Positions 1 to 64,000 of a stretch of 64,000 nucleotides of DNA are shown piece after piece (the first letter of the stretch is position 1; the number at the start of each line of letters is the position of its first letter). Under the pieces are notes generated by a model. It worked only from the letters and a program-made list of their open reading frames with translations, made no database searches and was not told where the DNA came from. Source of the DNA: Bradyrhizobium erythrophlei (GTDB lineage Bacteria > Pseudomonadota > Alphaproteobacteria > Rhizobiales > Xanthobacteraceae); assembly GCF_900142985.1 (NCBI RefSeq), contig NZ_LT670849.1, positions 2,852,001-2,916,000 on the forward strand, given 5' to 3'. The translations under genes and the position numbers were made by a program.

Positions 1-713
1 GCTTCGAGCATTTCAAGCAGATCGATTTCCTGAACGACAAGGAAGTCGTCTTGACGTTCGATGACAGTCCGTGGCCGGTCAATACGCCGGCCGTGCTGAA
101 GGCGCTTGCCGAAGAATGCACCAAGGCGGTGTTCTTCTCGATCGGCAAACACGCAAGCTTTCACCCCGAGATTCTCAGACAGGTGGCGGCCGCCGGTCAC
201 ACCGTCGGCACCCATACCTGGTCGCATGCCAACCTGAACTCGAAGAAGCTGAACGAACAGGCCGTCAAGGACGAGATCGAAAAGGGCAACAGCGCCGTCA
301 AGCTCGCGCTGGGCACAGCGCCAGCACCTTTCTTCCGCTTCCCGGAATTGCAGCATAACCCGGCCGCGATGACCTATCTGGGCACACGCAACATCGCGAT
401 GTTTTCGACCGATCTCGATTCTTTCGACTTCCGGGCCAAGAGTCCGGAGCAGGTCATCAATACCGTGATGACCAAGCTCGAAAAGCAGGGCAAGGGCATC
501 ATCCTGATGCACGATTTCCAGAAGCACACGGCGGAAGCGATGCCCGAATTGCTGCGCCGTCTGAAGGCGGGCGGCTACAAGGTCGTGTTCATGAAGCCGA
601 AGGCGCCGATGCAGACGCTCGCCGAATATGACGAGGCGCTGATCAAGGACATGAAGCTGCCGGCGACCAGCGCGCGGCCCATCGGCAGTGTCGTCCAGAC
701 GGTGTCGCAGTAG
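1..713 (+). CDS. Polysaccharide deacetylase family protein (5' end cut off)
   Basis: The reading frame is already open at base 3, so the true start lies before the window. Visible NodB-fold motifs are TFDDSP (bases 54-71, the metal/catalytic DD motif, with Ser replacing the usual Gly), HTWSH (the second metal-binding motif, H-T/S-x-x-H), FFRFPE (motif 3) and ILMHDF near the end (motif 4). Enzymes of this family remove N- or O-acetyl groups from chitooligosaccharide, peptidoglycan or exopolysaccharide; many are exported. The substrate cannot be read from the sequence, and any signal peptide would be in the missing part. All catalytic motifs are present, so the protein is probably active. The gene ends 10 bases before the stop of a convergent small gene. 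Confidence 0.85.
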   Translation, partial: FEHFKQIDFLNDKEVVLTFDDSPWPVNTPAVLKALAEECTKAVFFSIGKHASFHPEILRQVAAAGHTVGTHTWSHANLNSKKLNEQAVKDEIEKGNSAVKLALGTAPAPFFRFPELQHNPAAMTYLGTRNIAMFSTDLDSFDFRAKSPEQVINTVMTKLEKQGKGIILMHDFQKHTAEAMPELLRRLKAGGYKVVFMKPKAPMQTLAEYDEALIKDMKLPATSARPIGSVVQTVSQ

Positions 714-723
714 AGCGAGGTGA

Positions 724-993
724 TCAGGCGCCTTGTTTGCAGGGCAAATGAACTTCGGTCACGGGTAAGCTCGGCGCTGCTAGCGTTTTGGTCGCGGAGA
801 GAAACTCCGCAAAGCTCGCCTCTGAAGACCAGTTCAGATAAGCGATAAATAGGCCCGCGAGCGCGAGCAGCACCACGACTTCGATGACGGCAATTCGGAC
901 GATCGAAGGCCAAAATCGCCGAGCGGGACGCGCGGCGTCCGGGGTGAAAGCGGCCTGACCGCAGGCCTGGCAGTGATCGGCTGATGAGGACAT
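724..993 (-). CDS. Small membrane protein with N-terminal CxxC motif
   Basis: An 89-residue protein of unknown function. The ATG at 993 was chosen over one 27 bases upstream because a GGGAGGAAG ribosome site sits 3-4 bases before it. The N-terminus carries one C-x-x-C pair (CQAC, residues 8-11), which resembles half of a zinc ribbon, followed by a basic stretch and one hydrophobic helix at about residues 35-55. The C-terminal tail of about 30 residues should be outside the cytoplasm and holds a further lone Cys. It lies 105 bases downstream of the operon 2344-1099 on the same strand and may be its last gene. I do not recognise a family. Confidence 0.6.
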   Translation of the reverse strand: MSSSADHCQACGQAAFTPDAARPARRFWPSIVRIAVIEVVVLLALAGLFIAYLNWSSEASFAEFLSATKTLAAPSLPVTEVHLPCKQGA

Positions 994-1098
994 GGCTTCC
1001 TCCCGCAAAGAGGTTTGCACCCCCTTCTAGGGCCAGCCACCCATTTCCAATGTGAACAAGGTCACAGATCGGACCGAATATTTCGGACGTCGAGGATT

Positions 1099-1524
1099 TC
1101 AAGGCTTGGGCGCCAGCAGGCACTCCGCCACGACCAGCTCTTTCACCTTCTTGTCCGAAAGCTGGCGCCGCGAGACATCCACGGTCTCATAGCCGTCCTT
1201 GGCGCAGGTAATCGTGACCTGGCTCGCCGTTACGCCATCGCCGAAGTTCGGAATCAGCCGGTAGACGCCTTCGGAGTTGGTGCGCACCAGGATCCTGCGG
1301 CCCCCTGTCTCGGCCCTGACCTGAACGCCGGGAACAGGCTTCAGCGTTCCAGTCTCGCGGGCCGAGCCGACGAACGCCAGATCGACATCCTCGTCACGCT
1401 CGGAATCGAGTTCCCCCGAATGCGACGGATAAGACCAGAACGCGACCACCGCCAAAGCAGTGATGCCGGCAAGTGACGTGATCGCGGATGGTGCGGTGAA
1501 GCGGCGGCGCGGTGGTGTTGGCAC
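1099..1524 (-). CDS. Membrane-anchored protein with carboxypeptidase-regulatory-like domain
   Basis: 141 residues, beginning at a GTG with AGGG six bases upstream. A basic N-terminus is followed by a hydrophobic segment at about residues 14-32 that acts as signal or anchor. The rest, about residues 60-135, fits a carboxypeptidase-regulatory-like beta-sandwich: VPGVQV, then RTNSEGVYRL and a repeat of that pattern ending in KDGYETVDV. Such domains are usually periplasmic and non-enzymatic, serving in binding or stability. It is the third gene of a minus-strand operon: the gap to the gene before it is 32 bases, and an ICE-like site lies at the head of the operon. A part in iron handling is inferred only from that context. 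Confidence 0.65.
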   Translation of the reverse strand: MPTPPRRRFTAPSAITSLAGITALAVVAFWSYPSHSGELDSERDEDVDLAFVGSARETGTLKPVPGVQVRAETGGRRILVRTNSEGVYRLIPNFGDGVTASQVTITCAKDGYETVDVSRRQLSDKKVKELVVAECLLAPKP

Positions 1525-1556
1525 TTTTTACCCTGCGAAGACTCTTCTTCGAATTT

Positions 1557-1886
1557 TCAGCGGAGAAAGAAACCGCGGAAAAGATAGAAGACGCTGATCA
1601 TGACCACGAGTGGAATTGTCCATCCGAGCCAGTACTGCGTCGGCCGGTTTTTCAACAGCGGCAACGCTAGCACGCTCGCCACGGCCGCACCAAGGGTCGA
1701 GGTCACGAGCCAGCCATACCAATACATCGGCGGACCGTCTCTCGCAGGCTCGGTAAGCCAGCCCCATTGCCCGATCTTCGGATGATAGGTGAAGGGCGCC
1801 CAATTCACTTCGACCGACACGATGTAGATCAGGGCAAACGCCGCCGAGAAAATCGGGATGATCTTTTCGATTTGATTTTTGTTCAT
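1557..1886 (-). CDS. Small multi-pass membrane protein, second gene of ICE-linked operon
   Basis: 109 residues starting MNKNQIEK. The start at 1886 overlaps the stop of the preceding gene in an ATGA junction, which implies translational coupling; the longer in-frame reading upstream runs inside the preceding gene and was discarded. Three hydrophobic helices are visible at about residues 9-27, 54-74 and 84-103, with a Trp/Tyr/Pro-rich loop (GQWGWL, MYWYGW) between the first two. Its only His lies near the end of the first loop. I do not recognise a named family. Conserved pairing with the gene before it is suggested by the overlap. Confidence 0.7.
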   Translation of the reverse strand: MNKNQIEKIIPIFSAAFALIYIVSVEVNWAPFTYHPKIGQWGWLTEPARDGPPMYWYGWLVTSTLGAAVASVLALPLLKNRPTQYWLGWTIPLVVMISVFYLFRGFFLR

Positions 1887-2344
1887 AGCCCGAAGAACCC
1901 GCGGATGTTGTTGAGGATGTGACCGACGATGAAACCGAACCAGACGATGAAGCAAAGCATCAGCGTGACGGCGGTGCGCGCGGAATCGCTGGCGGGATCC
2001 GGACGCCGCCAAACCAGCCAATACAGCGGCAGCAGGCCGAGGCCGATCGAGATGAACTGTTCCTTGATCTCGAATGAACCGACCGCCGGAAACAGGCGCG
2101 CGTTTTCAAGATAGGTGCGTACCCAGACGCGATAGATCGGATAGATATAGCCGCCAAGAAACGCGACAATCAGAAACAGCACAATGTTGGCGTTGACGTA
2201 GACACGGCTCGAGACCGATCGATACGCGTTGACGAATCCCGCTTTGCTCCGCGCAGGCCAAACCACCGCAATCGCCTGGTGCGTGATGCTGCCGAGCAGG
2301 GCAACGGCCAGAAGCCCGTGCAGGATGACCAGAAATGTCGACAT
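1883..2344 (-). CDS. Four-helix membrane protein with His residues in helices 1 and 4
   Basis: 153 residues starting MSTFLVILHG; chosen because GGGGGGAGA lies just upstream, while the longer reading has no ribosome site. Four hydrophobic helices are seen at about residues 4-28, 48-72, 94-110 and 122-143. His9 and His22 lie 13 residues apart in helix 1 and a further His sits in helix 4 (VGHILNN). That spacing is what one finds for haem ligands in membrane cytochromes, but haem binding is inference. It is the first gene of the operon 2344-1099. A 17-base ICE-like sequence lies 63 bases before its start, and the same sequence precedes the porin/FMN/ApbE operon, so iron-dependent control is likely. 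Confidence 0.7.
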   Translation of the reverse strand: MSTFLVILHGLLAVALLGSITHQAIAVVWPARSKAGFVNAYRSVSSRVYVNANIVLFLIVAFLGGYIYPIYRVWVRTYLENARLFPAVGSFEIKEQFISIGLGLLPLYWLVWRRPDPASDSARTAVTLMLCFIVWFGFIVGHILNNIRGFFGL

Positions 2345-2406
2345 TCTCCCCCCTTCTTTTATCGCGCAACAGTAACGCGATCGCGGCGCGATGAAACGCC
2401 ACACGG

Positions 2407-2423
2407 CTTAGTTTTGTTCTAAT
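2407..2423 (-). promoter_or_regulatory. ICE-like (Irr-box-like) operator
   Basis: Read on the minus strand this is ATTAGAACAAAACTAAG. Compared with the Irr/ICE pattern TTTAGAA-N3-TTCTAAA, ten of the fourteen fixed positions match. The core AATTAGAACAAAACTAA is identical to the site at 39081-39097. It lies 63 bases before the start at 2344. Irr is the haem-responsive iron regulator of Rhizobiales; binding here is inferred from the shared sequence, not shown. Confidence 0.5.
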
Positions 2424-2472
2424 TCGAAATTCGCGCAACGTCGCTGCTTTCGCCGCTCAAAAAGCGAACGCG

Positions 2473-4173
2473 TCAGCGGCGGCCTGACTCAAGTGCGGAA
2501 AACGGACCTGCGCCATAGACAATCCGGCCGTCGACCATCGTCAGCAACGACTTGATTTTCGCGATGTCGGAAATCGGCACCGTAAAATAATCGTCGCTGA
2601 GCACCGCGAGGTCGGCGAACATGCCAGGCATCAGCCGCCCCCTCTGATTTTCATCATGTGCAAACCAGGCGCTCCCTTCCGTGTAGATGCGAAGCGCTTG
2701 CTCGCGGCTCGGGATTTCCGATTTTTCCCGGGTTTCGACACCGTCGACGGTCAAGCCATCGAGCATCCAGCGCAGCGACACGAAGGGATTTTCGATCATC
2801 ACGCGATTGGCATCGGTGCCGCCGCCCAAGGGAAGGCCGAGCCTGAGCGCCGAGACGATCGGCGGCGATCGCTGCATCTGCGCCTCCCCCCGTTCCGCGA
2901 TGTAAGAGGTCGCGGCGAAGTAGAGCCCGTCCTGCATCAGCCAGCCGACGCCGAGCGCCTTCATGCGTTGCAGTGAAGCATCCGACGCATCGTGCAGATG
3001 CGCGATCGACCAGCGCAACGGCGCAATCGGCACCTCGCGATTGACGCGCTCGAAGACGTCGAGCAGATGGTGCACGGAGCGGTCGTTGTTCCAGTGCACC
3101 GTCAATGTCAGGCCCTGATCCGCGGCCCAGCGCGCGACGCGATAAAAGGCTTCCTTGTCGGCGTCACCAGGCGTGTCGTTGTTATACATGCCCCAGGTGA
3201 TGCACTCGCCGATGCCGTTGAAGCGCAGCCAGCCATCGCCGGTCCCCATCGGCAGGAATTGCGTGAAGGCCTGAAAATCCTCGAGCTCTTTCCCCGGACG
3301 CGGCGCAAAGATGCTGTAGACCACGCGAAGCGGCAGCTCGTGCGCGCGCCACAACTGAAACAGCGCGGCGTAGTCGTCCGGCGCCAGATTGTGCCCGCCG
3401 GGATCGATCACGCCCGTCAAGCCAAACGAGCTCAACTCGCGCAGGAACGCCCGTGTCCCTTCGACCGCCTCTTGCGCCGACGGCTTTGGCAATCGCCCAT
3501 AGAGTGACGTGATCGCGGGACCGCCGCCTGTGATCCAGCCGGTCGTCTCGTTTTCCCTGTTGCGCTCGAACTTCGCACCCGCCGGCAGGTCCGTTTCGGA
3601 TTTTATGTTTAGCCTGTCGCGGCCTTCCGGGTTGATCAGCACGTAACCGTAGAAGAGCTGAATGTAGACGGGATGGCCGGACGAGACGCTGGCGATCTCC
3701 GCCTCGGTCGGCCGCCGGTTCTCGTCGAACTGACGCGGCGTCCAGCCGCCGGCAACGATCAACCACGCATCCGGACCGGCGCCATCCGCTGCCGACTTGA
3801 GGCGCCCGAGCGCTTCGCCAACGCTTCTCGCGCCCTCCCAGCTCACTTCGGTCGCATGACGAAAGCCGGCGCGAATGGCGTGAATGTGGGAATCGATCAG
3901 GCCGGGAATCACGGTGCGGCCGCCGAGGTCGATGATGCGCGTCGCTGGTCCAGCTGATTTTCGAAGTTCTTCCGAGCTGCCGGTTGCGGAAACGCGACCG
4001 GCTTCGATGGCAAGCGCCTCGGCGACGTCTGAGGTCGCGTCCAGCGTGACGATCTTGCCATTGAGGAACAGGATATCGGCGGGGTTGGCGCAGGCCGATA
4101 CCGCGCCAAGCATGCCAAATATCCAAACCAGGAAAACGCGGAACAAACAGTCTGGCGATCTGCTCGGATGCAT
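2473..4173 (-). CDS. Exported metal-dependent amidohydrolase (YtcJ-like)
   Basis: 566 residues. The ATG at 4173 gives a signal peptide (hydrophobic residues about 10-27); the frame runs further upstream but only through the tRNA gene. The end of the signal can be read as a Sec site (after ACA) or as a lipobox VSAC, so it may be a lipoprotein. Amidohydrolase-3 features are an N-terminal beta-sandwich beginning DILFLNGKIVTLD, the metal motif DSHIHA at about residue 90, a second His-rich strand (LTVHW), and GGTDANR holding the catalytic/metal Asp. The C-terminus returns to the beta-sandwich (FADLAVLSDDYF). The family hydrolyses C-N bonds of cyclic or formylated substrates; the substrate is unknown. 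No partner gene is nearby. Confidence 0.85.
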   Translation of the reverse strand: MHPSRSPDCLFRVFLVWIFGMLGAVSACANPADILFLNGKIVTLDATSDVAEALAIEAGRVSATGSSEELRKSAGPATRIIDLGGRTVIPGLIDSHIHAIRAGFRHATEVSWEGARSVGEALGRLKSAADGAGPDAWLIVAGGWTPRQFDENRRPTEAEIASVSSGHPVYIQLFYGYVLINPEGRDRLNIKSETDLPAGAKFERNRENETTGWITGGGPAITSLYGRLPKPSAQEAVEGTRAFLRELSSFGLTGVIDPGGHNLAPDDYAALFQLWRAHELPLRVVYSIFAPRPGKELEDFQAFTQFLPMGTGDGWLRFNGIGECITWGMYNNDTPGDADKEAFYRVARWAADQGLTLTVHWNNDRSVHHLLDVFERVNREVPIAPLRWSIAHLHDASDASLQRMKALGVGWLMQDGLYFAATSYIAERGEAQMQRSPPIVSALRLGLPLGGGTDANRVMIENPFVSLRWMLDGLTVDGVETREKSEIPSREQALRIYTEGSAWFAHDENQRGRLMPGMFADLAVLSDDYFTVPISDIAKIKSLLTMVDGRIVYGAGPFSALESGRR

Positions 4174-4223
4174 CGATACCCGCAAGCCATGATTTACACG
4201 GCGTATGCATTCCGCAGCGTGGC

Positions 4224-4299
4224 TGGTGCCGCAAACAGGACTCGAACCTGTGACCCCGTCATTACGAATGACGTGCTCTACCAACTGAGCTATTGCGGC
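4224..4299 (-). tRNA. tRNA-Thr (anticodon CGT)
   Basis: On the minus strand the sequence folds as a full cloverleaf: acceptor stem GCCGCAA paired exactly with TTGCGGC, D arm AGCTCAGTTGGTAGAGC, anticodon stem CGTCA/TGACG around loop TTCGTAA, and T arm with GTTCGAGTC. The anticodon CGT reads ACG. The CCA end is encoded (4224-4226). Length 76. Confidence 0.95.
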
Positions 4300-4436
4300 G
4301 GACCGTATTCCCTTTCGAGGCAGTCCACTTCAGGCCGTTTTCTTGAGGCTCGGGATGTTCGTCCCTCGCCCCCTGAAAACGCCCGCACCTGATATCGGGC
4401 AGCGCCTGGATTGGCAAGGAAAACGCGAGCGCCTTT

Positions 4437-4570
4437 CTTATCCCTCCCCCTTGCGGGGTCCGAGGCGAGCGAAAGCGAGCCGGGGTGGGGCTTTCTCTAA
4501 GCAATCTCAATATCTGGACTTACGGGCGACGTCGGCACCCCCACGCGCGTCCCCGCGGGGGAGGGATAAG
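4437..4570. repeat. Intergenic element bounded by 14-base inverted repeats
   Basis: CTTATCCCTCCCCC at 4437-4450 is repeated exactly in inverse at 4557-4570. The arms continue imperfectly into GCGGGG. Between them lies a GC-rich stretch with further short self-complementary runs (GCGAGCGAAAGCGAGC). It fills most of the 286-base gap between tRNA-Thr and hemY. The form suits a non-autonomous palindromic repeat; no open frame is present. Confidence 0.6.
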
Positions 4571-4585
4571 AGGATGCCCTTCGAA

Positions 4586-6286
4586 TCAGCCCCGGATGCG
4601 CGAAAGAAACCCGCGCCAGCCCCCGGTCTGGCCGGGTACCGGCATTTCGGTGAATTCGTCCGGTTCGGTTCCATCATCGATGCCGGGATCGTCCGGCGGA
4701 CGGACGATCGGAATGATCTGAGGAACCACCGGCGCAGGCTTTACGGCGATAGCCGGTATGTCGGTTCGCGCGCGAAACAGCGGGGGCGCGGCGGCGGGCG
4801 CGGTCGCGGGAGGCGGCGAAGGCACGGCGTCGATCACCGGCGGGTCGACGGGCGCATTGTCTTGCGCCAGTTGGTCGTGTGTTACCTGCCGATCTTCTAT
4901 TTCCGGCGCAGCGCCGGAATGTTCGGCCGGCTCCGCGGCTCGCGGACCTGCGGCCAGCATCGCCTGCTCGAATGCTGACGGCTCGACCACGCCGTTGCCG
5001 GATGGCAGCGCCGACAACGGCATCTGCCACTGAAAAGCGTCGAGCCGCCCGGATACCGGCGACACCGGCCGCCAGCGGTCGGAGACATAGCCGTCCGCGG
5101 TCCAGACCGGATCGTGCAACGCGCGCACGGCTCGCAACGTCCAGGCGCGCGCTTTCCCGGTATCGCCATGTTCGGTGCGGTCGATCTCGGCCATCAGCAT
5201 CGCCACGCGCTGTGTCGGCGCCTCCAGATGCGGCGCCAGCGCCGCGCGTGCTTTGGCAAACTCGGTGGCGTCGATGGCCGCGCGCGCCACCGCCAACGCG
5301 CTTTCCAGATGCCCCGGCGCCTTGGCCGCCAGCGTCTCGATCCGCACCAGCCGTTGCCGCGCGGAATCCCCCAACTTCACATGGGCATAGGCGTCGGCGA
5401 GATCGGGATGCGGCTGCGCCAGCCAGGCTGTTTCGACGAGGCGCATGGCGCGGCGGATCTGATGCGCCTCGCTCTGAAATTTGGCGGCGAGGACTGCGGC
5501 CGGCACCAGCGTCGGCGCGAGCTTTACCGCTTCCATCACGACGTCGCGGGCGGAATCGCGGTCCGTGGTTTCGAGTTCGAGCGCGCGCGCGGTCAGCAGC
5601 ACGCCGCGCTGGCGGCGATAGGTCTCCTTGTCGACCAGCCCGGAGGACAGATTGTTCTCGAGAATCGCCAGCGCGCCCATCCAGTCGCCCCTGGCGCAGC
5701 GGAAACCGAGCACCGCTTGCGAGGCCCAGGTCGACGACGGCGAGGTTTTCAGCGCCTCTTCGGCGATCGCAACCGCAGCACCGACGTCGTCGGCGCGCTG
5801 CGCCTCGATGAACAGGCCGCGTAGGCCGAGCAGCCTCGTATCTTCGCGCGTTGCCATGGTCTGGAACGCCTCGCGCGCGGCACCACGGTTGCCGTCGAGC
5901 TGCGCCGATTGAGCGTGCAGCAATAACGTCAGCGGATCGCCCGCGGCATGGCGGCGTGCGACTTCGGCGTGCGCCCGCGCGGCGTTCGAATCGCCGTGAC
6001 CGATCGCCAGCAGCCCCTGCGTGATCGCGTGGCGGCCGCGCGCATGGCGGCGTTCGCGGCGAGCCCTTCTGATTTTTTCCGGCAGCCGCCACAGCGCCCG
6101 CAGCACGGTCCAGCCGAACATCGCGGCGACGACGGCGGCGCCAAACGCAGTCGCGAATTCCAGCAGCGTGACATGCGCCAGCCCGCCAGCCCATGGAAAC
6201 AAAACTTCGCCCGGCTGGTCGGCGAGCCACGCCGCACCGCTCGCAGCGAGCGCGACCAGCAGCAGAAAGAGAATGATCCGGTACAT
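4586..6286 (-). CDS. hemY: HemY-type membrane TPR protein of the haem gene cluster
   Basis: 566 residues. Two N-terminal transmembrane helices (about residues 3-20 and 40-63) are followed by the HemY_N region and a long alpha-helical TPR array to about residue 420 (repeating Ala-rich helices such as ARAHAEVARRHAAGDPLT). The last 140 residues are Pro/Ala-rich and probably disordered. Despite its name, this family has no shown enzyme activity in haem synthesis; its link is gene order after hemD. It lies 22 bases after the Mic60-like gene and ends the operon hemD-mic60-hemY. A 19-base tandem duplication sits directly before its start codon. Confidence 0.85.
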   Translation of the reverse strand: MYRIILFLLLVALAASGAAWLADQPGEVLFPWAGGLAHVTLLEFATAFGAAVVAAMFGWTVLRALWRLPEKIRRARRERRHARGRHAITQGLLAIGHGDSNAARAHAEVARRHAAGDPLTLLLHAQSAQLDGNRGAAREAFQTMATREDTRLLGLRGLFIEAQRADDVGAAVAIAEEALKTSPSSTWASQAVLGFRCARGDWMGALAILENNLSSGLVDKETYRRQRGVLLTARALELETTDRDSARDVVMEAVKLAPTLVPAAVLAAKFQSEAHQIRRAMRLVETAWLAQPHPDLADAYAHVKLGDSARQRLVRIETLAAKAPGHLESALAVARAAIDATEFAKARAALAPHLEAPTQRVAMLMAEIDRTEHGDTGKARAWTLRAVRALHDPVWTADGYVSDRWRPVSPVSGRLDAFQWQMPLSALPSGNGVVEPSAFEQAMLAAGPRAAEPAEHSGAAPEIEDRQVTHDQLAQDNAPVDPPVIDAVPSPPPATAPAAAPPLFRARTDIPAIAVKPAPVVPQIIPIVRPPDDPGIDDGTEPDEFTEMPVPGQTGGWRGFLSRIRG

Positions 6287-6287
6287 T

Positions 6288-6325
6288 GTTTAAGGCGCGG
6301 GTCTGGGTTTAAGGCGCGGGTCTGG
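6288..6325. repeat. 19-base perfect tandem duplication between mic60 and hemY
   Basis: GTTTAAGGCGCGGGTCTGG occurs twice head to tail (6288-6306 and 6307-6325). The second copy contains the stop codon of the Mic60-like gene (6309-6311), so the final codons and stop are duplicated after the gene end. It ends one base before the hemY start codon and so sets the spacing between the two genes. Confidence 0.9.
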
Positions 6326-7469
6326 CGAGCGCTGCCATGGCGTCGCTCGTGAAATGGCGGGCGGCCGCCAGCGCTGCGTCGCGCTCGGCTACCTTGTCGA
6401 GCCACGCCTGCGCGGGCTCACGGTCGGCGGGCGTCAGCGAATTCAGTTCGCGCCGCGTCTCGGCAAGATCGTTGCGCACGGCGGCCGCGGTGACGCGCGC
6501 GACGATGGCGCCGCGATCGCTGCCCGACGCATCCGTGCGCTCGATGCGCACGAGTTTCGCCGCGCCCGCCTGCAACCGGTCGACGATGCCGGTGCCCGTA
6601 GTGGCATTTCCCGGCCGCGGCGGCTCCAGTTTCGGCACCAGCGTCAACAACTCGCGACACAGGTTCGCCGCGTTCGGCACGCCCGACGCCGCAAAACCCT
6701 CCAGCGGCTGCAACTTCTGCGGATCGGGCGCGAGCGCCTTGGCGGCCTTGAGCGCTTCCTTGAACGGCTCGTTCTGGCGCACCGAAAGATCGAGCATCGA
6801 AGCCACCACCAGACGACGCAGCGCGATATCGTCGGCCGGCTTGTTGGCGGCTTGCGCGATGTTCTCGCTCTCGGCTCGAACCGCGCGCTCGATCTCGGCG
6901 AGACGGCCCTCGACGGCCGAGAGATCGGGCGAAGCCGCAGCCCTGGCCGCCGCAGGCGGCGCAGACTTCACTGCGTCAAGCTCGCTTGCGAGTTTGTCCG
7001 ATCGGGCGCCAGCACTGGCCAACTCGGTGCGCAACTCGCCAAGCGATTTTTCCAGCGCATCGAACCGCGCCGCCAGCGTAAGGTCCGGCGCGGCGGGCTT
7101 CACAGGCCGCTCCTCGAGTTCGCCGATGCGCGAGGAAAGCATTTCGATGACGCGGGTATCGGAATCGGCGAGCGCCCGCGCGGTTTGACCAGGCCGGACC
7201 ACCGCCCAGACGAGCGCGATCACCACGGCTGCTGCGGCCGCGCCGCTGACAGCCGCGACCAGAAATGGCTGAAGCGGCGCGAACGAGGCCCGCGAAGACG
7301 GCTTGGCTTCGCTTGTGTCGGCGGCGGCTTGATCGCCGGCACCATTGTCGCCAACGCTCCCGCTCGACGTCGTCACCTCGGAAGCCTCGAGGTCGATGGT
7401 CGGCGGCGCACGACGGGGCCGCGACGCGTCAGGCGCTGGCGCGGGATCATCGGTCCTGTTGTCTTCCAT
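6309..7469 (-). CDS. Mic60/mitofilin-family inner membrane protein (COG4223)
   Basis: 386 residues. An acidic, Pro-rich cytoplasmic N-terminus (1-70) precedes one transmembrane helix at about 73-95, then a predicted coiled coil at about 105-220 (RIGELEERPVK, LDAVK, LAEIERAV) and a C-terminal helical mitofilin-like region (about 230-370, ending in PADREPAQAWLDKV). Alphaproteobacterial Mic60 homologues are known to sit in haem gene clusters beside hemD/hemY, and they shape intracytoplasmic or inner-membrane structure and contact the outer membrane. The order here, 33 bases after hemD and 22 before hemY, matches. Start ATG at 7469. Confidence 0.8.
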   Translation of the reverse strand: MEDNRTDDPAPAPDASRPRRAPPTIDLEASEVTTSSGSVGDNGAGDQAAADTSEAKPSSRASFAPLQPFLVAAVSGAAAAAVVIALVWAVVRPGQTARALADSDTRVIEMLSSRIGELEERPVKPAAPDLTLAARFDALEKSLGELRTELASAGARSDKLASELDAVKSAPPAAARAAASPDLSAVEGRLAEIERAVRAESENIAQAANKPADDIALRRLVVASMLDLSVRQNEPFKEALKAAKALAPDPQKLQPLEGFAASGVPNAANLCRELLTLVPKLEPPRPGNATTGTGIVDRLQAGAAKLVRIERTDASGSDRGAIVARVTAAAVRNDLAETRRELNSLTPADREPAQAWLDKVAERDAALAAARHFTSDAMAALARPAP

Positions 7470-7502
7470 GCGGTTCCCCGGGGGTCGATTTCCGGTTGAT
7501 CG

Positions 7503-8237
7503 TTAGCAAGTTGCTGATTCTAGCGCCACTAGTAAGGCGGCCTCATCCGGCGAGGGCGCGACGAAGAGGCGCGCCGCCCCGGCATCGCGCAAAACGGTCG
7601 CAATCCCCGCCGACAGGCAGCCCTGCGGCAGCGAAAGCGCCGATATTTCAACGCCGGCGGCGCGAACCGCCTCGATAAAGGCCCGCGCGCTGCGCCTTGA
7701 ATAATGCAACACGGCGTTAACTTCATTGGCGGCGAAGGCGCGGCAGGTCTCGTCCGGCAAGCTCGGCACGGCGACCATCCGGTAGGTGGTTTGCGTGACG
7801 ACCGTAAAGCCGCGCTCGCCGAGTTCACCCGGCAAGTCGCGCGCGAGGTCGGCGCCGGCCAGATAAAGCAACGGGCTGGTTTTCTTCAGCGCCTTCGCCT
7901 TCACACTGGCCAGCACGCGATCGCGCAGGCCCGCCGCATCGCTCTTGGCCGAGATGATGTTGGCAAACCCGGCTGCGCGCGCGGCGTCGGCGGTATGTTC
8001 GCCGACCGCAAACAGCGGCAGCTTGAGCAAGGGACTGCCGGAAAGCCGGGGCGCGATCGCACGCAGCGCGTTGGCGCTGGTGACGACGACCGCGCCATAC
8101 GAGGTGTCGCCATCGTCATGGAAGGCGACCGGCTCGAAGCGCAGCATCGGCGCCAGCAGCACCTTAAAACCCCGGGCGCGCAGCGCGCCCGCGGTGCTCT
8201 CGCCATCGGGCAGCGGGCGAGTGACGAGAATGGCCAT
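7503..8237 (-). CDS. hemD: Uroporphyrinogen-III synthase
   Basis: 244 residues. It closes the linear hydroxymethylbilane, with inversion of ring D, to uroporphyrinogen III, the common precursor of haem, sirohaem and cobalamin. The protein shows the two-lobed HemD pattern: VTRPLPDGESTAGALRARG at the start, VVVTSANALRAI, the central crossing region (ISAKSDAAGLRDRV), then AVLHYSRRSARAF in the second lobe. HemD is poorly conserved, so identification also rests on the following Mic60-like and HemY genes. hemC is not adjacent. It is divergent from tsaD with only 29 bases between start codons, so the promoters must overlap. Confidence 0.88.
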   Translation of the reverse strand: MAILVTRPLPDGESTAGALRARGFKVLLAPMLRFEPVAFHDDGDTSYGAVVVTSANALRAIAPRLSGSPLLKLPLFAVGEHTADAARAAGFANIISAKSDAAGLRDRVLASVKAKALKKTSPLLYLAGADLARDLPGELGERGFTVVTQTTYRMVAVPSLPDETCRAFAANEVNAVLHYSRRSARAFIEAVRAAGVEISALSLPQGCLSAGIATVLRDAGAARLFVAPSPDEAALLVALESATC

Positions 8238-8266
8238 GCAATCGAACTTCCCAGGTCGAACCCTGA

Positions 8267-9409
8267 ATGCTACCGAATAGGGAAACGCTGGATTACGCGA
8301 AAGTACAAGGGCTCATATTGGCCAACGACGTCAGAACATTGGTGCTGGGGATCGAGACCACCTGCGATGAAACCGCAGCCGCGGTGGTGGAACGTCTCGA
8401 CGACGGCACGGCACGGATCCTGTCCAACGTCGTGCGCTCGCAGACTGAAGAGCACGCGATCTATGGCGGCGTGGTGCCGGAGATCGCTGCGCGTGCCCAT
8501 GTCGATCTGCTCGACGGCATCGTCGACACCGCCATGAAGGACGCCGGCGTCGGTTTCGCGCAGTTGTCGGCGGTGGCGGCGGCCGCCGGCCCCGGCCTGA
8601 TCGGCGGCGTCATCGTGGGCCTAACGACGGCGAAAGCCATCGCGATGGTGCACAACACGCCGCTGATTGCGGTGAACCATCTCGAGGCGCATGCGCTGAC
8701 GCCGCGGCTCACCTGCGCGCTGGCGTTTCCCTATTGTCTCTTCCTCGCCTCCGGCGGCCACACCCAGATCGTGGCCGTGACCGGCGTCGGCCAATATGTG
8801 CGGCTCGGCACCACCGTCGACGACGCCATCGGAGAGGCGTTCGACAAGGTCGCCAAGATGCTCGGCCTGCCCTATCCCGGCGGACCGGAAGTCGAGCGCG
8901 CCGCGCGCGGCGGTAACCCTGCGCGCTTCGACCTGCCGCGGCCGATGCTCGGACGTGATGACGCTAATTTCTCGCTGTCGGGATTGAAGACCGCGGTGCG
9001 CAACGAAGCGGCGCGGCTGACGCCGCCGGACGCCCAGGACATTCGCGATCTCTGCGCGAGCTTTCAGGCCGCCGTGCTGGAATCGACCGCCGACCGGCTG
9101 AGCGTGGGTTTGAAACTGTTCGAGGCGCGCTTCGGTGCGCCGCGCGCGCTGGTCGCGGCCGGCGGCGTGGCGGCCAATCAGGCGATCCGCGGCGCGTTGC
9201 AGGACGTCGCGGCAAAGGCAGAGACCACGCTGATCATTCCGCCGCCCGCGCTCTGCACCGATAACGGCGCGATGATCGCCTGGGCCGGCGCCGAACGGCT
9301 CGCGCTCGGCCTGACCGATACGATGGATACCGCGCCGCGCGCGCGCTGGCTGCTCGACGCCAATGCCACCGCGCCGGCAGGTTATGCCAACAGCCGCGCC
9401 GGATTTTGA
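8267..9409 (+). CDS. tsaD: tRNA N6-threonylcarbamoyladenosine transferase
   Basis: 380 residues. TsaD transfers threonylcarbamoyl to A37 of ANN-reading tRNAs, working with TsaB, TsaE and TsaC. Family marks are [13 protein letters not shown] near the N-terminus, GPGLIGG, the metal site [15 protein letters not shown], the nucleotide loop PGGPEVE, and [12 protein letters not shown] close to the end. The family usually begins about 24 residues later (at LVLGIETT), so the ATG at 8267 leaves an unusual leader; a start at a TTG near 8319 would lengthen the divergent promoter region. gpsA follows after 9 bases and is probably co-transcribed. Confidence 0.95.
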
Positions 9410-9418
9410 GAGACGTCA

Positions 9419-10399
9419 ATGACCGCACTCAACTCAATCGCCGTTATCGGCGCAGGCGCATGGGGAACGGCGCTCGCCGGTGTCGCCGCCCGCGCCGGCC
9501 GCAACGTCATTCTGTACGCGCGCAGTGCCGAGACGGCTAAAGCCATCGCCGCCAAACGAAGCAATCCGAAGCTTCCGGGCGTCACGCTGCACGCCTCGAT
9601 CGAGGTGACGAACGAGCTGAAACGCGCGGCGTCGGCCGACGCCATCCTGATTGCGACGCCGGCGCAGAGCCTGCGTGCCGCGGTATCAGCGCTCGCGCCA
9701 CATCTGTCCGACGGCGCGCCGCTGGTCGCTTGCGCCAAGGGCATCGAACGCGGCACGCACAAATTCATGACCGAGGTCATTGCGGAGGCCGCGCCAAAGG
9801 CGCGAGCGGCGATATTGTCAGGCCCCGGCTTTGCCGATGACGTCGCGCGCGGGCTTCCAACCGCGGTGACGCTTGCCGCCGACGACGAAGAGCTTGCGAA
9901 GAGGCTGGTGCAGGCACTGGGGTCGGCGACGTTCCGGCCCTACCACACCACGGATGTGCGCGGGGTCGAGATCGGCGGCGCGGCGAAGAATGTGCTTGCG
10001 ATCGCCGCCGGGATTTCGGTCGGCAAAAATCTCGGCGCTTCCGCACAGGCGGCCCTGACCACGCGCGGTTTCTCCGAACTGGCGCGGCTGGGCCGCGCCT
10101 TCGGCGCGCGCTCGGAGACGCTGGTCGGATTGTCCGGTCTTGGCGATCTGATCCTGACCTGCTCGACGCCGCAATCGCGCAATTTCGCACTGGGCCAGGC
10201 GCTCGGTCGCGGGCTGACGCCACCGAGCGGCAAGCTCGCCGAAGGCGCGTTCACCGCGCCGGTGCTGGTCGAACTCGCGGCCGCGGAGAATGTCGACATG
10301 CCGGTCTCGACCGCGGTCGCCGATATCCTGCGCGGCGCCGTCACCATCGACGAAGCGGTCGAAGGCCTCCTCACGCGTCCGTTCAAGGCGGAGGGCTGA
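9419..10399 (+). CDS. gpsA: NAD(P)-dependent glycerol-3-phosphate dehydrogenase
   Basis: 326 residues. It reduces dihydroxyacetone phosphate to sn-glycerol-3-phosphate for phospholipid synthesis, in the cytoplasm. The Rossmann motif [12 protein letters not shown] starts at residue 8; [21 protein letters not shown] and the catalytic Lys in [14 protein letters not shown] are all in place, with [12 protein letters not shown] near the C-terminus. Length is normal. It follows tsaD by 9 bases, a pairing seen in many alphaproteobacteria. Confidence 0.95.
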
Positions 10400-10444
10400 G
10401 TGACGCACGTTCTCGGCGAGCCCCAGCGACCATCTTGCTCAGGC

Positions 10445-11053
10445 TCATCCGGACGAGACCGACAGAAGTCCCCAGTTAAATCCCCCGGCGCGCGAAACTT
10501 TTCCAGGCTCCTCAGGCCACTGCAATATCAGATATTTCAGCGATGGAGCCCACCAAAGCGTCGTGGTGCGGATCAGCCTGTTTTGCCAGTAATAATCCTT
10601 ACGGATTTTGTAGGCCCAAAACTTACCGGCGGGAACAACGGCAAGCCCGTAGGCGTCGACCGCGTACTCCACCTCGCTGAATCTCGAGGGAAGATTGTAG
10701 TTGCTGGCTTTGCTTAAATGGCCGACGCGAAGAGGCCAAAGGTCGGCGATGAGCTTTTGTTCGGCCAGATCTTCATCGTCGAGACGAGCGCCAAAGCCGC
10801 CAAACCAATCGTATTTTCCCCATGCGTCCGATTTGACCCAACAGCGAAGCCCGTCTTGTTCGATTGCCACCACCCGGTTGGGGCGATTGGTGTTCGCCGC
10901 CCGGACATCATACGTAAAAACAGTTCCGGCATTCGGACAACCAAACTCAGCCGCGGGAGCGATCATCGAAGGGATTGGAATGAAGAACGCGTTCTGGCTG
11001 GTAGGCTCTTCCAGGCCGAACAAAACCAAAAGCAGCGATAACAGCACTTCCAT
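10445..11053 (-). CDS. Hypothetical protein, AT-richer than its neighbours
   Basis: 202 residues from the ATG at 11053, which has GGGG nine bases upstream; an ATG three codons earlier is too close to that site. A hydrophobic N-terminus (VLLSLLLVLFG) may be a signal or anchor. The remainder is rich in Trp, Tyr and Phe (KYDWFGGF, KFWAYKIRKDYYW, TTTLWWAPSL) with no motif I recognise. A sampled stretch (10501-10560) is 53 percent G+C, clearly below the flanking genes, and codon use is less GC-biased. It stands alone between gpsA (convergent) and a HAD gene 150 bases away. This suggests acquired DNA. Function unknown. Confidence 0.6.
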   Translation of the reverse strand: MEVLLSLLLVLFGLEEPTSQNAFFIPIPSMIAPAAEFGCPNAGTVFTYDVRAANTNRPNRVVAIEQDGLRCWVKSDAWGKYDWFGGFGARLDDEDLAEQKLIADLWPLRVGHLSKASNYNLPSRFSEVEYAVDAYGLAVVPAGKFWAYKIRKDYYWQNRLIRTTTLWWAPSLKYLILQWPEEPGKVSRAGGFNWGLLSVSSG

Positions 11054-11203
11054 CGGCGTCATCCCCGGAAGCAGTCGATTGCATAGGGCAACGAATGGCT
11101 ATCCGGTCAGCCGTAAATAGATCGACAATTTAGAGGTGAAAAAGCCGCTCATATATCTGTTTCGTTTTTCGCTCGCGGCGCAAGGTTGAGCAGATGATGC
11201 GGC

Positions 11204-11947
11204 TCACTCCAGCACGAACTTCACGAGATCGGCCATTCCCACGCCGGTGCCATCCGGCGTGACGCCCAACTCTTCGACCGGCGCATTGGCGCGGTTGACC
11301 CAGAAGGTCGGATAGCCAAACCATTTGGCGCCGGCCGCGTCCCAGCCCGCGAAGGCGGCAAAGGCGATTTCCTCTTTCGGCAATTTGAATGCATCCGGTC
11401 CCATCTGATAGGCGACTGACGCAGGCTTGAAGGCCTGCACACGGTCGGTCGACAGATGCGGCTCGAAGAAACCGTCGAGCGCGGAATTGGCGACCACGGC
11501 ATCGAGCATCTTTGCGGTCGGGTTCGCGAGGAACGCCATGCGGATGCCCGCAGCTTTCAACTCCTTCAAGGCGGGCGCGACGTCGGGCCAGGCCTTTAAG
11601 CTGAGCCAGGTTTGCATCAGGCTTTCGCGATGACCGGCGCTCAGTTCGACCTTCGACGCCCGCGCCGCTACGAGCAGTGAATCCTCGATGACATGCCAGA
11701 AATCCGTGTAATGGCCGCCCACCGTGCGCAGCCAGGTATATTCGAAAATCCGCACCCGCCAGATCTCGTTCAGCGCACGGCCTTTGTCCGGAAACAGCTC
11801 CTCGCTTTTGGCGAAGACCGGACGCGGATCGGTGATGACAAAGCCGTCGAAGGCGATCGCCTTGAACGGACGCGTCGCCGCAAAGGCAGTCGGCGCCGCC
11901 AGAGTAGCGGCGGCCAGCGTGACGAACTTCCGGCGATCGACGAACAT
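11204..11947 (-). CDS. Tat-exported haloacid dehalogenase type II-like protein
   Basis: 247 residues. The N-terminus DRRKFVTLAAATLAAP has a twin-arginine signal followed by a short hydrophobic stretch and an AFA cleavage site at about residue 24. The mature part follows the L-2-haloacid dehalogenase plan: nucleophile Asp in IAFDGF at the start, a cap domain (WRVRIFEYTWLRTV), FLANPTAKML in place of the usual S/T-N-G motif, Lys in AFKPASVAY, and WDAAGAKWFGYPTFWVNR matching the family C-terminal motif. The usual Gly-Thr after the nucleophile (FDxYGTL) is changed to FVIT. GGGAAA lies 9 bases before the ATG. Export by Tat is unusual, as family members are normally cytoplasmic. Activity is uncertain. 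Confidence 0.8.
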   Translation of the reverse strand: MFVDRRKFVTLAAATLAAPTAFAATRPFKAIAFDGFVITDPRPVFAKSEELFPDKGRALNEIWRVRIFEYTWLRTVGGHYTDFWHVIEDSLLVAARASKVELSAGHRESLMQTWLSLKAWPDVAPALKELKAAGIRMAFLANPTAKMLDAVVANSALDGFFEPHLSTDRVQAFKPASVAYQMGPDAFKLPKEEIAFAAFAGWDAAGAKWFGYPTFWVNRANAPVEELGVTPDGTGVGMADLVKFVLE

Positions 11948-12044
11948 GCAGGGCTTTCCCGTCTGGCGAGGGCGCGCGGCCCCTTGACGGCGCTTATAGC
12001 TCTGTCGTGGTATGGCTTGAGGTCACAAGGATGAGAATGACGTC

Positions 12045-12458
12045 ATGAATTACTGGCTGGTGAAATCCGAACCGTCGACCTGGTCATGGGACCAGCAGGT
12101 GGCGAAGGGCGCCAAGGGCGAAGCCTGGACCGGGGTGCGCAATTTCACCGCGCGGCAGAATCTCGTGAACATGAAGAAGGGCGACAAGGCGTTCTTCTAT
12201 CATTCCAACGAAGGCAAGGAGATCGTCGGCATCGCCGAGGTGATCGAGGAGGCCTATCCCGACCCGACCGACAAGACCGGCAAGTTCGTCTGCGTCGACA
12301 TCAAGGCGGACAAACCGCTGAAGACACCGGTAACGATGGCCGCGATCAAGGCCGACAAGAAGCTCTCCGCCATGGCGCTGGTGAAATATTCAAGGCTTTC
12401 GGTGCAGCCGGTGACGGCGGAGGAGTGGAAGTACGTCTGCAAGATGGGCGGGGTGTGA
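12045..12458 (+). CDS. EVE domain-containing protein
   Basis: 137 residues made up of a single EVE (PUA-like) domain: start NYWLVKSEPSTWSW, then WTGVRNFTARQNL, KGDKAFFYHSN, GIAEVIEEAYPDPT, and a C-terminal SRLSVQPVTAEEW. The aromatic and Asn residues of the base-binding pocket (W in WTGVRN, the FYHSN strand) are present. EVE domains bind modified bases in DNA or RNA, such as 5-methylcytosine derivatives. Here it is a stand-alone protein of housekeeping type, with no nuclease fused and no defence genes around it. Confidence 0.9.
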   Translation: MNYWLVKSEPSTWSWDQQVAKGAKGEAWTGVRNFTARQNLVNMKKGDKAFFYHSNEGKEIVGIAEVIEEAYPDPTDKTGKFVCVDIKADKPLKTPVTMAAIKADKKLSAMALVKYSRLSVQPVTAEEWKYVCKMGGV

Positions 12459-12461
12459 TCC

Positions 12462-12546
12462 TCATCCTGAGGAGCCGCGCCGGCGGCCTCTCGAAGGATG
12501 GGCCTCATGGTTCGCGACGCGCAAAGATGCGCTCCTCGCCATGAGA
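12462..12546. repeat. Two-hairpin intergenic repeat, copy 1
   Basis: Two adjoining imperfect hairpins: CTCATCCTGAGGAGCC with CTCGAAGGATG, then CTCATGGTTCGCG with CTCCTCGCCATGAG. The same pair of hairpins occurs in reverse orientation at 30836-30932. It begins directly after the EVE gene stop and may serve as its terminator. I recall such CCTGAGGAG/TCTCGAAGG elements as common in Bradyrhizobium genomes. Confidence 0.7.
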
Positions 12547-12566
12547 GAAACCGCGGAGCAACGACA

Positions 12567-13030
12567 ATGCACTTCAGTTGGAAGGGTCTGCTTCTGGCGC
12601 CCTTGCCGGTGCCGCTGATCGGGAGCGTCGTGATGGCGCCGCTGTTGAACGGCGAAGGCCCGGTCGTGCTGCCGTTCTTTATCCTGTTAATTCCGGCCTG
12701 CATGATCTCCTACGGCACGACGGTCTTTCTGTTCCGCCGGCGCTGTTTCTGCTGTCGTTGTTGAGGCCGGTGACCGCCTGGATGGCCTGCGCACTTGGCT
12801 TTGCGCTTGGCGCGGCGATGATCGTGCCGATCACGCTGATGGCGTGGAAGGGAAGTGGCCCGGACTCGGGTCCCCCGACCGAAAGCTTCCTGACGTTTTT
12901 CGTGCGCTGGGCCGCCGATCCGTTCATGCTCGTCTTTCCAGCCGCAGGGCTCGTGACGGCGGCGCTCTACTGGTGGCATTGGACACGGAGCGAGTCGCCT
13001 TCGGAAGCGCCTTCAGCGATCAACAACTGA
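12567..13030 (+). pseudogene. Frameshifted four-helix membrane protein gene
   Basis: Reading from the ATG at 12567 gives MHFSWKGLLLAPLPVPLIG and two hydrophobic helices, then the frame degrades into RRRCFCCRC and stops at 12764. The next frame, entered at about 12738-12745, continues at once with LFLLSLLRPVTAWMA and two further helices, ending at 13030 in an Asn-rich tail. Joined, the two parts make a protein of about 154 residues with four membrane helices. A one-base loss in the run gttccgccggcgctg would explain the break. It is either a recent pseudogene or a sequencing error. Function unknown. Confidence 0.65.
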
Positions 13031-13034
13031 TTTG

Positions 13035-13500
13035 CCCGTCGTGCCAATGTGCCGCAGACATTTTCGCTTGTGACGTCGGGCAAATCACTGGCACCTGTTC
13101 GTGCGTCTCCTGCCCGCCATGAGGGGCGTTTCGCGATCGTCACGAGCGTTGGGCTAGGGATGCGGTGGACGCCTGTCGCGCACAAGACGAATGCGTGATC
13201 AGGCGGACGACGAAGCCGTGTGGTCTTAGCGCCTCGACGCTGGCGCGAAGTTGGCGACGATGCTGGCACATCACGCTGATGACGGTGACAAGAAAGCCCG
13301 ATCGCCGGAGAGAGCACGGAATAAGTCGTAAAACCATTCGCGTGGGGAATGCCGGGATGTTTCCGGCGACCTGCGGTGACTACACTCGTGTGTTTTTCTT
13401 TCTACACACGAGGCTGCGGGTGCGTTGGTGCGCCCGGCATTCCCTGCGCCCTCTATGATGGAGGGACAATGATTTTTGCAGAACTCGGGTGAATCAAGCC
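13035..13500. repeat. Long dispersed intergenic repeat region, non-coding
   Basis: This 470-base stretch has no convincing gene. It holds a TTTGCCCG/CGGGCAAA inverted pair (13032-13073), short palindromes such as CTCGTGTG/CACACGAG around a pyrimidine-rich loop (13385-13412) and GGGTGCG/CGCCC. Short open frames inside it (for example 13165-13458) resemble the over-predicted hypothetical proteins that I remember from many places in Bradyrhizobium and Rhodopseudomonas genomes. I therefore call it a dispersed repeat. This rests on memory, not on a search. Confidence 0.5.
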
Positions 13501-13529
13501 GCGGGGATGTGGAGTCGTGTGTGTTTTCA

Positions 13530-13662
13530 ATGTCGTCCCGGCCAAGCGAAGCGCGAGCCGGGACCCATAACCACAGAAGGATGTTTTGATGCAGGCTGGG
13601 CCACCAGCTTTCGCCGTAATTCGAAGTCGTGGTTATGGGTCCCCGCTTTCGCGGGGACGACG
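13530..13662. repeat. Inverted-repeat element next to topoisomerase gene
   Basis: The left arm contains GGGACCCATAACCAC (13560-13574) and the right arm begins GTGGTTATGGGTCCC (13629-13643), which is its exact reverse complement. Outer parts CGTCCC and GGGGACGACG also pair, interrupted by small internal hairpins (GCTTTCGC). The centre of about 55 bases is not repeated. It has the form of a small non-autonomous mobile element and ends 11 bases after the topoisomerase stop, where it could also terminate transcription. Confidence 0.65.
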
Positions 13663-13672
13663 CGAAGTGCCG

Positions 13673-14839
13673 CTACGCCGCAGCCGCCAACACCACCTGC
13701 GCCAGCAACTGCTCGCGCTTCTTCTGGGTGCGGTAGCCCTTCATGGTCGCGGCGAAACGTTCGAGGATGCCGTCCTCGAAGGCCGTGACGATGGTGTCAT
13801 GCACATAGCTCTTGCGGCAGATCGCGGGCGTATTGGAAAGCTGATCGGCCGCGGCGCGGATCGCATCGTTAACCTGGCGCTTGCGGCCGCGCTCACTCGC
13901 CGCCGGCGAAACCCGCGACAGCGATTCGAGCACCACGGCCGATGCCATCAGCGTGCGGAAATCCTTCAGCGAAATCTTGATGCCGGCGATCTCGCGCAGG
14001 AACGAGTTGACCGCGGTGGTGGAAACGCTGCGCACCGTGCCCGACGCGTCGCGATACTGGAACAGCCGCCTGCCCGGCAGCGTGCGCAGAATCGGGATCG
14101 CACGCACGAGTTTCGGCGCATCGCATTCCTTGCGAACGGCCTTGCCGCCCTTCGCCTTGAAGGACAGCACGAATGCATCGCCGTCGAGGGTGACGTTGGA
14201 CTTGAGCATCGTCGTGGCGCCGCGCGTGCCGTTCATCCGCGCATAGCTCTCGTTGCCCGGCCGGATGGCGGTACGCGCGATCAGTTCGATCACGGCGGAC
14301 AGCGCGAACTCGCGCGTGGGCTCGTCGCCCGCCAGATGCGCCGAGACGTGGCGGCGAATTTTCGGCAACGCCCCGACGAGCTTGGCCAGGCGGTGCGCCT
14401 TGCGGTGCTCGCGGACCTTTTCCCAGTCGGTGTGATAGCGATATTGCAGGCGGCCGGCGGCGTCGCGCCCGACCGCCTGCAAATGCGAATTCGGATCAGG
14501 CGAATAGCGCACCTCGGCATAGGCCGGCGGCACCGCCATTTTGTGCAGGCGACGGATCACTTTGGCGTCGCGGATGTGCGAGCCGTTGGCGCGGACGAAG
14601 GAATAGCTTTTGCCGCGCTTGATGCGGCGAATGGTGAGTTGGTTCTGTTCGCCGAGGGTCAGGCCCAATTCCTTGGCCAGAATCTCGACCGAAGGCGCGG
14701 TCGGCTGGTCTTTTTTGCGGGCCAGGACGCCGGGCTTGGCGGGCTCCGGCTTCGGCCACTGTCCCAAGGCCTTCGCCAAAGCTACGTCAGGATCGACCCC
14801 GCCTGGCGGCGTAGTCACATAATTCTGCTGATCCATCAT
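13673..14839 (-). CDS. DNA topoisomerase IB (poxvirus type)
   Basis: 388 residues from the ATG at 14839, chosen because TAAGG precedes it; a longer reading to 14929 has no ribosome site. Type IB enzymes relax supercoils through a 3'-phosphotyrosine link. Family marks are YSFVRANGSHIRD, the N-terminal clamp (VPPAYAEVRYSPDPNSHLQA), YRYHTDWEKVREHRK, then catalytic Arg in RTAIRPGNE, a Lys in FKAKGGK, the Arg/His region, and the nucleophile Tyr in RKSYVHD about 45 residues from the C-terminus. All catalytic positions seem intact. Single gene, no operon partner. Confidence 0.92.
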   Translation of the reverse strand: MMDQQNYVTTPPGGVDPDVALAKALGQWPKPEPAKPGVLARKKDQPTAPSVEILAKELGLTLGEQNQLTIRRIKRGKSYSFVRANGSHIRDAKVIRRLHKMAVPPAYAEVRYSPDPNSHLQAVGRDAAGRLQYRYHTDWEKVREHRKAHRLAKLVGALPKIRRHVSAHLAGDEPTREFALSAVIELIARTAIRPGNESYARMNGTRGATTMLKSNVTLDGDAFVLSFKAKGGKAVRKECDAPKLVRAIPILRTLPGRRLFQYRDASGTVRSVSTTAVNSFLREIAGIKISLKDFRTLMASAVVLESLSRVSPAASERGRKRQVNDAIRAAADQLSNTPAICRKSYVHDTIVTAFEDGILERFAATMKGYRTQKKREQLLAQVVLAAAA

Positions 14840-15242
14840 AGCCTTAGACGCCTTGCTCCAGTGCTTGCCCTGCTGGTGCCAGTTGACTGGCTTTGTTCTT
14901 TGGTCGGGTTTTCCCGCCGAAGGGGCCATTTAGGGGTGAATGCCTTAACGCACCAGCCCCCACTTTCTAGGGAGAAGGTTCCTAATTACCTTTCAGAGCC
15001 GATGCAGCCCTGCCCTGCACGCTCGAACCTGAGACCAGGCCGAGCCCAACAGCTCGCGAGCGGGCCCGTTTTGAAGGCCGGCAGTGGCTCGCCTTCGAAA
15101 CAACCTCTTGCAACGAAAAAGCTCGCCGAAGGTCGTAGTCGTTGCGCTTGTCGGCACACTTCGTGCGAGCGCATAATCGATTTAAAGAATGAATGCTGCG
15201 GCCGTCGTGTCCGTTGGCCGCGCGCGGGGAGGAGAGATCCAA
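14840..15242. other. Intergenic region before acs
   Basis: About 400 bases between the divergent starts of topoisomerase IB and acs. The only clear site is the acs ribosome site GGGAGGAGAG at 15227-15236. A GC-rich part (15000-15100) shows short imperfect palindromes. No RNA gene or operator could be recognised. Confidence 0.4.
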
Positions 15243-17195
15243 ATGTCCGAGAAAATGTATGACGTTCCGGCCGAATGGGCCACGCGCGCCTGGGTGAACG
15301 ACGCCAAGTACCGCGAAATGTATGCGCAGTCGATCAAGGATCCCAACGGCTTCTGGGCCGAACAGGCAAAGCGCATCGGCTGGATGAAACCCTTCACCAA
15401 GGTCGAGAATTCCTCCTTCGAGCCGGGCCACATCTCGATCAAATGGTTCGAGGACGGCGTCCTCAACGTCGCCTGGAACTGCATCGACCGCCATCTGCAC
15501 GAGCGCGGCAACCAGACCGCCATCATCTGGGAGGGCGACGATCCTTCCGAGTCCAAACACATCACCTACAAACAGCTCCACGACGAGGTCTGCAAATTCG
15601 CCAACATCCTGCGTACCCGCAATGTCAAGAAGGGCGACCGCGTCACCATCTACCTGCCGATGATCCCGGAAGCGGCCTATGCGATGCTCGCCTGCGCGCG
15701 GATCGGCGCCATCCACTCGGTGGTGTTTGCCGGATTTTCGCCGGACAGTCTGGCGCAACGCATCAATGACTGCCAGTCCAAGGTGATCATCACCGCCGAT
15801 GAAGGCCTGCGCGGCGGCAAGAAGGTCGCGCTGAAGGCCAATGTCGATGCGGCGCTGGCCAAGACCACCGGCGTCGACTGGGTCGTTGTGGTCAAGCGCA
15901 CCGGCGCCAAGGTCGACATGAACCCCTCGCGCGACTTCTGGTACCACGAGGCCGCCGCGATGGTGACCACGGAGTGCCCGTGCGAGCACATGCACGCCGA
16001 GGACCCGCTGTTCATTCTCTATACGTCGGGCTCGACCGGCCAGCCCAAGGGCGTGCTGCACACCTCCGCCGGCTATCTCGTCTTCACGGCGATGACGCAC
16101 CAATATGTGTTCGATTATCACGACGGCGACATCTACTGGTGCACGGCCGACGTCGGCTGGGTCACCGGCCACAGCTACATTCTATACGGGCCGCTCGCCA
16201 ACGGCGCGACCACGCTGATGTTTGAAGGCGTGCCGAATTACCCGGATAATTCGCGGTTCTGGCAGGTCATCGACAAACACAAGGTCAATACATTCTACAC
16301 CGCGCCGACCGCGATCCGCGCGTTGATGCAGGCCGGCGACGACCCGGTGAAAAAGACCTCGCGCGCCTCGCTGCGGCTGCTCGGCTCGGTGGGTGAGCCG
16401 ATCAACCCGGAAGCCTGGGAGTGGTATCACCGCGTGGTCGGCGATCATCGCTGCCCGATCGTCGACACCTGGTGGCAGACCGAAACCGGCGGCATTCTGA
16501 TTACGCCGCTGCCCGGCGCGACCAAGCTCAAGCCGGGTTCGGCGACGCGGCCATTCTTCGGCGTGGCGCCGCAGATCGTCGACGCCGACGGCAAGGTGCT
16601 GGAAGGCGAAGCTACAGGCAACCTCTGCATCACCAAGTCATGGCCCGGCCAGATGCGCACGGTCTATGGCGATCACGCCCGCTTCGAACAGACCTATTTT
16701 TCGACCTACAAAGGCAAGTACTTCACGGGTGACGGCTGCCGCCGCGATGCCGACGGCTATTACTGGATCACGGGCCGCGTCGATGACGTCATCAACGTCT
16801 CCGGTCACCGCATGGGAACGGCGGAGGTCGAGAGCTCGTTGGTCGCGCACGAGAAAGTCTCGGAGGCCGCCGTGGTCGGCTATCCCCACGACATCAAAGG
16901 CCAAGGCATCTATGCCTATGTCACGCTGATGACCGGCACCGAACCGACCGAAGAACTACGCAAGGAGCTGGTAGCGTGGGTGCGCAAGGACATCGGTCCG
17001 ATCGCCTCTCCCGACCAGATCCAGTTCGCGCCGGGCCTGCCGAAGACCCGCTCCGGCAAGATCATGCGGCGCATCCTGCGCAAGATCGCCGAAGACGATC
17101 CGGCAAGCCTGGGCGATACCTCGACACTCGCCGATCCGGCCGTGGTCGACGATCTCGTCACGCATCGTCGAAACCGCAAAGGCGCGCCGGCGTAA
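15243..17195 (+). CDS. acsA: Acetyl-CoA synthetase
   Basis: 650 residues. It converts acetate, ATP and CoA to acetyl-CoA via acetyl-AMP. The ATG at 15243 was chosen over an in-frame ATG at 15189 because GGGAGGAGAG lies 7 bases before it. Visible motifs: the phosphate loop [11 protein letters not shown] (about residues 259-270), [19 protein letters not shown] (core motif binding acetate/AMP), the hinge [15 protein letters not shown], and the C-terminal SGKIMRR with the Lys that is regulated by acetylation. Length is that of the family. It stands alone, which is usual for acs in this group. Confidence 0.97.
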
Positions 17196-17616
17196 GCGGC
17201 GAGCCTGCCGTTTTGGTTTGCGCGGCGCCGTGCGCGCCGGTACCGGCGCGCGGGCGGCGTTGACGGGCCGCTAGACTCACCAACATTGTCAGCACACGAA
17301 CGAACCATCGTTGGCCGCGATGTTTTGGTCGTATCAGCGTGCTCCGCGCGAGCTCGTTCTTTGCGCCGGAAATGGGGACGGCGCGCGTCGCCCTCACGCA
17401 GATGTCATCCGGCGATGGGACGCCGCAGATGTTTCCTCACGGAGTGTGGTTTTCAGGTCATTTACTTTGTTTCGAACATTTTCTTTGCTCCACGCCGAAA
17501 AACCTGCCCCGCTTGCGCGTGCAGAACGCCCGCTTAACGGACGCGGTTAATATTTCATGGGAAGCCAGCGTTCCCGGATTTCAACTAGACGTAGCTTGGA
17601 CGTATTGGAGATATCG
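17196..17616. other. Intergenic region between acs and L,D-transpeptidase gene
   Basis: 420 bases with no supported gene. A perfect 20-base palindrome GCGCGCCGGTACCGGCGCGC (17232-17251) lies 37 bases after the acs stop and may help end transcription, though no T-run follows. From about 17430 the DNA becomes AT-richer up to the next gene, and TTAAC-N7-GTTAA occurs at 17534-17550, suggesting a promoter region for the gene at 17617. Nothing else is recognisable. Confidence 0.4.
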
Positions 17617-18126
17617 ATGTCTTTGAGGATGGCGGTGGCGGCGGCCACCATCGGCGCAGGCCTTCTAGCAGCCAATACGGCTCAGGCCCGCCCGGAAATG
17701 GTCGGTGTGAACGGCGAATATTCGCCCGGCACCATCGTCGTGAAGACCGGCGAGCGCCGCCTCTATCTCATCCTCGAGACCGGGCGCGCGGTCCGTTACC
17801 CCGTCGGCGTCGGCAAGTACGGCAAGCAATGGGCCGGCACCACGCGGATCAGCGGCAAATACCGCAACCCGGCCTGGTCGCCTCCGGCCGAAGTGAAGCG
17901 CGACAAGCCGCAACTGCCCGACGTCATTCCGGGCGGCTCGCCGCGCAACCCGATGGGGGTTGCGGCGATGACGCTGGCCGGCGGCGAGTACGCCATCCAC
18001 GGCACCAACGTGCCGGGCTCGGTCGGTGGCTTCGTGTCCTACGGCTGCATCCGGATGCTCAACCCTGATATCACCGATCTCTATGAGCGGGTGTCGATCG
18101 GCACCACGGTGGTGGTAACGCGCTGA
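17617..18126 (+). CDS. L,D-transpeptidase (YkuD domain), periplasmic
   Basis: 169 residues; the ATG at 17617 has GGAG at a good distance and opens a Sec signal peptide ending at AQA (about residue 23). The YkuD domain fills the rest, with the catalytic signature HGTN...SYGCIRM (His at about 127, Cys at about 146). These enzymes form 3-3 peptidoglycan cross-links or attach proteins to peptidoglycan. At this length it is a domain-only form with no peptidoglycan-binding module. A longer in-frame start at 17557 would destroy the signal peptide. Confidence 0.9.
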   Translation: MSLRMAVAAATIGAGLLAANTAQARPEMVGVNGEYSPGTIVVKTGERRLYLILETGRAVRYPVGVGKYGKQWAGTTRISGKYRNPAWSPPAEVKRDKPQLPDVIPGGSPRNPMGVAAMTLAGGEYAIHGTNVPGSVGGFVSYGCIRMLNPDITDLYERVSIGTTVVVTR

Positions 18127-18160
18127 TCGAACGGCCAAGGAACGGCGGGCGGAACAGACC

Positions 18161-18379
18161 TCAGAAGTCCGAGGCGATTCCCTTGTTCTCCCAATCGCCA
18201 TACCGCGTCGGCTCGGGGCCCTTCGGGCCCTGAAACTCTTTCGGCCGCGACCGCGCCTCGACCTCCGCGGCCTTGCGCCGCGCTTCGGCCTCCGCCAGCG
18301 CGCGCTCTGCCGCGGGCGAAAGTGGCTTGCGTTCCGCTTGGTGAGCAACCAGATCAGACTTCGATGGATGGTCTGCCAT
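18161..18379 (-). CDS. DUF1674 / SDHAF4-type succinate dehydrogenase assembly factor
   Basis: 72 residues. The C-terminus carries the family signature GPKGPEPTRYGDWENKG followed by the terminal DF; the N-terminus is charged and helical (AERALAEAEARRKAAEVEAR). In mitochondria and alphaproteobacteria this family binds the flavinylated SdhA subunit and helps assemble complex II. No sdh gene is nearby. It is convergent with the L,D-transpeptidase gene and divergent from the methylase gene at 18524. Confidence 0.85.
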   Translation of the reverse strand: MADHPSKSDLVAHQAERKPLSPAAERALAEAEARRKAAEVEARSRPKEFQGPKGPEPTRYGDWENKGIASDF

Positions 18380-18523
18380 CGCTGTTCGCCTCAGGTATCA
18401 GATCAAAGTCATACAGCCGATTCTTACAATTGGCATATTCTCATGCCAAATCGATTCCGTCCCGCTTTGCATGAGCTGACATGCTAACTGCGGCGCCAGA
18501 TTACAAGATGTGTCCGTAGCTCC

Positions 18524-19879
18524 ATGCCCCCGCAACGTTTCGCTTTACCTTCTGAAGTGCCAGGTCTTGCGGCGCGGCGGATCGCGGCCGACATTCTCGA
18601 TGGCGTCCTGCACAAGCGACGTACGCTCGACGAGCAGCTCGATGGCACCGCCGCCCACCCCGGACTGAAAAGTCTTTCGGACCGCGACCGCGCGCTGATG
18701 CGCCGGCTGGTCGCAACCATCCTGCGGCGGCTGGGCACGCTTGGCCATGTTCTTTCACGGCTGCTCGATCGCGGCATTCCGACCGACGCACCCCGCGCCC
18801 AAAGCGCGCTGTTGATCGGCGCTGCGCAAATTCTCTGGATGGACGTGCCCGACCACGCCGCGGTCGACCTCTCGGTGCGGCTCGTGCAATCGGACCGGCG
18901 CGCCGCGAAATATGCCGGCCTCGTCAACGCCGTGCTGCGCCGTTGCGCGCGCGAGGGCCAGCCGTTGATCGACGAGGTGAAATCTCGAAATCTCGATGTG
19001 GCTCCGTGGCTGCTCGCGCGCTGGTCTGCCCACTATGGCGCGACGACCGCAAGCGCCATCGCGCATGCCATCGGCCAGGAACCCTCGTTCGACATCACGG
19101 TGAAATCCGATCCGTCGCAATGGGCGACGCGTTTGCACGGCGAGACACTGCCGACCGGATCGGTCCGCACGGTGTTGCAGGGCTCGGTGACGATGCTGCC
19201 GGGATTTTCCGAAGGCCAGTGGTGGGTGCAGGATGCGGCCGCCGCCTTGCCGGCGCGCCTGTTCGGTGACGTCGCCAACAAAAACATCGTCGATCTCTGT
19301 GCAGCGCCCGGCGGCAAGACCGCGCAACTCGCGCATGGCGGCGCGCGCGTGACCGCGGTCGATCGATCGCCGGCCCGCATGGCGCGGCTGCGCGATAATC
19401 TTGCGCGGCTCTCGCTCGATGCGGCATGCGCGGTGTCCGAAGGCAGCGAATGGCTCGCTCAAAACCGCGGTGACGGTTTTGACGGCATCCTGATCGATGC
19501 GCCCTGCACATCGACCGGAACGATCCGGCGCCACCCCGACATTGGATGGCTGCGGCAGGAATCCGATATCGCGCCGCTCGCCGCCACCCAGAGGCGGCTG
19601 CTGCAAGGCGCTGTCGCTGCTTTGAAAATCGGCGGCATGCTGGTCTATTGCACCTGCTCGCTGGAGCCGGAGGAAGGCGAGCAAGCGATCGCAGATCTCC
19701 TGAAGTCCGAAACGGCACTCCAGCGCGTGCCGATTGAAGCGAGTGAAGTCGCCGGCTTGAGCGAAATCATTACCGCCGACGGCGATTTGCGCACCCTGCC
19801 CAGCCACCTTGCCCATCCCGACCCGCGCCTGGCCGGTCTCGACGGCTTCTACGCCACCCGGCTGGTCCGGCGGAATTGA
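18524..19879 (+). CDS. rsmB: RsmB-family RNA (cytosine-5) methyltransferase
   Basis: 451 residues. An N-terminal NusB-like RNA-binding domain (about 10-150, AARRIAADILDGVLH...) is joined to a Rossmann methyltransferase domain. SAM site VDLCAAPGGKTAQL at about residue 257; motif IV DAPCTSTGTIRRHPD with one active-site Cys; motif VI YCTCSLEPEEGE with the catalytic Cys. The family modifies C967 of 16S rRNA in E. coli. Alphaproteobacteria often carry two such paralogues, so the exact target base is not certain. The end at 19879 is 138 bases before the heparinase-like gene on the same strand. Confidence 0.88.
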   Translation: MPPQRFALPSEVPGLAARRIAADILDGVLHKRRTLDEQLDGTAAHPGLKSLSDRDRALMRRLVATILRRLGTLGHVLSRLLDRGIPTDAPRAQSALLIGAAQILWMDVPDHAAVDLSVRLVQSDRRAAKYAGLVNAVLRRCAREGQPLIDEVKSRNLDVAPWLLARWSAHYGATTASAIAHAIGQEPSFDITVKSDPSQWATRLHGETLPTGSVRTVLQGSVTMLPGFSEGQWWVQDAAAALPARLFGDVANKNIVDLCAAPGGKTAQLAHGGARVTAVDRSPARMARLRDNLARLSLDAACAVSEGSEWLAQNRGDGFDGILIDAPCTSTGTIRRHPDIGWLRQESDIAPLAATQRRLLQGAVAALKIGGMLVYCTCSLEPEEGEQAIADLLKSETALQRVPIEASEVAGLSEIITADGDLRTLPSHLAHPDPRLAGLDGFYATRLVRRN

Positions 19880-20017
19880 CCGCCGATTTCGACTAAATGC
19901 TGATTTTGCACCACTTTTCGCCCCGACTGCGCTGATTCGGACCGTTCAAGGTGGTGTCTTGGCGGCGTTTCCGGATTAAAAGGATTCGGAAAGAATCTTT
20001 CCCAACCAAGGCAGGGC

Positions 20018-21772
20018 GTGTCGGTCGCGCGAAGCAGACGTATCTCGACGCTGATCCTGGGCCGCGTTGCACGCAACCTGATGGCGCGGGCAAGCAGCGG
20101 CTCAGTGGCATTGGTATCGCTGTGGCCGGGCCGGACCGACCGCCTCATTATCGCGCCACACGATCTGCGCACCGCCGACGCCACCCGCGCCGCCGAGATT
20201 TACGCCGGCCGCTTCGTCTTCGCCGGCAAGATCGTCACCTGCCACGGCCGTTCGATCTTCGAACTCGAGCCGCCGTCCGACGATTGGGAGGCGGCGCTTC
20301 TCGGTTTCGGATGGCTTCGGCACTTGCGCGCGGCCGATACCGCACTCACCCGCGCCAACGCCCGCGCGCTGGTCGAAGACTGGCTCTCCAATCCGAATTA
20401 CAAACGGCCGATGGCGCGTCGCGCCGATGTGCTGGCGCGCCGGGTCATCTCCTTGTTGTCGCAAGCCCCGCTGGTGCTCGGCGACACCGACGGCAAATTC
20501 TATCGGCGCTACTTGCGCGGACTGGCGCGGGAAATCCGCCAGCTTCGCTCGGCAATGATCGATATCGCCGATGGCGTGCCGCGGCTTCAGGTGCAAATCG
20601 CGCTCTGCTACGCCTCGCTCTGTCTTGCCAATCAGGCGCGGCACATCCGCACCACGGCGCGCAAGCTCTCGGAAGAGCTGCAACGCCAGATCGTGCCCGA
20701 TGGCGGTCACATCTCGCGTAATCCTGGCGCGCTGATCGAGCTTCTCACCGACCTGTTGCCATTGCGGCAGACCTTCGCGGCGCGCAACATCGCGCCGCCG
20801 CCCGCATTGTTGAACGCCATCGACCGCATGATGCCGATGTTGCGCTTCTTCCGGCACGGCGACGGCAACTTCGCGCTGTTCAACGGCATGAGCGGCACGC
20901 CGTCTGACGTGCTCGCGACCTTGCTTGCTTACGATGACACCCACGGCACGCCGATGGCCAACATGCCGCATACCGGCTTCCAGCGGCTTGATGCGGGCAG
21001 CACCGTCGTGATCATGGACGCCGGAGCGTCGCCGCCGCCGAACGTCAGCCAGGACGCCCATGCCGGCTGCCTCTCGTTTGAACTGTCGTCGGGAACGAGC
21101 CGCATCGTCGTCAACTGCGGCATGCCGTCGACCGGGCGCGACAACTGGCGCAGTTTTGCGCGAGGCACGCCGGCGCACTCGACGTTGACCCATCACGAAA
21201 CCTCATCTTGCCAGTTCGTGGAATTTTCCGCGATGAAACGGCTGCTGCAAGGCGCGCCGATCGTCAGCGGACCGGCGGCGGTCGAAAGCCATCGCGAGGC
21301 GGTCGCCAACGGCATGCTGCTGACCACATCGCATGATGGCTACGTGAATCGCTTCGGCGTGATTCATCGCCGGGTGTTGATGCTCTCGCCGGATGGCACG
21401 CGGCTCGACGGCGAAGACACGGTGGCGCTGGCATCCGAAGGACGCTCGAAGGGCCGGGACACCGACTACGCGCTCCGGTTCCATCTGCACCCCGCGGTGA
21501 AAGCGAACCGTCTCAGCGACGCGCGGGGCGTCATGCTGGTATTGCCCAATCGCGACGTCTGGACCTTCGAGGCGCTCGACGACCGGGTCGAGCTCGAAGA
21601 CAGTGTGTTTCTGGCCGGCAATGACGGGCCGCGGCGCACTTCCCAGATCGTGATCCGGCAGGACTCCCATCACGCGCCGTCGGTGCGCTGGAGTTTCGCG
21701 CGATCGAGCTCGTCGCCTGCGGCAACCGCCGCACGGCGCAGCGCCCGCCGCGAGCCGGAACTGCCGTTGTAA
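20018..21772 (+). CDS. Heparinase II/III-family protein
   Basis: 584 residues from a GTG with AGGCAGGG just upstream. The N-terminal half is an alpha/alpha toroid (SIFELEPPSDDWEAALLGF, WLRHLRAADTALTRANARALVEDW), and the C-terminal half is the beta-sandwich of the Heparinase_II_III-like domain (SFELSSGTSRIVVNCG, AHSTLTHHETSSCQF, HDGYVNRFGVIHRR, LRFHLHP). These lyases act on acidic polysaccharides, but in alphaproteobacteria this housekeeping form sits between rsmB and purH and its substrate is not known. No signal peptide is evident. Confidence 0.82.
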   Translation: MSVARSRRISTLILGRVARNLMARASSGSVALVSLWPGRTDRLIIAPHDLRTADATRAAEIYAGRFVFAGKIVTCHGRSIFELEPPSDDWEAALLGFGWLRHLRAADTALTRANARALVEDWLSNPNYKRPMARRADVLARRVISLLSQAPLVLGDTDGKFYRRYLRGLAREIRQLRSAMIDIADGVPRLQVQIALCYASLCLANQARHIRTTARKLSEELQRQIVPDGGHISRNPGALIELLTDLLPLRQTFAARNIAPPPALLNAIDRMMPMLRFFRHGDGNFALFNGMSGTPSDVLATLLAYDDTHGTPMANMPHTGFQRLDAGSTVVIMDAGASPPPNVSQDAHAGCLSFELSSGTSRIVVNCGMPSTGRDNWRSFARGTPAHSTLTHHETSSCQFVEFSAMKRLLQGAPIVSGPAAVESHREAVANGMLLTTSHDGYVNRFGVIHRRVLMLSPDGTRLDGEDTVALASEGRSKGRDTDYALRFHLHPAVKANRLSDARGVMLVLPNRDVWTFEALDDRVELEDSVFLAGNDGPRRTSQIVIRQDSHHAPSVRWSFARSSSSPAATAARRSARREPELPL

Positions 21773-21945
21773 GATGCAGCGGAACAAATGGCGCAAGCCA
21801 AGCCTCGCGGTTGTGAACCTCGGCGAAAACTGCTAACGAGCGAGCGTCTCGCGCGACTGGCGACTTTGGATGGAGCACCATCGGGAAGCGCGGGAATATC
21901 CGCCGCGCGCCTGGGCAAAAGCACCTTGAACAGAGGATCTTGCCC

Positions 21946-23538
21946 ATGACTGATCAGCTTCGTCACGTTACCCGCGCACTTCTCTCCGTTTCCGACAAAT
22001 CCGGGCTGCTTGAATTCGCCCGCGCACTGGCGCTGCACGGCATCGAACTCGTTTCGACCGGCGGCACAGCCAGGGCGATCGCGGAAGCCGGGCTGAAGGT
22101 CAAGGATGTCTCGGACCTGACCGGTTTTCCGGAAATGATGGACGGGCGCGTCAAGACCCTGCATCCGAAGGTGCATGGCGGACTGCTCGCGATTCGCGGC
22201 AAAGCCGATCACGCCAGCGCGATGAAGAGCCACGGCATCGCCCAGATCGACCTCCTGGTCGTCAACCTCTATCCGTTCGAGGCGACCGTCGACCGAGGCG
22301 GGGACTTCGAAGAGTGCATCGAGAACATCGACATTGGCGGGCCCGCGATGATCCGCGGCGCGGCCAAGAACCACAACGACGTCGCCGTTGTCGTCGATGC
22401 CGCGGACTACCAGGCCGTTCTCGATGAACTCAAGGCCAATCAGGGCGCGACCACGCTGCACTTGCGACGGCGTCTTGCCGCCAAGGCCTACGCCCGCACC
22501 GCAGCCTACGACGCAGCGATCTCGAACTGGTTCGCAAATGAACTCAATACCGAAGCGCCGGATTTCCGCGCCTTCGGCGGCCGCCTGATTCAGGCGCTGC
22601 GCTATGGCGAGAATCCGCACCAGAAGGCCGCCTTCTACCTGCTTCCCGAGCGACGGCCCGGCGTTTCCACGCAGCGCCAGTTGCAGGGCAAGGAGCTCTC
22701 CTACAACAACATCAACGATACGGATGCGGCATTCGAATGCGTCGCCGAGTTCGACCCCAAGCGCACCGCGGCCTGCGTCATCGTCAAGCACGCCAATCCC
22801 TGCGGCGTGGCTGAAGGCAGCGATCTTCTGGACGCCTACCGCAAAGCACTCGCATGCGACTCCACGTCCGCCTTTGGCGGCATCGTCGCACTGAACCGGA
22901 CACTGGACGCAGGAGCTGCGCGCGCGATCACCGAAATCTTCACCGAAGTAATCATTGCGCCCGACGCCACGCAGGAGGCGATTGCGATCGTCTCCGCCAA
23001 AAAGAATTTGCGGCTGTTACTCACCGGCGGGTTGCCCGATCCGCGCGCCATGGGTCTGACGGCAAAGACTGTCGCCGGCGGCTTGCTGGTGCAGAGCCGC
23101 GACAACGCTGTCGTCGACGACATGGTGCTGAAGGTCGCGACCAAGCGCGCACCGACGGAAGCCGAAATGCGCGATCTGATGTTCGCGTTCCGCGTCGCCA
23201 AGCACGTCAAGTCGAACACCATCGTTTATGCGAAGGATCTCGCGACCGTTGGCATTGGCGCGGGCCAGATGAGCCGGGTCGACTCGGCGCGGATCGCCGC
23301 GCGCAAGGCGGAGGATGCCGCGCGCGAGTTGAAGCTTGTGCAGCCGCTCACCAAGGGTTCGGTCGTCGCGTCGGATGCGTTCTTCCCGTTTGCCGACGGC
23401 ATGCTCGCCTGTATCGAGGCTGGCGCGACCGCGGTGATCCAGCCGGGCGGCTCGGTGCGCGATAATGAAGTGATCGAGGCGGCCGACGCCCACGGCATTG
23501 CGATGGTGTTGACCGGCGTGCGCCATTTCCGGCACTGA
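21946..23538 (+). CDS. purH: Bifunctional AICAR transformylase / IMP cyclohydrolase
   Basis: 530 residues from the ATG at 21946 with AGAGGA upstream. It carries out the last two steps of IMP synthesis. The N-terminal IMP cyclohydrolase (MGS-like) domain begins [15 protein letters not shown] and includes STGGTA and the [12 protein letters not shown] loop; the C-terminal transformylase domain carries RYGENPHQ and the catalytic KHANPCG (Lys-His at about residue 281), with SDAFFPF and QPGGS near the end. Length is standard. Confidence 0.97.
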
Positions 23539-23554
23539 GGTTTTTGCCGCAGGG

Positions 23555-24940
23555 CTAATTCCTCACCCGCGCCAATAGCGCAAGACCTGCGACAAAGAAC
23601 AAGACCAGCATCGCCATGCCGGCTTTCTGGCTTTGGGTGACGGCTGTCACCACGCCGATCAGCAACGGCCCGATGAACGAAGTTACCTTTCCAGTTAGGG
23701 CAAACATGCCGAAGTACTGCGCGATGCGGTCCTTTGGGGCGAGATGAATGAGCAGCGTGCGTGACGCTGCCTGCAATGGACCACCGGCAGCTCCAATCAA
23801 GCAACCCAGCGCGAGATAGGCCCGCTCTGCGGGCGCGGCGAACAAGCCACCGCCTGGCGCCGGTGGCGTCACCGCCACGAACAGAATCCTGTCCTTGTCG
23901 ACCAACAGGATTGCACAAATCGCCAGCAGCAGGATCAGCATGCTGCCGACGATGACCCGCTTCGGCCCGAGAGAATCGTCGAGCTTCCCGCCAAGCCACG
24001 CCCCGAATGTACCGGCAATGGCGAGGATAATGCCGAAGGTCCCGATCTGGATCGTGTTCCAGCCGAAGGTGCCGGCGGCGTAGATTCCACCGAACGCAAA
24101 CAGCGACACCAGCCCGTCCGTGTAGATCATGTTGGCGAGCAGAAAGGCCGCGATGGATTTCTGATTCGGCAACTCGCTGAGCGTCCGCTTTAGCCCGGTC
24201 AACCCTTGGCGCAACGCCGGCCGCAGCGGAAGACCCGCCGGATAATCCGGCGTCAGCAAGAACATCGGCAGCACGAAGATGACGAACCAGATCCCGGTCA
24301 GGGGCCCCGTGATGCGATCGCCCTGATGAGTGGCCGGATCGAGGCCGAACAGCGGTGTCAGGCCAAACAGCGTACGCCCAGTCTCGGGGTTGGCGGCAAG
24401 AAAACCGAGCACCAGGATGAGACTGAGGATGCCGCCGACATAGCCGGTCGCCCATCCGGTACCGGACAGCCGCCCAATCCTCTCCGGCGGCACCAGCGTC
24501 GGCATCATCGCGTTGTTGAAGACGGTGGCGAACTCAACGCCGACGCTCGCAATCGAGTACGCCAGCAATAACGGAGGGATTATGCCGGGGTTTCCGGGCT
24601 CGCCGATCCACATCAGGCAGGAGCCAATCACCAGCAGTGCGCCAAATCCCGCAATCCACGGCTTACGACGGCCGCTGGCGTCGGCGATCGCACCTAGCAC
24701 CGGCGACATCAGCGCAATCATCAATCCGGCCGCGGCAGTCGCAAATCCCCACAGCGCCTGCCCACTGGCCGGATCAGGTGCCACGAAGCTTGCGAAGTAG
24801 GGCGCGAAAACAAAAGTGGTGATCAACGTAAAATAAGGCTGTGCCGCCCAGTCGAAAAAAATCCAGCTGATGACACCGGCCCGGCCTGGGTAGGTTTGTG
24901 CTTTTTCCGTAACGGATGCCTCTGGAGCGATCACGTCCAT
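23555..24940 (-). CDS. MFS transporter, UMF1/Atg22-like
   Basis: 461 residues from the ATG at 24940; an alternative ATG 51 bases upstream is also possible. Twelve hydrophobic helices are visible. The N-terminal signature [24 protein letters not shown] and the loop [13 protein letters not shown] fit the UMF1 family, related to fungal Atg22 amino-acid effluxers. The substrate is unknown. It is convergent with purH (16 bases between stops). No ligand or regulator gene is adjacent. Confidence 0.85.
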
Positions 24941-25045
24941 GCTCAAAATATCCCGGTTCGCCGCTAGTGCGTCTGCGTCAACAACCGCCATATAGCATTG
25001 GTGGCAAGGTTAGGCTTTCGACTTCTGTCTGCTTGGCGGGGAAAT

Positions 25046-26800
25046 ATGATGAGACTGTTCAAGATATCACGGCGGGCAATATTCGCCGCAGGCCTGCTGG
25101 TTCTCTCGTTCTCCGTTCTCGTCGACGCCCAAGAACGGCGCCGCGGCTTCTACACGCCGCCCGCCGCCGACACGATCCACGCCATCCCGGCCGAACACGG
25201 CATGGTGGTCGCGCAGGAGAAAATTGCAGCACGTATTGGCACCGAGGTTTTGAAACGCGGCGGCAATGCGGTCGATGCGGCGGTTGCCACCGGCTTTGCC
25301 ATGGCGGTGACTTATCCGCGCGCCGGCAATATCGGCGGCGGCGGCTTCATGGTCATTCATTCGATCGACAAGCATGAAGACATCGCGATCGATTATCGCG
25401 AAACGGCGCCGGCCGCGACCACGCCGACCATCTTCCTTGGGCAGGACGGCAAACCCGACAATGCCAAATCGCGCGATTCGGCACTTGGAATTGGCATTCC
25501 CGGCACGCCCGCGGGCCTCGCGCTGGCGCTCGAGAAATATGGCTCCGGGAAATTCACCCTCGCCGAATTGTTAAAACCCGCGATCGACCTGGCGCGCAAC
25601 GGCGTGGTGTTGACCGACGACAGCGCCGACACCCTGCCCGATTGGCACCGGCGGCTGGCGCGCTGGCCGTCGTCGGCGAAAATCTTTTCGCGTCCCGACG
25701 GCACGTCGCTACGTGAAGGCGACACGCTGGTGCAGGCAGATCTCGCCGACACGCTGTCGGCGATCGCAGCACTTGGCCCGCGCGGCTTCTACGAAGGCGC
25801 GGTCGCAGAGAAGCTGGCAAAAGCCATTCAGGACGCCGGCGGGATCATGACGTCAGACGATCTCAAGGCTTATCAGCCGGTCATCCGTGCGCCGGTGCGC
25901 GGCAGCTATCGCGGCTACGACATCGTTTCGATGCCGCTGCCGTCGTCCGGCGGCGTGGGACTGGTCGAGACGCTCAACATCCTCGAAGGGTTTCCGCTTG
26001 ATCAGATGCAGCAGGGTTCGGCCGGCTCGCTGCATGTCCTGATCGAGGCGATGAAGCGCGCTTACGCCGATCGTGCGCATTATCTCGGCGATCCCGCCTT
26101 TGTCAGCGCGCCGGTCGCAACTCTCGTCACCAAGGACTATGCCGCCAAACAGCGCGCAAGCATCGACCTTGACCGCGCAACGCCATGGGCCGACGCGGTC
26201 GCAGCTGCGCCGTTGCGCGAAGGCAGCAACACCACGCATTTTTCCGTGGTCGACAGTTTCGGCAACGCCGTCAGCAACACCTACACGCTGAATTTCAGCT
26301 ACGGCGTCGGCCTCGTGGCTGAAGGTACCGGCGTGCTGCTCAACAACGAACTCGACGATTTCACCGCCGCGCCCGGCGCGGCCAACGCCTATGGCCTCGT
26401 CGGATTCGACGCCAATCTGCCGGGTCCCGGCAAACGGCCGTTGTCATCAATGTCGCCGACCATCGTGCTCAAGGATGGCAAGCCGGTGCTTGTCACGGGT
26501 TCCCCGGGCGGCAGCCGCATCATCTCGACCGTGTTGCAAGTGATCGTCAACGTGCTGGACTACCATATGGATGTCGCTGCCGCGGTCGCCGCGCCGCGAC
26601 TGCACCATCAATGGCTGCCCGACGAGGTGCGGATCGAGCGCGGTTTTGTCGATAGCGCGCTGGAGGCACTCAGGGCCAAGGGCCATAAAGTCATTGAGCC
26701 GATGGGACAGACGTCGGCGAATTCGATCGCTATGACATCGAACGGGCTGCTCGGCGCACCCGATCCGCGCACCCGCGGCGCCGAAGCCGCGGGCGAATAG
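25046..26800 (+). CDS. ggt: Gamma-glutamyltransferase
   Basis: 584 residues. The double ATG at 25046 follows GGGGAA and opens a signal peptide (hydrophobic residues 11-26, cleavage near VDA). This periplasmic N-terminal-nucleophile enzyme hydrolyses or transfers the gamma-glutamyl group of glutathione. NTTHFSVVD at about residue 394 holds the Thr at which the precursor cuts itself into large and small subunits; GGGGFM, YRETAP and RPLSSMSPTIV are the other conserved substrate-site motifs. All key residues are present. The convergent neighbour is a glutathione S-transferase, 6 bases away. Confidence 0.95.
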   Translation: MMRLFKISRRAIFAAGLLVLSFSVLVDAQERRRGFYTPPAADTIHAIPAEHGMVVAQEKIAARIGTEVLKRGGNAVDAAVATGFAMAVTYPRAGNIGGGGFMVIHSIDKHEDIAIDYRETAPAATTPTIFLGQDGKPDNAKSRDSALGIGIPGTPAGLALALEKYGSGKFTLAELLKPAIDLARNGVVLTDDSADTLPDWHRRLARWPSSAKIFSRPDGTSLREGDTLVQADLADTLSAIAALGPRGFYEGAVAEKLAKAIQDAGGIMTSDDLKAYQPVIRAPVRGSYRGYDIVSMPLPSSGGVGLVETLNILEGFPLDQMQQGSAGSLHVLIEAMKRAYADRAHYLGDPAFVSAPVATLVTKDYAAKQRASIDLDRATPWADAVAAAPLREGSNTTHFSVVDSFGNAVSNTYTLNFSYGVGLVAEGTGVLLNNELDDFTAAPGAANAYGLVGFDANLPGPGKRPLSSMSPTIVLKDGKPVLVTGSPGGSRIISTVLQVIVNVLDYHMDVAAAVAAPRLHHQWLPDEVRIERGFVDSALEALRAKGHKVIEPMGQTSANSIAMTSNGLLGAPDPRTRGAEAAGE

Positions 26801-26806
26801 CTTACT

Positions 26807-27472
26807 TCACCGCCCGACCGTGTAAGGCCCACCTTTTTCCAGCGCGCGCTGATAGGCAGGCCGCGCATGGATGCGATCGAGAAACGCCATCGCTTTCGGA
26901 TGACCTTGCTCGAGACCGCCGCGCGCCGCCGCCGCCTCCAGTGGAAAGCTCATCTGGATATCGGCGGCGGTGAACGCATCGCCGGTGAACCACTCGCTCT
27001 TGGAAAGCTCGCCTTCCCAGAAGGCCATATGCTGCTTGAGCTGCGGATTAACGAGACCGAGCAGCGCTTGATTGGAGACCTTGCGCACCAGCGGGCGGAG
27101 CAACGCCGGCGCCCGCTTCGGCATCAGCGTGAACAACAGTTTCAGCAGCAGCGGCGGCATCGCCGACCCTTCCGCATAGTGCAGCCAGTAGGTGTAGCGC
27201 AGCCGCTCCGGCGTATTCGGCGGCGGAATCAGACGACCGTTGCCATACGCGCCGACGAGATATTCCACGATCGCGCCGGACTCGGCGATGGTGTTGCCGT
27301 TGTCGGTGACGACGGGCGATTTTCCGAGCGGATGAATGGCGCGCAGTTCGGCCGGCGCGCGCATGTCCGGCTGACGCTGATAGCGCAAGATGTCGTAGGG
27401 AACGCCGAGTTCTTCCAGCAGCCATAGCACGCGCTGGGAACGGGAATTGTTGAGGTGATGGACGATCAACAT
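26807..27472 (-). CDS. Glutathione S-transferase
   Basis: 221 residues from the ATG at 27472 (MLIVHHLNNSRSQRV); a longer reading to 27577 would run through the divergent promoter. N-terminal thioredoxin-like domain with SRSQRVLWLLEELG (Ser at about 9 as likely thiol-activating residue), cis-Pro in GKSPVV, and DNGNTIAESGAIVEYL (glutathione gamma-Glu site). The alpha-helical C-terminal domain ends FTAADIQMSFPLEAA. It faces the DUF2239 gene across a region with repeated TTTACCCGG, which suggests shared control. Confidence 0.9.
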   Translation of the reverse strand: MLIVHHLNNSRSQRVLWLLEELGVPYDILRYQRQPDMRAPAELRAIHPLGKSPVVTDNGNTIAESGAIVEYLVGAYGNGRLIPPPNTPERLRYTYWLHYAEGSAMPPLLLKLLFTLMPKRAPALLRPLVRKVSNQALLGLVNPQLKQHMAFWEGELSKSEWFTGDAFTAADIQMSFPLEAAAARGGLEQGHPKAMAFLDRIHARPAYQRALEKGGPYTVGR

Positions 27473-27550
27473 CGCGCGATCTCCGGTTTCAGCGAATGCA
27501 TTCCGTAGCAGCAGAGAGCCGGCATGGCGATTGGACGCGAATTCAATAAT

Positions 27551-27594
27551 TTTACCCGGATGATATTGACAATACATTTACCCGGGTATAAATA
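27551..27594. promoter_or_regulatory. Divergent promoter with two TTTACCCGG operator sites
   Basis: TTTACCCGG occurs at 27551-27559 and 27577-27585; the second is part of a palindrome TACCCGGGTA (27579-27588). Between and over them lies a sigma-70-like promoter for the rightward gene: TTGACA at 27566-27571 and TAAATA or TATAAA at 27587-27594 (spacer 17 or 15). A regulator bound here would block that promoter. The DUF2239 product is the obvious candidate, by position only. Confidence 0.55.
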
Positions 27595-27620
27595 GGTACA
27601 TCAACACGGGGATGACGCCG

Positions 27621-28196
27621 ATGACCTCCATGGGAAACTTCACCGCCTTCATTGGACAGCGCCGCCTGGCCACAGGTCCGCTTGCCGATGTCAGCTTGGC
27701 GATCAGGAAATCGACGAAACCTGCCGGTCACCAGCCAATCCTCATTTTCGACGACACCAGCGGAAGATCCGTCGATATCGACCTGCGCGGAACGGACGAG
27801 GAAGTCCTTGCTCGATTCCCGTCTTCGACGCCGGCGACTGAGCCGCCTGCACCGGAGCCGCGGGGCCGGGGCCGGCCGAAACTCGGCGTCATCGCGCGCG
27901 AGGTGACGTTATTGCCCCGTCACTGGGACTGGCTTGCCAGCCAGCCCGGCGGGGCGTCGGTGGCTCTGCGAAAGCTGGTCGAGGAAGCCCGCCGCACCAA
28001 CGGCGATCGCGACCGTCATCGCGCCGCAAGGGACGCGGCCTATCATTTCATGTCGGCGATGGCCGGGAATTTCAACGGCTTCGAGGAAGCCTCGCGGGCC
28101 CTGTTCGCCGACGACCGCAGGCGATTCGGCGAACTGATCGCCGCCTGGCCCGACGATATTCGCGACCATATCATACGGCTAGTGGAGTGGATTTGA
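27621..28196 (+). CDS. DUF2239 family protein
   Basis: 191 residues. Of three closely spaced ATGs (27612, 27621, 27630), the second has GGGG at a suitable distance. Residues 1-60 hold the family N-terminus (TAFIGQRRLATGPLADV, ILIFDDTSGRSVDIDLRG). The centre has RGRGRPKLGVIAREVTLLPRHW, which recalls AT-hook or ribbon-helix DNA-binding segments, followed by a helical C-terminal half (RDAAYHFMSAMAGN, FEEASRALFADD). Function is unknown; DNA binding is inferred from the basic segment and the divergent operator. The last five codons (LVEWI) and the stop lie inside a dispersed repeat arm, so the natural C-terminus has probably been replaced. Confidence 0.82.
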   Translation: MTSMGNFTAFIGQRRLATGPLADVSLAIRKSTKPAGHQPILIFDDTSGRSVDIDLRGTDEEVLARFPSSTPATEPPAPEPRGRGRPKLGVIAREVTLLPRHWDWLASQPGGASVALRKLVEEARRTNGDRDRHRAARDAAYHFMSAMAGNFNGFEEASRALFADDRRRFGELIAAWPDDIRDHIIRLVEWI

Positions 28197-28257
28197 CATT
28201 CGCTGCGCACCTAGCCGCGAGTTCAGAAAGCGAATGTCAAATCCCAAACTCCACTAG
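28179..28257. repeat. CTAG-ended palindromic repeat, copy A
   Basis: The left arm CTAGTGGAGTGGATTTGACA (28179-28198) and on to TTCGC pairs with the right arm GCGAATGTCAAATCC...CTCCACTAG (28230-28257), with a few extra bases in the right arm. The loop is about 26 bases. The left arm covers the last codons and stop of the DUF2239 gene. The same arm types recur at 28271-28344, 41513-41584 and 53222-53291. Confidence 0.8.
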
Positions 28258-28270
28258 AAACATATATTTG

Positions 28271-28344
28271 CTAGTGGTCCTTTGATTCTAAGTTCGCTAA
28301 GTGCCTGCTGAGAAGGTATGCGAATGTTAGAATCGGACCACTAG
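28271..28344. repeat. CTAG-ended palindromic repeat, copy B
   Basis: CTAGTGGTCCTTTGATTCTA...TTCGC (28271-28297) pairs with GCGAATGTTAGAATCGG...CCACTAG (28320-28344). It lies 13 bases after copy A and carries the second arm type. The two copies together fill most of the 282 bases between DUF2239 and the next gene. Confidence 0.8.
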
Positions 28345-28478
28345 CCTTTGGTGATCGCGACCCGGCTTGACGGCCATTAGCCGTGATCAAAGTATGACGA
28401 TCGTCATTAGGCCTTGTGGACGCAACGCTCGCGTTGCGCCACAATGGCGGAACAAAATTAAATCCCCGGGAGGCCGTC

Positions 28479-29087
28479 ATGAGCGCTGTTGCTCCGCAAT
28501 TCATGTTCGATTTCGGCAGCCCCAACGCGTTCCTCAGCCATGAGGCCATTCCGGCGATCGAAAAGCGGATCGGGGCGAAGTTCGACTATGTGCCGGTCCT
28601 GCTCGGCGGCATTTTCAAGGCCACCAACAACAAGTCGCCCGCCGAGACGCTGGCGGGCATCAAGAACAAGCGCGAATTCCACGCGATCGAAACCGAGAGG
28701 TTCATCAAGCGCTTCGGGGTCAGACCCTACGCCTGGAACCCGTTTTTTCCGGTCAATACCCTAAACCTGATGCGCGCGGCGGTCGCAGCACAGATGGAGG
28801 GCGTGTTGGCAAAATATGTCGACGCCGCCTTTCACCACATGTGGGTCGAGCCGAAGAAAATGGACGATCCGGAAATTGCGCTGGCTGCGCTAGCGTCGTC
28901 GGGGCTCGATGCAAAGCGGCTGCTGGCACGCGCGGGCGAGGCCGATGTGAAGGCGAAGCTGATCGAAAATACGCAAAATGCGGTCGAACGTGGCGCATTC
29001 GGTTCGCCGACGTTTTTCGTCGGCAACGAGATGTTCTTCGGCAAGGAGCAGTTGCGCGACGTCGAGGACCTGATGTTGGGGAAGTAG
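28479..29087 (+). CDS. 2-hydroxychromene-2-carboxylate isomerase-like DsbA-fold protein
   Basis: 202 residues from the ATG at 28479 with GGGAGG upstream. Thioredoxin/DsbA fold without Cys-x-x-Cys: the N-terminal motif FMFDFGSPNAFLSHEA carries the Ser that binds glutathione in the kappa-class GST / HCCA isomerase family; the C-terminal part has GAFGSPTFFVGNEMFFGKEQL. The family uses glutathione to isomerise ring-cleavage products of naphthalene, but many members act on unknown substrates. It heads a three-gene run with an SDR protein (21 bases on) and a PanE-like protein. Confidence 0.85.
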   Translation: MSAVAPQFMFDFGSPNAFLSHEAIPAIEKRIGAKFDYVPVLLGGIFKATNNKSPAETLAGIKNKREFHAIETERFIKRFGVRPYAWNPFFPVNTLNLMRAAVAAQMEGVLAKYVDAAFHHMWVEPKKMDDPEIALAALASSGLDAKRLLARAGEADVKAKLIENTQNAVERGAFGSPTFFVGNEMFFGKEQLRDVEDLMLGK

Positions 29088-29108
29088 CAGCGAAACGGAG
29101 AGCGGCCA

Positions 29109-29846
29109 ATGCAAAAACGTGACGCCACGGTGGCCGTGATCGGCGCCGGCGACTATATCGGCGCCGAGATCGCCAAAAAATTTGCCGCAGAGGGATTTAC
29201 CGTCTTCGCCGGCCGGCGCGATGGCGCCAAGCTCGAGCCACTGGTGAAGGACATCGAGGCGGCGGGCGGATCGATCGTGGCGCGCGCGCTCGACGCGCGA
29301 AAAGAAGACGAAGTCGCCGCTTTCCTGAACGATGCCGACAAGCATGCGCCACTGGAAGTGACCATTTTCAATGTCGGCGCCAACGTCAATTTTCCGATCC
29401 TGGAGACCACCGACCGCGTGTTCCGCAAGGTGTGGGAGATGGCCTGCTGGGCCGGCTTCCTGGCCGGGCGCGAGTCGGCGCGGCTGATGCTGCCGCGCGG
29501 GAAAGGAAACATCTTCTTCACGGGCGCGACGGCTTCGCTGCGGGGCGGCTCGGGCTTTGCCGCCTTTGCCAGCGCCAAATTCGGACTTCGCGGCGTGGCG
29601 CAATCGATGGCGCGGGAGCTCGGACCGAAGAACATCCATGTCGCGCATCTGATCATCGATTCCGGCGTCGACACCGCCTGGGTACGCGAGCGGCGCGAGC
29701 AGCTCTGGGGCAAGGAAGCGCTCAACAATCCGGACTTGCTGATGCCGCCGGCGTCCGTCGCCGCCTCCTACTGGCAGCTCTATCAACAGCCGCGCAGCGC
29801 CTGGACGTTCGAGCTCGAGATTCGCCCGTTCGGCGAAAAGTGGTAA
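29109..29846 (+). CDS. SDR-family protein lacking the catalytic Tyr
   Basis: 245 residues. The Rossmann fold opens AVIGAGDYIGAEIA (glycine motif altered from TGxxxGIG) and has Arg-Arg after strand 2 (FAGRRDG), suggesting NADP. FFTGATASLRG gives the active-site Ser region. Where the family has Y-x-x-x-K, this protein reads FASAK, so the Lys is kept but the catalytic Tyr is Phe. It therefore may not be an ordinary oxidoreductase. Gap to the isomerase-like gene is 21 bases and the PanE-like gene follows after 64, so they are likely an operon. Confidence 0.85.
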   Translation: MQKRDATVAVIGAGDYIGAEIAKKFAAEGFTVFAGRRDGAKLEPLVKDIEAAGGSIVARALDARKEDEVAAFLNDADKHAPLEVTIFNVGANVNFPILETTDRVFRKVWEMACWAGFLAGRESARLMLPRGKGNIFFTGATASLRGGSGFAAFASAKFGLRGVAQSMARELGPKNIHVAHLIIDSGVDTAWVRERREQLWGKEALNNPDLLMPPASVAASYWQLYQQPRSAWTFELEIRPFGEKW

Positions 29847-29910
29847 GCAACTGGACGCATCAGGCGTCGTGCGCCTGGCATCACGCCCAATAACAAGAAG
29901 GAATCACATC

Positions 29911-30831
29911 ATGCGTATCCTGGTGGTCGGAGCCGGCGCAATCGGCGGATATTTCGGCGGCCGCCTGTTGCAGGCCGGCCGCGACGTGACGTTTCTGGTC
30001 CGCCCCAAGCGCGCATCCGAACTCGCCTCCGCCGGTCTGGTGATCAAGAGCCCGAATGGCGACGTGACACTGACATCGCCGCCGACGGTCCAAGCCGACA
30101 AACTCGACAAGACCTTCGACCTCGTCTTGTTGAGCTGCAAGGCGTTCGACCTCGAAGACGCGATCAAGTCGTTTGCGCCGGCGGTCGGACCGACGACTGC
30201 CATTCTTCCGTTGCTCAACGGCATGAAGCACCTGGACGTTCTGGAGCAGCACTTTGGCGCGAATGCGGTCCTTGGCGGGCAATGCGCGATTGCGGTCACG
30301 CTCAACGCGCAGCGCGAGATTGTCCAGCTCACGCCGATGCAGTCGCTCGGCTTCGGCGAGCGCGACGGCAAGATGTCAGACCGCGTACGCTCGATCGCCG
30401 ACGTCATGGCAGCCGGCAAATTCGGCGCCGCCGCGAGCACGCAAGTCATCCAGGACATGTGGGAGAAGTGGGTATTTCTTGCCTCGCTCGCTGCCTCGAC
30501 CAGCACGATGCGCGCTGCCGTTGGCCCTATTCTGGCGGCCCCGGGCGGCAGGGATTTCATCCTCGGCATTCTCGATGAATGCAGCGCTGTCGCTACGGCT
30601 GAAGGTCACGCGCCCGCCGGTCCATTCTCCGAACGCGCGAAGGGCATGTTGACCGCGGAAGGTTCGCAACTCACGGCCTCGATGTTCCGCGACATCAAGG
30701 CGGGTGCGAAGGTCGAGGCCGATCATGTGATCGGCGACCTGATTGCGCGCGGTGATGCGGCGAAAGTGCCGGTGCCGAGGCTGAAGATCGCCTACACGCA
30801 CCTGAAGGCGTATGAGAACGGGCGCGGCTAA
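29911..30831 (+). CDS. Ketopantoate reductase family protein
   Basis: 306 residues from the ATG at 29911 with AAGGA upstream. The N-terminal Rossmann domain begins RILVVGAGAIGGYFGGRL; KAFDLEDAI and LPLLNGMKHLD follow the family; the helical C-terminal ApbA/PanE domain holds the catalytic Lys in WEKWVFLASLAAST and ends TASMFRDIKAGAKVEADH. PanE makes pantoate with NADPH, but many paralogues reduce other 2-keto acids. With the SDR and HCCA-like neighbours, a catabolic role is as likely as pantothenate synthesis. No symbol is assigned for that reason. Confidence 0.85.
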   Translation: MRILVVGAGAIGGYFGGRLLQAGRDVTFLVRPKRASELASAGLVIKSPNGDVTLTSPPTVQADKLDKTFDLVLLSCKAFDLEDAIKSFAPAVGPTTAILPLLNGMKHLDVLEQHFGANAVLGGQCAIAVTLNAQREIVQLTPMQSLGFGERDGKMSDRVRSIADVMAAGKFGAAASTQVIQDMWEKWVFLASLAASTSTMRAAVGPILAAPGGRDFILGILDECSAVATAEGHAPAGPFSERAKGMLTAEGSQLTASMFRDIKAGAKVEADHVIGDLIARGDAAKVPVPRLKIAYTHLKAYENGRG

Positions 30832-30835
30832 ATTC

Positions 30836-30932
30836 CTCATGGTGAGGAAGCGCGCCAGCGCTGTCTCGAACCATGAGCACGAAACAATCTCATCCTTCGA
30901 GACGCGGCAAAAGGGCCGCTCCTCAGGATGAG
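30836..30932. repeat. Two-hairpin intergenic repeat, copy 2
   Basis: CTCATGGTGAGGA pairs with TCTCGAACCATGAG, and CTCATCCTTCGAGACGCGG pairs with CCGCTCCTCAGGATGAG. This is the same two-hairpin unit as at 12462-12546, inverted. It fills the space between the convergent PanE-like and cytochrome genes, where it could act as a bidirectional terminator. Confidence 0.75.
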
Positions 30933-30936
30933 GTTT

Positions 30937-31533
30937 TCAGAGATGCGCAAGGTAATGCGCGAGCGCGATGATCTCTTCCTCGCTTAGGGGATAGGCGACG
31001 TCGGCCATCGCCGCCATGCCGCCGCCGGATCGTACGCCGGATTTGTAGTCACGCAGCGCCTTGAGGAGATATTCCTCGCGCTGGCCCGCAATGCGCGCCA
31101 CTGCCTTGGTGCCCGCGAAGCTGTCGGTATGGCAGGAGGCGCAGCGCCGGCCGACGGCGGCCTGCGCGCCCTTTTGCGACAAATCGGGGTTGTCGTCCGG
31201 CGGCGCCTTCGGAGGCGTGAGCGAGGCAAAGTAGGCGCCGAGATTGCGAATATCCTCATTGTCGATCTGCTCGACGATGGGCTGCATCTGCTCGTTCTTG
31301 CGCGTGCCGGCGCGGAAGAACACCAGCTGCCACTGGATGAACTGGTCCGGCTGCCCCGCCAGTGAGGGAACGTTTTCCATTTGCGAGATGCCAACATCGC
31401 CGTGACAGGCTGCGCAGAGTTCGGCTTTTTTCTTGCCGGCCTCAAGGTCGGCAGCCAGCGACGTTACCGTCATTGCGACTGACGCAACCGCCGCGCAGAG
31501 GACATTTCGAAGGGATCGTCGGCGCAGCAGCAT
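30937..31533 (-). CDS. Dihaem c-type cytochrome
   Basis: 198 residues from the ATG at 31533; the frame is open further upstream but only inside the preceding gene. Signal peptide ending SLAA (about residue 28). Two haem-attachment sites are visible: CAACH (residues 40-44) and CASCH (131-135), each with a likely Met ligand downstream, so the protein is a c4-like tandem monohaem pair. It follows the sorbosone-dehydrogenase-like gene by 71 bases on the same strand and is its probable electron acceptor in the periplasm. Confidence 0.9.
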   Translation of the reverse strand: MLLRRRSLRNVLCAAVASVAMTVTSLAADLEAGKKKAELCAACHGDVGISQMENVPSLAGQPDQFIQWQLVFFRAGTRKNEQMQPIVEQIDNEDIRNLGAYFASLTPPKAPPDDNPDLSQKGAQAAVGRRCASCHTDSFAGTKAVARIAGQREEYLLKALRDYKSGVRSGGGMAAMADVAYPLSEEEIIALAHYLAHL

Positions 31534-31604
31534 GTTTCGTTCCACACGAAGACAAAGCCTGCGGCCGCCCGTCACCGGCGGTCGCAGGCTTCCTGGTTCG
31601 GGTC

Positions 31605-32864
31605 CTACTTCTGATAGCTGATGCGATAGATCGCGCCAGCCCAGTCGTCGGCCACGAGAATCGATCCGTCCTTGTCGAGGATGATGTCGTCGGGGCGGCC
31701 GAGATAGCCCTGGTCGCCTTCGATCCAGCCTGAGGCGAACACGGTTTCCTTGGCGTTCTTGCCATCCGGATCGACGTTGACGCGGACGATGCGTGCGCCC
31801 TGATACTTGTGCCGATTCCACGAACCGTGTTCGGCGATCAGGATCGCGTTCTTGTACTCAGCCGGAAATTGATCGCCGGTATAGAACTTCATGCCGAGCG
31901 GAGCCACGTGCGCACCGAGATTGAGAGCGGGCGGCGCAAACTCCGAACATTGGTGACCCATCGCGAATTTGTCATCGGGCGTGTCGCCCTGATGACAATA
32001 TGGATAGCCGAAATGCTCGCCGAGTTTTGAGATCATGTTGAGCTTGTCGCTCGGCATGTCGTCACTGATCCAGTCGCGCGCATTCTCGGTGAACCAGTAT
32101 TTTCCGCTGCGCGGATCGACGTCGCCGCCGACACTGTTGCGGACACCGAGCGCGACGATTTCCGCGTTGCCGGTCTTGGGGTCGACGCGGCGGATCTGCG
32201 AGACGCTGGTCGGCGGAATGCCGATGTTGAAGGGCGGTCCGAACGGAATGTAGAACCAGCCGTCCTTGTCGGCGGCGAGATATTTCCAGCCATGCGCCGC
32301 GTAGGACGGCATGTCGTCATAGACGACCTTGCCCTGGCCCAGATTGTCGAGATTGGCTTCGGCGTTGTCGTAGCGGATCAGCTTGTCGACCGCGATGACG
32401 TAGAGCGCGCCGTCGCGGAAGGCGAGGCCAGTGGGCATGTTCAGGCCTTTAAGGATGGTCTTGACCTCTTTTTTCCCGCCGGCGTCCTTGATGGCGTAGA
32501 CATTGCCGAGCCCGAACGAGCCGACGAACAGCGTGCCCTTGTCGCCCCAGGCCATTTGCCGCGCGGCGAGTACGCCCGAGGCATAGACCTCGATCTTGAA
32601 GCCTTCCGGCAGCTTGATCTTCTTGATCAGCGAGGCGAGTTCGGCGTCGGAAGCGCCGGTCGGCGGACCCGACGGCGGCGCCAGGCCTTTCTGTGCCTCG
32701 GTCTCATCGCCAAGGAACCAATCGTCCGGCGGATGGGTCCAGAATTCCTTTTTGCCGGATTCGTATTTCTTCAAAGGCTTGTCTTGCGCGGCAGCCGGAC
32801 CGGTCGCCCCAACGGCCAGGATGGTTGCGAACGCAAGAACGGATCGATGGAACGTCGATTTCAT
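31605..32864 (-). CDS. Exported PQQ-type sugar/sorbosone dehydrogenase-like protein
   Basis: 419 residues with a Sec signal peptide (cleavage after AAA, about residue 26). Residues 80-415 form the six-bladed propeller of the glucose/sorbosone dehydrogenase family: LPEGFKIEVYASGVLAARQMAW, LFVGSFGLGNVYAI, NMPTGLAFRDGALYVI, the Asn-rich turn ALGVRNSVGGDVDP, and FTENARDWISDDMP, then AEHGSWNRHKYQGARI. The Arg and His that bind PQQ in soluble glucose dehydrogenase have plausible equivalents, but PQQ binding is not proven. The next gene is a dihaem cytochrome c, making a periplasmic dehydrogenase-cytochrome pair. The substrate is unknown. Confidence 0.85.
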   Translation of the reverse strand: MKSTFHRSVLAFATILAVGATGPAAAQDKPLKKYESGKKEFWTHPPDDWFLGDETEAQKGLAPPSGPPTGASDAELASLIKKIKLPEGFKIEVYASGVLAARQMAWGDKGTLFVGSFGLGNVYAIKDAGGKKEVKTILKGLNMPTGLAFRDGALYVIAVDKLIRYDNAEANLDNLGQGKVVYDDMPSYAAHGWKYLAADKDGWFYIPFGPPFNIGIPPTSVSQIRRVDPKTGNAEIVALGVRNSVGGDVDPRSGKYWFTENARDWISDDMPSDKLNMISKLGEHFGYPYCHQGDTPDDKFAMGHQCSEFAPPALNLGAHVAPLGMKFYTGDQFPAEYKNAILIAEHGSWNRHKYQGARIVRVNVDPDGKNAKETVFASGWIEGDQGYLGRPDDIILDKDGSILVADDWAGAIYRISYQK

Positions 32865-33330
32865 CGCGTCTCTCCCTCAAGCAGCCGCGGGGCTGCGATG
32901 TTGTTGTTTGATGTGCCTTACGTGGGCGAATTCTTCGCGCGGCCAAAAAGCCTACCACATCATCGGACGGAGAGAAGCGAGCGGCATGTTCGCTTCAGGC
33001 GTGTATTCGAGAATATTTTTCGAGGCTCTGCCAAAAAGTAGCCAAAAAGTGGAAGGCGTGGCGCCATCACGGGTGCCGCGTACCCCACTCCCGCATCGTC
33101 CTGACGATGGGACCGCACGCGCGGCTCGATTGACTCCGAAATTATTTCGATAGTCATCGACCGGAGTTTGTCATGGGCGCGATCGAAAACCATGAGGCTT
33201 TTTACGCAGCGCTTTCGCTCACCATTCGACCGATACTGAAAGCTTCGCAACGCTCCAAGCGCGTGCCTGCAACGAAAATGGAGTCGGCCCTCATGGGCCG
33301 CTCCCATTTTTCCATTTCTCGGTGAGAAAC
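32865..33330. other. Intergenic region between dehydrogenase operon and tRNA-Gly
   Basis: 466 bases without a convincing gene. It contains an operator-like inverted repeat TGACT..GAAATTATTTC...AGTCA (33131-33156), a short direct repeat gccaaaaagt (about 33030-33050), and the hairpin at 33275-33311. A 50-codon frame at 33173-33325 with GGAG upstream exists but runs through that hairpin and is not accepted as a gene. Confidence 0.45.
33275..33311 (-). terminator. Rho-independent terminator after tRNA-Gly
   Basis: On the minus strand a stem ATGGGAGCGGCCC / GGGCCGACTCCAT with small internal mismatches closes on a 4-base loop and is followed by a run of T (33275-33278). On the plus strand it is likewise followed by five T. 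It lies 20 bases past the end of tRNA-Gly. Confidence 0.65.
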
Positions 33331-33405
<75 letters not shown>

Positions 33406-33775
33406 ATCCTTGGGATTGTCGCCTTAATGTCACCGGCGACCGCAGACCTATGCCAAATGCGGACTGCGAATGCAACAGCGGGCGCACGGCTTAAATTGGC
33501 GAAATCCTGAGAAATTGCAGACTTATGGTCAAAAGCGGCCAGAAATAATCGTCAATCCCATGCCACCTCGGCCGTAACGGCGGACGGGAGGCAGAAATTT
33601 GGTCGGAGGCTCGGACCCGCCCATGGCCGAGCGCTCCATCTCGGGCACCCCGGAACCAATTGAAATTTCGCATCGAACCGCCATTTGGGCATGAGAACAG
33701 CTGAACCACGAAGGCGGGCCGTGCTAGACAGGCCCCGCCAGCGCCAAATTTGACACACACTGAACGAGGATTGCC
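33406..33775. other. Intergenic region between tRNA-Gly and thioredoxin gene
   Basis: 370 bases holding the divergent promoters of tRNA-Gly and the thioredoxin-TPR gene. No supported gene, repeat or operator was found. The ribosome site GAGGA at 33766-33770 precedes the GTG start at 33776. Confidence 0.4.
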
Positions 33776-34690
33776 GTGACGATATTAGAGGGCAATGGAG
33801 CCGCGCCGCAGGCCGCGACCGACCTGATCAAGGAGACGACGACCCAGAGTTTCGTCAAGGACGTTATCGAGGAATCCAAACGGCAGCCGGTGCTGATCGA
33901 CTTTTGGGCGCCATGGTGCGGTCCCTGCCGCCAGCTCACTCCTATCCTTGAAAAGGTCGTCCGTGCCGGCAACGGCAAGGTCAAGCTCGTCAAGATGAAC
34001 ATCGACGAGCATCCTGCGATTCCCGGCCAGATGGGAATCCAGTCGATTCCGGCCGTGATCGCCTTCGTCAACGGCCAACCCGCCGACGGCTTCATGGGCG
34101 CGGTGCCCGAAAGCCAGGTGACGGCCTTCGTCAACAAACTGACGGCCGGCATGCCCGGCGAGCCGAACATTGCCGAAATCCTGAAAGAGGCCGAAACCCT
34201 GCTCGCCGAGGGCGACGCATCCAACGCCGCCTCGATCTATGCCGAGGTGCTTTCGGCAGACGCCACCAACATCGCGGCAATGGCGGGACTGGCGAAATGC
34301 TACGCCACCACCGGGGCGATCGATCAGGCCAAGAAGACGCTGGCGATGGTGCCTGAATCCAAACGCGGCGACGCCGCGGTGAAGGCCGTGCAGGCCGCGA
34401 TCGATCTGGCCGAACAGGCCAAATCGCTTGGGCCGATCGCCGAACTCGAACAGAAAGTCGCCGCAAATCCGCTTGATCATCAGGCGCGGTTTGATCTCGC
34501 GACCGCGCTCAACGCCGCCGGCAAGCGCACGGAGGCGACACAGCAACTGCTCGAAATCGTCAAGCGTGACCGTAAATGGAACGAGGACGGCGCGCGCAAG
34601 CAGCTGGTACAGTTCTTCGACGCGTGGGGCGCCACCGACGAAGCGACCGTCGAGGGACGAAAGCGGCTGTCGACGATCCTGTTTGCGTAG
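33776..34690 (+). CDS. Thioredoxin-TPR protein of the YbbN/CnoX type
   Basis: 304 residues from a GTG with GAGGA upstream. The N-terminal thioredoxin domain (about 20-130) has an intact FWAPWCGPC active site and the cis-Pro strand QSIPAVIAF. The C-terminal part (about 140-300) is a TPR array of helical pairs (AETLLAEGDASNAASIYAEVL, LAKCYATTGAIDQAK, ending with the TPR_20-like FDLATALNAAGKRTEATQQLLEIV). CnoX proteins combine chaperone holding with protection of substrate thiols and deliver clients to GroEL/DnaK. Here the CGPC site is kept, unlike in the E. coli protein. The Lon-domain gene follows 87 bases on. Confidence 0.9.
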   Translation: MTILEGNGAAPQAATDLIKETTTQSFVKDVIEESKRQPVLIDFWAPWCGPCRQLTPILEKVVRAGNGKVKLVKMNIDEHPAIPGQMGIQSIPAVIAFVNGQPADGFMGAVPESQVTAFVNKLTAGMPGEPNIAEILKEAETLLAEGDASNAASIYAEVLSADATNIAAMAGLAKCYATTGAIDQAKKTLAMVPESKRGDAAVKAVQAAIDLAEQAKSLGPIAELEQKVAANPLDHQARFDLATALNAAGKRTEATQQLLEIVKRDRKWNEDGARKQLVQFFDAWGATDEATVEGRKRLSTILFA

Positions 34691-34777
34691 TTGCAGGTAA
34701 CAAGCGGGCGTAACGCAAGGCCTTGGACGTGGGTCGCGAATAGCTGATCCCAGGCACGATATGGGCTGGTGACCGTA

Positions 34778-35452
34778 ATGCCGATCAATGCCGAATATCG
34801 CGGACCTTCAGACCTTCCCGAAATTATTCCGGTATTTCCGCTGCCCGGCGCATTGCTGCTGCCGCGCGGGCAGATGCCGCTCAATATTTTCGAGCCGCGC
34901 TATCTGGCGATGGTCGACGACGCGTTCCGCGACGGCCATCGGCTGATCGGGATGATCCAGCCCGACGTCTCGCATTCACCGGACGAAGCCCATCCGAAAC
35001 TGTTTCATGTCGGTTGCGTCGGGCGCATCACCCAGCTTGCCGAGTCCGGCGACGGCCGCTACGTCCTCGAACTCACCGGCATTGCCCGCTTCAAGATCGT
35101 CGAAGAGCCGAAGGTGCTGACCCAGTACCGGCAATGCAAGGTCGATTACTTTCCGTATATCGACGACTTTGCCGCTCGCAAAGGCGAGGAGGCCGTCGAT
35201 CGGGAGGCTCTCCTGAAAGCGCTGACGGAATTTCTCGACGCCAACAATCTCAAGGTCGACTGGGAGGGCATCGAAAACGCGCCCAACGAAGCGCTGGTCA
35301 ACGCGCTGGCGATGATGTCGCCTTACGGCCCGCCGGAGAAACAGGCGATGCTGGAAGCGCCCGATCTGAAGACGCGCGCCGAAATCCTCATCGCCGTGAC
35401 CGAGATGGATCTCGCCAAGAAGCGCACCAGCAACGATTCCGGACTGCAATAG
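34778..35452 (+). CDS. LON peptidase substrate-binding domain protein
   Basis: 224 residues from the ATG at 34778; a GTG three codons earlier is an alternative. The whole protein is the Lon N-terminal (PUA-like) domain: IIPVFPLPGALLLPRGQMPLNIFEPRYL, RLIGMIQP, GCVGRITQLAESGDGRYVLELTGIARF, followed by a helical tail (EALVNALAMMSPYGPPEKQAMLEA). There is no ATPase or protease part. Its role is unknown, perhaps delivery of protein substrates. Adjacency to the thioredoxin-TPR gene is common in alphaproteobacteria and suggests a shared protein-quality role. Confidence 0.9.
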   Translation: MPINAEYRGPSDLPEIIPVFPLPGALLLPRGQMPLNIFEPRYLAMVDDAFRDGHRLIGMIQPDVSHSPDEAHPKLFHVGCVGRITQLAESGDGRYVLELTGIARFKIVEEPKVLTQYRQCKVDYFPYIDDFAARKGEEAVDREALLKALTEFLDANNLKVDWEGIENAPNEALVNALAMMSPYGPPEKQAMLEAPDLKTRAEILIAVTEMDLAKKRTSNDSGLQ

Positions 35453-35461
35453 CGCTGCGGG

Positions 35462-35923
35462 CTAAGGCAGCTTGCGCCGGCCCAGGTAAATATGCAGCGG
35501 GAACAGCAGGGCCAATGAAAATCCGGCAGCGATGTGGATCCAGCTCATCCACGGCCGCAGCGTTTCCGATCCGAGATAATAGAGCCCGAAAGCGGTCCCG
35601 ATCAGGATCGCGTTGAACGTCGCCATCGTCGATCCGGATATGCGATTCTTCCGGCTCCGCCACGCGCGCATCAGGTGGACTGGAATGAGGGCCCCGAGCA
35701 GAAGCAGCGTCACCATTGCCGTGCCGCCATGCGCCATCAGGAGATAGGCGATGCTTTGCTGCCAGATCTCGTCGCTGGAGATATCCTTTTGCCAATCCGC
35801 AACGAGCCAGCCGGCCCCGGTGAGCAGCAGGACCGTAAAGGATGCGTAGATCGCGTATCGGAATGAAGAACTAAGCCGCAAGGTGTACTGCGTTTTGCCA
35901 ATCAGAGGAGATCTGGACCTCAC
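35462..35923 (-). CDS. Four-helix membrane protein with two His pairs (DUF4405/cytochrome b-like)
   Basis: 153 residues from a GTG at 35923 that overlaps the end of apbE by 53 bases; a TTG at 35881 would remove most of the overlap. Four hydrophobic helices at about 22-42, 56-84, 102-118 and 126-147. His65 and His83 lie at the two ends of helix 2, and His130 and His144 at the two ends of helix 4. This is the layout of a bis-haem b cytochrome that carries electrons across the membrane. Position as last gene of the porin-FMN_bind-apbE operon fits a role as electron donor to the flavoprotein. Haem content is inferred. Confidence 0.72.
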   Translation of the reverse strand: MRSRSPLIGKTQYTLRLSSSFRYAIYASFTVLLLTGAGWLVADWQKDISSDEIWQQSIAYLLMAHGGTAMVTLLLLGALIPVHLMRAWRSRKNRISGSTMATFNAILIGTAFGLYYLGSETLRPWMSWIHIAAGFSLALLFPLHIYLGRRKLP

Positions 35924-36764
35924 CGTCCGAGGTGATCAGTAGCGCACTTGCATTGTAAAGCTCAAGCAAACCGGCTGCGTCCGTGCCGGAAATCGCGACG
36001 ATTTTGGTCAAGGCGTCGGCAATCATGCAGGATGGAGCCCGGACGGTCACACCGTCGATCGCATTTGCCGGAGCTTGACCGTCGGGACCGATGATCGCCG
36101 ATCCTGACGTTTCTACGGACCGGAAGGGATCGAACCGGCGCGCGGTAGATGCCAGCGCTTCGTTGGCGAATTCGACACGGCAGACCACGCGGCCGGGATC
36201 GCGGGGATAGCGAACATGAGCCGATTGCACCTGCGCTCCAAAAGCGGCGAGATCACCGCCGGCATTCACGAGACCCCAGGCCAGCGAACCCGATTCGCGA
36301 AGCGCCTCCAGCGCGCGATCGACGGCAAAACCCTTCGCGATTCCACCAAGGTCAATTCTCGCCTGGCGATGCCGAAAGCGGACCATCTGCCCATTGCGCA
36401 GCTCGATCGCGTCCGGCGTGCGCGCCTGCGCATCGATCGGCGCATCGGCGTCGAGCTTCGGCAAGACTCCCATGGACTGAAGGGCCGGCGCGACAGCGAC
36501 GTCAAACACACCGTTCGACCGGTGATGAAGCTCCACGCTTGTCTCAAGCACGCGGAAGGTCCATGCGTGAACCTTGACCGGGCGATCGAAGGCTTCGCGG
36601 TTGAGACGGCTGACGTCGCTTTCGGAATCGTGAAAGCTCATCAGCCGGTGAACGACCGCGACCGCCTCGAACGCCGCATCAACCGCGCGATTGACCTCTG
36701 CCCGATCGGGCCCACTCGCCTCGATCTCCACGAAAGTCCCGAGCAAGGGTCTGGCGCGGCGCAT
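35871..36764 (-). CDS. apbE: FAD:protein FMN transferase
   Basis: 297 residues from the ATG at 36764, one base after the stop of the FMN-binding gene; an ATG at 36785 overlapping that gene is possible. ApbE uses FAD and Mg2+ to join FMN to a Thr of periplasmic target proteins. Motifs: RRARPLLGTFVEIEA at the start, HRLMSFHDSESDVSRLN, IDLGGIAKGFAVDRA (FAD/metal site), GLVNAGGDLAAFG, and a C-terminal metal Asp region (CMIADALTKIVAI). The target is evidently the gene before it. No signal peptide is seen, so either it acts in the cytoplasm before export or the start is misjudged. Confidence 0.92.
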   Translation of the reverse strand: MRRARPLLGTFVEIEASGPDRAEVNRAVDAAFEAVAVVHRLMSFHDSESDVSRLNREAFDRPVKVHAWTFRVLETSVELHHRSNGVFDVAVAPALQSMGVLPKLDADAPIDAQARTPDAIELRNGQMVRFRHRQARIDLGGIAKGFAVDRALEALRESGSLAWGLVNAGGDLAAFGAQVQSAHVRYPRDPGRVVCRVEFANEALASTARRFDPFRSVETSGSAIIGPDGQAPANAIDGVTVRAPSCMIADALTKIVAISGTDAAGLLELYNASALLITSDGEVQISSDWQNAVHLAA

Positions 36765-36765
36765 T

Positions 36766-37239
36766 CTATTTAAGCCGGCTGCCATACGTCGCCAGTATGC
36801 GTTTCACGCCCTCGGTGACATGCGTCGAGGACAGCGTCGCGCCCGCAATATTCCTGATATCGCCATTGATCTTGAGCGGGTTGGCGTTCGTCTTTCCGAC
36901 AAATTGAGCGAGCCAGCTGGGGCTTCTGATCTCGCCGCCGTACGATTCGCGATATTGCAGGATCTCAACGCCGTGCACCGCCCCTGCGGGCGTCAGTGCG
37001 ACGGCGTAGTCGATATAAAGGTGCTTGCCGACGACCCGGTCGAAAATGAAAAAGCCCGCGACACGTCCGCCCGCTTCGGCCTTCCAGATCCTTCCCGACT
37101 GAACTTCGGTGAACTGGGTGGCCGACGGAAACGCCTGCTTCTGCGCTTCCTCGATCGAAAGGTATTGCATCGCATAGGCAGGCGATGCGACCGACGCTAC
37201 CGCAGCCGCCGGCAGCACATATCGAATCCATTCCGTCAT
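36766..37239 (-). CDS. Periplasmic FMN-binding domain protein (ApbE substrate)
   Basis: 157 residues with a Sec signal peptide ending AYA (residue 23). The FMN_bind domain covers about 60-150: GFFIFDRVVGKHLYIDYAVALTP and DIRNIAGATLSST, in which Thr135 is the expected site of covalent FMN. The residue before GAT is Ala where the usual motif has Ser or Thr. The protein is of the single-domain kind found as soluble or membrane-near electron carriers. Order porin - this gene - apbE - four-helix protein, with gaps of 85 and 1 bases, gives a complete flavinylated electron-transfer unit. Its acceptor is not shown; iron is inferred from feoAB next door and the ICE-like operator. Confidence 0.85.
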   Translation of the reverse strand: MTEWIRYVLPAAAVASVASPAYAMQYLSIEEAQKQAFPSATQFTEVQSGRIWKAEAGGRVAGFFIFDRVVGKHLYIDYAVALTPAGAVHGVEILQYRESYGGEIRSPSWLAQFVGKTNANPLKINGDIRNIAGATLSSTHVTEGVKRILATYGSRLK

Positions 37240-37324
37240 GATTCACCCGTTCCCATCATTTCCGTTTGGCAGCCGCGCGGCCTCTCCGACAGCACGGCTT
37301 TCACAAGCGTATTCCTCGCGGGGC

Positions 37325-38962
37325 TCAAAAGAAGAAGCCCACGCCACCGAGGTACGAATCCGAGAGCGCACCGACGAGACTCTTGTCGATCACCCTTTGA
37401 TACTCGGCCTTCAGCACGATTTTTGGCGACGGGAAGACCGCAACGCCTGCGGTATGGAATTGGCGCTGGCCGGCGCCCGTCGGCGAGTTGATATCCGTTC
37501 CGGCAAACCCGCCTGTCTGGAGATTTTCGTAAGTGTAGTTATAGAACGGAACCGCTTCCCACTCGCTCCGCAGGATGGTGCCGAGCGGGATGTGATAGGC
37601 GATCTCGCCCGAATAGCCGAACATCGCTTTTCCAACATTGTTGGTTGGATCGCTGTCGTTGTTGGCCCGCAGGTTTGCAGGATTGCCGAATTCGACGCGG
37701 ACGTATTCGCCGCGCAATTCGAGGCCGGTATTGGGTACACGATAGCGGAATTCGGCATCGAACATGGCAAGGCTGGACTTGCCCAGGAAGTTGCCAAGAT
37801 CGTCATGGGCGCCACGTGGTGTCGTATTGGGCGAGTAATAGGCGCTGATGCTGCCTCCGAACCCCGGAAGGAATGTTGGGGTGACGTCGAGCCGGCCGGA
37901 CACCGCGAGCGTATTGGAGAGTTGGTCAAAACCGCCGAGTGGCGGGTTTGAGAATGCGAGCGCGTTGGCCCCGTCGATGCCGGGGAAATACGGCGTACCG
38001 GGCAGCGGCACTGTCTTGGCGTCCGTGCGATTGGCAAACGAATCGCCAAAGTCCTCGTTGGTGGCGCTGAGCATGATCTGGTACCTCAAATCCTCGCTGA
38101 TCGTGCCGTACACGCTGGTGCCGGGCACCTTCCAGGTCGACGGGATGATGCTGTTGTAGAGCTCGGGCCGGTTGACGCTGTAGAACTGCGTCGGTTCATG
38201 ATGCTGGTTGATATATCCGATCGGCACCAGATCGATGCCCGGCGCGCGCCAGTTGAACTGATCGATGATCTTGAAATCAATCCAAAGCTGCTCGATCTCG
38301 GCGGTGCCATGCAGCTTGTCGTCGTTGTCGAAGCCTGAGCCGGCATGCTCGAATTCGATTTCGGCATTGAAGATAATGTTGTCGGTGATCGCATAGGTCG
38401 GCAACAGCACCATGCGCGCGGTATCGAAGCCACTCTGCCACTGACCATTGGCGGCAGGATTTTGCATCGACCCGAATTTGACTTCGCCGTAAGCCCCGAT
38501 GCTCAGGCCAGCCACCGGCGACGGAGCGACGCCCAGGATCGGCAGGTCGGACGGCGGGGTGGAGAGGTCGAGCGTCTTGGGTTTGGACGACGGTTTGCCT
38601 TTCGGATCTTGCGGCAGCTCCGGTGCGGCGGCAACTTTGGCGCCTTTGTCGGTCTCGGGGGCTGGCGTTTTTTTCTGCGCCTTTTCGGAGCCGGCAGTTC
38701 GCTTCTTGTCGGCAGGTGCAGCCTCTTGTCCGGCGGCATCGGCAACCCGCTTTTGCCTAAGCTCGGCTTCGAGCGACTGGATACGCTTCTCCATCGCCTC
38801 CATTTTCTTCAGTACGGCATCACTGGCCTCACCCTCCGCTGACCAAGCGCTGCCGGAGCCAAGGAGAGAGATCGCGGTTGCTGCAAGCAGCATTCCCCGC
38901 CTCGAGCGACCAAACCAGGAAGAGAACGATGAAGAGAAGTGCAGAGAATGACACCGCGACAT
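37325..38962 (-). CDS. Outer-membrane porin with N-terminal coiled coil
   Basis: 545 residues; ATG at 38962 with GGGGG upstream (an ATG at 38893 would also leave a signal peptide). Signal region about 24-41 (MLLAATAISLLGSG). Residues 48-75 form a coiled coil (LKKMEAMEKRIQSLEAELRQ), followed by a Lys/Ala/Pro linker and from about 150 a barrel of alternating strands (LSIGAYGEVKFGS, FNAEIEFEHAGSG, VSGRLDVTP, FDAEFRYRVPNTGLELRGEYVRVEF) ending in Phe, as outer-membrane barrels do. The plan resembles LbtU-type siderophore porins, a TonB-independent route, but I cannot confirm that. It heads the FMN_bind/apbE operon behind an ICE-like site. Confidence 0.8.
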   Translation of the reverse strand: MSRCHSLHFSSSFSSWFGRSRRGMLLAATAISLLGSGSAWSAEGEASDAVLKKMEAMEKRIQSLEAELRQKRVADAAGQEAAPADKKRTAGSEKAQKKTPAPETDKGAKVAAAPELPQDPKGKPSSKPKTLDLSTPPSDLPILGVAPSPVAGLSIGAYGEVKFGSMQNPAANGQWQSGFDTARMVLLPTYAITDNIIFNAEIEFEHAGSGFDNDDKLHGTAEIEQLWIDFKIIDQFNWRAPGIDLVPIGYINQHHEPTQFYSVNRPELYNSIIPSTWKVPGTSVYGTISEDLRYQIMLSATNEDFGDSFANRTDAKTVPLPGTPYFPGIDGANALAFSNPPLGGFDQLSNTLAVSGRLDVTPTFLPGFGGSISAYYSPNTTPRGAHDDLGNFLGKSSLAMFDAEFRYRVPNTGLELRGEYVRVEFGNPANLRANNDSDPTNNVGKAMFGYSGEIAYHIPLGTILRSEWEAVPFYNYTYENLQTGGFAGTDINSPTGAGQRQFHTAGVAVFPSPKIVLKAEYQRVIDKSLVGALSDSYLGGVGFFF

Positions 38963-39081
38963 GAAGCCCCCAATCCGCGGAGATCAGGAACTCCGCGATT
39001 TCGTGGGGCCTTAGTAATCATTGCAACCTATTTCTGGGATTCGAAAATGGAACAGCGCAGCTGGAATCGCTCTACTTTAGA

Positions 39082-39098
39082 ATTAGAACAAAACTAAA
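39082..39098 (-). promoter_or_regulatory. ICE-like (Irr-box-like) operator before the porin operon
   Basis: ATTAGAACAAAACTAAA matches 11 of 14 fixed positions of TTTAGAA-N3-TTCTAAA. The core is identical over 17 bases to the site at 2407-2423. A further TTTAGAA half-site lies directly beside it (39077-39083). It is 120 bases before the porin start and 70 bases past the feoB stop, so it most likely controls the porin operon separately from feoAB. Confidence 0.55.
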
Positions 39099-39167
39099 TC
39101 TCCGGAAGGCCTCAAGATGACCGTTTGACGACGAAACTCGACCTCATCGGCGCGCCACTTGATTGCG

Positions 39168-41039
39168 CTAGCCGGCGCCGAAGGCGACCGCGACGTTGTA
39201 GGTGACGAGGCTCGCCGCATAGGCCAGCACGAACATATAGAGGAACGTCACCACCATCCATTTCGTGCCGCCGGTCTCGCGCCGGATTACTGCCAGCGTC
39301 GAGGCGCATTGCGGGGCGAAGATGTACCAGGCAAGCAGCGACAGCGCCGTCGCCAGGCTCCATTTGGTGGCCAGCACCTGCCCGATCTGATCCGCAGCCT
39401 CTTTGCCGCCCTCGATGGCGTAGACCGTGCCGAGCGCAGCGACCGCCACTTCGCGCGCGGCCATGCCAGGAATCAGCGCCACCACGATTTGCCAGTTGAA
39501 GCCAAGCGGCGCAAACAGCGGCGCCAGCGCATGTCCGATCATTGCGGCCAGGCTGTAGTTGATGGCGGGCCCTTCGGCGCCGGCGGGCGGCTGCGGAAAC
39601 GACGCCAGGAACCAGATCAGCACCATCATCGAGAAGATTGTGGTGCCGGCGCGCACCAAAAACATCTTCGCTCGCGTGTAGATGCCGATCGCGATGCTCT
39701 TCAGCCGCGGCAATTTATAGTCCGGCAACTCCAGCATGAACGGCGCGGGCGCATAGTCACGCAGCATGAAAAACTTGATCAGGAACGAGACGAGCAAGGC
39801 ACTGCCGATGCCGGCCGCATAGAGGCCGAACATCACGAGCCCCCTGAGGTTGATCCAGCCCCAGACCTGCTGGTCCGGAATGAACGCCGAGATAATCAGG
39901 GTGTAGACCGGGATTCGCGCCGAACAGGTCATCAGCGGCGCGATCAGGATCGTGGTCAGCCGGTCGCGACGGTTGTCGATGACACGCGTCGCCATGATGC
40001 CGGGAATCGCGCAGGCAAAGCTCGATAGCAGGGGAATGAAGGCGCGGCCGTGCAGGCCCGCACCACCCATGATGCGGTCCATCAGAAACGCCGCACGCGC
40101 CATGTAGCCAAAGTCTTCGAGCAGCAGGATGAACAGGAATATGATGATGATCTGCGGCAGGAACACGATGACGCTGCCGACGCCGGAGATCGCGCCGTTT
40201 TGCAGGAAACTCTGCAACAGCCCTGCCGGCAGCGTATCGTGCACCAGCTGGCCGAGCGCGGAAAAACCGTCCGACAGAAGCTCCATCAGCGGCTGCGCCC
40301 AGGCGAACACCGCCTGGAACATCACGAACAGCACGAGGCCAAGGATGAGAAGTCCAGCGACCGGGTGCAGCACCACGGCGTCGATCCGGCCCGACCAGGT
40401 GTCGGGTCTGGCTGGAAGACTGACGGTCTCGCCGATAATCCGGTCGGCCTCGCGCTGGGTGGCGCGCAAATCAGCGACCGAAAGCGGCTTCCAGAGATTT
40501 TCGCGGACCGCCGTCTCCGACTGCGCCGCGATTTCATCGGTCTTGCGCAATAGCTCGGCGATGCCGCTTTTGCGTACCGCAATCGACGTCACTACCGGAA
40601 CGCCCAACATTTCCGACATGCGCGCGGCATCGACGGTGACGCCGCGCCGCGTCGCGATATCGAACATGTTCAGCACCAGCATCAACGGCCGGCCGGTCCG
40701 CTTCAGTTCGAGCAGAAGACGGATGGTCAGCCGCAGGTTGGTGGAATCCGCCACGCACAGGACGAGATCCGGGGGCTTTTCGCCGGCGGCGCGGCCCAGC
40801 ACGAAATCCCGGGTGATTTCCTCATCGGGGCTGCGGCCGCGCAACGAATAGGTGCCGGGCAAATCGACGATCGAGGCCTGCCGCCCCAGCGGGGTGACGA
40901 AGAAGCCTTCCTTGCGCTCGACGGTGACGCCGGGATAATTCGCGACCTTTTGGCGGCTGCCCGTCAGCGCGTTGAACAGCGACGTCTTGCCGCTGTTGGG
41001 CGTCCCCACCAAAGCGAGATGCATTAACGGAGCTTCCAT
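39168..41039 (-). CDS. feoB: Ferrous iron transporter FeoB
   Basis: 623 residues from the ATG at 41039 (a GTG at 41057 is an alternative). The N-terminal GTPase domain shows G1 GTPNSGKTS, the G2 Thr in YPGVTVERKEG, G3 DLPGTYSL and G4 NMFD. The membrane part has the two Gate motifs in core helices, including GFFIPLLSSFACAIPGI-like LLSSFACAIPG and MTCSARIPVY with its conserved Cys, which line the Fe(II) path. Length is near the short end for FeoB. feoA precedes it by 21 bases, and no feoC is present. It imports Fe(II) across the inner membrane. Confidence 0.95.
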   Translation of the reverse strand: MEAPLMHLALVGTPNSGKTSLFNALTGSRQKVANYPGVTVERKEGFFVTPLGRQASIVDLPGTYSLRGRSPDEEITRDFVLGRAAGEKPPDLVLCVADSTNLRLTIRLLLELKRTGRPLMLVLNMFDIATRRGVTVDAARMSEMLGVPVVTSIAVRKSGIAELLRKTDEIAAQSETAVRENLWKPLSVADLRATQREADRIIGETVSLPARPDTWSGRIDAVVLHPVAGLLILGLVLFVMFQAVFAWAQPLMELLSDGFSALGQLVHDTLPAGLLQSFLQNGAISGVGSVIVFLPQIIIIFLFILLLEDFGYMARAAFLMDRIMGGAGLHGRAFIPLLSSFACAIPGIMATRVIDNRRDRLTTILIAPLMTCSARIPVYTLIISAFIPDQQVWGWINLRGLVMFGLYAAGIGSALLVSFLIKFFMLRDYAPAPFMLELPDYKLPRLKSIAIGIYTRAKMFLVRAGTTIFSMMVLIWFLASFPQPPAGAEGPAINYSLAAMIGHALAPLFAPLGFNWQIVVALIPGMAAREVAVAALGTVYAIEGGKEAADQIGQVLATKWSLATALSLLAWYIFAPQCASTLAVIRRETGGTKWMVVTFLYMFVLAYAASLVTYNVAVAFGAG

Positions 41040-41060
41040 GACGCCGCACCAGTCCACCGG

Positions 41061-41342
41061 TCAGACGACTACGACGGCCATCGCCTCGCGTCGGCGCACC
41101 GCGACCGTCACGTTCTCGACGCGAACGGCAATCGGATCACGCCCGATAATGCCCTCGTGGAGCACCTCGACCCTGGCTCCCTCGACGAAGCCGAGCTCGA
41201 TGAGACGGCTTTCCAGTTCGATCGCGGGAAGCGAGGAGTTCACCTCAGTGGCATCAAGATGCTGGATCACACCGGAATAGCCGCGCTTGGCGAGGCCAAG
41301 CCGCATCTCGGGTGGCGTACTGCTTTGATCGATGGCGGTCAT
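41061..41342 (-). CDS. feoA: Ferrous iron transport protein FeoA
   Basis: 93 residues from the ATG at 41342 (a TTG at 41357 is possible). SH3-like FeoA domain: RLIELGFVEGARVEVLHEG and DPIAVRVENVTVAVRRREA are the family strands. The N-terminal 25 residues add a leader with AKRGYSG. FeoA binds FeoB in the cytoplasm and is needed for its activity. It is the first gene of feoAB, with an ICE-like site 60 bases upstream. Confidence 0.92.
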   Translation of the reverse strand: MTAIDQSSTPPEMRLGLAKRGYSGVIQHLDATEVNSSLPAIELESRLIELGFVEGARVEVLHEGIIGRDPIAVRVENVTVAVRRREAMAVVVV

Positions 41343-41401
41343 GGTCTGTATTTTCAACCGCTGACGCCGAGGTCAAGCTTGGCGAGCTAAAACGCATTGA
41401 T

Positions 41402-41418
41402 CTTAGAGCGATTTTAAA
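41402..41418 (-). promoter_or_regulatory. ICE-like operator before feoAB
   Basis: On the minus strand the sequence is TTTAAAATCGCTCTAAG, matching 11 of 14 fixed positions of TTTAGAA-N3-TTCTAAA. It is centred about 68 bases before the feoA ATG, a usual distance for an operator over the promoter. Control by Irr (or another Fur-family protein) is inferred. Confidence 0.5.
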
Positions 41419-41512
41419 CTGAGGCGGGCGTCCGCAACGCAAAACGCTGTCAAAACCGCTTCGTCGAGCGGGACGAAACGATCGAGCACGGGCATCACGG
41501 CCCGGTGAACAA

Positions 41513-41584
41513 CTAGTGTGGCAACTCTGACGTTCCTTTCAGCGCCGCCGCGACAGGATGCGAATATCAAATCCACTCTACTAA
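41513..41584. repeat. CTAG-ended repeat, copy C
   Basis: It begins CTAGTGTGGCAACTCTGACG and ends GCGAATATCAAATCCACTCT. The right arm is of the type seen in copy A (GCGAATGTCAAATCC). It contains the stop codon of the convergently oriented membrane gene (41581-41583), as copy A does for DUF2239. Confidence 0.7.
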
Positions 41585-41931
41585 TAGCCGATCGCCGCCA
41601 TCACGATGACCGCGCCAAGCGCGGCCCAGCCGAAATGGCGGCCGCGAAAGACCCAGAAATTGCCGATCACCCCGAAGGCGTACATCGCGCAGATCGTGAC
41701 GACGATCCAGTGCCGGGCAGAGACCGAGGCAATCGAGGGCGCCGCCAGCAGAAGAATGCCGCCGCAGATCCATCCAACGGTGCCGATCTGCCAGCAAATC
41801 CGGATCAGGGTGCGAAGCCGCGGCGGTTCGATGGTGGCCCTCGAAAACACCCTGGTTTCGCCGAGAACGCCGTGGAGCACGGCCACCACGATCGCGGCAA
41901 TTCCCGCCGCCGAGAGGAACATGTCACGCAT
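41581..41931 (-). CDS. Small four-helix membrane protein divergent from TetR gene
   Basis: 116 residues from the ATG at 41931, which has GGAGAGG upstream. Four hydrophobic helices at about 5-20, 43-63, 71-88 and 95-114. No charged catalytic motif is seen and I recognise no family. It is divergent from a TetR-type regulator, and a perfect palindrome lies between them, so it is probably the regulator's target. Its stop codon lies inside a dispersed repeat. Confidence 0.7.
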   Translation of the reverse strand: MRDMFLSAAGIAAIVVAVLHGVLGETRVFSRATIEPPRLRTLIRICWQIGTVGWICGGILLLAAPSIASVSARHWIVVTICAMYAFGVIGNFWVFRGRHFGWAALGAVIVMAAIGY

Positions 41932-41951
41932 CCGGCCTCTCCATAACCAAT

Positions 41952-41973
41952 CTCCATACACTTGTGTATGGAG
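41952..41973. promoter_or_regulatory. Palindromic TetR-type operator
   Basis: CTCCATACAC-TT-GTGTATGGAG has perfect 10-base arms. A second, partial site ATACAGTGGTGTAT is at 42002-42015, about 50 bases on. Both lie between the divergent starts at 41931 and 42040, so binding could repress both genes. Confidence 0.75.
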
Positions 41974-42039
41974 AGCTTGCGCCAGACCGCTGGCGTTGTC
42001 AATACAGTGGTGTATGGTGGGCCGTCACGGGAACGGCAC

Positions 42040-42576
42040 ATGGCAGATCAGCTCTCCGCCAGCGACTGGTTGGATCAGGGCATCAGGACGCTCGCCCAGG
42101 ACGGCTTTACGGCGCTGAAAGCCGAGCCGCTGGCCAAGGCCATGGGCGTGTCACGCGGCAGCTTTTACTGGCACTTCGCCGATGTCGAAGCGTTCCATGC
42201 GGAAATTCTCAAATATTGGCGCGAGATCGCTGCTGAGCGAATTATCGACGATGTCGAAGCCGCCGCTGGAAAGCACAATGCGCTGGAATTTCTGCTGCAC
42301 CGAGTATTCGGCGAGAGGCTGGCGCTGGAAAACGCAGTTCGTCGCTGGGCGGTGGTCGATCCGGCGGCAAGGGCCGCCGTGCGGGCGATCGACAAGCGCC
42401 GGCTGGCCTATGTCGAGCGTCTGTTGCTCGACACCGGGATTTCGCGGGACACCGCCCGCGCACGGGCGCAAATTCTCTATTGGGCCTATCTCGGCTTTGC
42501 GCTTTCGGACCGGCCTTTGCCTCAAGCCCGGCAACAGGCGGTGGTAGCCGAAATGCTCCGCCTCGCATCGCCGTAA
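42040..42576 (+). CDS. TetR/AcrR-family transcriptional regulator
   Basis: 178 residues from the ATG at 42040 with GGGAAC upstream; the longer frame would cover the operators. The N-terminal helix-turn-helix is DQGIRTLAQDGFTALKAEPLAKAMGVSRGSFYWHFADVEAF read in the usual TetR order, with the recognition helix VSRGSFYWHF at about residue 38. The ligand domain is all helical (ALEFLLHRVFGERLALENAVRRW). Ligand unknown. It probably represses itself and the divergent membrane gene through the palindrome at 41952-41973. Confidence 0.9.
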   Translation: MADQLSASDWLDQGIRTLAQDGFTALKAEPLAKAMGVSRGSFYWHFADVEAFHAEILKYWREIAAERIIDDVEAAAGKHNALEFLLHRVFGERLALENAVRRWAVVDPAARAAVRAIDKRRLAYVERLLLDTGISRDTARARAQILYWAYLGFALSDRPLPQARQQAVVAEMLRLASP

Positions 42577-42921
42577 GCCTGGTTGCCGAAGAAACCGCCG
42601 ACAACTTTTGCCCGGATGGTGACTGAAACGTAATCGCCGTCGCCGTCCGGTTCGCGCGTCATCGGACTGGGTGCGGGCTGATCGTCTTCACCGGATAACC
42701 CGCGCGGCGGAAACGGCTATTCCGGGCAAGCACTCGAGGCGCCACCGCCGCATTGTGGCGGACAATAACCTTGCGTTCACCATGCGGGACAAATCGGCCT
42801 GCGCCCGCGCGCAAAGGTTCCTCCTTTCAAGGTCGCTTATACCTTTACCCCTTAGTCATCGCTGAAGGTGAGGCTTTCCGGCCGAACCCAGTGGCCTTTT
42901 GCGTAACAGTAGATCCTGCGT
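42577..42921. other. Intergenic region before the Tad pilus genes
   Basis: 345 bases. The expected position of a prepilin gene (flp/pilA) and prepilin peptidase upstream of cpaB is empty; no small frame with a prepilin signature is present. An AT-richer part at about 42810-42860 may hold the cpaB promoter. No full CtrA site was seen here. Confidence 0.45.
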
Positions 42922-43716
42922 ATGAACATCGCCCGCATTGTCGTTCTGACTATCGCCCTCAGCGCCGGCGGCGTTGCCGCCTATCTCGCCAGCGGAATCG
43001 ACAGCAAGCCACCGGCTCCTGTCGAAGCCGTCGTCCAGATCAAGACCGTCGATATCCTGGTGGCGAAGTCCGACATCGGCCTTGGCCAGACGTTGACCGC
43101 CAACGACATGATCTGGGAGACTTGGCCGGCTGGGACCACGAGCAGTAACTTCATTCGCCGCAGCGATCGCCCGGACGCCACGAACCAGGTCGCTGGCTCG
43201 ATCGCGCGCGCTCCCTTTGTCGCCGGCGAGCCCATCCGCGAAGCCAAACTGGTGAAAGCCGACGGCTCCGGCTTCATGGCCGCGATCCTGTCGAGCGGAT
43301 ATCGCGCCGTATCGACGGAAATTTCCGCGGAGACCGGCGCCGGTGGATTCATTCTGCCCAACGACCGGGTCGACGTCATTCTCACGCGCCGCGAGAAGAA
43401 TCCAAACCCAACTCAGCCCGATCTCGTCGTTTCCCAAATCGCCCTGGCCAATATTCGCGTGCTCGCCATCGACCAGGCCCCGAAGGAAAAAGAGGGCACC
43501 AATAACGTCATCGGCCGGACGGTCACGCTTGAACTGAAGTCCGAGCAAACCACCGCTCTCGCCGCAGCACGACAGGCCGGAACGCTGTCGCTGGCGCTGC
43601 GCAGCATCGCCGACGCCAACCAGGTCTCGGTCAGCGCGAACGAAACAACTCAGCGTCCCGGCGTCAACGTGGTCCGCTACGGCGTCAACAACCCGCCCGC
43701 GCCCGTCTTGAAATGA
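42922..43716 (+). CDS. cpaB: Flp pilus assembly protein CpaB (RcpC)
   Basis: 264 residues. One N-terminal transmembrane helix (4-24), then a SAF domain at about 42-110 (VAKSDIGLGQTLTANDMIW, GEPIREAKLV) and the RcpC region (GYRAVSTEISAETGAGGFILPNDRVDVILTRR, IRVLAIDQAP, TVTLELKSEQTTALAAARQAGTLSLALR). It is a periplasmic component of the Tad secretion machine, believed to act near the secretin. First of four overlapping or closely spaced genes cpaBCDE. Confidence 0.93.
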   Translation: MNIARIVVLTIALSAGGVAAYLASGIDSKPPAPVEAVVQIKTVDILVAKSDIGLGQTLTANDMIWETWPAGTTSSNFIRRSDRPDATNQVAGSIARAPFVAGEPIREAKLVKADGSGFMAAILSSGYRAVSTEISAETGAGGFILPNDRVDVILTRREKNPNPTQPDLVVSQIALANIRVLAIDQAPKEKEGTNNVIGRTVTLELKSEQTTALAAARQAGTLSLALRSIADANQVSVSANETTQRPGVNVVRYGVNNPPAPVLK

Positions 43717-43748
43717 CGAGGATGCTCTTGATCAGAAGGAAGAAGAAC

Positions 43749-45263
43749 ATGGCTCTCAGGGGAAGCCGGACGTCCATTCGAACCCAGTTGATCGGCGCGC
43801 TGTCCGCCTCGGTGACAGTTCTCGCGCTTACATCGGGCCTGGCGCCGGCCGCCGAGAGCGACGCGGCTCCCGGACCCGCCATCATCAGCGTCCCGGCCAC
43901 CCTGTCCCACGCCGCCGACCCCGCTACCACCTCGAGCATCCCGCAGAAAATCCGCTTTCTTGCGCTTGGTGTCGGCAAGTCGGCCATCATCGACCTGCCG
44001 CGCGACGTCAAGGACGTGCTGGTCGCCGATCCCAAGATTGCAAACGCGGTGATCCGCTCGCCGCAGCGGGCTTACGTCATCGGCTCAGCCGTCGGCCAGA
44101 CCAACGTCGTGTTCTTCGACGCAGACGGCCAGCAGATCGCCGCCTACGACATCGCGATCAAGCGTGACCTCAACGGCGTTCGCGCCGCGTTGAAGCAGTT
44201 GTTGCCGGGCGCGGCCATCCAGGCCGAAGGCATCGGCGACAGCGTGATGTTGACGGGATCGGTATCGACCCCGATTGAAGCACAGCAAGCCGGCGACGTG
44301 GTCGCGCGTCTCGTGGGCGGCACGGACAAGGTCCTCAACTCAATCGTGGTCAAAGGCCGCGATCAGGTGATGCTGAAGGTCACCGTCGCGGAAGTCCAAC
44401 GCAACATCATCAAGCAGCTCGGCATCGATCTCAGCGCCAATATGAACTACGGCACGGCCGTGGTGAACTTCAACAACGCCAACCCATTCACCGCAAACAG
44501 CGGACCGCTGACGAGCAACTCGCTGGTCGCCTCGGCGGTCAACAGGGCCGGCATTCCGACGGTCACGGCCACCCTACGCGCGATGGAAAGCGCGGGCGTC
44601 GTGCATACCCTGGCCGAGCCGAACCTCAGCGCGATCTCCGGCGAATCGGCGACGTTTATTTCAGGCGGTGAATTTCCGATTCCAACAGGCGTTACCTGTC
44701 AAACGACGACCGGAGGCGGCATCGGAAATTGCGTGCAGACGGTGAGCTTCAAGAAATTCGGCATCTCGCTCAATTTCACGCCGGTCGTGATGACCGAAGG
44801 CAAGATCAGCCTCAGAGTCATGACGGAAGTGTCCGAAGTCTCGCTCGAAAACGCCTTGCAGGGCGGAGTGGGCGGAACGACGATCCCCTCGATCAAGACT
44901 CGCCGCGCCGAAACGACGGTAGAGATTCCCTCGGGCGGCTCGCTGGCGATGGCAGGGCTGATCCAGGAACAGACCAAACAGGCCATCAACGGCATGCCCG
45001 GCGTCGATCAGATTCCGTTGTTCGGCCAGCTCTTCCGCAGCCAGGATTTCGTCAAGAACCAGACCGAACTGATGGTCATCGTCACGCCCTATGTGGTGCG
45101 CGCGGTCGCACAGAAGGAACTGTCGCGACCCGATGACGGATTTGCGCCCGCGTCCGACGCCCAATCAGCCTTGTTTGGCCAGATCGCGCGCATCTACGGC
45201 GTGCCTGCGCGGGTGGAGCCGGTCGCGAATTATCAGGCCAATTTCGGCTTCATCATTGATTAG
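43749..45263 (+). CDS. cpaC: Tad pilus outer-membrane secretin CpaC (RcpA)
   Basis: 504 residues from the ATG at 43749 with AAGGAAG upstream; the ATG at 43713 would overlap cpaB as ATGA and is also possible. Signal peptide of about 38 residues. N-terminal pilus-assembly domain (GKSAIIDLPRDVKDVLVADP, AYVIGSAVGQTNVVFFD), a BON-like part (VMLTGSVSTPIEAQQAGDV) and the C-terminal secretin domain (LAEPNLSAISGESATFISGGE, GGSLAMAGLIQEQ, VDQIPLFGQLFRSQ). It forms the outer-membrane channel for the pilus. Confidence 0.95.
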   Translation: MALRGSRTSIRTQLIGALSASVTVLALTSGLAPAAESDAAPGPAIISVPATLSHAADPATTSSIPQKIRFLALGVGKSAIIDLPRDVKDVLVADPKIANAVIRSPQRAYVIGSAVGQTNVVFFDADGQQIAAYDIAIKRDLNGVRAALKQLLPGAAIQAEGIGDSVMLTGSVSTPIEAQQAGDVVARLVGGTDKVLNSIVVKGRDQVMLKVTVAEVQRNIIKQLGIDLSANMNYGTAVVNFNNANPFTANSGPLTSNSLVASAVNRAGIPTVTATLRAMESAGVVHTLAEPNLSAISGESATFISGGEFPIPTGVTCQTTTGGGIGNCVQTVSFKKFGISLNFTPVVMTEGKISLRVMTEVSEVSLENALQGGVGGTTIPSIKTRRAETTVEIPSGGSLAMAGLIQEQTKQAINGMPGVDQIPLFGQLFRSQDFVKNQTELMVIVTPYVVRAVAQKELSRPDDGFAPASDAQSALFGQIARIYGVPARVEPVANYQANFGFIID

Positions 45264-45286
45264 GCCGGCGAGGCGGGGGAAGCACG

Positions 45287-46036
45287 ATGACAAACGAGAT
45301 GTCGCTTTTTCGCAATAAAGGGCTGCGTCTGGCCGGCGCGATGCTCGGCCTTTCGGTCGCGCTCGGGGCATGCACCGAAACCACGGGCAGCGTTGCGACG
45401 GCGCCAGGCGCGAGTATTCCCGATGATTATCGCCTGCGGCATCCGATCGCGGTGCAGGAAGCCGATCGCTCGGTCGTTCTGTTCGTCGGCCATGCGCGCG
45501 GCGGACTGTCTGCCGCCCAGCGCACCGACGTCGCGGGGCTGGCACAGAGCTGGGTCAGCGAAGGCACGGGCACCATCATCGTGGACGTGCCGGTCAACAC
45601 CTCCAACGCGCGGGCTGCGGAAAGTGCGGCTCACGAAGCCAAGGCGGTCCTGGAGGCCGGCGGCGTGCCATCCAGCGGCATCAAGCTGCGCCGCTATACC
45701 CCTTATGATTCGCGGACCCTTGCGACGGTTCGCCTGACCTATCCAAGAATGACGGCGGTGGTAGGTCCTTGCGGCGTGTGGCCGGAGGATCTCGGCCCCT
45801 CGATCAAGGATCCGACCTACTTCGAGAACAAGTCCTATTACAATTTCGGTTGCGCCTATCAGCGCAACATGGCCGCGATGGTGGCGAACCCGTCCGACCT
45901 CGTGCAGCCGCGCCCTGAAACGCCATCCTACACGGTGCGTCGCACCGAGGGCTTTGAAAAATATCGCAAGGGCACGACCACCGCGACCGATTATCCCGAA
46001 GGCGAAAAAGCCAAACTCAGCGATGCCGGCAAATGA
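45287..46036 (+). CDS. cpaD: Tad pilus assembly lipoprotein CpaD
   Basis: 249 residues. The ATG at 45287 has GGGGGAAG upstream. A lipobox LGAC at about residues 26-29 marks an outer-membrane lipoprotein. The CpaD domain is seen in DDYRLRHPIAVQEADRSVVLFVG and the conserved C-terminal NFGCAYQRNMAAMVANPSDLVQPR. It likely helps place or stabilise the CpaC secretin. The stop overlaps the cpaE start (ATGA). Confidence 0.92.
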   Translation: MTNEMSLFRNKGLRLAGAMLGLSVALGACTETTGSVATAPGASIPDDYRLRHPIAVQEADRSVVLFVGHARGGLSAAQRTDVAGLAQSWVSEGTGTIIVDVPVNTSNARAAESAAHEAKAVLEAGGVPSSGIKLRRYTPYDSRTLATVRLTYPRMTAVVGPCGVWPEDLGPSIKDPTYFENKSYYNFGCAYQRNMAAMVANPSDLVQPRPETPSYTVRRTEGFEKYRKGTTTATDYPEGEKAKLSDAGK

Positions 46037-47298
46037 TCTATTCGCGTAACGATTCAGACGATCTCGATGCTCTGCCGCCGCTCAGCGACGATTATATCTC
46101 GCCGGCGCCACGGGTATCGGTACAGGCCTTCTGCGAAAACACCGCGACCGCCGACGCGGTACAGTCGGCCGGTCTCGACCGCCGTCTGGCCAAGGCGCAT
46201 CTCACACTCAAGATGGGCGGCATGGATGCCGCCATCGAGACCTATCACAGCGTCCCGACGCCGAACGTCATCATTCTGGAGACCAGGGCCGGCAAGGATA
46301 TTCTGGTCGGCCTCGATGAACTCGCCACCGTATGCGACGCCGGCACCCGCGTCGTTGTCATCGGCAGCGAAGCTGACGAGGCACCCTACCGCGAGCTTGT
46401 ACGTCGCGGCGTGAGCGATTACGTGGTCGGACCGGTCGAGACGCTCGACGTCGTTCGCGCCATCTGCGGGCTGTTCTCGGCGTCCGAAGATACCCCTGTC
46501 GGACGCATCATCGCCGTCGTCGGCGCCAAGGGCGGCGTCGGCGCCTCCAGCGTCGCCCACAACGTGGCCTGGGCGATCGCGCGCGACCTGGCGCTGGACT
46601 CGGTCGTCATCGATCTCGACATGGCCTTCGGCACCGCCAGCCTCGATTACAACAAGGACCCGTTGCAGGGCATCGCCAACGCCGTCTTCGCCAATGAGCG
46701 TCCCGACAGTTCCTTCATCGAGCGCCTGCTTTCGAAATGCAACGATCATCTCAGCCTGCTGGCCGCGCCGGCGTCGCTCGATCGTGTCTATGATTTCGGC
46801 GCCGACGCTTTTGACGCGATTTTCGACACTCTGCGCCTGACCACGCCTGTGATCGTTCTCGACATTCCGCATCAATGGTCGGGATGGACACGGCGCGCGC
46901 TCGTCGGAGCCGACGACATCCTGATCGTCGCCGAACCTGACCTCGCCAACTTGCGCAACGCCAAGAATATGCTGAGCCTGCTCAAGACGGCGCGTCCGAA
47001 CGACCGGCCTCCGCTTTATTGTCTCAATCAGGTCGGCATGTCGAAGCGGCCGGAAATCAGCGCGCGCGAATTTGCCAAAGCGATCGAGAGCCCGCCGCTG
47101 GCTACGATTCCGTTCGATCCGAAGATGTTCGGCACCGCCGCCAATAACGGCCAGATGATCGCCGAGATCTCCGCCAGTCACCGCATCAGCAAGACCTTCG
47201 TCCATATCGCCAGTCAGCTGAACGGCCGTGGCGAACCGAAGAAGCCGAAGGGCTCGCTGTTTTCTCCGTTGATCAAGAAGCTCCGCGCCAAAGGCTGA
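46033..47298 (+). CDS. cpaE: Pilus assembly ATPase-like protein CpaE
   Basis: 421 residues. Residues 40-140 form a receiver-like domain with no clear phospho-Asp; from about 160 a ParA/MinD-type domain begins with the deviant Walker A motif KGGVGASS, then VIDLDMAFGTASLDYN and VLDIPHQWSGWTRRAL. CpaE directs the Tad machinery to its place in the cell, often the pole. The family often goes on to cpaF, but here the next gene on this strand is absent and tadD lies convergent 27 bases away. Confidence 0.93.
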   Translation: MIYSRNDSDDLDALPPLSDDYISPAPRVSVQAFCENTATADAVQSAGLDRRLAKAHLTLKMGGMDAAIETYHSVPTPNVIILETRAGKDILVGLDELATVCDAGTRVVVIGSEADEAPYRELVRRGVSDYVVGPVETLDVVRAICGLFSASEDTPVGRIIAVVGAKGGVGASSVAHNVAWAIARDLALDSVVIDLDMAFGTASLDYNKDPLQGIANAVFANERPDSSFIERLLSKCNDHLSLLAAPASLDRVYDFGADAFDAIFDTLRLTTPVIVLDIPHQWSGWTRRALVGADDILIVAEPDLANLRNAKNMLSLLKTARPNDRPPLYCLNQVGMSKRPEISAREFAKAIESPPLATIPFDPKMFGTAANNGQMIAEISASHRISKTFVHIASQLNGRGEPKKPKGSLFSPLIKKLRAKG

Positions 47299-47325
47299 CA
47301 CGGCACGCCGGACGAATTGGCGCGC

Positions 47326-48126
47326 TTAATCGGTTCGTGCAGCACCGCCGGGTGCGGGCTTTGCGGCGGCCTGCTTGGCCAGCATCCGTTTCAAATACGC
47401 GACATTGGCGGCCGCCTCCTCCGGAGGCCGGCCTTCCTTCGCGAGGCTTTCGGCCTCGGCCATATTTCCGCGCAGCCCCACCACCAGAGCGAGGTTCAGC
47501 TTCACGCGCGGACCGGCATCGCCATGCGCATTGGCACGGCGCAGCGTCTCTTCCGCCTTGGCGAGATCCTTTGAGAGAACGTAGGACAGCGCAAGGTTCG
47601 ACAGCACCGACGGCTCGTCCGGCACGATGCGGAGCGCGCTTGCGTAGTATTGCCGCGCTTCCTCGCCACGCCCGAGCTGGTCGAGCACCGCGCCTTGCGC
47701 CGACAGGATACGCCAATCGGGATCCTCCGGCGAATGCGCGCGGCCAAGAACTTCGAGAGCCTGCTGGAAATTGCCGTTGTCGGCCAGCGCACGGCCATAG
47801 CCAGCCATCAAAGCCTTGTCGCCGGGATGAGCGATCGTGGCCTGCTCCAGCATGGCGACCGCCTGGGACCGCTGGCCGGAGGCGCGCAGCGCCTTTCCGT
47901 AATTCAAGGCGGCGTTCGCATCCTCCGGATGCGAACGGTAGCGGTCGCGATAGGATTCGAGGCTTTGGGCAGGTGACGTCTTCTCGGCTTTCGCGCCGAG
48001 CGATCCGGTGATGTCCGACATCCCGTCGGTCTGGCATCCGCACAGCGCCAGAAGCAGAACAGCCGACACCGCCGTCGCGGCACGGAATCTCGCAAGGCCG
48101 AGCGGCCGGGGCAGCGACGGATACAT
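47326..48126 (-). CDS. tadD: TPR lipoprotein TadD
   Basis: 266 residues with a signal peptide and lipobox-like LCGC (about residues 28-31). TPR repeats fill residues 55-245 (DANAALNYGKALRASGQRSQAVAMLEQA, AHSPEDPDWRILSAQGAVLDQLGRGEEARQYYASALRI, each quoted as parts of longer helices). TadD is an outer-membrane lipoprotein of the Tad system, comparable to PilF/PilW pilotins. It is convergent with cpaE, so the cluster is divided into two transcription units. Confidence 0.85.
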   Translation of the reverse strand: MYPSLPRPLGLARFRAATAVSAVLLLALCGCQTDGMSDITGSLGAKAEKTSPAQSLESYRDRYRSHPEDANAALNYGKALRASGQRSQAVAMLEQATIAHPGDKALMAGYGRALADNGNFQQALEVLGRAHSPEDPDWRILSAQGAVLDQLGRGEEARQYYASALRIVPDEPSVLSNLALSYVLSKDLAKAEETLRRANAHGDAGPRVKLNLALVVGLRGNMAEAESLAKEGRPPEEAAANVAYLKRMLAKQAAAKPAPGGAARTD

Positions 48127-48236
48127 TCTGAAACTCTGAAGCCTGACACTTTCGGTCCGACACCCCGCGCTCCCCGGCTTTTCGGCGGGGAGCGAAAGGA
48201 CATCAAACGAGCGGTACGCGCTTCAGAAGTGTATTC

Positions 48237-48263
48237 GGCTTAACCCTAAATTCCGGTTAAGCC
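48237..48263. promoter_or_regulatory. Inverted repeat of CtrA-like half-sites before tadD
   Basis: GGCTTAACC at 48237-48245 and GGTTAAGCC at 48255-48263 are exact inverse copies separated by 9 bases. Each contains TTAACC, the CtrA half-site, in opposite orientation. It lies 111 bases before the tadD start and 36 bases past the PilZ gene stop. It could be an operator or a terminator stem; no T-run follows. Confidence 0.4.
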
Positions 48264-48298
48264 CCGGCGCTTGCGAATGGCGACTTGCGCCGGTTAGC

Positions 48299-48544
48299 TC
48301 AGTCAAGGAATTGGGCGCCGAATTCGTAGCCGATCCGCCATGCCAGGCGACACTGGCGCGGCCGGCCTTCCGACATGATGATGGTGAATTCGGAAGGAAC
48401 GTCGATATGCTCGGCGATGACCTTCACACCCCCCGACGAAACGTCGGTGATGGTACAGTCGCGCGGCAACGTACCGGTCCCGAACTGTATTTTGGCGAAA
48501 CTCCGGCACACACGCCGCTCGCTCTGACGTCGATTTACAAACAT
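48299..48544 (-). CDS. PilZ domain protein
   Basis: 81 residues. The c-di-GMP binding marks are present: an Arg-rich start NRRQSERR (RxxxR) and DVSSGG (D/N-x-S-x-x-G) about 28 residues later; strands LAWRIGYEFGAQFLD close the barrel. It is a single-domain form that would act through a partner. Nearness to tadD and the Tad genes suggests, but does not prove, a link between c-di-GMP and the pilus. Confidence 0.85.
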   Translation of the reverse strand: MFVNRRQSERRVCRSFAKIQFGTGTLPRDCTITDVSSGGVKVIAEHIDVPSEFTIIMSEGRPRQCRLAWRIGYEFGAQFLD

Positions 48545-48910
48545 GTCGATCCTTACCCACCCGGATTGTAGACCACTGGCACTCCTGCGGTTTTACTCAA
48601 GAAATATTGGAATTCGCCTAGCAGTTCCTGTGGTAATTGACCGGTTCTTTTCGAAGTTTCTTTACCGGTTCGGCTGGTGCCGCCGATCTGAAGTCCCTGC
48701 AGCACAAGCGACGAAGCCGATCAGGGACTTCAGATCGATCAAGCGGGAGCAGAATCAACTCGCTTGTTGGTGCCCACGGCTTTCCGAAAAATCCTGCCTT
48801 TCGAGCCGCGAGACGGCGACAGGTTTCGGCCGAATATGGTACAGGGGGCGCAAATCGCGGATGATCCGATCCCCCTATCCCACGCCAGGGTGGCCGGAAT
48901 CGGAAGCACT
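48545..48910. other. Intergenic region with a long perfect inverted repeat
   Basis: 366 bases between the PilZ gene and the Trm112-like gene, whose starts are divergent. The main feature is the 16-base inverted repeat described at 48684-48737. The flank towards the PilZ gene (48570-48665) is AT-rich and probably holds its promoter. Short frames here are not supported. Confidence 0.5.
48684..48737. repeat. Perfect 16-base inverted repeat, 22-base loop
   Basis: CGATCTGAAGTCCCTG at 48684-48699 is followed at 48722-48737 by its exact reverse complement. The hairpin is too strong to be chance but has no T-run on either side, so it is not a normal terminator. It may be an RNA structure, a protein-binding site or a relic of insertion. 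Confidence 0.75.
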
Positions 48911-49123
48911 ATGCCGGAGACCAGCATGAACGCCTTGCCCGAACGTCCTGAAGGCACCGTCGATCCCAAGCTGCTGGAAATTCTGGTCTGCCCGATGACC
49001 AAGGGTCCGCTCGAATACGATGCGACACGGCAGGAGCTAATCTCGCGCACGGCCAAGCTTGCTTATCCGATCCGCGACGGCATTCCGATCATGCTGCCTG
49101 AGGAGGCGCGGAAGATCGACTAG
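48911..49123 (+). CDS. Trm112-family (UPF0434/YcaR-like) protein
   Basis: 70 residues from the ATG at 48911; an ATG at 48926 is equally possible and would give 65. Signature [21 protein letters not shown] and [17 protein letters not shown]. Only one Cys of the usual zinc pairs is kept. In eukaryotes and some bacteria Trm112 activates methyltransferases; the bacterial short form has no settled role. The exported hydrolase gene starts 2 bases after its stop. Confidence 0.85.
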
Positions 49124-49125
49124 CG

Positions 49126-50067
49126 ATGCGCAAAGGCAGGCTCATCGCCGCGATCGCCCTCCTCGCCTTTTGCGGGACGATTGGGGACGCATCCGCCGGC
49201 GAAGCGACGATTCGCGTCGGCAACCTTGACGCCGTCCTGACCACGCCTGCGGATGTCGAACGGCCGCCGGTGGCAGTGTTGATCGCAGGTTCCGGCTCGA
49301 CCGATCGCGACGGCAACGGGCCACAGGCCAAGCCCGCCACGCTGAAGAAGCTTGCCGAGCAGCTGGCGGAGCGCAAGATCGCAACGCTTCGCTACGACAA
49401 GCGCGGCGCCGGCGGCTGGAAGCCGGAATTCGGAAAGCCGGAGGACTTTCGCTTCAAGGACTATGTCGACGACGCCGTGTCGCTCGTGAATTACCTGCGC
49501 GACGGCGGCAAGTTCTCGCGCGTGGCGGTCGCCGGACACTCCGAAGGCGGGCTGGTGGCAATCCTCGCCGCGCGACAGACGCAACTCGACCGCGTGGTGC
49601 TGCTGGTCACGGCGGCGCGCCGTCAGGGCGATCTGTTGAAGGCGCAACTCGAACGGCGACAAATTCCGCCCGACGTTCTCGAACCGATCCTCAAGGCCAT
49701 CGACAGCATCATGGCCGGGCAGACCGTCGATCCGCCGCCACGCGGCTTTGCCATTGCGCCATCGATGCAGCCGAGCCTGGCTTCGGCCTTCGTCATCGAT
49801 CCGATCGATCCGCTGAAATCGATCGACAAGCCGGTCCTGATCGTCGGCGGCGGCCGTGACTTGCAGGTGGCGCGGCTGGATTTCGCGGCGCTCTCGGCGG
49901 CTTCACCCTTGGCAAAGACGCTGTGGGTGCCCGACATGAACCATGTCCTGATCGATGTCACCGACGACGCCGACAATATGGCCGCCTATAGCCAGACGGA
50001 CCGGGCGCTCGACACGACCATGATCGATGCGGTCGCGGCCTTCATCAAGGCCGACGACAAGCGTTGA
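49126..50067 (+). CDS. Exported alpha/beta hydrolase
   Basis: 313 residues with a Sec signal peptide (cleavage at ASA, about residue 24). The fold shows VAVLIAGSGSTDRDGNG (oxyanion region), ATLRYDKRGAGGW, nucleophile Ser in AGHSEGG (about residue 143), Asp in VGGGRDLQV and His in MNHVL near the end. It resembles the serine aminopeptidase S33 / periplasmic esterase group. The substrate is unknown. Confidence 0.85.
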   Translation: MRKGRLIAAIALLAFCGTIGDASAGEATIRVGNLDAVLTTPADVERPPVAVLIAGSGSTDRDGNGPQAKPATLKKLAEQLAERKIATLRYDKRGAGGWKPEFGKPEDFRFKDYVDDAVSLVNYLRDGGKFSRVAVAGHSEGGLVAILAARQTQLDRVVLLVTAARRQGDLLKAQLERRQIPPDVLEPILKAIDSIMAGQTVDPPPRGFAIAPSMQPSLASAFVIDPIDPLKSIDKPVLIVGGGRDLQVARLDFAALSAASPLAKTLWVPDMNHVLIDVTDDADNMAAYSQTDRALDTTMIDAVAAFIKADDKR

Positions 50068-50080
50068 CGGTCGCTTATTA

Positions 50081-51301
50081 CTAGAGCGCTTCGCCCTTGA
50101 GAAGCCGCGGAACCTCGCCGGCAAGGCCGGCGGCCTGACGGATGAACAGGCTCTTCAGCGGCGGCGCGCGGTCGACCAGACCGAGGCCGATGTCGCGCAC
50201 CGTGCGCAACAGCGTCGATTCGTTGGAGAACAGGAAGTTCAACGAGTTGGTCGCAAATCCCATCGCCATGGTGTCGAACCGCCGCCAACGCTGATAACGC
50301 TCGAGCACATCGGCCTGGCCGGGATCGATACCGAGCCGTGCGGCATCCACGATCACTTCGGCGAGCGCGGCGACATCCTTCAAGCCCATGTTGAGACCCT
50401 GGCCCGCGATCGGGTGGATGACATGGGCGGCATCGCCCACCAGCGCGAGCCGCTCGCTGATAAAGGATCGCGCCACGAAATAGCCGAGCGGAAAGGCGCG
50501 CGGCTTGTCGAGCACTTTCACGTCGCCAAGGTGCAGGCCAAACCGCCGCTCGAGTTCGGCTTGAAATTCGCTTTCGCCGAGCGCGACGATACGCGCCGCC
50601 TCGGCACGCTTTTCGGTCCACACCAGCGATGAACGCTTTCCGGAAAGCGGCAGGATCGCGAAGGGCCCTGCGGGAAGAAAATGCTCTTCGGCGCGGCCTT
50701 GGTGATCGCGCTCGTGGCCAACCGTGGCGACGATTCCGGATTGATCGTAATCCCAGCCGTGGGTCGCGATGCCGGCCCGTTCGCGCAATTTCGAACGCGC
50801 GCCATCGGCGGCCACCAAAAGGCTCGCCTCAATGACGCCGCCATCCGACAGCGTCACCGTGACGCCATCGCCGCGGGCGGCGAAATCGGAGACGGCGAGG
50901 CCGCGAAGATCGATCCCCTCCGCGACCGCGCGCCGAATCAGCACGTCGATCAGATAGCGGTTTTCGACCATATGCGCGAAAGGCTCGCCCGGCTCGACAT
51001 GGCCGGAAAATGTCAGGAAGGCCGGCCGCGTCGCGTCTTCGAGTTTCGAGTCGGTAACGACCATGTCCAGGATCGGCTGTGCGCCACTGGCCACATCGGC
51101 CCACGCGCCGATGGTCTCGAAAAGCCGGCGGCAGGCCGCAACGATCGCCGTCGCACGCGGATCGCGGCTCGGCCGTGTCGCGAGCGCGGGATCGGCGACG
51201 ATAATGGGGAGTTCCGGCCCAAGGCCCTGACGCAAGGCAAGCGCAAGCGCCAGTCCTGCAAACGCCCCACCGCCGATGACAATGCCTCGCTGTACCGACA
51301 T
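50081..51301 (-). CDS. UbiH/COQ6-family FAD monooxygenase (ubiquinone synthesis)
   Basis: 406 residues. FAD site IVIGGGAFAGLALALALR at the N-terminus; RATAIVAACRRLFETIG; the middle motif VAADGARSKLRE; and the second FAD motif LALVGDAAHVIHPIAGQGLNMGLKD (in parts) at about residue 290. These enzymes hydroxylate the ring of ubiquinone precursors. Alphaproteobacteria use varied sets (UbiH, UbiL, UbiM, UbiF), so the exact carbon cannot be told from this reading. It is convergent with the hydrolase gene. Confidence 0.9.
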   Translation of the reverse strand: MSVQRGIVIGGGAFAGLALALALRQGLGPELPIIVADPALATRPSRDPRATAIVAACRRLFETIGAWADVASGAQPILDMVVTDSKLEDATRPAFLTFSGHVEPGEPFAHMVENRYLIDVLIRRAVAEGIDLRGLAVSDFAARGDGVTVTLSDGGVIEASLLVAADGARSKLRERAGIATHGWDYDQSGIVATVGHERDHQGRAEEHFLPAGPFAILPLSGKRSSLVWTEKRAEAARIVALGESEFQAELERRFGLHLGDVKVLDKPRAFPLGYFVARSFISERLALVGDAAHVIHPIAGQGLNMGLKDVAALAEVIVDAARLGIDPGQADVLERYQRWRRFDTMAMGFATNSLNFLFSNESTLLRTVRDIGLGLVDRAPPLKSLFIRQAAGLAGEVPRLLKGEAL

Positions 51302-51396
51302 GCTGGACCGCCTTACTCGAACCTGTAAGCTTGACGCTTGCTACCTTATTATAGCTGGGCGAAACAGACTCTATAAGCAAGGGGCTGGAGTTCACG

Positions 51397-52281
51397 ATGT
51401 CCAAGAGCCTGATCGACCTGATTTCGATCCTCGATCTCGAACCGATCGAGGTGAACATGTTCCGCGGCAAGAGCCCGAAAACCAGCTGGCAGCGGGTTTT
51501 CGGCGGACAGGTGATTGGACAGGCCATGGTCGCGGCCTGCCGCACGGTCGAGGGACGGCTGCCGCACTCGCTGCATTGCTATTTCATTTTGCCCGGCGAT
51601 CCGCAGATCCCGATCATTTACGAAGTCGAGCGGCTGCGCGACGGCAAGAGCTATTCGACGCGGCGGGTCACTGCGATCCAGCACGGCCAGGCGATCTTTT
51701 CGATCATGGTGTCGTTTCACGTCGAGGAGCCGAGCGACTTCGACCATCAGGACAGGATGCCCGACGTGCCGCCGCCGGAAAAACTCACCGCCGAGGAGAT
51801 GGCCAAGCAGCCGATGTTCCGCGACATGCCGGAATTCGTCCGCCGCTATTATGAGTCCGACCGGCCGATCGAACTGCGGCCGGTCGAACTCGGCCGCTAT
51901 TTCGGTCAGAAGATCGAGGACGGGCGCATCCATGTCTGGATCCGCACCGCTGCCAAACTGCCGGACGATCCGGCGCTTCACATGTGCGCGCTCGCTTATG
52001 CGTCCGACTTCTCGCTGCTTGACGCGGCGATGGCGCGCTACGGCCGGACGCTGTTCGACAGGCGCATGATGGCCGCGAGCCTCGACCATGCGATGTGGTT
52101 TCACCGGCCGTTTCGCGCCGACGAATGGCTGCTCTACGCCCAGGACTCGCCGAGCGCGCGTGATGGCCGCGGTCTGACCCGCGGCACGATCTTCACGCAG
52201 GACGGCACGCTGGTGGCGTCCGTCGCGCAGGAAGGCTCGCTCCGCGAACGAAGGCTAGCGCCGCCTCAGGCCTCGGCGTAA
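51397..52281 (+). CDS. tesB: Acyl-CoA thioesterase II
   Basis: 294 residues. Double hot-dog fold: first half VFGGQVIGQAMVAACRTV, LPHSLHCYFILPGDP, RRVTAIQHGQAIFSIMVSFH; second half CALAYASDFSLLDAAM (catalytic Asp), SLDHAMWFHRPFRADEWLLY, LTRGTIFTQDGTLVASVAQEG (catalytic Thr/Gln). It hydrolyses medium- and long-chain acyl-CoA. The ATG has GGAG upstream. Its last 16 bases overlap the convergent GYF_2-domain gene. Confidence 0.95.
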   Translation: MSKSLIDLISILDLEPIEVNMFRGKSPKTSWQRVFGGQVIGQAMVAACRTVEGRLPHSLHCYFILPGDPQIPIIYEVERLRDGKSYSTRRVTAIQHGQAIFSIMVSFHVEEPSDFDHQDRMPDVPPPEKLTAEEMAKQPMFRDMPEFVRRYYESDRPIELRPVELGRYFGQKIEDGRIHVWIRTAAKLPDDPALHMCALAYASDFSLLDAAMARYGRTLFDRRMMAASLDHAMWFHRPFRADEWLLYAQDSPSARDGRGLTRGTIFTQDGTLVASVAQEGSLRERRLAPPQASA

Positions 52282-53144
52282 GCGCCGCGCTCGACCAGCA
52301 CGGTCTGCGAGGCAAGCCAGCCCATCATCCAGCGCGCCACCCAGGGAATCGGGATGATGAATGCGGACGCGACGATGCAGACGACGGCACGCCAGAGATA
52401 TTCGAGGCCGCTCGCCTTGAAGACGATCTCGCGGTGCGTACCGTCGACGTTGCGGTAAACCCAGCGCGTCTGCGCGGTGTATACCCAGGCCCAGCCGATA
52501 ATGGTGAGGGTGGCCAGCGCGCCCAGAAGATTCCAGCCGAGATACATCCAGTACGAGCCGGAAAAACTCAATCCCAGCGGTTGTCCGCCCGACGAGAGGT
52601 TGGCAAAGAACCAGCGCAGCGCGGCCCAGCCCAAGGCGATCTCGATCAGGAACGAGAGGAAATTGGTGCTGCGGCCGCCGATGATGTGCAGCACAATGAT
52701 CGCGACGACCCCGCCGAGGTAATACAAGAGAATGCCCATCGGCTCACCGGTGAAACCGAGATCCGGCCGGCCGGGCACGCGGGTACGCGAAGTGAGCCAT
52801 TTCAGATTGCTGACGAGAATCCAGGGCAGCGGCAGGACGAAAATCACACCGAAGATAAACAAAAGAAATCGGCCGACGAACTCGAGGATTTCGAAATCGA
52901 TCGATAACGCGCCGCCGTCCCCGTTGGCCATCGCCGGCATTCTGCCAGGCGTGGACGGCGACCGCGCTGCGGGAGAAAAGAAGCCGGGAATCTCGCCAGC
53001 GCTTTGCCAGCCCGCCATGCCCTCGGTCCAGACCAGCGTGTCGGCGCGAACCATACCCCTCGCGATGAAGTCGCGGAATTGAGCTTCCGGAAAAGGCCCT
53101 TGTTGCTGGCCGCGGTCGGCGTAGAACCAGTATCGGTTTGACAT
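52266..53144 (-). CDS. GYF_2-domain multi-pass membrane protein
   Basis: 292 residues from the ATG at 53144 with GGGGGAAG upstream. Residues 1-55 form a GYF_2 domain (YWFYADRGQQQGPFPEAQFRD, LVWTEGMAGWQSAGEI). After a short linker come about five to six membrane helices (95-120, 145-165, 170-190, 205-230, 258-285). The hydrophobic part resembles DUF898-like proteins (WVYRNVDGTHREIVF). Role unknown; GYF_2 domains bind Pro-rich peptides or act as sensors. Confidence 0.8.
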   Translation of the reverse strand: MSNRYWFYADRGQQQGPFPEAQFRDFIARGMVRADTLVWTEGMAGWQSAGEIPGFFSPAARSPSTPGRMPAMANGDGGALSIDFEILEFVGRFLLFIFGVIFVLPLPWILVSNLKWLTSRTRVPGRPDLGFTGEPMGILLYYLGGVVAIIVLHIIGGRSTNFLSFLIEIALGWAALRWFFANLSSGGQPLGLSFSGSYWMYLGWNLLGALATLTIIGWAWVYTAQTRWVYRNVDGTHREIVFKASGLEYLWRAVVCIVASAFIIPIPWVARWMMGWLASQTVLVERGAYAEA

Positions 53145-53786
<642 letters not shown>

Positions 53787-53807
53787 GAGCGCTCGCAAGA
53801 ACGCACC

Positions 53808-53937
53808 CGGGCAAAGCAGAGCTTGGCTGCCGTGGCGCTCATCTCCATTCTCTGGGTCGCCTATGGCTACTCGCTGGTGTTCGCCGGTGACGGTCCGCGG
53901 GCCGGACATTTCCCAGCACGGCGAGGCGCTGCAGTAG
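53808..53937 (+). pseudogene. Remnant of an amtB gene with internal deletion
   Basis: In one frame (about 53811-53897) the DNA encodes SLAAVALISILWVAYGYSLV followed by FAGDG, which lines up with the third membrane helix of AmtB (compare VLWALYGYSLTF in the intact gene at 54617). A base-shifted frame then gives DISQHGEALQ and a stop at 53935-53937, which is a typical AmtB C-terminus. The 5' end, start codon and about 1.1 kb between these pieces are gone. It lies exactly where a glnK-amtB pair would have its amtB. Confidence 0.8.
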
Positions 53938-54123
53938 TAGGCCTTATTTGGATACCTTTGAACTGCTCGCTCGCTGAGCAAAGCGGGCGCGCGGCCTCCC
54001 GTATGCCCGATTCGTAAGCTGAACTGCCTAGCGTTTGGGCTGATACCTGCGGCATTGTTCCACACCTGCGCCGGGGCGCCCAAAAAGCGCGGTGTTAAGG
54101 GAGTGTTTCCAATGCCGGCCGAA

Positions 54124-54580
<457 letters not shown>

Positions 54581-54616
54581 CGCCCTCACCCTTTTTCCAA
54601 TCAGGAGTAAATCGAA

Positions 54617-56062
54617 ATGACGTTCAAGCGTCCCACCAGCACGGGATTGGCGGCCTTCGCCGTCGGCCTGCTTGCCGCGAACGCTGCCTATGCCGAGCCG
54701 ACGATCAACAAGGGCGACAACGCCTGGATGCTCACCTCCACGGTGCTCGTGCTATTGATGACGATTCCGGGCCTCGCTCTGTTCTACGGCGGCCTCGTCC
54801 GCTCCAAGAACATGCTCTCGGTGTTGATGCAGGTGTTCTACACCGTCTGCATCGTCGTCGTGCTTTGGGCGCTTTACGGCTACAGCCTCACCTTCACCGG
54901 CGGCAACGATTTCCTCGGCGGCCTCTCGAAGGCCTTCCTGTCGGGCGTGACGCCTGACTCCAAGGCCGCGACCTTCAGCGTCGACGCGAATATCTCCGAG
55001 CTCGTTTACGTCTGCTTCCAGATGACCTTTGCGGCCATTACGCCCGCGCTGATCGTCGGCGCCTTCGCCGAACGCATGAAGTTCTCGGCGGTCGCGCTGT
55101 TCATTCCGCTCTGGGTGACGCTGATCTATTTCCCGATCGCCCACATGGTCTGGTACTGGGCCGGACCGGACGCGATCTCGGATGCGGTGAAAGCGGTTAC
55201 GGCAGCAGGCAGCGATGCGGCGAAGCTCGCCGCGGCAAAGGCCAAGCTCGCAGAAGTCATGGCCGACGGCGGCTGGATCTACAAGAAAGGCGCGATCGAC
55301 TTCGCCGGCGGCACCGTCGTGCATATCAACGCCGGCATCGCAGGCCTCGTTGGCGCGCTGATCATCGGCAAGCGTATCGGCTACGGCAAGGACCTGATGG
55401 CGCCGCACTCGCTGACCATGTCCATGATCGGCGCCTCGCTGCTCTGGGTCGGCTGGTTCGGCTTCAATGCCGGCTCCAATCTTGAAGCCACCGGCGGCGC
55501 GGCGCTCGCCATGACCAACTCTTTTGTCGCGACCGCAGCGGCTGCGCTGTCGTGGATGTTCTGCGAGTGGATGCTCAAGGGCCATCCCTCGGTGCTTGGC
55601 GTGATTTCCGGCGCGGTCGCCGGCCTCGTCGCGGTGACACCCGCCGCCGGCTATGCCGGTCCGATGGGCGCGATCGTGCTTGGCCTGATCGTCGGCGTGG
55701 TCTGCCTCTTCTTCGTCACTGCCGTGAAAAATGCACTCGGCTACGACGACTCGCTCGACGTCTTCGGCGTCCACTGCGTCGGCGGAATCATCGGCGCGCT
55801 TGGCACCGGCATTCTGGTCAACCCGGCGCTCGGCGGCACCGGCATCATGGACTACGTCACCGGCAAGATCGCGGACTACGAATTCGGCGCACAGATGACC
55901 TCCCAGATCTGGGGCGTCTGCACCACGCTGGTGTGGTCGGGTGTCGGTTCGGCCATTCTCTACAAGGTCGTCGATGTCATCGTCGGTCTGCGCGTCAATG
56001 TCGAAAGCGAGCGCGAGGGCCTCGACCTCACCGACCACACCGAACGCGCCTACAACATGTGA
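54617..56062 (+). CDS. amtB: Ammonium transporter AmtB
   Basis: 481 residues with a cleavable signal peptide (end AYA, residue 27) as in enteric AmtB. Eleven membrane helices follow. Signatures: PGLALFYGGLVRSKN, the Phe gate region, DFAGGTVVHINAGIAGLVGAL (in parts; first conserved His), and FGVHCVGGIIGALGTG (second conserved His), which line the ammonia channel. C-terminal tail EGLDLTDHTERAYNM contacts GlnK. A strong terminator follows at 56143-56178. Confidence 0.97.
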   Translation: MTFKRPTSTGLAAFAVGLLAANAAYAEPTINKGDNAWMLTSTVLVLLMTIPGLALFYGGLVRSKNMLSVLMQVFYTVCIVVVLWALYGYSLTFTGGNDFLGGLSKAFLSGVTPDSKAATFSVDANISELVYVCFQMTFAAITPALIVGAFAERMKFSAVALFIPLWVTLIYFPIAHMVWYWAGPDAISDAVKAVTAAGSDAAKLAAAKAKLAEVMADGGWIYKKGAIDFAGGTVVHINAGIAGLVGALIIGKRIGYGKDLMAPHSLTMSMIGASLLWVGWFGFNAGSNLEATGGAALAMTNSFVATAAAALSWMFCEWMLKGHPSVLGVISGAVAGLVAVTPAAGYAGPMGAIVLGLIVGVVCLFFVTAVKNALGYDDSLDVFGVHCVGGIIGALGTGILVNPALGGTGIMDYVTGKIADYEFGAQMTSQIWGVCTTLVWSGVGSAILYKVVDVIVGLRVNVESEREGLDLTDHTERAYNM

Positions 56063-56142
56063 GTTCTCCCGAGGGCACGCTCTTCCAAGAGGGTGCCCAG
56101 AACTACGGTTCGAGCACATACCCGGCAATGCTCAGACCGTTG

Positions 56143-56178
56143 AGGGGCTTCAGCGCAAGCTGGAGCCCCTTTTTTCTT
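56143..56178 (+). terminator. Rho-independent terminator after amtB
   Basis: AGGGGCTTCAGC - GCAA - GCTGGAGCCCCT forms a 12-pair stem with one G-T pair and a GNRA-type loop, followed by TTTTTCTT. An additional hairpin with GGGCAC / GTGCCC lies at 56074-56099, closer to the amtB stop. Confidence 0.9.
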
Positions 56179-56219
56179 AGGCTCTTCGGAAAGGTGGATT
56201 TCGACGCCCACGCCGATGG

Positions 56220-56234
56220 TTAATCGCGTCTTAA
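56220..56234 (+). promoter_or_regulatory. CtrA box upstream of aminotransferase-ftsK operon
   Basis: TTAATCGCGTCTTAA is a perfect TTAA-N7-TTAA, followed by CC as in the usual CtrA site. It is 66 bases before the aminotransferase ATG. The gene two positions on is ftsK, a cell-division gene, which supports CtrA control; binding is not proven. Confidence 0.6.
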
Positions 56235-56299
56235 CCTCGCCGTATCTATGGTGGTTTGATCCCTCTCCCGCAGGTCAAGACACGCGACCTGTGGCCTGA

Positions 56300-57535
56300 A
56301 TGAGTGCTGGCGCGACAAGCATGGCCATGACCGCAACATCCCGCGCGCCGCAAGGCGCAGGAAACCAGGAAAGCGAACGCTCGCCCTTCCTGCGGGTGAC
56401 CGAATTGCTGGCCCCTTATCAACCGGCCAAACCCTTGATAACGCTATCTTTAGGAGAGCCGCAGCATCCGGTGCCGGCTTTCGTGGGTCCGATTCTGGCC
56501 GCGCATATCGCAGATTTTGGCCGCTATCCGATCGCCAAGGGCATCGAGCCGTTTCGGCGCGCCGTGTCTGGCTGGCTGTCCCGGCGCTTTCGCCTGCCAC
56601 GCCCCGTCGATCCCGAGACCGAAGTGCTGGTGCTCAGCGGCAGCCGCGAAGGACTTTTCCTGGCGGCGCTCGCCGCCGTTCGTTTTGTCGGCGAGCGCAA
56701 GGGCAAGCCGGCTATCCTGATGCCCAACCCCTTCTACCCGGCCTATGGCGCCGGCGCGCGCGCCGCGGGCTGCGAGCCGATCTATCTGCCGGCCACGGTC
56801 GCGAACGGATTCTTGCCCGACCTCGACGCGCTCGATGAGGAAACCCTTGCACGGACGGTGGCGATGTACATCGCCTCACCCGCCAATCCGCAAGGCTCGG
56901 TCGCGTCCAGGGATTATTTCGTCCGCCTGAAGCAACTTGCCGACCGCTATGGCTTCATGATCTTCAGCGACGAATGCTACTCGGAAATCTACACGCAAGA
57001 AGCGTCCGGCAGCATGCTTGAATGCGCCGGCGGCGATTTCGCCAATGTGGTCGCGTTTCAATCGCTGTCGAAGCGCTCGAACCTGCCGGGCATGCGCATC
57101 GGCTTTGCCGCCGGTGACAAGCGGTTTCTCAGCGCCTTCCATGAACTGCGCAACGTGGCTGCGCCGCAGGTGCCGGTCCCGGTCCAATACGTGGCGGCGG
57201 CTGCCTACAATGACGAAGCCCATGTCGAGGAAAACCGGCGTCTCTACCGGATCAAATTCGATCTCGCCGATCGGATTCTCGGCAGCCGTTACGGCTACCA
57301 CCGTCCGGCCGGAGGCTTCTGCGTCTGGCTCGACGTCGCGGCGAAAGGCGGCGACGAAGCGGCCACCGTGACGCTCTATCGTGATGCCGGCGTTCGCGTG
57401 ATCCCGGGCAGCTATCTCGCAAGACGGCAGCCGGACGGCAGCAATCCCGGCGCAGGCTTCATCCGTCTCGCGCTGGTCGCGGACAGTGAAACAACCGCCG
57501 AAGCGCTGCACCGGCTGGTTCAAACTCTGGGCTGA
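56300..57535 (+). CDS. PLP aminotransferase, DapC-like (class I/II)
   Basis: 411 residues (ATG at 56300; ATGs at 56321 and 56327 are alternatives). Fold-type I features: substrate start [28 protein letters not shown], cofactor loop [42 protein letters not shown] (Asp to the pyridine N), the PLP Lys in [14 protein letters not shown], and Arg in GFIRLAL for the carboxylate. It is close in plan to N-succinyl-diaminopimelate aminotransferases, which make the meso-diaminopimelate precursor of lysine and peptidoglycan. Coupling to ftsK by a TGATG overlap fits that role. Confidence 0.85.
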
Positions 57536-59985
57536 TGAGCATGGCGACAATGGAACGCGTCATTCCCCTGGTGAGCCAGCTGCCGGCCGCGATCCGCGAG
57601 GCGCTGATGCGGCGCTTACGCGAGCTCGCGGGCCTTGGCCTGGTGGCATTGGCCGGCGGCGTGGCCGCGGCGCTTGCGACCTGGTCGGTGCAGGACCCGA
57701 GCTTCAGCCACGCCACTTCGCGTCCGATTCACAATATCGCCGGCTACACAGGCGCCATCAGCGCCGATCTCCTGATGCAGATTCTCGGCCTGGGGGCGAT
57801 CATGCTGATCCTCCCGATCGCCGTATGGGGCTGGCGCATGCTGACCCACCGCACCTTCGATCGCGAGGCGCTACGGCTCGGCTGCTGGATGTTGTGCACG
57901 ATTCTCGCCGCGGGATTTGCCAGCTGCTGGCCGCATGGCGGCGCCTGGCCGTTGCCGACGGGGCTTGGCGGCGTGGTCGGCGATGCGCTGGTGCGCGCGC
58001 CGGCTGTGGCGTTCGGTCCGCCCGGCTTCGTCTATAGCCTCGTGCTCGGAATGATTCTCGGCGCGGCCACGGTCGCAACCTTCCTGTTTGCAAGCGGTTT
58101 CGGTTCGCAGCCGCGCGACGAAGACTTGGCCTCGATCGAGGAGGACGATGACGAGCCCCTGACAGAAGACAAGGATGGCGGCTCGATCTCGCTCGGCTGG
58201 GCTGTCCACGCCTTCATGAGCACGAAGGCACGCCTCGCCTGGCTATTGGGTGCCGCCTATCGGTGGCTGGTTTCCAGCGGCTCCAATCATCAACGCACAC
58301 CGTTGTCCTTTGATCGCCACGAGCCGAACCTCGGCGGCCGCGCCGCTCCCTCTATCGCCCCCGACGGCGGTGACGAGGAGTACGAGGAGGAAGACGAGGA
58401 AGAAGAAGAGCCGGCCGCGCGAGCGCCTCGCAAGAAAGCCGCGCCTAAATCGTCCGCGAAAAGATCCGAGAAATGGGATTTCCCGGCGATTTCGATGCTT
58501 GCCGCACCCAAGGCGACCGACCGCCAGCCGCTGTCCAAGGCCGAGCTGGAAAACAATTCGCGCCGGCTCGAAAGCGTGTTGCAGGATTTCGGCGTCCGCG
58601 GCGAGGTCGTCAAGGCCCATCCCGGTCCGGTGGTCACCCTGTACGAACTCGAGCCCGCGCCCGGCATCAAGTCGTCGCGCGTGATCGGGCTTGCCGACGA
58701 TATCGCCCGCTCGATGAGTGCGCTCTCGGCGCGCGTCGCCGTCGTGCCTGGCCGCAACGCCATCGGCATCGAATTGCCGAACGCCCATCGCGAGAAGGTT
58801 TACCTGCGCGAACTGCTCACCGCGAAGGAACTCAACGAGTCCGTCGCAAAGCTTCCGCTCTGCCTCGGCAAGACCATTGGCGGCGACCCCGTCATCATCG
58901 ATCTGGCCCGCACGCCGCATATGCTGATTGCCGGCACCACCGGCTCGGGCAAATCGGTCGCGATCAACACCATGATCCTGAGCCTCGTCTATCGGCTGCG
59001 GCCGGACCAGTGCCGGCTGATCATGGTCGATCCCAAGATGCTCGAACTCTCCGTCTATGACGGCATTCCGCATCTGCTGACGCCCGTCGTGACCGATCCC
59101 AAGAAAGCCGTTGTCGCGCTGAAATGGGCCGTGCGCGAGATGGAAGAACGCTACAAGCGGATGGCCAAGCTCGGCGTGCGCAACATCGATGGCTATAACG
59201 CGCGCCTCGGTGAAGCGAGGGCCAAGGGCGAGGAACTCACGCGCACCGTACATACCGGCTTCGACAAGGAAAGCGGCAAGGCGATCTACGAGGAAGAGAA
59301 GCTCGACCTCGATCCGTTGCCCTATATCGTCATCATCGTCGACGAAATGGCCGACCTGATGATGGTCGCCGGCAAGGACATCGAAGGCGCGGTGCAGCGT
59401 CTTGCGCAGATGGCGCGCGCCGCCGGCCTGCATGTGATCCTCGCGACGCAGCGGCCGTCGGTCGACGTCATCACTGGCACCATCAAGGCAAACTTCCCGA
59501 CCCGCGTCGCCTTCCAGGTCACGTCAAAAATCGACAGCCGCACGATCCTCGGCGAAATGGGCGCCGAACAGCTGCTCGGCCAGGGCGACATGCTTTACAT
59601 GGCGGGCGGTGGGCGCATCAGCCGCGTGCACGGTCCTTTCGCGTCCGACGAGGAAGTCGAGAAGGTGGTGCGCCATCTCAAGACGCAAGGCTCGCCGGAA
59701 TACCTCGAAGCTGTTACCGCCGAGGAGCCCTCCGAAGAGGACGGCGCGGTATTCGATGGCACCAGCATGGGCAGCGACGGCGGTGGGGACCTGTTCTCGC
59801 AGGCGGTGGCCATCGTCAAACGCGATCGCAAGGCCTCGACCAGTTATATTCAGCGCCGGCTGCAAATTGGCTACAATCGTGCGGCATCGCTGATGGAACG
59901 AATGGAACTTGAGGGCATCGTGGGGCAGGCCAACCACGCCGGCAAACGCGAAATTCTCGTTCCGGAAGAAGAGGGCGGCTTCTGA
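57535..59985 (+). CDS. ftsK: DNA translocase FtsK
   Basis: 816 residues; the ATG overlaps the previous stop as TGATG. The N-terminal 190 residues hold four membrane helices. A linker with an acidic run ([12 protein letters not shown], about residues 281-292) and Lys-rich [12 protein letters not shown] leads to the motor: Walker A GTTGSGKS at about 467, Walker [13 protein letters not shown] at about 600, [17 protein letters not shown]. The C-terminal gamma domain ([21 protein letters not shown], in parts) reads the KOPS sites that direct DNA towards dif. It clears the chromosome from the division septum. Full length. Confidence 0.96.
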
Positions 59986-60087
59986 CCTACCGTTCACGGG
60001 CCTCCAGGCCGCATTTTTTCACGGAAAAACGATAGCCCGCCTGGGGCGAAGCACGATAAAAGAGCCGCAAACCGACGGGACGATGCG

Positions 60088-60942
60088 TTGACCGATACCC
60101 AGAAAAATCGAATGGCTACCCGCTTCGCGCTTGCCTGTAACCGCGCAGCCTTCACGAAAGCGGCGGCGGCGTTTGCCGTCACCGCCTATGTCGGCGCCGT
60201 TTCAACGCAGGCCTTCGCGCAGGCTCCGAACCCGCCGCAGGGCATTCCCGCTCCAAAACCCGCCCCGAAGTCCCGCGACGGCGCGGTCGACGCGCCAAGG
60301 GGGCCGGCCGCTACCGGCGCGATGCAGACACCGCCCACGCCGTTCATTCCGGACCCGCATCGCAATTTGCCCTTGAGCATCTTTGCGACCTTCGACGACA
60401 AGCAGAAGGCGCAGGCCGCCAAGATCAGCACCTACCTTTCGTCGCTTCAGACGCTGATCGGCAACTTCGTTCAGGTCGGCCCCGACGGCAGCAAGACCAA
60501 GGGCCAGTTCTTCATCCAGAAACCCGGCAAGGTGCGCTTCGAATATGAATCGCCGAATCCGATCGCGATTGTCGCCGACGGATCGATGGTGGCCGTACGC
60601 GACCGCAACCTTTCGACCCAGGACCTCTACCCGCTGTCGCAAACGCCGCTGCGGTATTTGCTGTCGGACCGCATCGACCTGATGAAGGATACCAACGTCG
60701 TCAGCGTAACCGCCGACGATCTTTTCGTCAGTGTCACGATCGAGGAGCGGCAGTTGCTGACCGGCACCAGCCGCCTGATGCTGATGGTCGGCGCCAAGGA
60801 CGGCCAGCTCAAGCAATGGACCGTGACCGATCCGCAGGGCTACGACACCACGGTCGCGGTCTATAATCTCGACACGTCCAGGAAGATCGATCCGGGCATG
60901 TTCAAGATCGACATGTCGGAAAAGACCTTTCCGCCGGGCTGA
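60088..60942 (+). CDS. Outer-membrane lipoprotein carrier LolA-family protein
   Basis: 284 residues from a TTG at 60088; an ATG at 60112 is an alternative. Signal peptide with cleavage at AFA (about residue 44), then a Pro-rich stretch of about 45 residues that is not usual in LolA. The domain proper starts near 105: ISTYLSSLQTLIGNFVQVGPDGS, GQFFIQKPGKVRFEYESPNP, then VADGSMVAVRDR. LolA carries lipoproteins across the periplasm to the outer membrane. In alphaproteobacteria it commonly follows ftsK and precedes xth, as here. Confidence 0.9.
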   Translation: MTDTQKNRMATRFALACNRAAFTKAAAAFAVTAYVGAVSTQAFAQAPNPPQGIPAPKPAPKSRDGAVDAPRGPAATGAMQTPPTPFIPDPHRNLPLSIFATFDDKQKAQAAKISTYLSSLQTLIGNFVQVGPDGSKTKGQFFIQKPGKVRFEYESPNPIAIVADGSMVAVRDRNLSTQDLYPLSQTPLRYLLSDRIDLMKDTNVVSVTADDLFVSVTIEERQLLTGTSRLMLMVGAKDGQLKQWTVTDPQGYDTTVAVYNLDTSRKIDPGMFKIDMSEKTFPPG

Positions 60943-61059
60943 TCTTCGAGCCGAATTTTATCGAACAATCCACTGTTGAGTGGCCACGCTGCAAAATCAT
61001 CCTTGATCGCAGGCCGGAGACATGCGTGTTCTTGAAACACACTCGTCTCATCGGTCCTC

Positions 61060-61875
61060 ATGCGCTTTTCCCTGACAACCTGGAACATCAATTCGGTGCG
61101 CTTGCGCATCAATCTCGTCGCCAAATTCATCAAGTCGGTGAGGCCTGACGTCCTGTGCTTGCAGGAGACCAAATGCATCGACGATGCATTTCCGCTCAAG
61201 CGCTTCAAGCGGCTCGGCTATGAGCACATCGCATTGAACGGCCAGAAAGGCTATCACGGCGTCGCCATTGTCTCACGGCTGCCATTCGAGAAGACTGACA
61301 TCCGGACCTTCTGCGACAAGCTCGACTCCCGTCACATCTCCGTCGAGTTCGGACCAGGCGCCCAGCTCGCCCGGCCTCTGGTCCTGCATAACTTCTACGT
61401 ACCGGCCGGCGGCGACATTCCGGATCCCGCGCTCAATCCGAAATTCGAACACAAGCTGCGATTTCTCGACGAGATGAAATCCTGCGAACCGCTGCATCCG
61501 CGCGGCGAGGATCGCCACATTCTGGTCGGCGATCTCAACGTCGCGCCGCACGAGAACGACGTCTGGTCGCACAAGCAATTATTGAAGATCGTTTCGCACA
61601 CGCCGATCGAATGCGAGAAACTGCTCGCCGCGCAGAACCAGGGTGACTGGATCGATGTGGCGCGCGATCGCATTCCGATGTCGGAGAAAGTCTATACCTG
61701 GTGGAGCTATCGCGCGGCGGACTGGACGGTCGGCGACCGCGGCCGCAGGCTCGATCACATCTGGGTCTCCCGCGCGCTCAAGGAGCGGGTCAGCGACTTC
61801 CGGATCGTGCGCGATGCGAGAGGCTGGGAGCGGCCGTCCGACCACGTTCCCGTAACGGTCACGCTCGATCTTTAG
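61060..61875 (+). CDS. xth: Exodeoxyribonuclease III
   Basis: 271 residues. EEP-family nuclease acting as AP endonuclease and 3'-5' exonuclease in base-excision repair. Motifs: LTTWNINSVRLR, CLQETKC (metal Glu), YHGVAIVSR, LVGDLNVAPHENDVW (catalytic Asp and Asn), and RRLDHIWVS with DHVPV at the end (catalytic Asp-His). All active-site residues present; length normal. Confidence 0.94.
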   Translation: MRFSLTTWNINSVRLRINLVAKFIKSVRPDVLCLQETKCIDDAFPLKRFKRLGYEHIALNGQKGYHGVAIVSRLPFEKTDIRTFCDKLDSRHISVEFGPGAQLARPLVLHNFYVPAGGDIPDPALNPKFEHKLRFLDEMKSCEPLHPRGEDRHILVGDLNVAPHENDVWSHKQLLKIVSHTPIECEKLLAAQNQGDWIDVARDRIPMSEKVYTWWSYRAADWTVGDRGRRLDHIWVSRALKERVSDFRIVRDARGWERPSDHVPVTVTLDL

Positions 61876-61895
61876 ATTTCGAATCGCTCGACAAT

Positions 61896-62336
61896 TCAGG
61901 TAGAGAGCTTGCCGCTTGCCATCAGAATATCGCTGGCGATCTGGCTCGTACGCTTGGCAAATTCGTCGCGCAGCCGCCGCGCAGCCGCCGGATCGCTTTC
62001 CAGCACCCGCTGAAACAGGCTGCGGGCGACGCGAATCACCGAGGAATCTTCCAGCGCGGTCGCCGTCGAAGGCCGCCGCATCGCGTTGATCAGCGCAAGC
62101 TCGCCGATCAGGGCACCGGGACCGGCCACGACCTCGGCACCACCATCCTGAATACGAAACGCGCCGCGCTGGACGATGAAGCCGGCATCGGCCTCGTCGC
62201 CAGCATGGAAGAGCGCGGAGTCGCGCGGCATGTTGCGTTGTTCGGAGCCGATCGCCAGCATGCGCAACGACGCGGTCCCGAGCACGCGAAGCGTCGGGAC
62301 TCGCTCCAGCAGGGCGACATCATCCTCGATCGACAT
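61896..62336 (-). CDS. Cyclic-nucleotide-binding domain protein without HTH
   Basis: 146 residues. One cNMP-binding beta-barrel: LFHAGDEADAGFIVQRGAFRI, then the phosphate-binding cassette GALIGELALINAMRRPSTA with Glu and Arg where cAMP-type ligands bind. A helix ends the protein and there is no DNA-binding domain, so it is not a Crp/Fnr regulator. Probably a stand-alone sensor or adaptor. It follows the response-regulator gene by 39 bases on the same strand. Confidence 0.85.
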   Translation of the reverse strand: MSIEDDVALLERVPTLRVLGTASLRMLAIGSEQRNMPRDSALFHAGDEADAGFIVQRGAFRIQDGGAEVVAGPGALIGELALINAMRRPSTATALEDSSVIRVARSLFQRVLESDPAAARRLRDEFAKRTSQIASDILMASGKLST

Positions 62337-62375
62337 CAGAGACCAGTTGCGCGACGAATCGTGAAGCGAATCGTA

Positions 62376-63062
62376 TCACGGCACCAGTTTGTAGCCACCG
62401 GCTTCCGTCACCAGTATCTCCGGATTGGCGGCGTCCTTTTCGATCTTCTGGCGAAGCCGGTAGATATGGGTTTCCAGCGTGTGCGTAGTGACGCCGGAAT
62501 TATAACCCCAGACTTCCTGAAGCAGCGTCTCGCGCGACACCGGCGCCTGACCGGCACGGTAGAGGAAGCGGAGAATCGCGGTTTCCTTTTCCGTCAGGCG
62601 AACCTTGCGGGCGTTGGCGCCCGTCAGCATCTTGGAGCCGGGACGGAAGCTGTAGGGGCCGACCGAGAACACGGCGTCTTCGCTGGCTTCATGCTGGCGA
62701 AGCTGCGCGCGGATGCGCGCCAGCAGCACCGCGAAACGGAATGGTTTGGCGACATAGTCATTGGCGCCGGATTCCAGTCCCAGGATCGTATCCGAATCGG
62801 TGTCATGGCCGGTCAGCATGATGATCGGAGCCTTGAAGCCACCCTTGCGCAGGGAACGCACGACTTCGCGGCCATCGGTGTCGGGCAGCCCGACATCCAT
62901 CAGCACCAGATCGGGCGCATCGGTCTTGGCGGCGGTCGCGCCTTTGGCGCCCGTGTCGACGGCGGAAGCTTCGAATTCGTCGTGTAGCGATAGTTGCTCC
63001 ACCAGCGTATCGCGCAGATCGGTATCGTCATCTACGATCAGGATCTTGCGGGCATTGGCCAT
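62376..63062 (-). CDS. OmpR-family response regulator, orphan
   Basis: 228 residues. Receiver domain (1-118) with DDD at 11-13, phospho-acceptor Asp in LMDVGLPD at about 56, Thr in MLTGHD and Lys in YVAKPF. Winged-helix output domain (about 130-226) with RLTEKETAILRFLYRAG and SGVTTHTLETHIYRLRQKI. No histidine kinase gene is in the window. The sequence is of the type widely kept in alphaproteobacteria in envelope control, but I cannot name it with confidence. Confidence 0.9.
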   Translation of the reverse strand: MANARKILIVDDDTDLRDTLVEQLSLHDEFEASAVDTGAKGATAAKTDAPDLVLMDVGLPDTDGREVVRSLRKGGFKAPIIMLTGHDTDSDTILGLESGANDYVAKPFRFAVLLARIRAQLRQHEASEDAVFSVGPYSFRPGSKMLTGANARKVRLTEKETAILRFLYRAGQAPVSRETLLQEVWGYNSGVTTHTLETHIYRLRQKIEKDAANPEILVTEAGGYKLVP

Positions 63063-63286
63063 GGGTATAGTCCTTATGAAGGCAGCGGCGCGGGCCCAGG
63101 GGGTTGGGCCGGGTCGTAGTGGTCAAACGGGGATCTTCAAGACTTTCGTCATGAGGTATGCGGCTGTTACGAATTCACAAGCCGAAACGCAATCTACCCT
63201 AGGATTCGCGGGCATTTAGATGAATGTCCTGTAATGCGGCGGGTCGAATTGTCCCATGACCCGCAATCGAAAGACTCCGGAAGTCC

Positions 63287-63856
63287 ATGGATAATTCCCG
63301 GTTTTCAGACACTTATGCAAAAAACGGACGCGACCAGCCGCTAACCACGATTCGCATCCATGCGGCGGCGGGTAACCCTTGCCGCGGCTGGCTCATGGCC
63401 GGCCGACAGACGATCCCGGTTGCGCTGGGCCGGGGAGGGATCATTGCCAATAAACGCGAGGGCGACGGGGGAACCCCGAAAGGAACTTTCCGGCCGCGGC
63501 AATTGTGGTGGCGCGCCGACCGCTCGCCGAGACCTCAAACCTTCCTGCCCCTTCGTCCCATCCGTCCCGAGGATGCCTGGTGCGAGGACCCGACCAGCCG
63601 CCATTACAATCAACCGATCGAGCTCGGCAGCGAGACCAGCGGCGACCGGCTCACGCGCGAGGACCATCTCTACGATTTCATCGTCGAGATCAATCACAAC
63701 ACCTCACCGCGCATCGCCGGCCGCGGCAGTGCGGTGTTCCTTCATCTCGCGCGCCCGAATTTTTCGCCGACGGCCGGATGCGTCTCGATGACAAAATCAG
63801 CCATGCTGCAATTGTTGCGCCGGATGGGCACCGATACCAAGATCATCATCAGCTGA
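63287..63856 (+). CDS. YkuD-domain (L,D-transpeptidase-like) protein without signal peptide
   Basis: 189 residues. The YkuD signature is FLHLARP followed by FSPTAGCVSM, with His and Cys of the active site (about 151 and 165). The N-terminal part has RGWLMAGRQTIPVALGRGGI and GDGGTPKGTF, typical of the family. No signal peptide or anchor is visible, unlike the protein at 17617, so export is uncertain. The gene is 18 bases before a hydratase-like gene on the same strand. Confidence 0.85.
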   Translation: MDNSRFSDTYAKNGRDQPLTTIRIHAAAGNPCRGWLMAGRQTIPVALGRGGIIANKREGDGGTPKGTFRPRQLWWRADRSPRPQTFLPLRPIRPEDAWCEDPTSRHYNQPIELGSETSGDRLTREDHLYDFIVEINHNTSPRIAGRGSAVFLHLARPNFSPTAGCVSMTKSAMLQLLRRMGTDTKIIIS

Positions 63857-63874
63857 AATCTTAAGGGAAGCACG

Positions 63875-64000
63875 ATGCTCGACGACGACAAGATCGCGGC
63901 TGCCGCAAAGACGCTGAGCGATCACTGGCGCGCCGGCACCAAGCTGACGAACCTCGACGCTTCGATCCGGCCTCGGGATCGCGCCGAGGGTTATGCGGTG
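63875..64000 (+). CDS. 2-keto-4-pentenoate hydratase-like protein (3' end cut off)
   Basis: The first 42 codons are present, starting at an ATG with AAGGGAAG upstream. The stretch DHWRAGTKLTNLDASIRPRD and then RAEGYAV is the usual N-terminal region of the MhpD / fumarylacetoacetate hydrolase-related family, in which the enzyme hydrates 2-hydroxypentadienoate or a similar compound. The catalytic part is outside the window, so the call is provisional. Confidence 0.6.
   Translation, partial: MLDDDKIAAAAKTLSDHWRAGTKLTNLDASIRPRDRAEGYAV

Follow-up and report, generated by a model that had tools for sequence, protein, structure and literature searches.

According to the account of iron uptake in B. 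japonicum given in PMC10760861, FeoAB takes up iron supplied as inorganic Fe(III) only after an unknown reductase has reduced it. In the soil bacterium Bradyrhizobium erythrophlei, feoA and feoB lie beside four genes that resemble the parts of a periplasmic redox chain, and the question raised by this locus is whether those four genes, referred to below as the module, may constitute such a reductase. The window analysed is a stretch of 64,000 nucleotides, and the genome from which it comes is a single contig of 7.5 Mb.

Gene order and component proteins

The list of open reading frames gives the order feoA, feoB, porin-like gene, FMN_bind, ApbE and four-helix gene on the minus strand. A previous sequence-only reading had described six co-directional genes here, and all six ORFs are present on the minus strand at the place claimed. 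The features are:

41402..41418: ICE-like (Irr box) palindrome 5' of feoA, 3 mismatches
41061..41357, minus strand: feoA (Pfam PF04023 FeoA, 43.5 bits, cut-off 23)
39168..41057, minus strand: feoB, ferrous iron permease (PF02421, PF07670 and PF07664; FeoB_N, Gate and FeoB_C)
39082..39098: ICE-like palindrome 5' of the four-gene operon, before the porin-like gene, 3 mismatches
37325..38962, minus strand: porin-like outer-membrane protein, 545 aa, read by eye
36766..37239, minus strand: exported FMN_bind protein, 157 aa (PF04205, 34.2 bits, cut-off 22)
35871..36785, minus strand: ApbE-family protein, 304 aa (PF02424, 140.3 bits, cut-off 25.6)
35462..35881 (longest ORF to 35923), minus strand: four-helix membrane protein, 139 aa from a TTG start, candidate di-haem b cytochrome

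The FeoAB transporter is represented by a FeoA domain and a full FeoB (GTPase, Gate and FeoB_C), the latter also scoring 479.4 bits against TIGR00437 (cut-off 315.65). A gap of 205 bp separates feoB from the porin-like gene. Further along, the ApbE ORF overlaps the FMN_bind ORF and the four-helix ORF overlaps the ApbE ORF, as they would in a single operon.

The porin-like protein is so called because it has a leader, an N-terminal coiled coil and a terminal Phe, all read by eye. It scores above cut-off in no Pfam family and has no meaningful match among PDB sequences. An AlphaFold2 prediction (12 sequences tried) is unusable, with a mean pLDDT of 32, and does not confirm a porin. The FMN_bind protein has the combination that marks flavinylated systems, namely a leader of the export type, read by eye, and a flavinylation motif, DIRNIAGATLSST. 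Specifically, GATLS is present in all 27 FMN_bind sequences aligned, that of the window included, and the longer pattern DI[RKT]NI[AS]GATLS is likewise kept in all 27. The FMN_bind profile matches RnfG (7zc6_G) with E 1.4e-5.

The four-helix protein has the histidines that had been named in its 153-residue ORF, H65, H83, H130 and H144. Among the matches listed, many homologues have a length of 139 aa and a start that coincides with TTG 35881, which suggests that the protein starts there and has 139 residues, the histidines then being H51, H69, H116 and H130. None of the four varies in 16 sequences from three groups of loci (24–58% identical to the first) or in 81 sequences taken from the protein database and the window. 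No Pfam family scores above its cut-off (PF01292 reaches 16.5 bits against a cut-off of 30.1, and the rest is noise), and the protein matches none of the five known classes of membrane carrier in Pfam. In an AlphaFold2 model with a mean pLDDT of 91.8, the pair H51 and H69 falls on helix 2 and the stretch that continues it, and the pair H116 and H130 on the last helix. Paired histidines hold two bis-His haems in cytochrome b, and the placement of the pairs in the model suits two bis-His b haems, making the protein a candidate di-haem cytochrome. Comparison of the four-helix profile with PDB sequences gave one chance match (E 0.77), and a Foldseek search with the model gave nothing at E below 0.001. 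The closest solved folds by VIA-align include FdnI, b6f, HyaC and superoxide oxidase, with designed bundles scoring equally; because cytochromes are mixed with generic bundles, the fold is no proof of haem.

The ApbE protein had been taken to act outside the cytoplasm, and its features do not bear this out. It begins at the domain itself, and no signal peptide is visible in any of the 10 module ApbEs aligned. The column of the catalytic His, which is His in the solved structures 6nxi, 1vrm, 4xdt and 4ifu, holds Ala in 7 ApbEs of groups 1 and 2 (defined below), and the segment that carries it is missing in 3 ApbEs of group 3. The ADALTK motif still has its invariant Asp. The module ApbE is thus not, by its sequence, an exported ApbE with a conserved catalytic His, and these features weaken the simple version of the reductase model set out below.

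The module ApbE may not be the enzyme that flavinylates the exported FMN_bind protein, having another role or acting before export, with the work done by a second ApbE or by none. We regard this as somewhat unlikely; it is compatible with the explanation preferred below or with its rivals. In addition to the lack of a visible signal peptide and the altered or missing catalytic segment, it can draw on a second ApbE in this genome (L090:6083-6997, genome positions 3789083-3789997), which has an HILDPRSG motif, though likewise no obvious leader. On the other hand, ApbE and FMN_bind genes stand together in 46 of 47 loci, a point in favour of a shared role, and PMC12052999 reports both a His257-to-Gly ApbE mutant with lowered rather than abolished activity and the existence of cytosolic ApbEs. 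The second ApbE adjoins an exported-looking protein of 191 aa; a weak ICE-like match nearby falls inside the 191-aa ORF upstream and is probably due to chance.

Distribution of the module and position of feoAB

A search for the FMN_bind protein (E up to 1e-5) in 242 genomes of the genus Bradyrhizobium found it in 46 and gave no match in the other 196; the module therefore cannot be a genus-wide reductase. In a family-level set it is present in 4 of 149 genomes, two of which are this genome and another Bradyrhizobium. The four-helix alignment identified 2 of 297 order-level genomes, both of the genus Bradyrhizobium, in a search that scored at most 12 candidates per genome and may have missed some. 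A named collection contributed 21 FMN_bind loci, each of the near kind that is called group 1 below.

The neighbourhoods of 47 loci, read by tblastn, comprise group 1 (n=26), group 2 (n=8) and group 3 (n=13). The porin-like, FMN_bind, ApbE and four-helix genes occur together in all 26 loci of group 1, and nine further group-1 loci, out of nine, are also whole; the four genes are thus a real co-inherited unit, as had been proposed. In group 2, the FMN_bind, ApbE and four-helix genes stand behind a multicopper oxidase gene and type II secretion genes (8/8), the latter identified by eye. In group 3, a DUF6662 protein is encoded in 13/13 loci, with ApbE and the four-helix gene in 12/13. The FMN_bind–ApbE–four-helix cassette is thus constant, and its outer partner differs among lineages. 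In 16 of the 26 group-1 loci, the place 5' of the porin-like gene that feoAB takes here is occupied by genes for a small PepSY_2 protein and a cytochrome b561, and the same arrangement is found in 9/9 group-1 loci read later (L037-L051, L054, L104-L109 and L111-L113 in all); feoB is absent from these loci. The assignments of multicopper oxidase, DUF6662, b561 and PepSY_2 are Pfam-supported on one representative each.

FeoB itself is present in 198/242 Bradyrhizobium genomes (E up to 1e-100). It adjoins the module in 3 of the 46 FMN_bind-positive genomes, namely this one, G311 and G380, the rest having been checked in neighbourhood sequence, which for G280 can be followed no further than about 620 bases past the porin match. 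A fourth adjacent locus, L032, comes from a named metagenome-assembled genome outside the 46. In G198, about 6 kb past feoB on its contig was read and holds no module. At 3/46, the six-gene set is ruled out as a conserved unit, and the sequence-only reading, which had described a complete six-gene unit, fails on this point. It had also stated that the absence of any conserved association with feoAB would count against it; some association exists, at a frequency that comes near to that outcome.

In this genome, feoAB does not lie at its usual place. Seven ordinary feoAB loci of other genomes share 10–36 ORFs per pair, spurious ORFs and feoAB included, compared with 4–6 ORFs between ordinary and relocated loci. 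The ordinary locus is surrounded by genes read as sspB and fumC, and none of the seven has a match to the other neighbours in the window. In this genome, sspB-fumC and the small ORF that follows are still there, but feoAB is not. From the synteny of the ordinary loci and the feoAB-less sspB-fumC region, feoAB has left its usual place after sspB-fumC and moved to the module in this and a few other strains.

In a tree of FMN_bind and ApbE, the window, G311 and the metagenome-assembled genome form a clade (support 0.99), and G380 groups with two others (0.96). In the FeoB tree, at modest support, G380 does not fall together with the three other copies that adjoin the module. One or two moves of feoAB are both possible. 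In G380, a group-3 FMN_bind gene and a DUF6662-type gene separate feoB from the group-1 module and run the opposite way (L065:5761-7270), and two flavin gene sets thus adjoin a single feoAB.

The low frequency of adjacency, 3 genomes in 46, and the fact that three of the four adjacent loci belong to one clade would fit an accidental arrangement, in which the adjacency and shared direction of feoAB and the module mean nothing and the module alone is a unit, unrelated to iron uptake. We consider this distinctly improbable. It is opposed by the second adjacency, in G380, with its extra FMN_bind and DUF6662 pair in between, and by the ICE-like sites that precede the module where feoAB is absent, described next.

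ICE-like sites

An ICE consensus, TTTAGAANNNTTCTAAA, was scanned at up to 3 mismatches. The window has two matches, at 39082-39098 and 41402-41418, and the expectation of an ICE-like site before each gene group is borne out: one precedes the porin-like gene and the other feoA. By number they are unremarkable, with a mean of 0.38 in shuffled windows and two reached in 8/100 shuffles. Over the whole genome, the backward control gives more matches than the loose pattern itself (110 vs 64 per strand); since the pattern is not enriched, single sites prove nothing. The consensus itself could be checked against the genome, in which the two perfect sites lie directly before an mbfA-like (Rubrerythrin-VIT1) gene and a ferritin-family (Bfr) gene; both are known Irr targets, the mbfA and bacterioferritin genes being described in PMC4902296 as very tight ones.

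In the relatives, an ICE-like site lies within 4 kb upstream of FMN_bind in 36 of 47 loci, comprising 19/26 of group 1, 7/8 of group 2 and 10/13 of group 3. The tally covers L032-L078 (L079, which duplicates L052, was left out) and scores incomplete contigs, L035 among them, as misses; its loci share descent and are not independent events. The 11 loci with no site in the 4-kb zone count against the reading of the module preferred below. In total there are 50 matches in 181 kb of upstream sequence vs 3 in 698 kb elsewhere, and two of these 3 precede feoA, in L032 and L033. Permuted palindromes (300 draws, 120 distinct) hit a mean of 1.2 of the 47 loci, with a maximum of 11, the best-scoring ones resembling the ICE motif. 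Loci that lack feoAB also have sites before the module. Twelve loci read later stand outside the tally, L110 being a feoAB contig only; 8 of 9 later main-group loci have an ICE-like site before the PepSY_2 gene, and sites lie 5' of the porin-like gene in L098 and L099. At the ordinary feoAB loci, a site lies directly before feoA in 5/7.

From their position and their conservation in relatives, the two sites of the window are therefore more than chance matches. The module has what marks a member of the Irr regulon at the sequence level, an ICE palindrome at the promoter that is conserved in relatives, and the best reading of the porin-like, FMN_bind, ApbE and four-helix genes is a putative Irr-controlled redox module. 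The link to iron that had been proposed is strengthened by the ICE-like sites before the module in three lineages and by the relocation of feoAB to its side.

Another site in this genome (L082:2364-2396, genome positions 1598864-1598896) has one mismatch and a weaker site adjoining it. It lies directly before genes for a 279-aa protein with no Pfam match and a periplasmic substrate-binding-like protein, and is a possible further Irr target. In group 2 (L055-L062), ICE-like sites occur near the start of the multicopper oxidase of about 765 aa in 7/8 loci and shortly before FMN_bind in 6/8. A multicopper oxidase regulated by iron and equipped with its own secretion genes would deserve separate study.

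Possible function and relation to known systems

We propose, with a confidence that is evenly balanced, that the module is an Irr-controlled periplasmic Fe(III)-reducing chain that feeds FeoAB, and so a plausible ferric reductase. Under iron limitation, electrons from quinol would pass to the two haems of the four-helix protein and from these to FMN held covalently on the periplasmic FMN_bind protein. The reduced FMN would then act on Fe(III) or on ferric chelates admitted through the outer-membrane partner, and FeoAB would import the resulting Fe(II). In other strains, the module would work, if at all, with FeoAB encoded elsewhere.

An ICE site is evidence of regulation and not of substrate. 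The module may be iron-regulated while its acceptor is not iron, feoAB lying nearby through shared Irr control alone; the reaction could then be linked to copper or oxygen, or serve redox repair of the outer membrane under iron limitation. We think this unlikely. It accords with the outer partners varying by lineage (porin-like protein, multicopper oxidase with type II secretion, DUF6662) and with PepSY_2 and cytochrome b561, rather than feoAB, upstream of most group-1 loci; in group 2, the pairing with a multicopper oxidase could mean oxidation instead of reduction. It is countered by the move of feoAB from its ordinary locus to exactly the side of the module, which may have happened twice given the separate position of G380 in the FeoB tree (modest support).

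There is also a slim chance that the module is an Irr-controlled, flavin-based electron conduit at the outer membrane of diderm bacteria. The di-haem four-helix protein would pass quinol electrons to the small covalent flavoprotein, which would dock at or within an exchangeable outer partner (a porin, a DUF6662 protein or a secreted multicopper oxidase), and iron would be reduced at or beyond the cell surface for assimilation. If true, this conduit would be a flavin counterpart of the multihaem porin-cytochrome conduits.

The preferred reading, a periplasmic ferric reductase, has counterparts among known systems. FrcB of B. japonicum is a membrane di-haem ferric reductase under Irr, which the four-helix protein would resemble if it is indeed a di-haem cytochrome under Irr control. 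FsrB, the periplasmic ferric siderophore reductase of B. japonicum, acts before FeoAB (PMC10760861) and reduces iron in the periplasm for FeoAB, as proposed for the module. FsrB is a COG3182 protein assigned to PepSY_TM (PMC13038864), whereas this genome has no PepSY_TM match at E 0.001; 220/242 genomes have one. All three sampled genomes with relocated feoAB (this one, G311 and G380, the last by elimination) have no detectable PepSY_TM, and this absence is a lead; the module may fill the role of the PepSY_TM ferric reductases missing there. A general link between presence of the module and loss of PepSY_TM was rejected (5/46 vs 17/196 lacking it, Fisher p 0.58). Among nine early-branching group-1 genomes, PepSY_TM is weak (E above 1e-40) or absent in 8/9 vs 25/233 (p 4e-7), a class chosen post hoc after the data had been seen and confounded by descent.

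That flavinylated systems may serve to reduce iron ahead of its uptake has been suggested before (Meheust et al. 2021, PMC8238504). The clusters described there are like the module in having FMN_bind, ApbE and a membrane electron carrier near an iron transporter. The carriers that the paper describes are NapH-, MsrQ-, PepSY-, DsbD- or NQR/RNF-like, and the transporters VIT1, P19/FTR1 and TonB receptors; the module differs in its small four-helix protein, which has none of those Pfam matches, in its outer-membrane partner and in FeoAB. DUF4405/FezC proteins (PMC10979944) are similar to the four-helix protein in being small membrane proteins with four conserved histidines, some of them encoded beside apbE, and purified examples bind haem b. 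They are described there as having six helices, compared with four here, and the four-helix protein has no DUF4405 Pfam match. Among the papers listed by searches of open-licence PMC literature, we recognised none on this gene set with its four-helix protein and FeoAB under ICE control.

With the module, a small cytochrome-like family that has no entry in Pfam joins the membrane carriers known to accompany flavinylated proteins. It is a compact iron-controlled gene set in strains with no detected protein of the FsrB family (PepSY_TM), and in those strains the source of Fe(II) for FeoAB, the reductase that PMC10760861 states to be unknown in B. japonicum, becomes directly testable.
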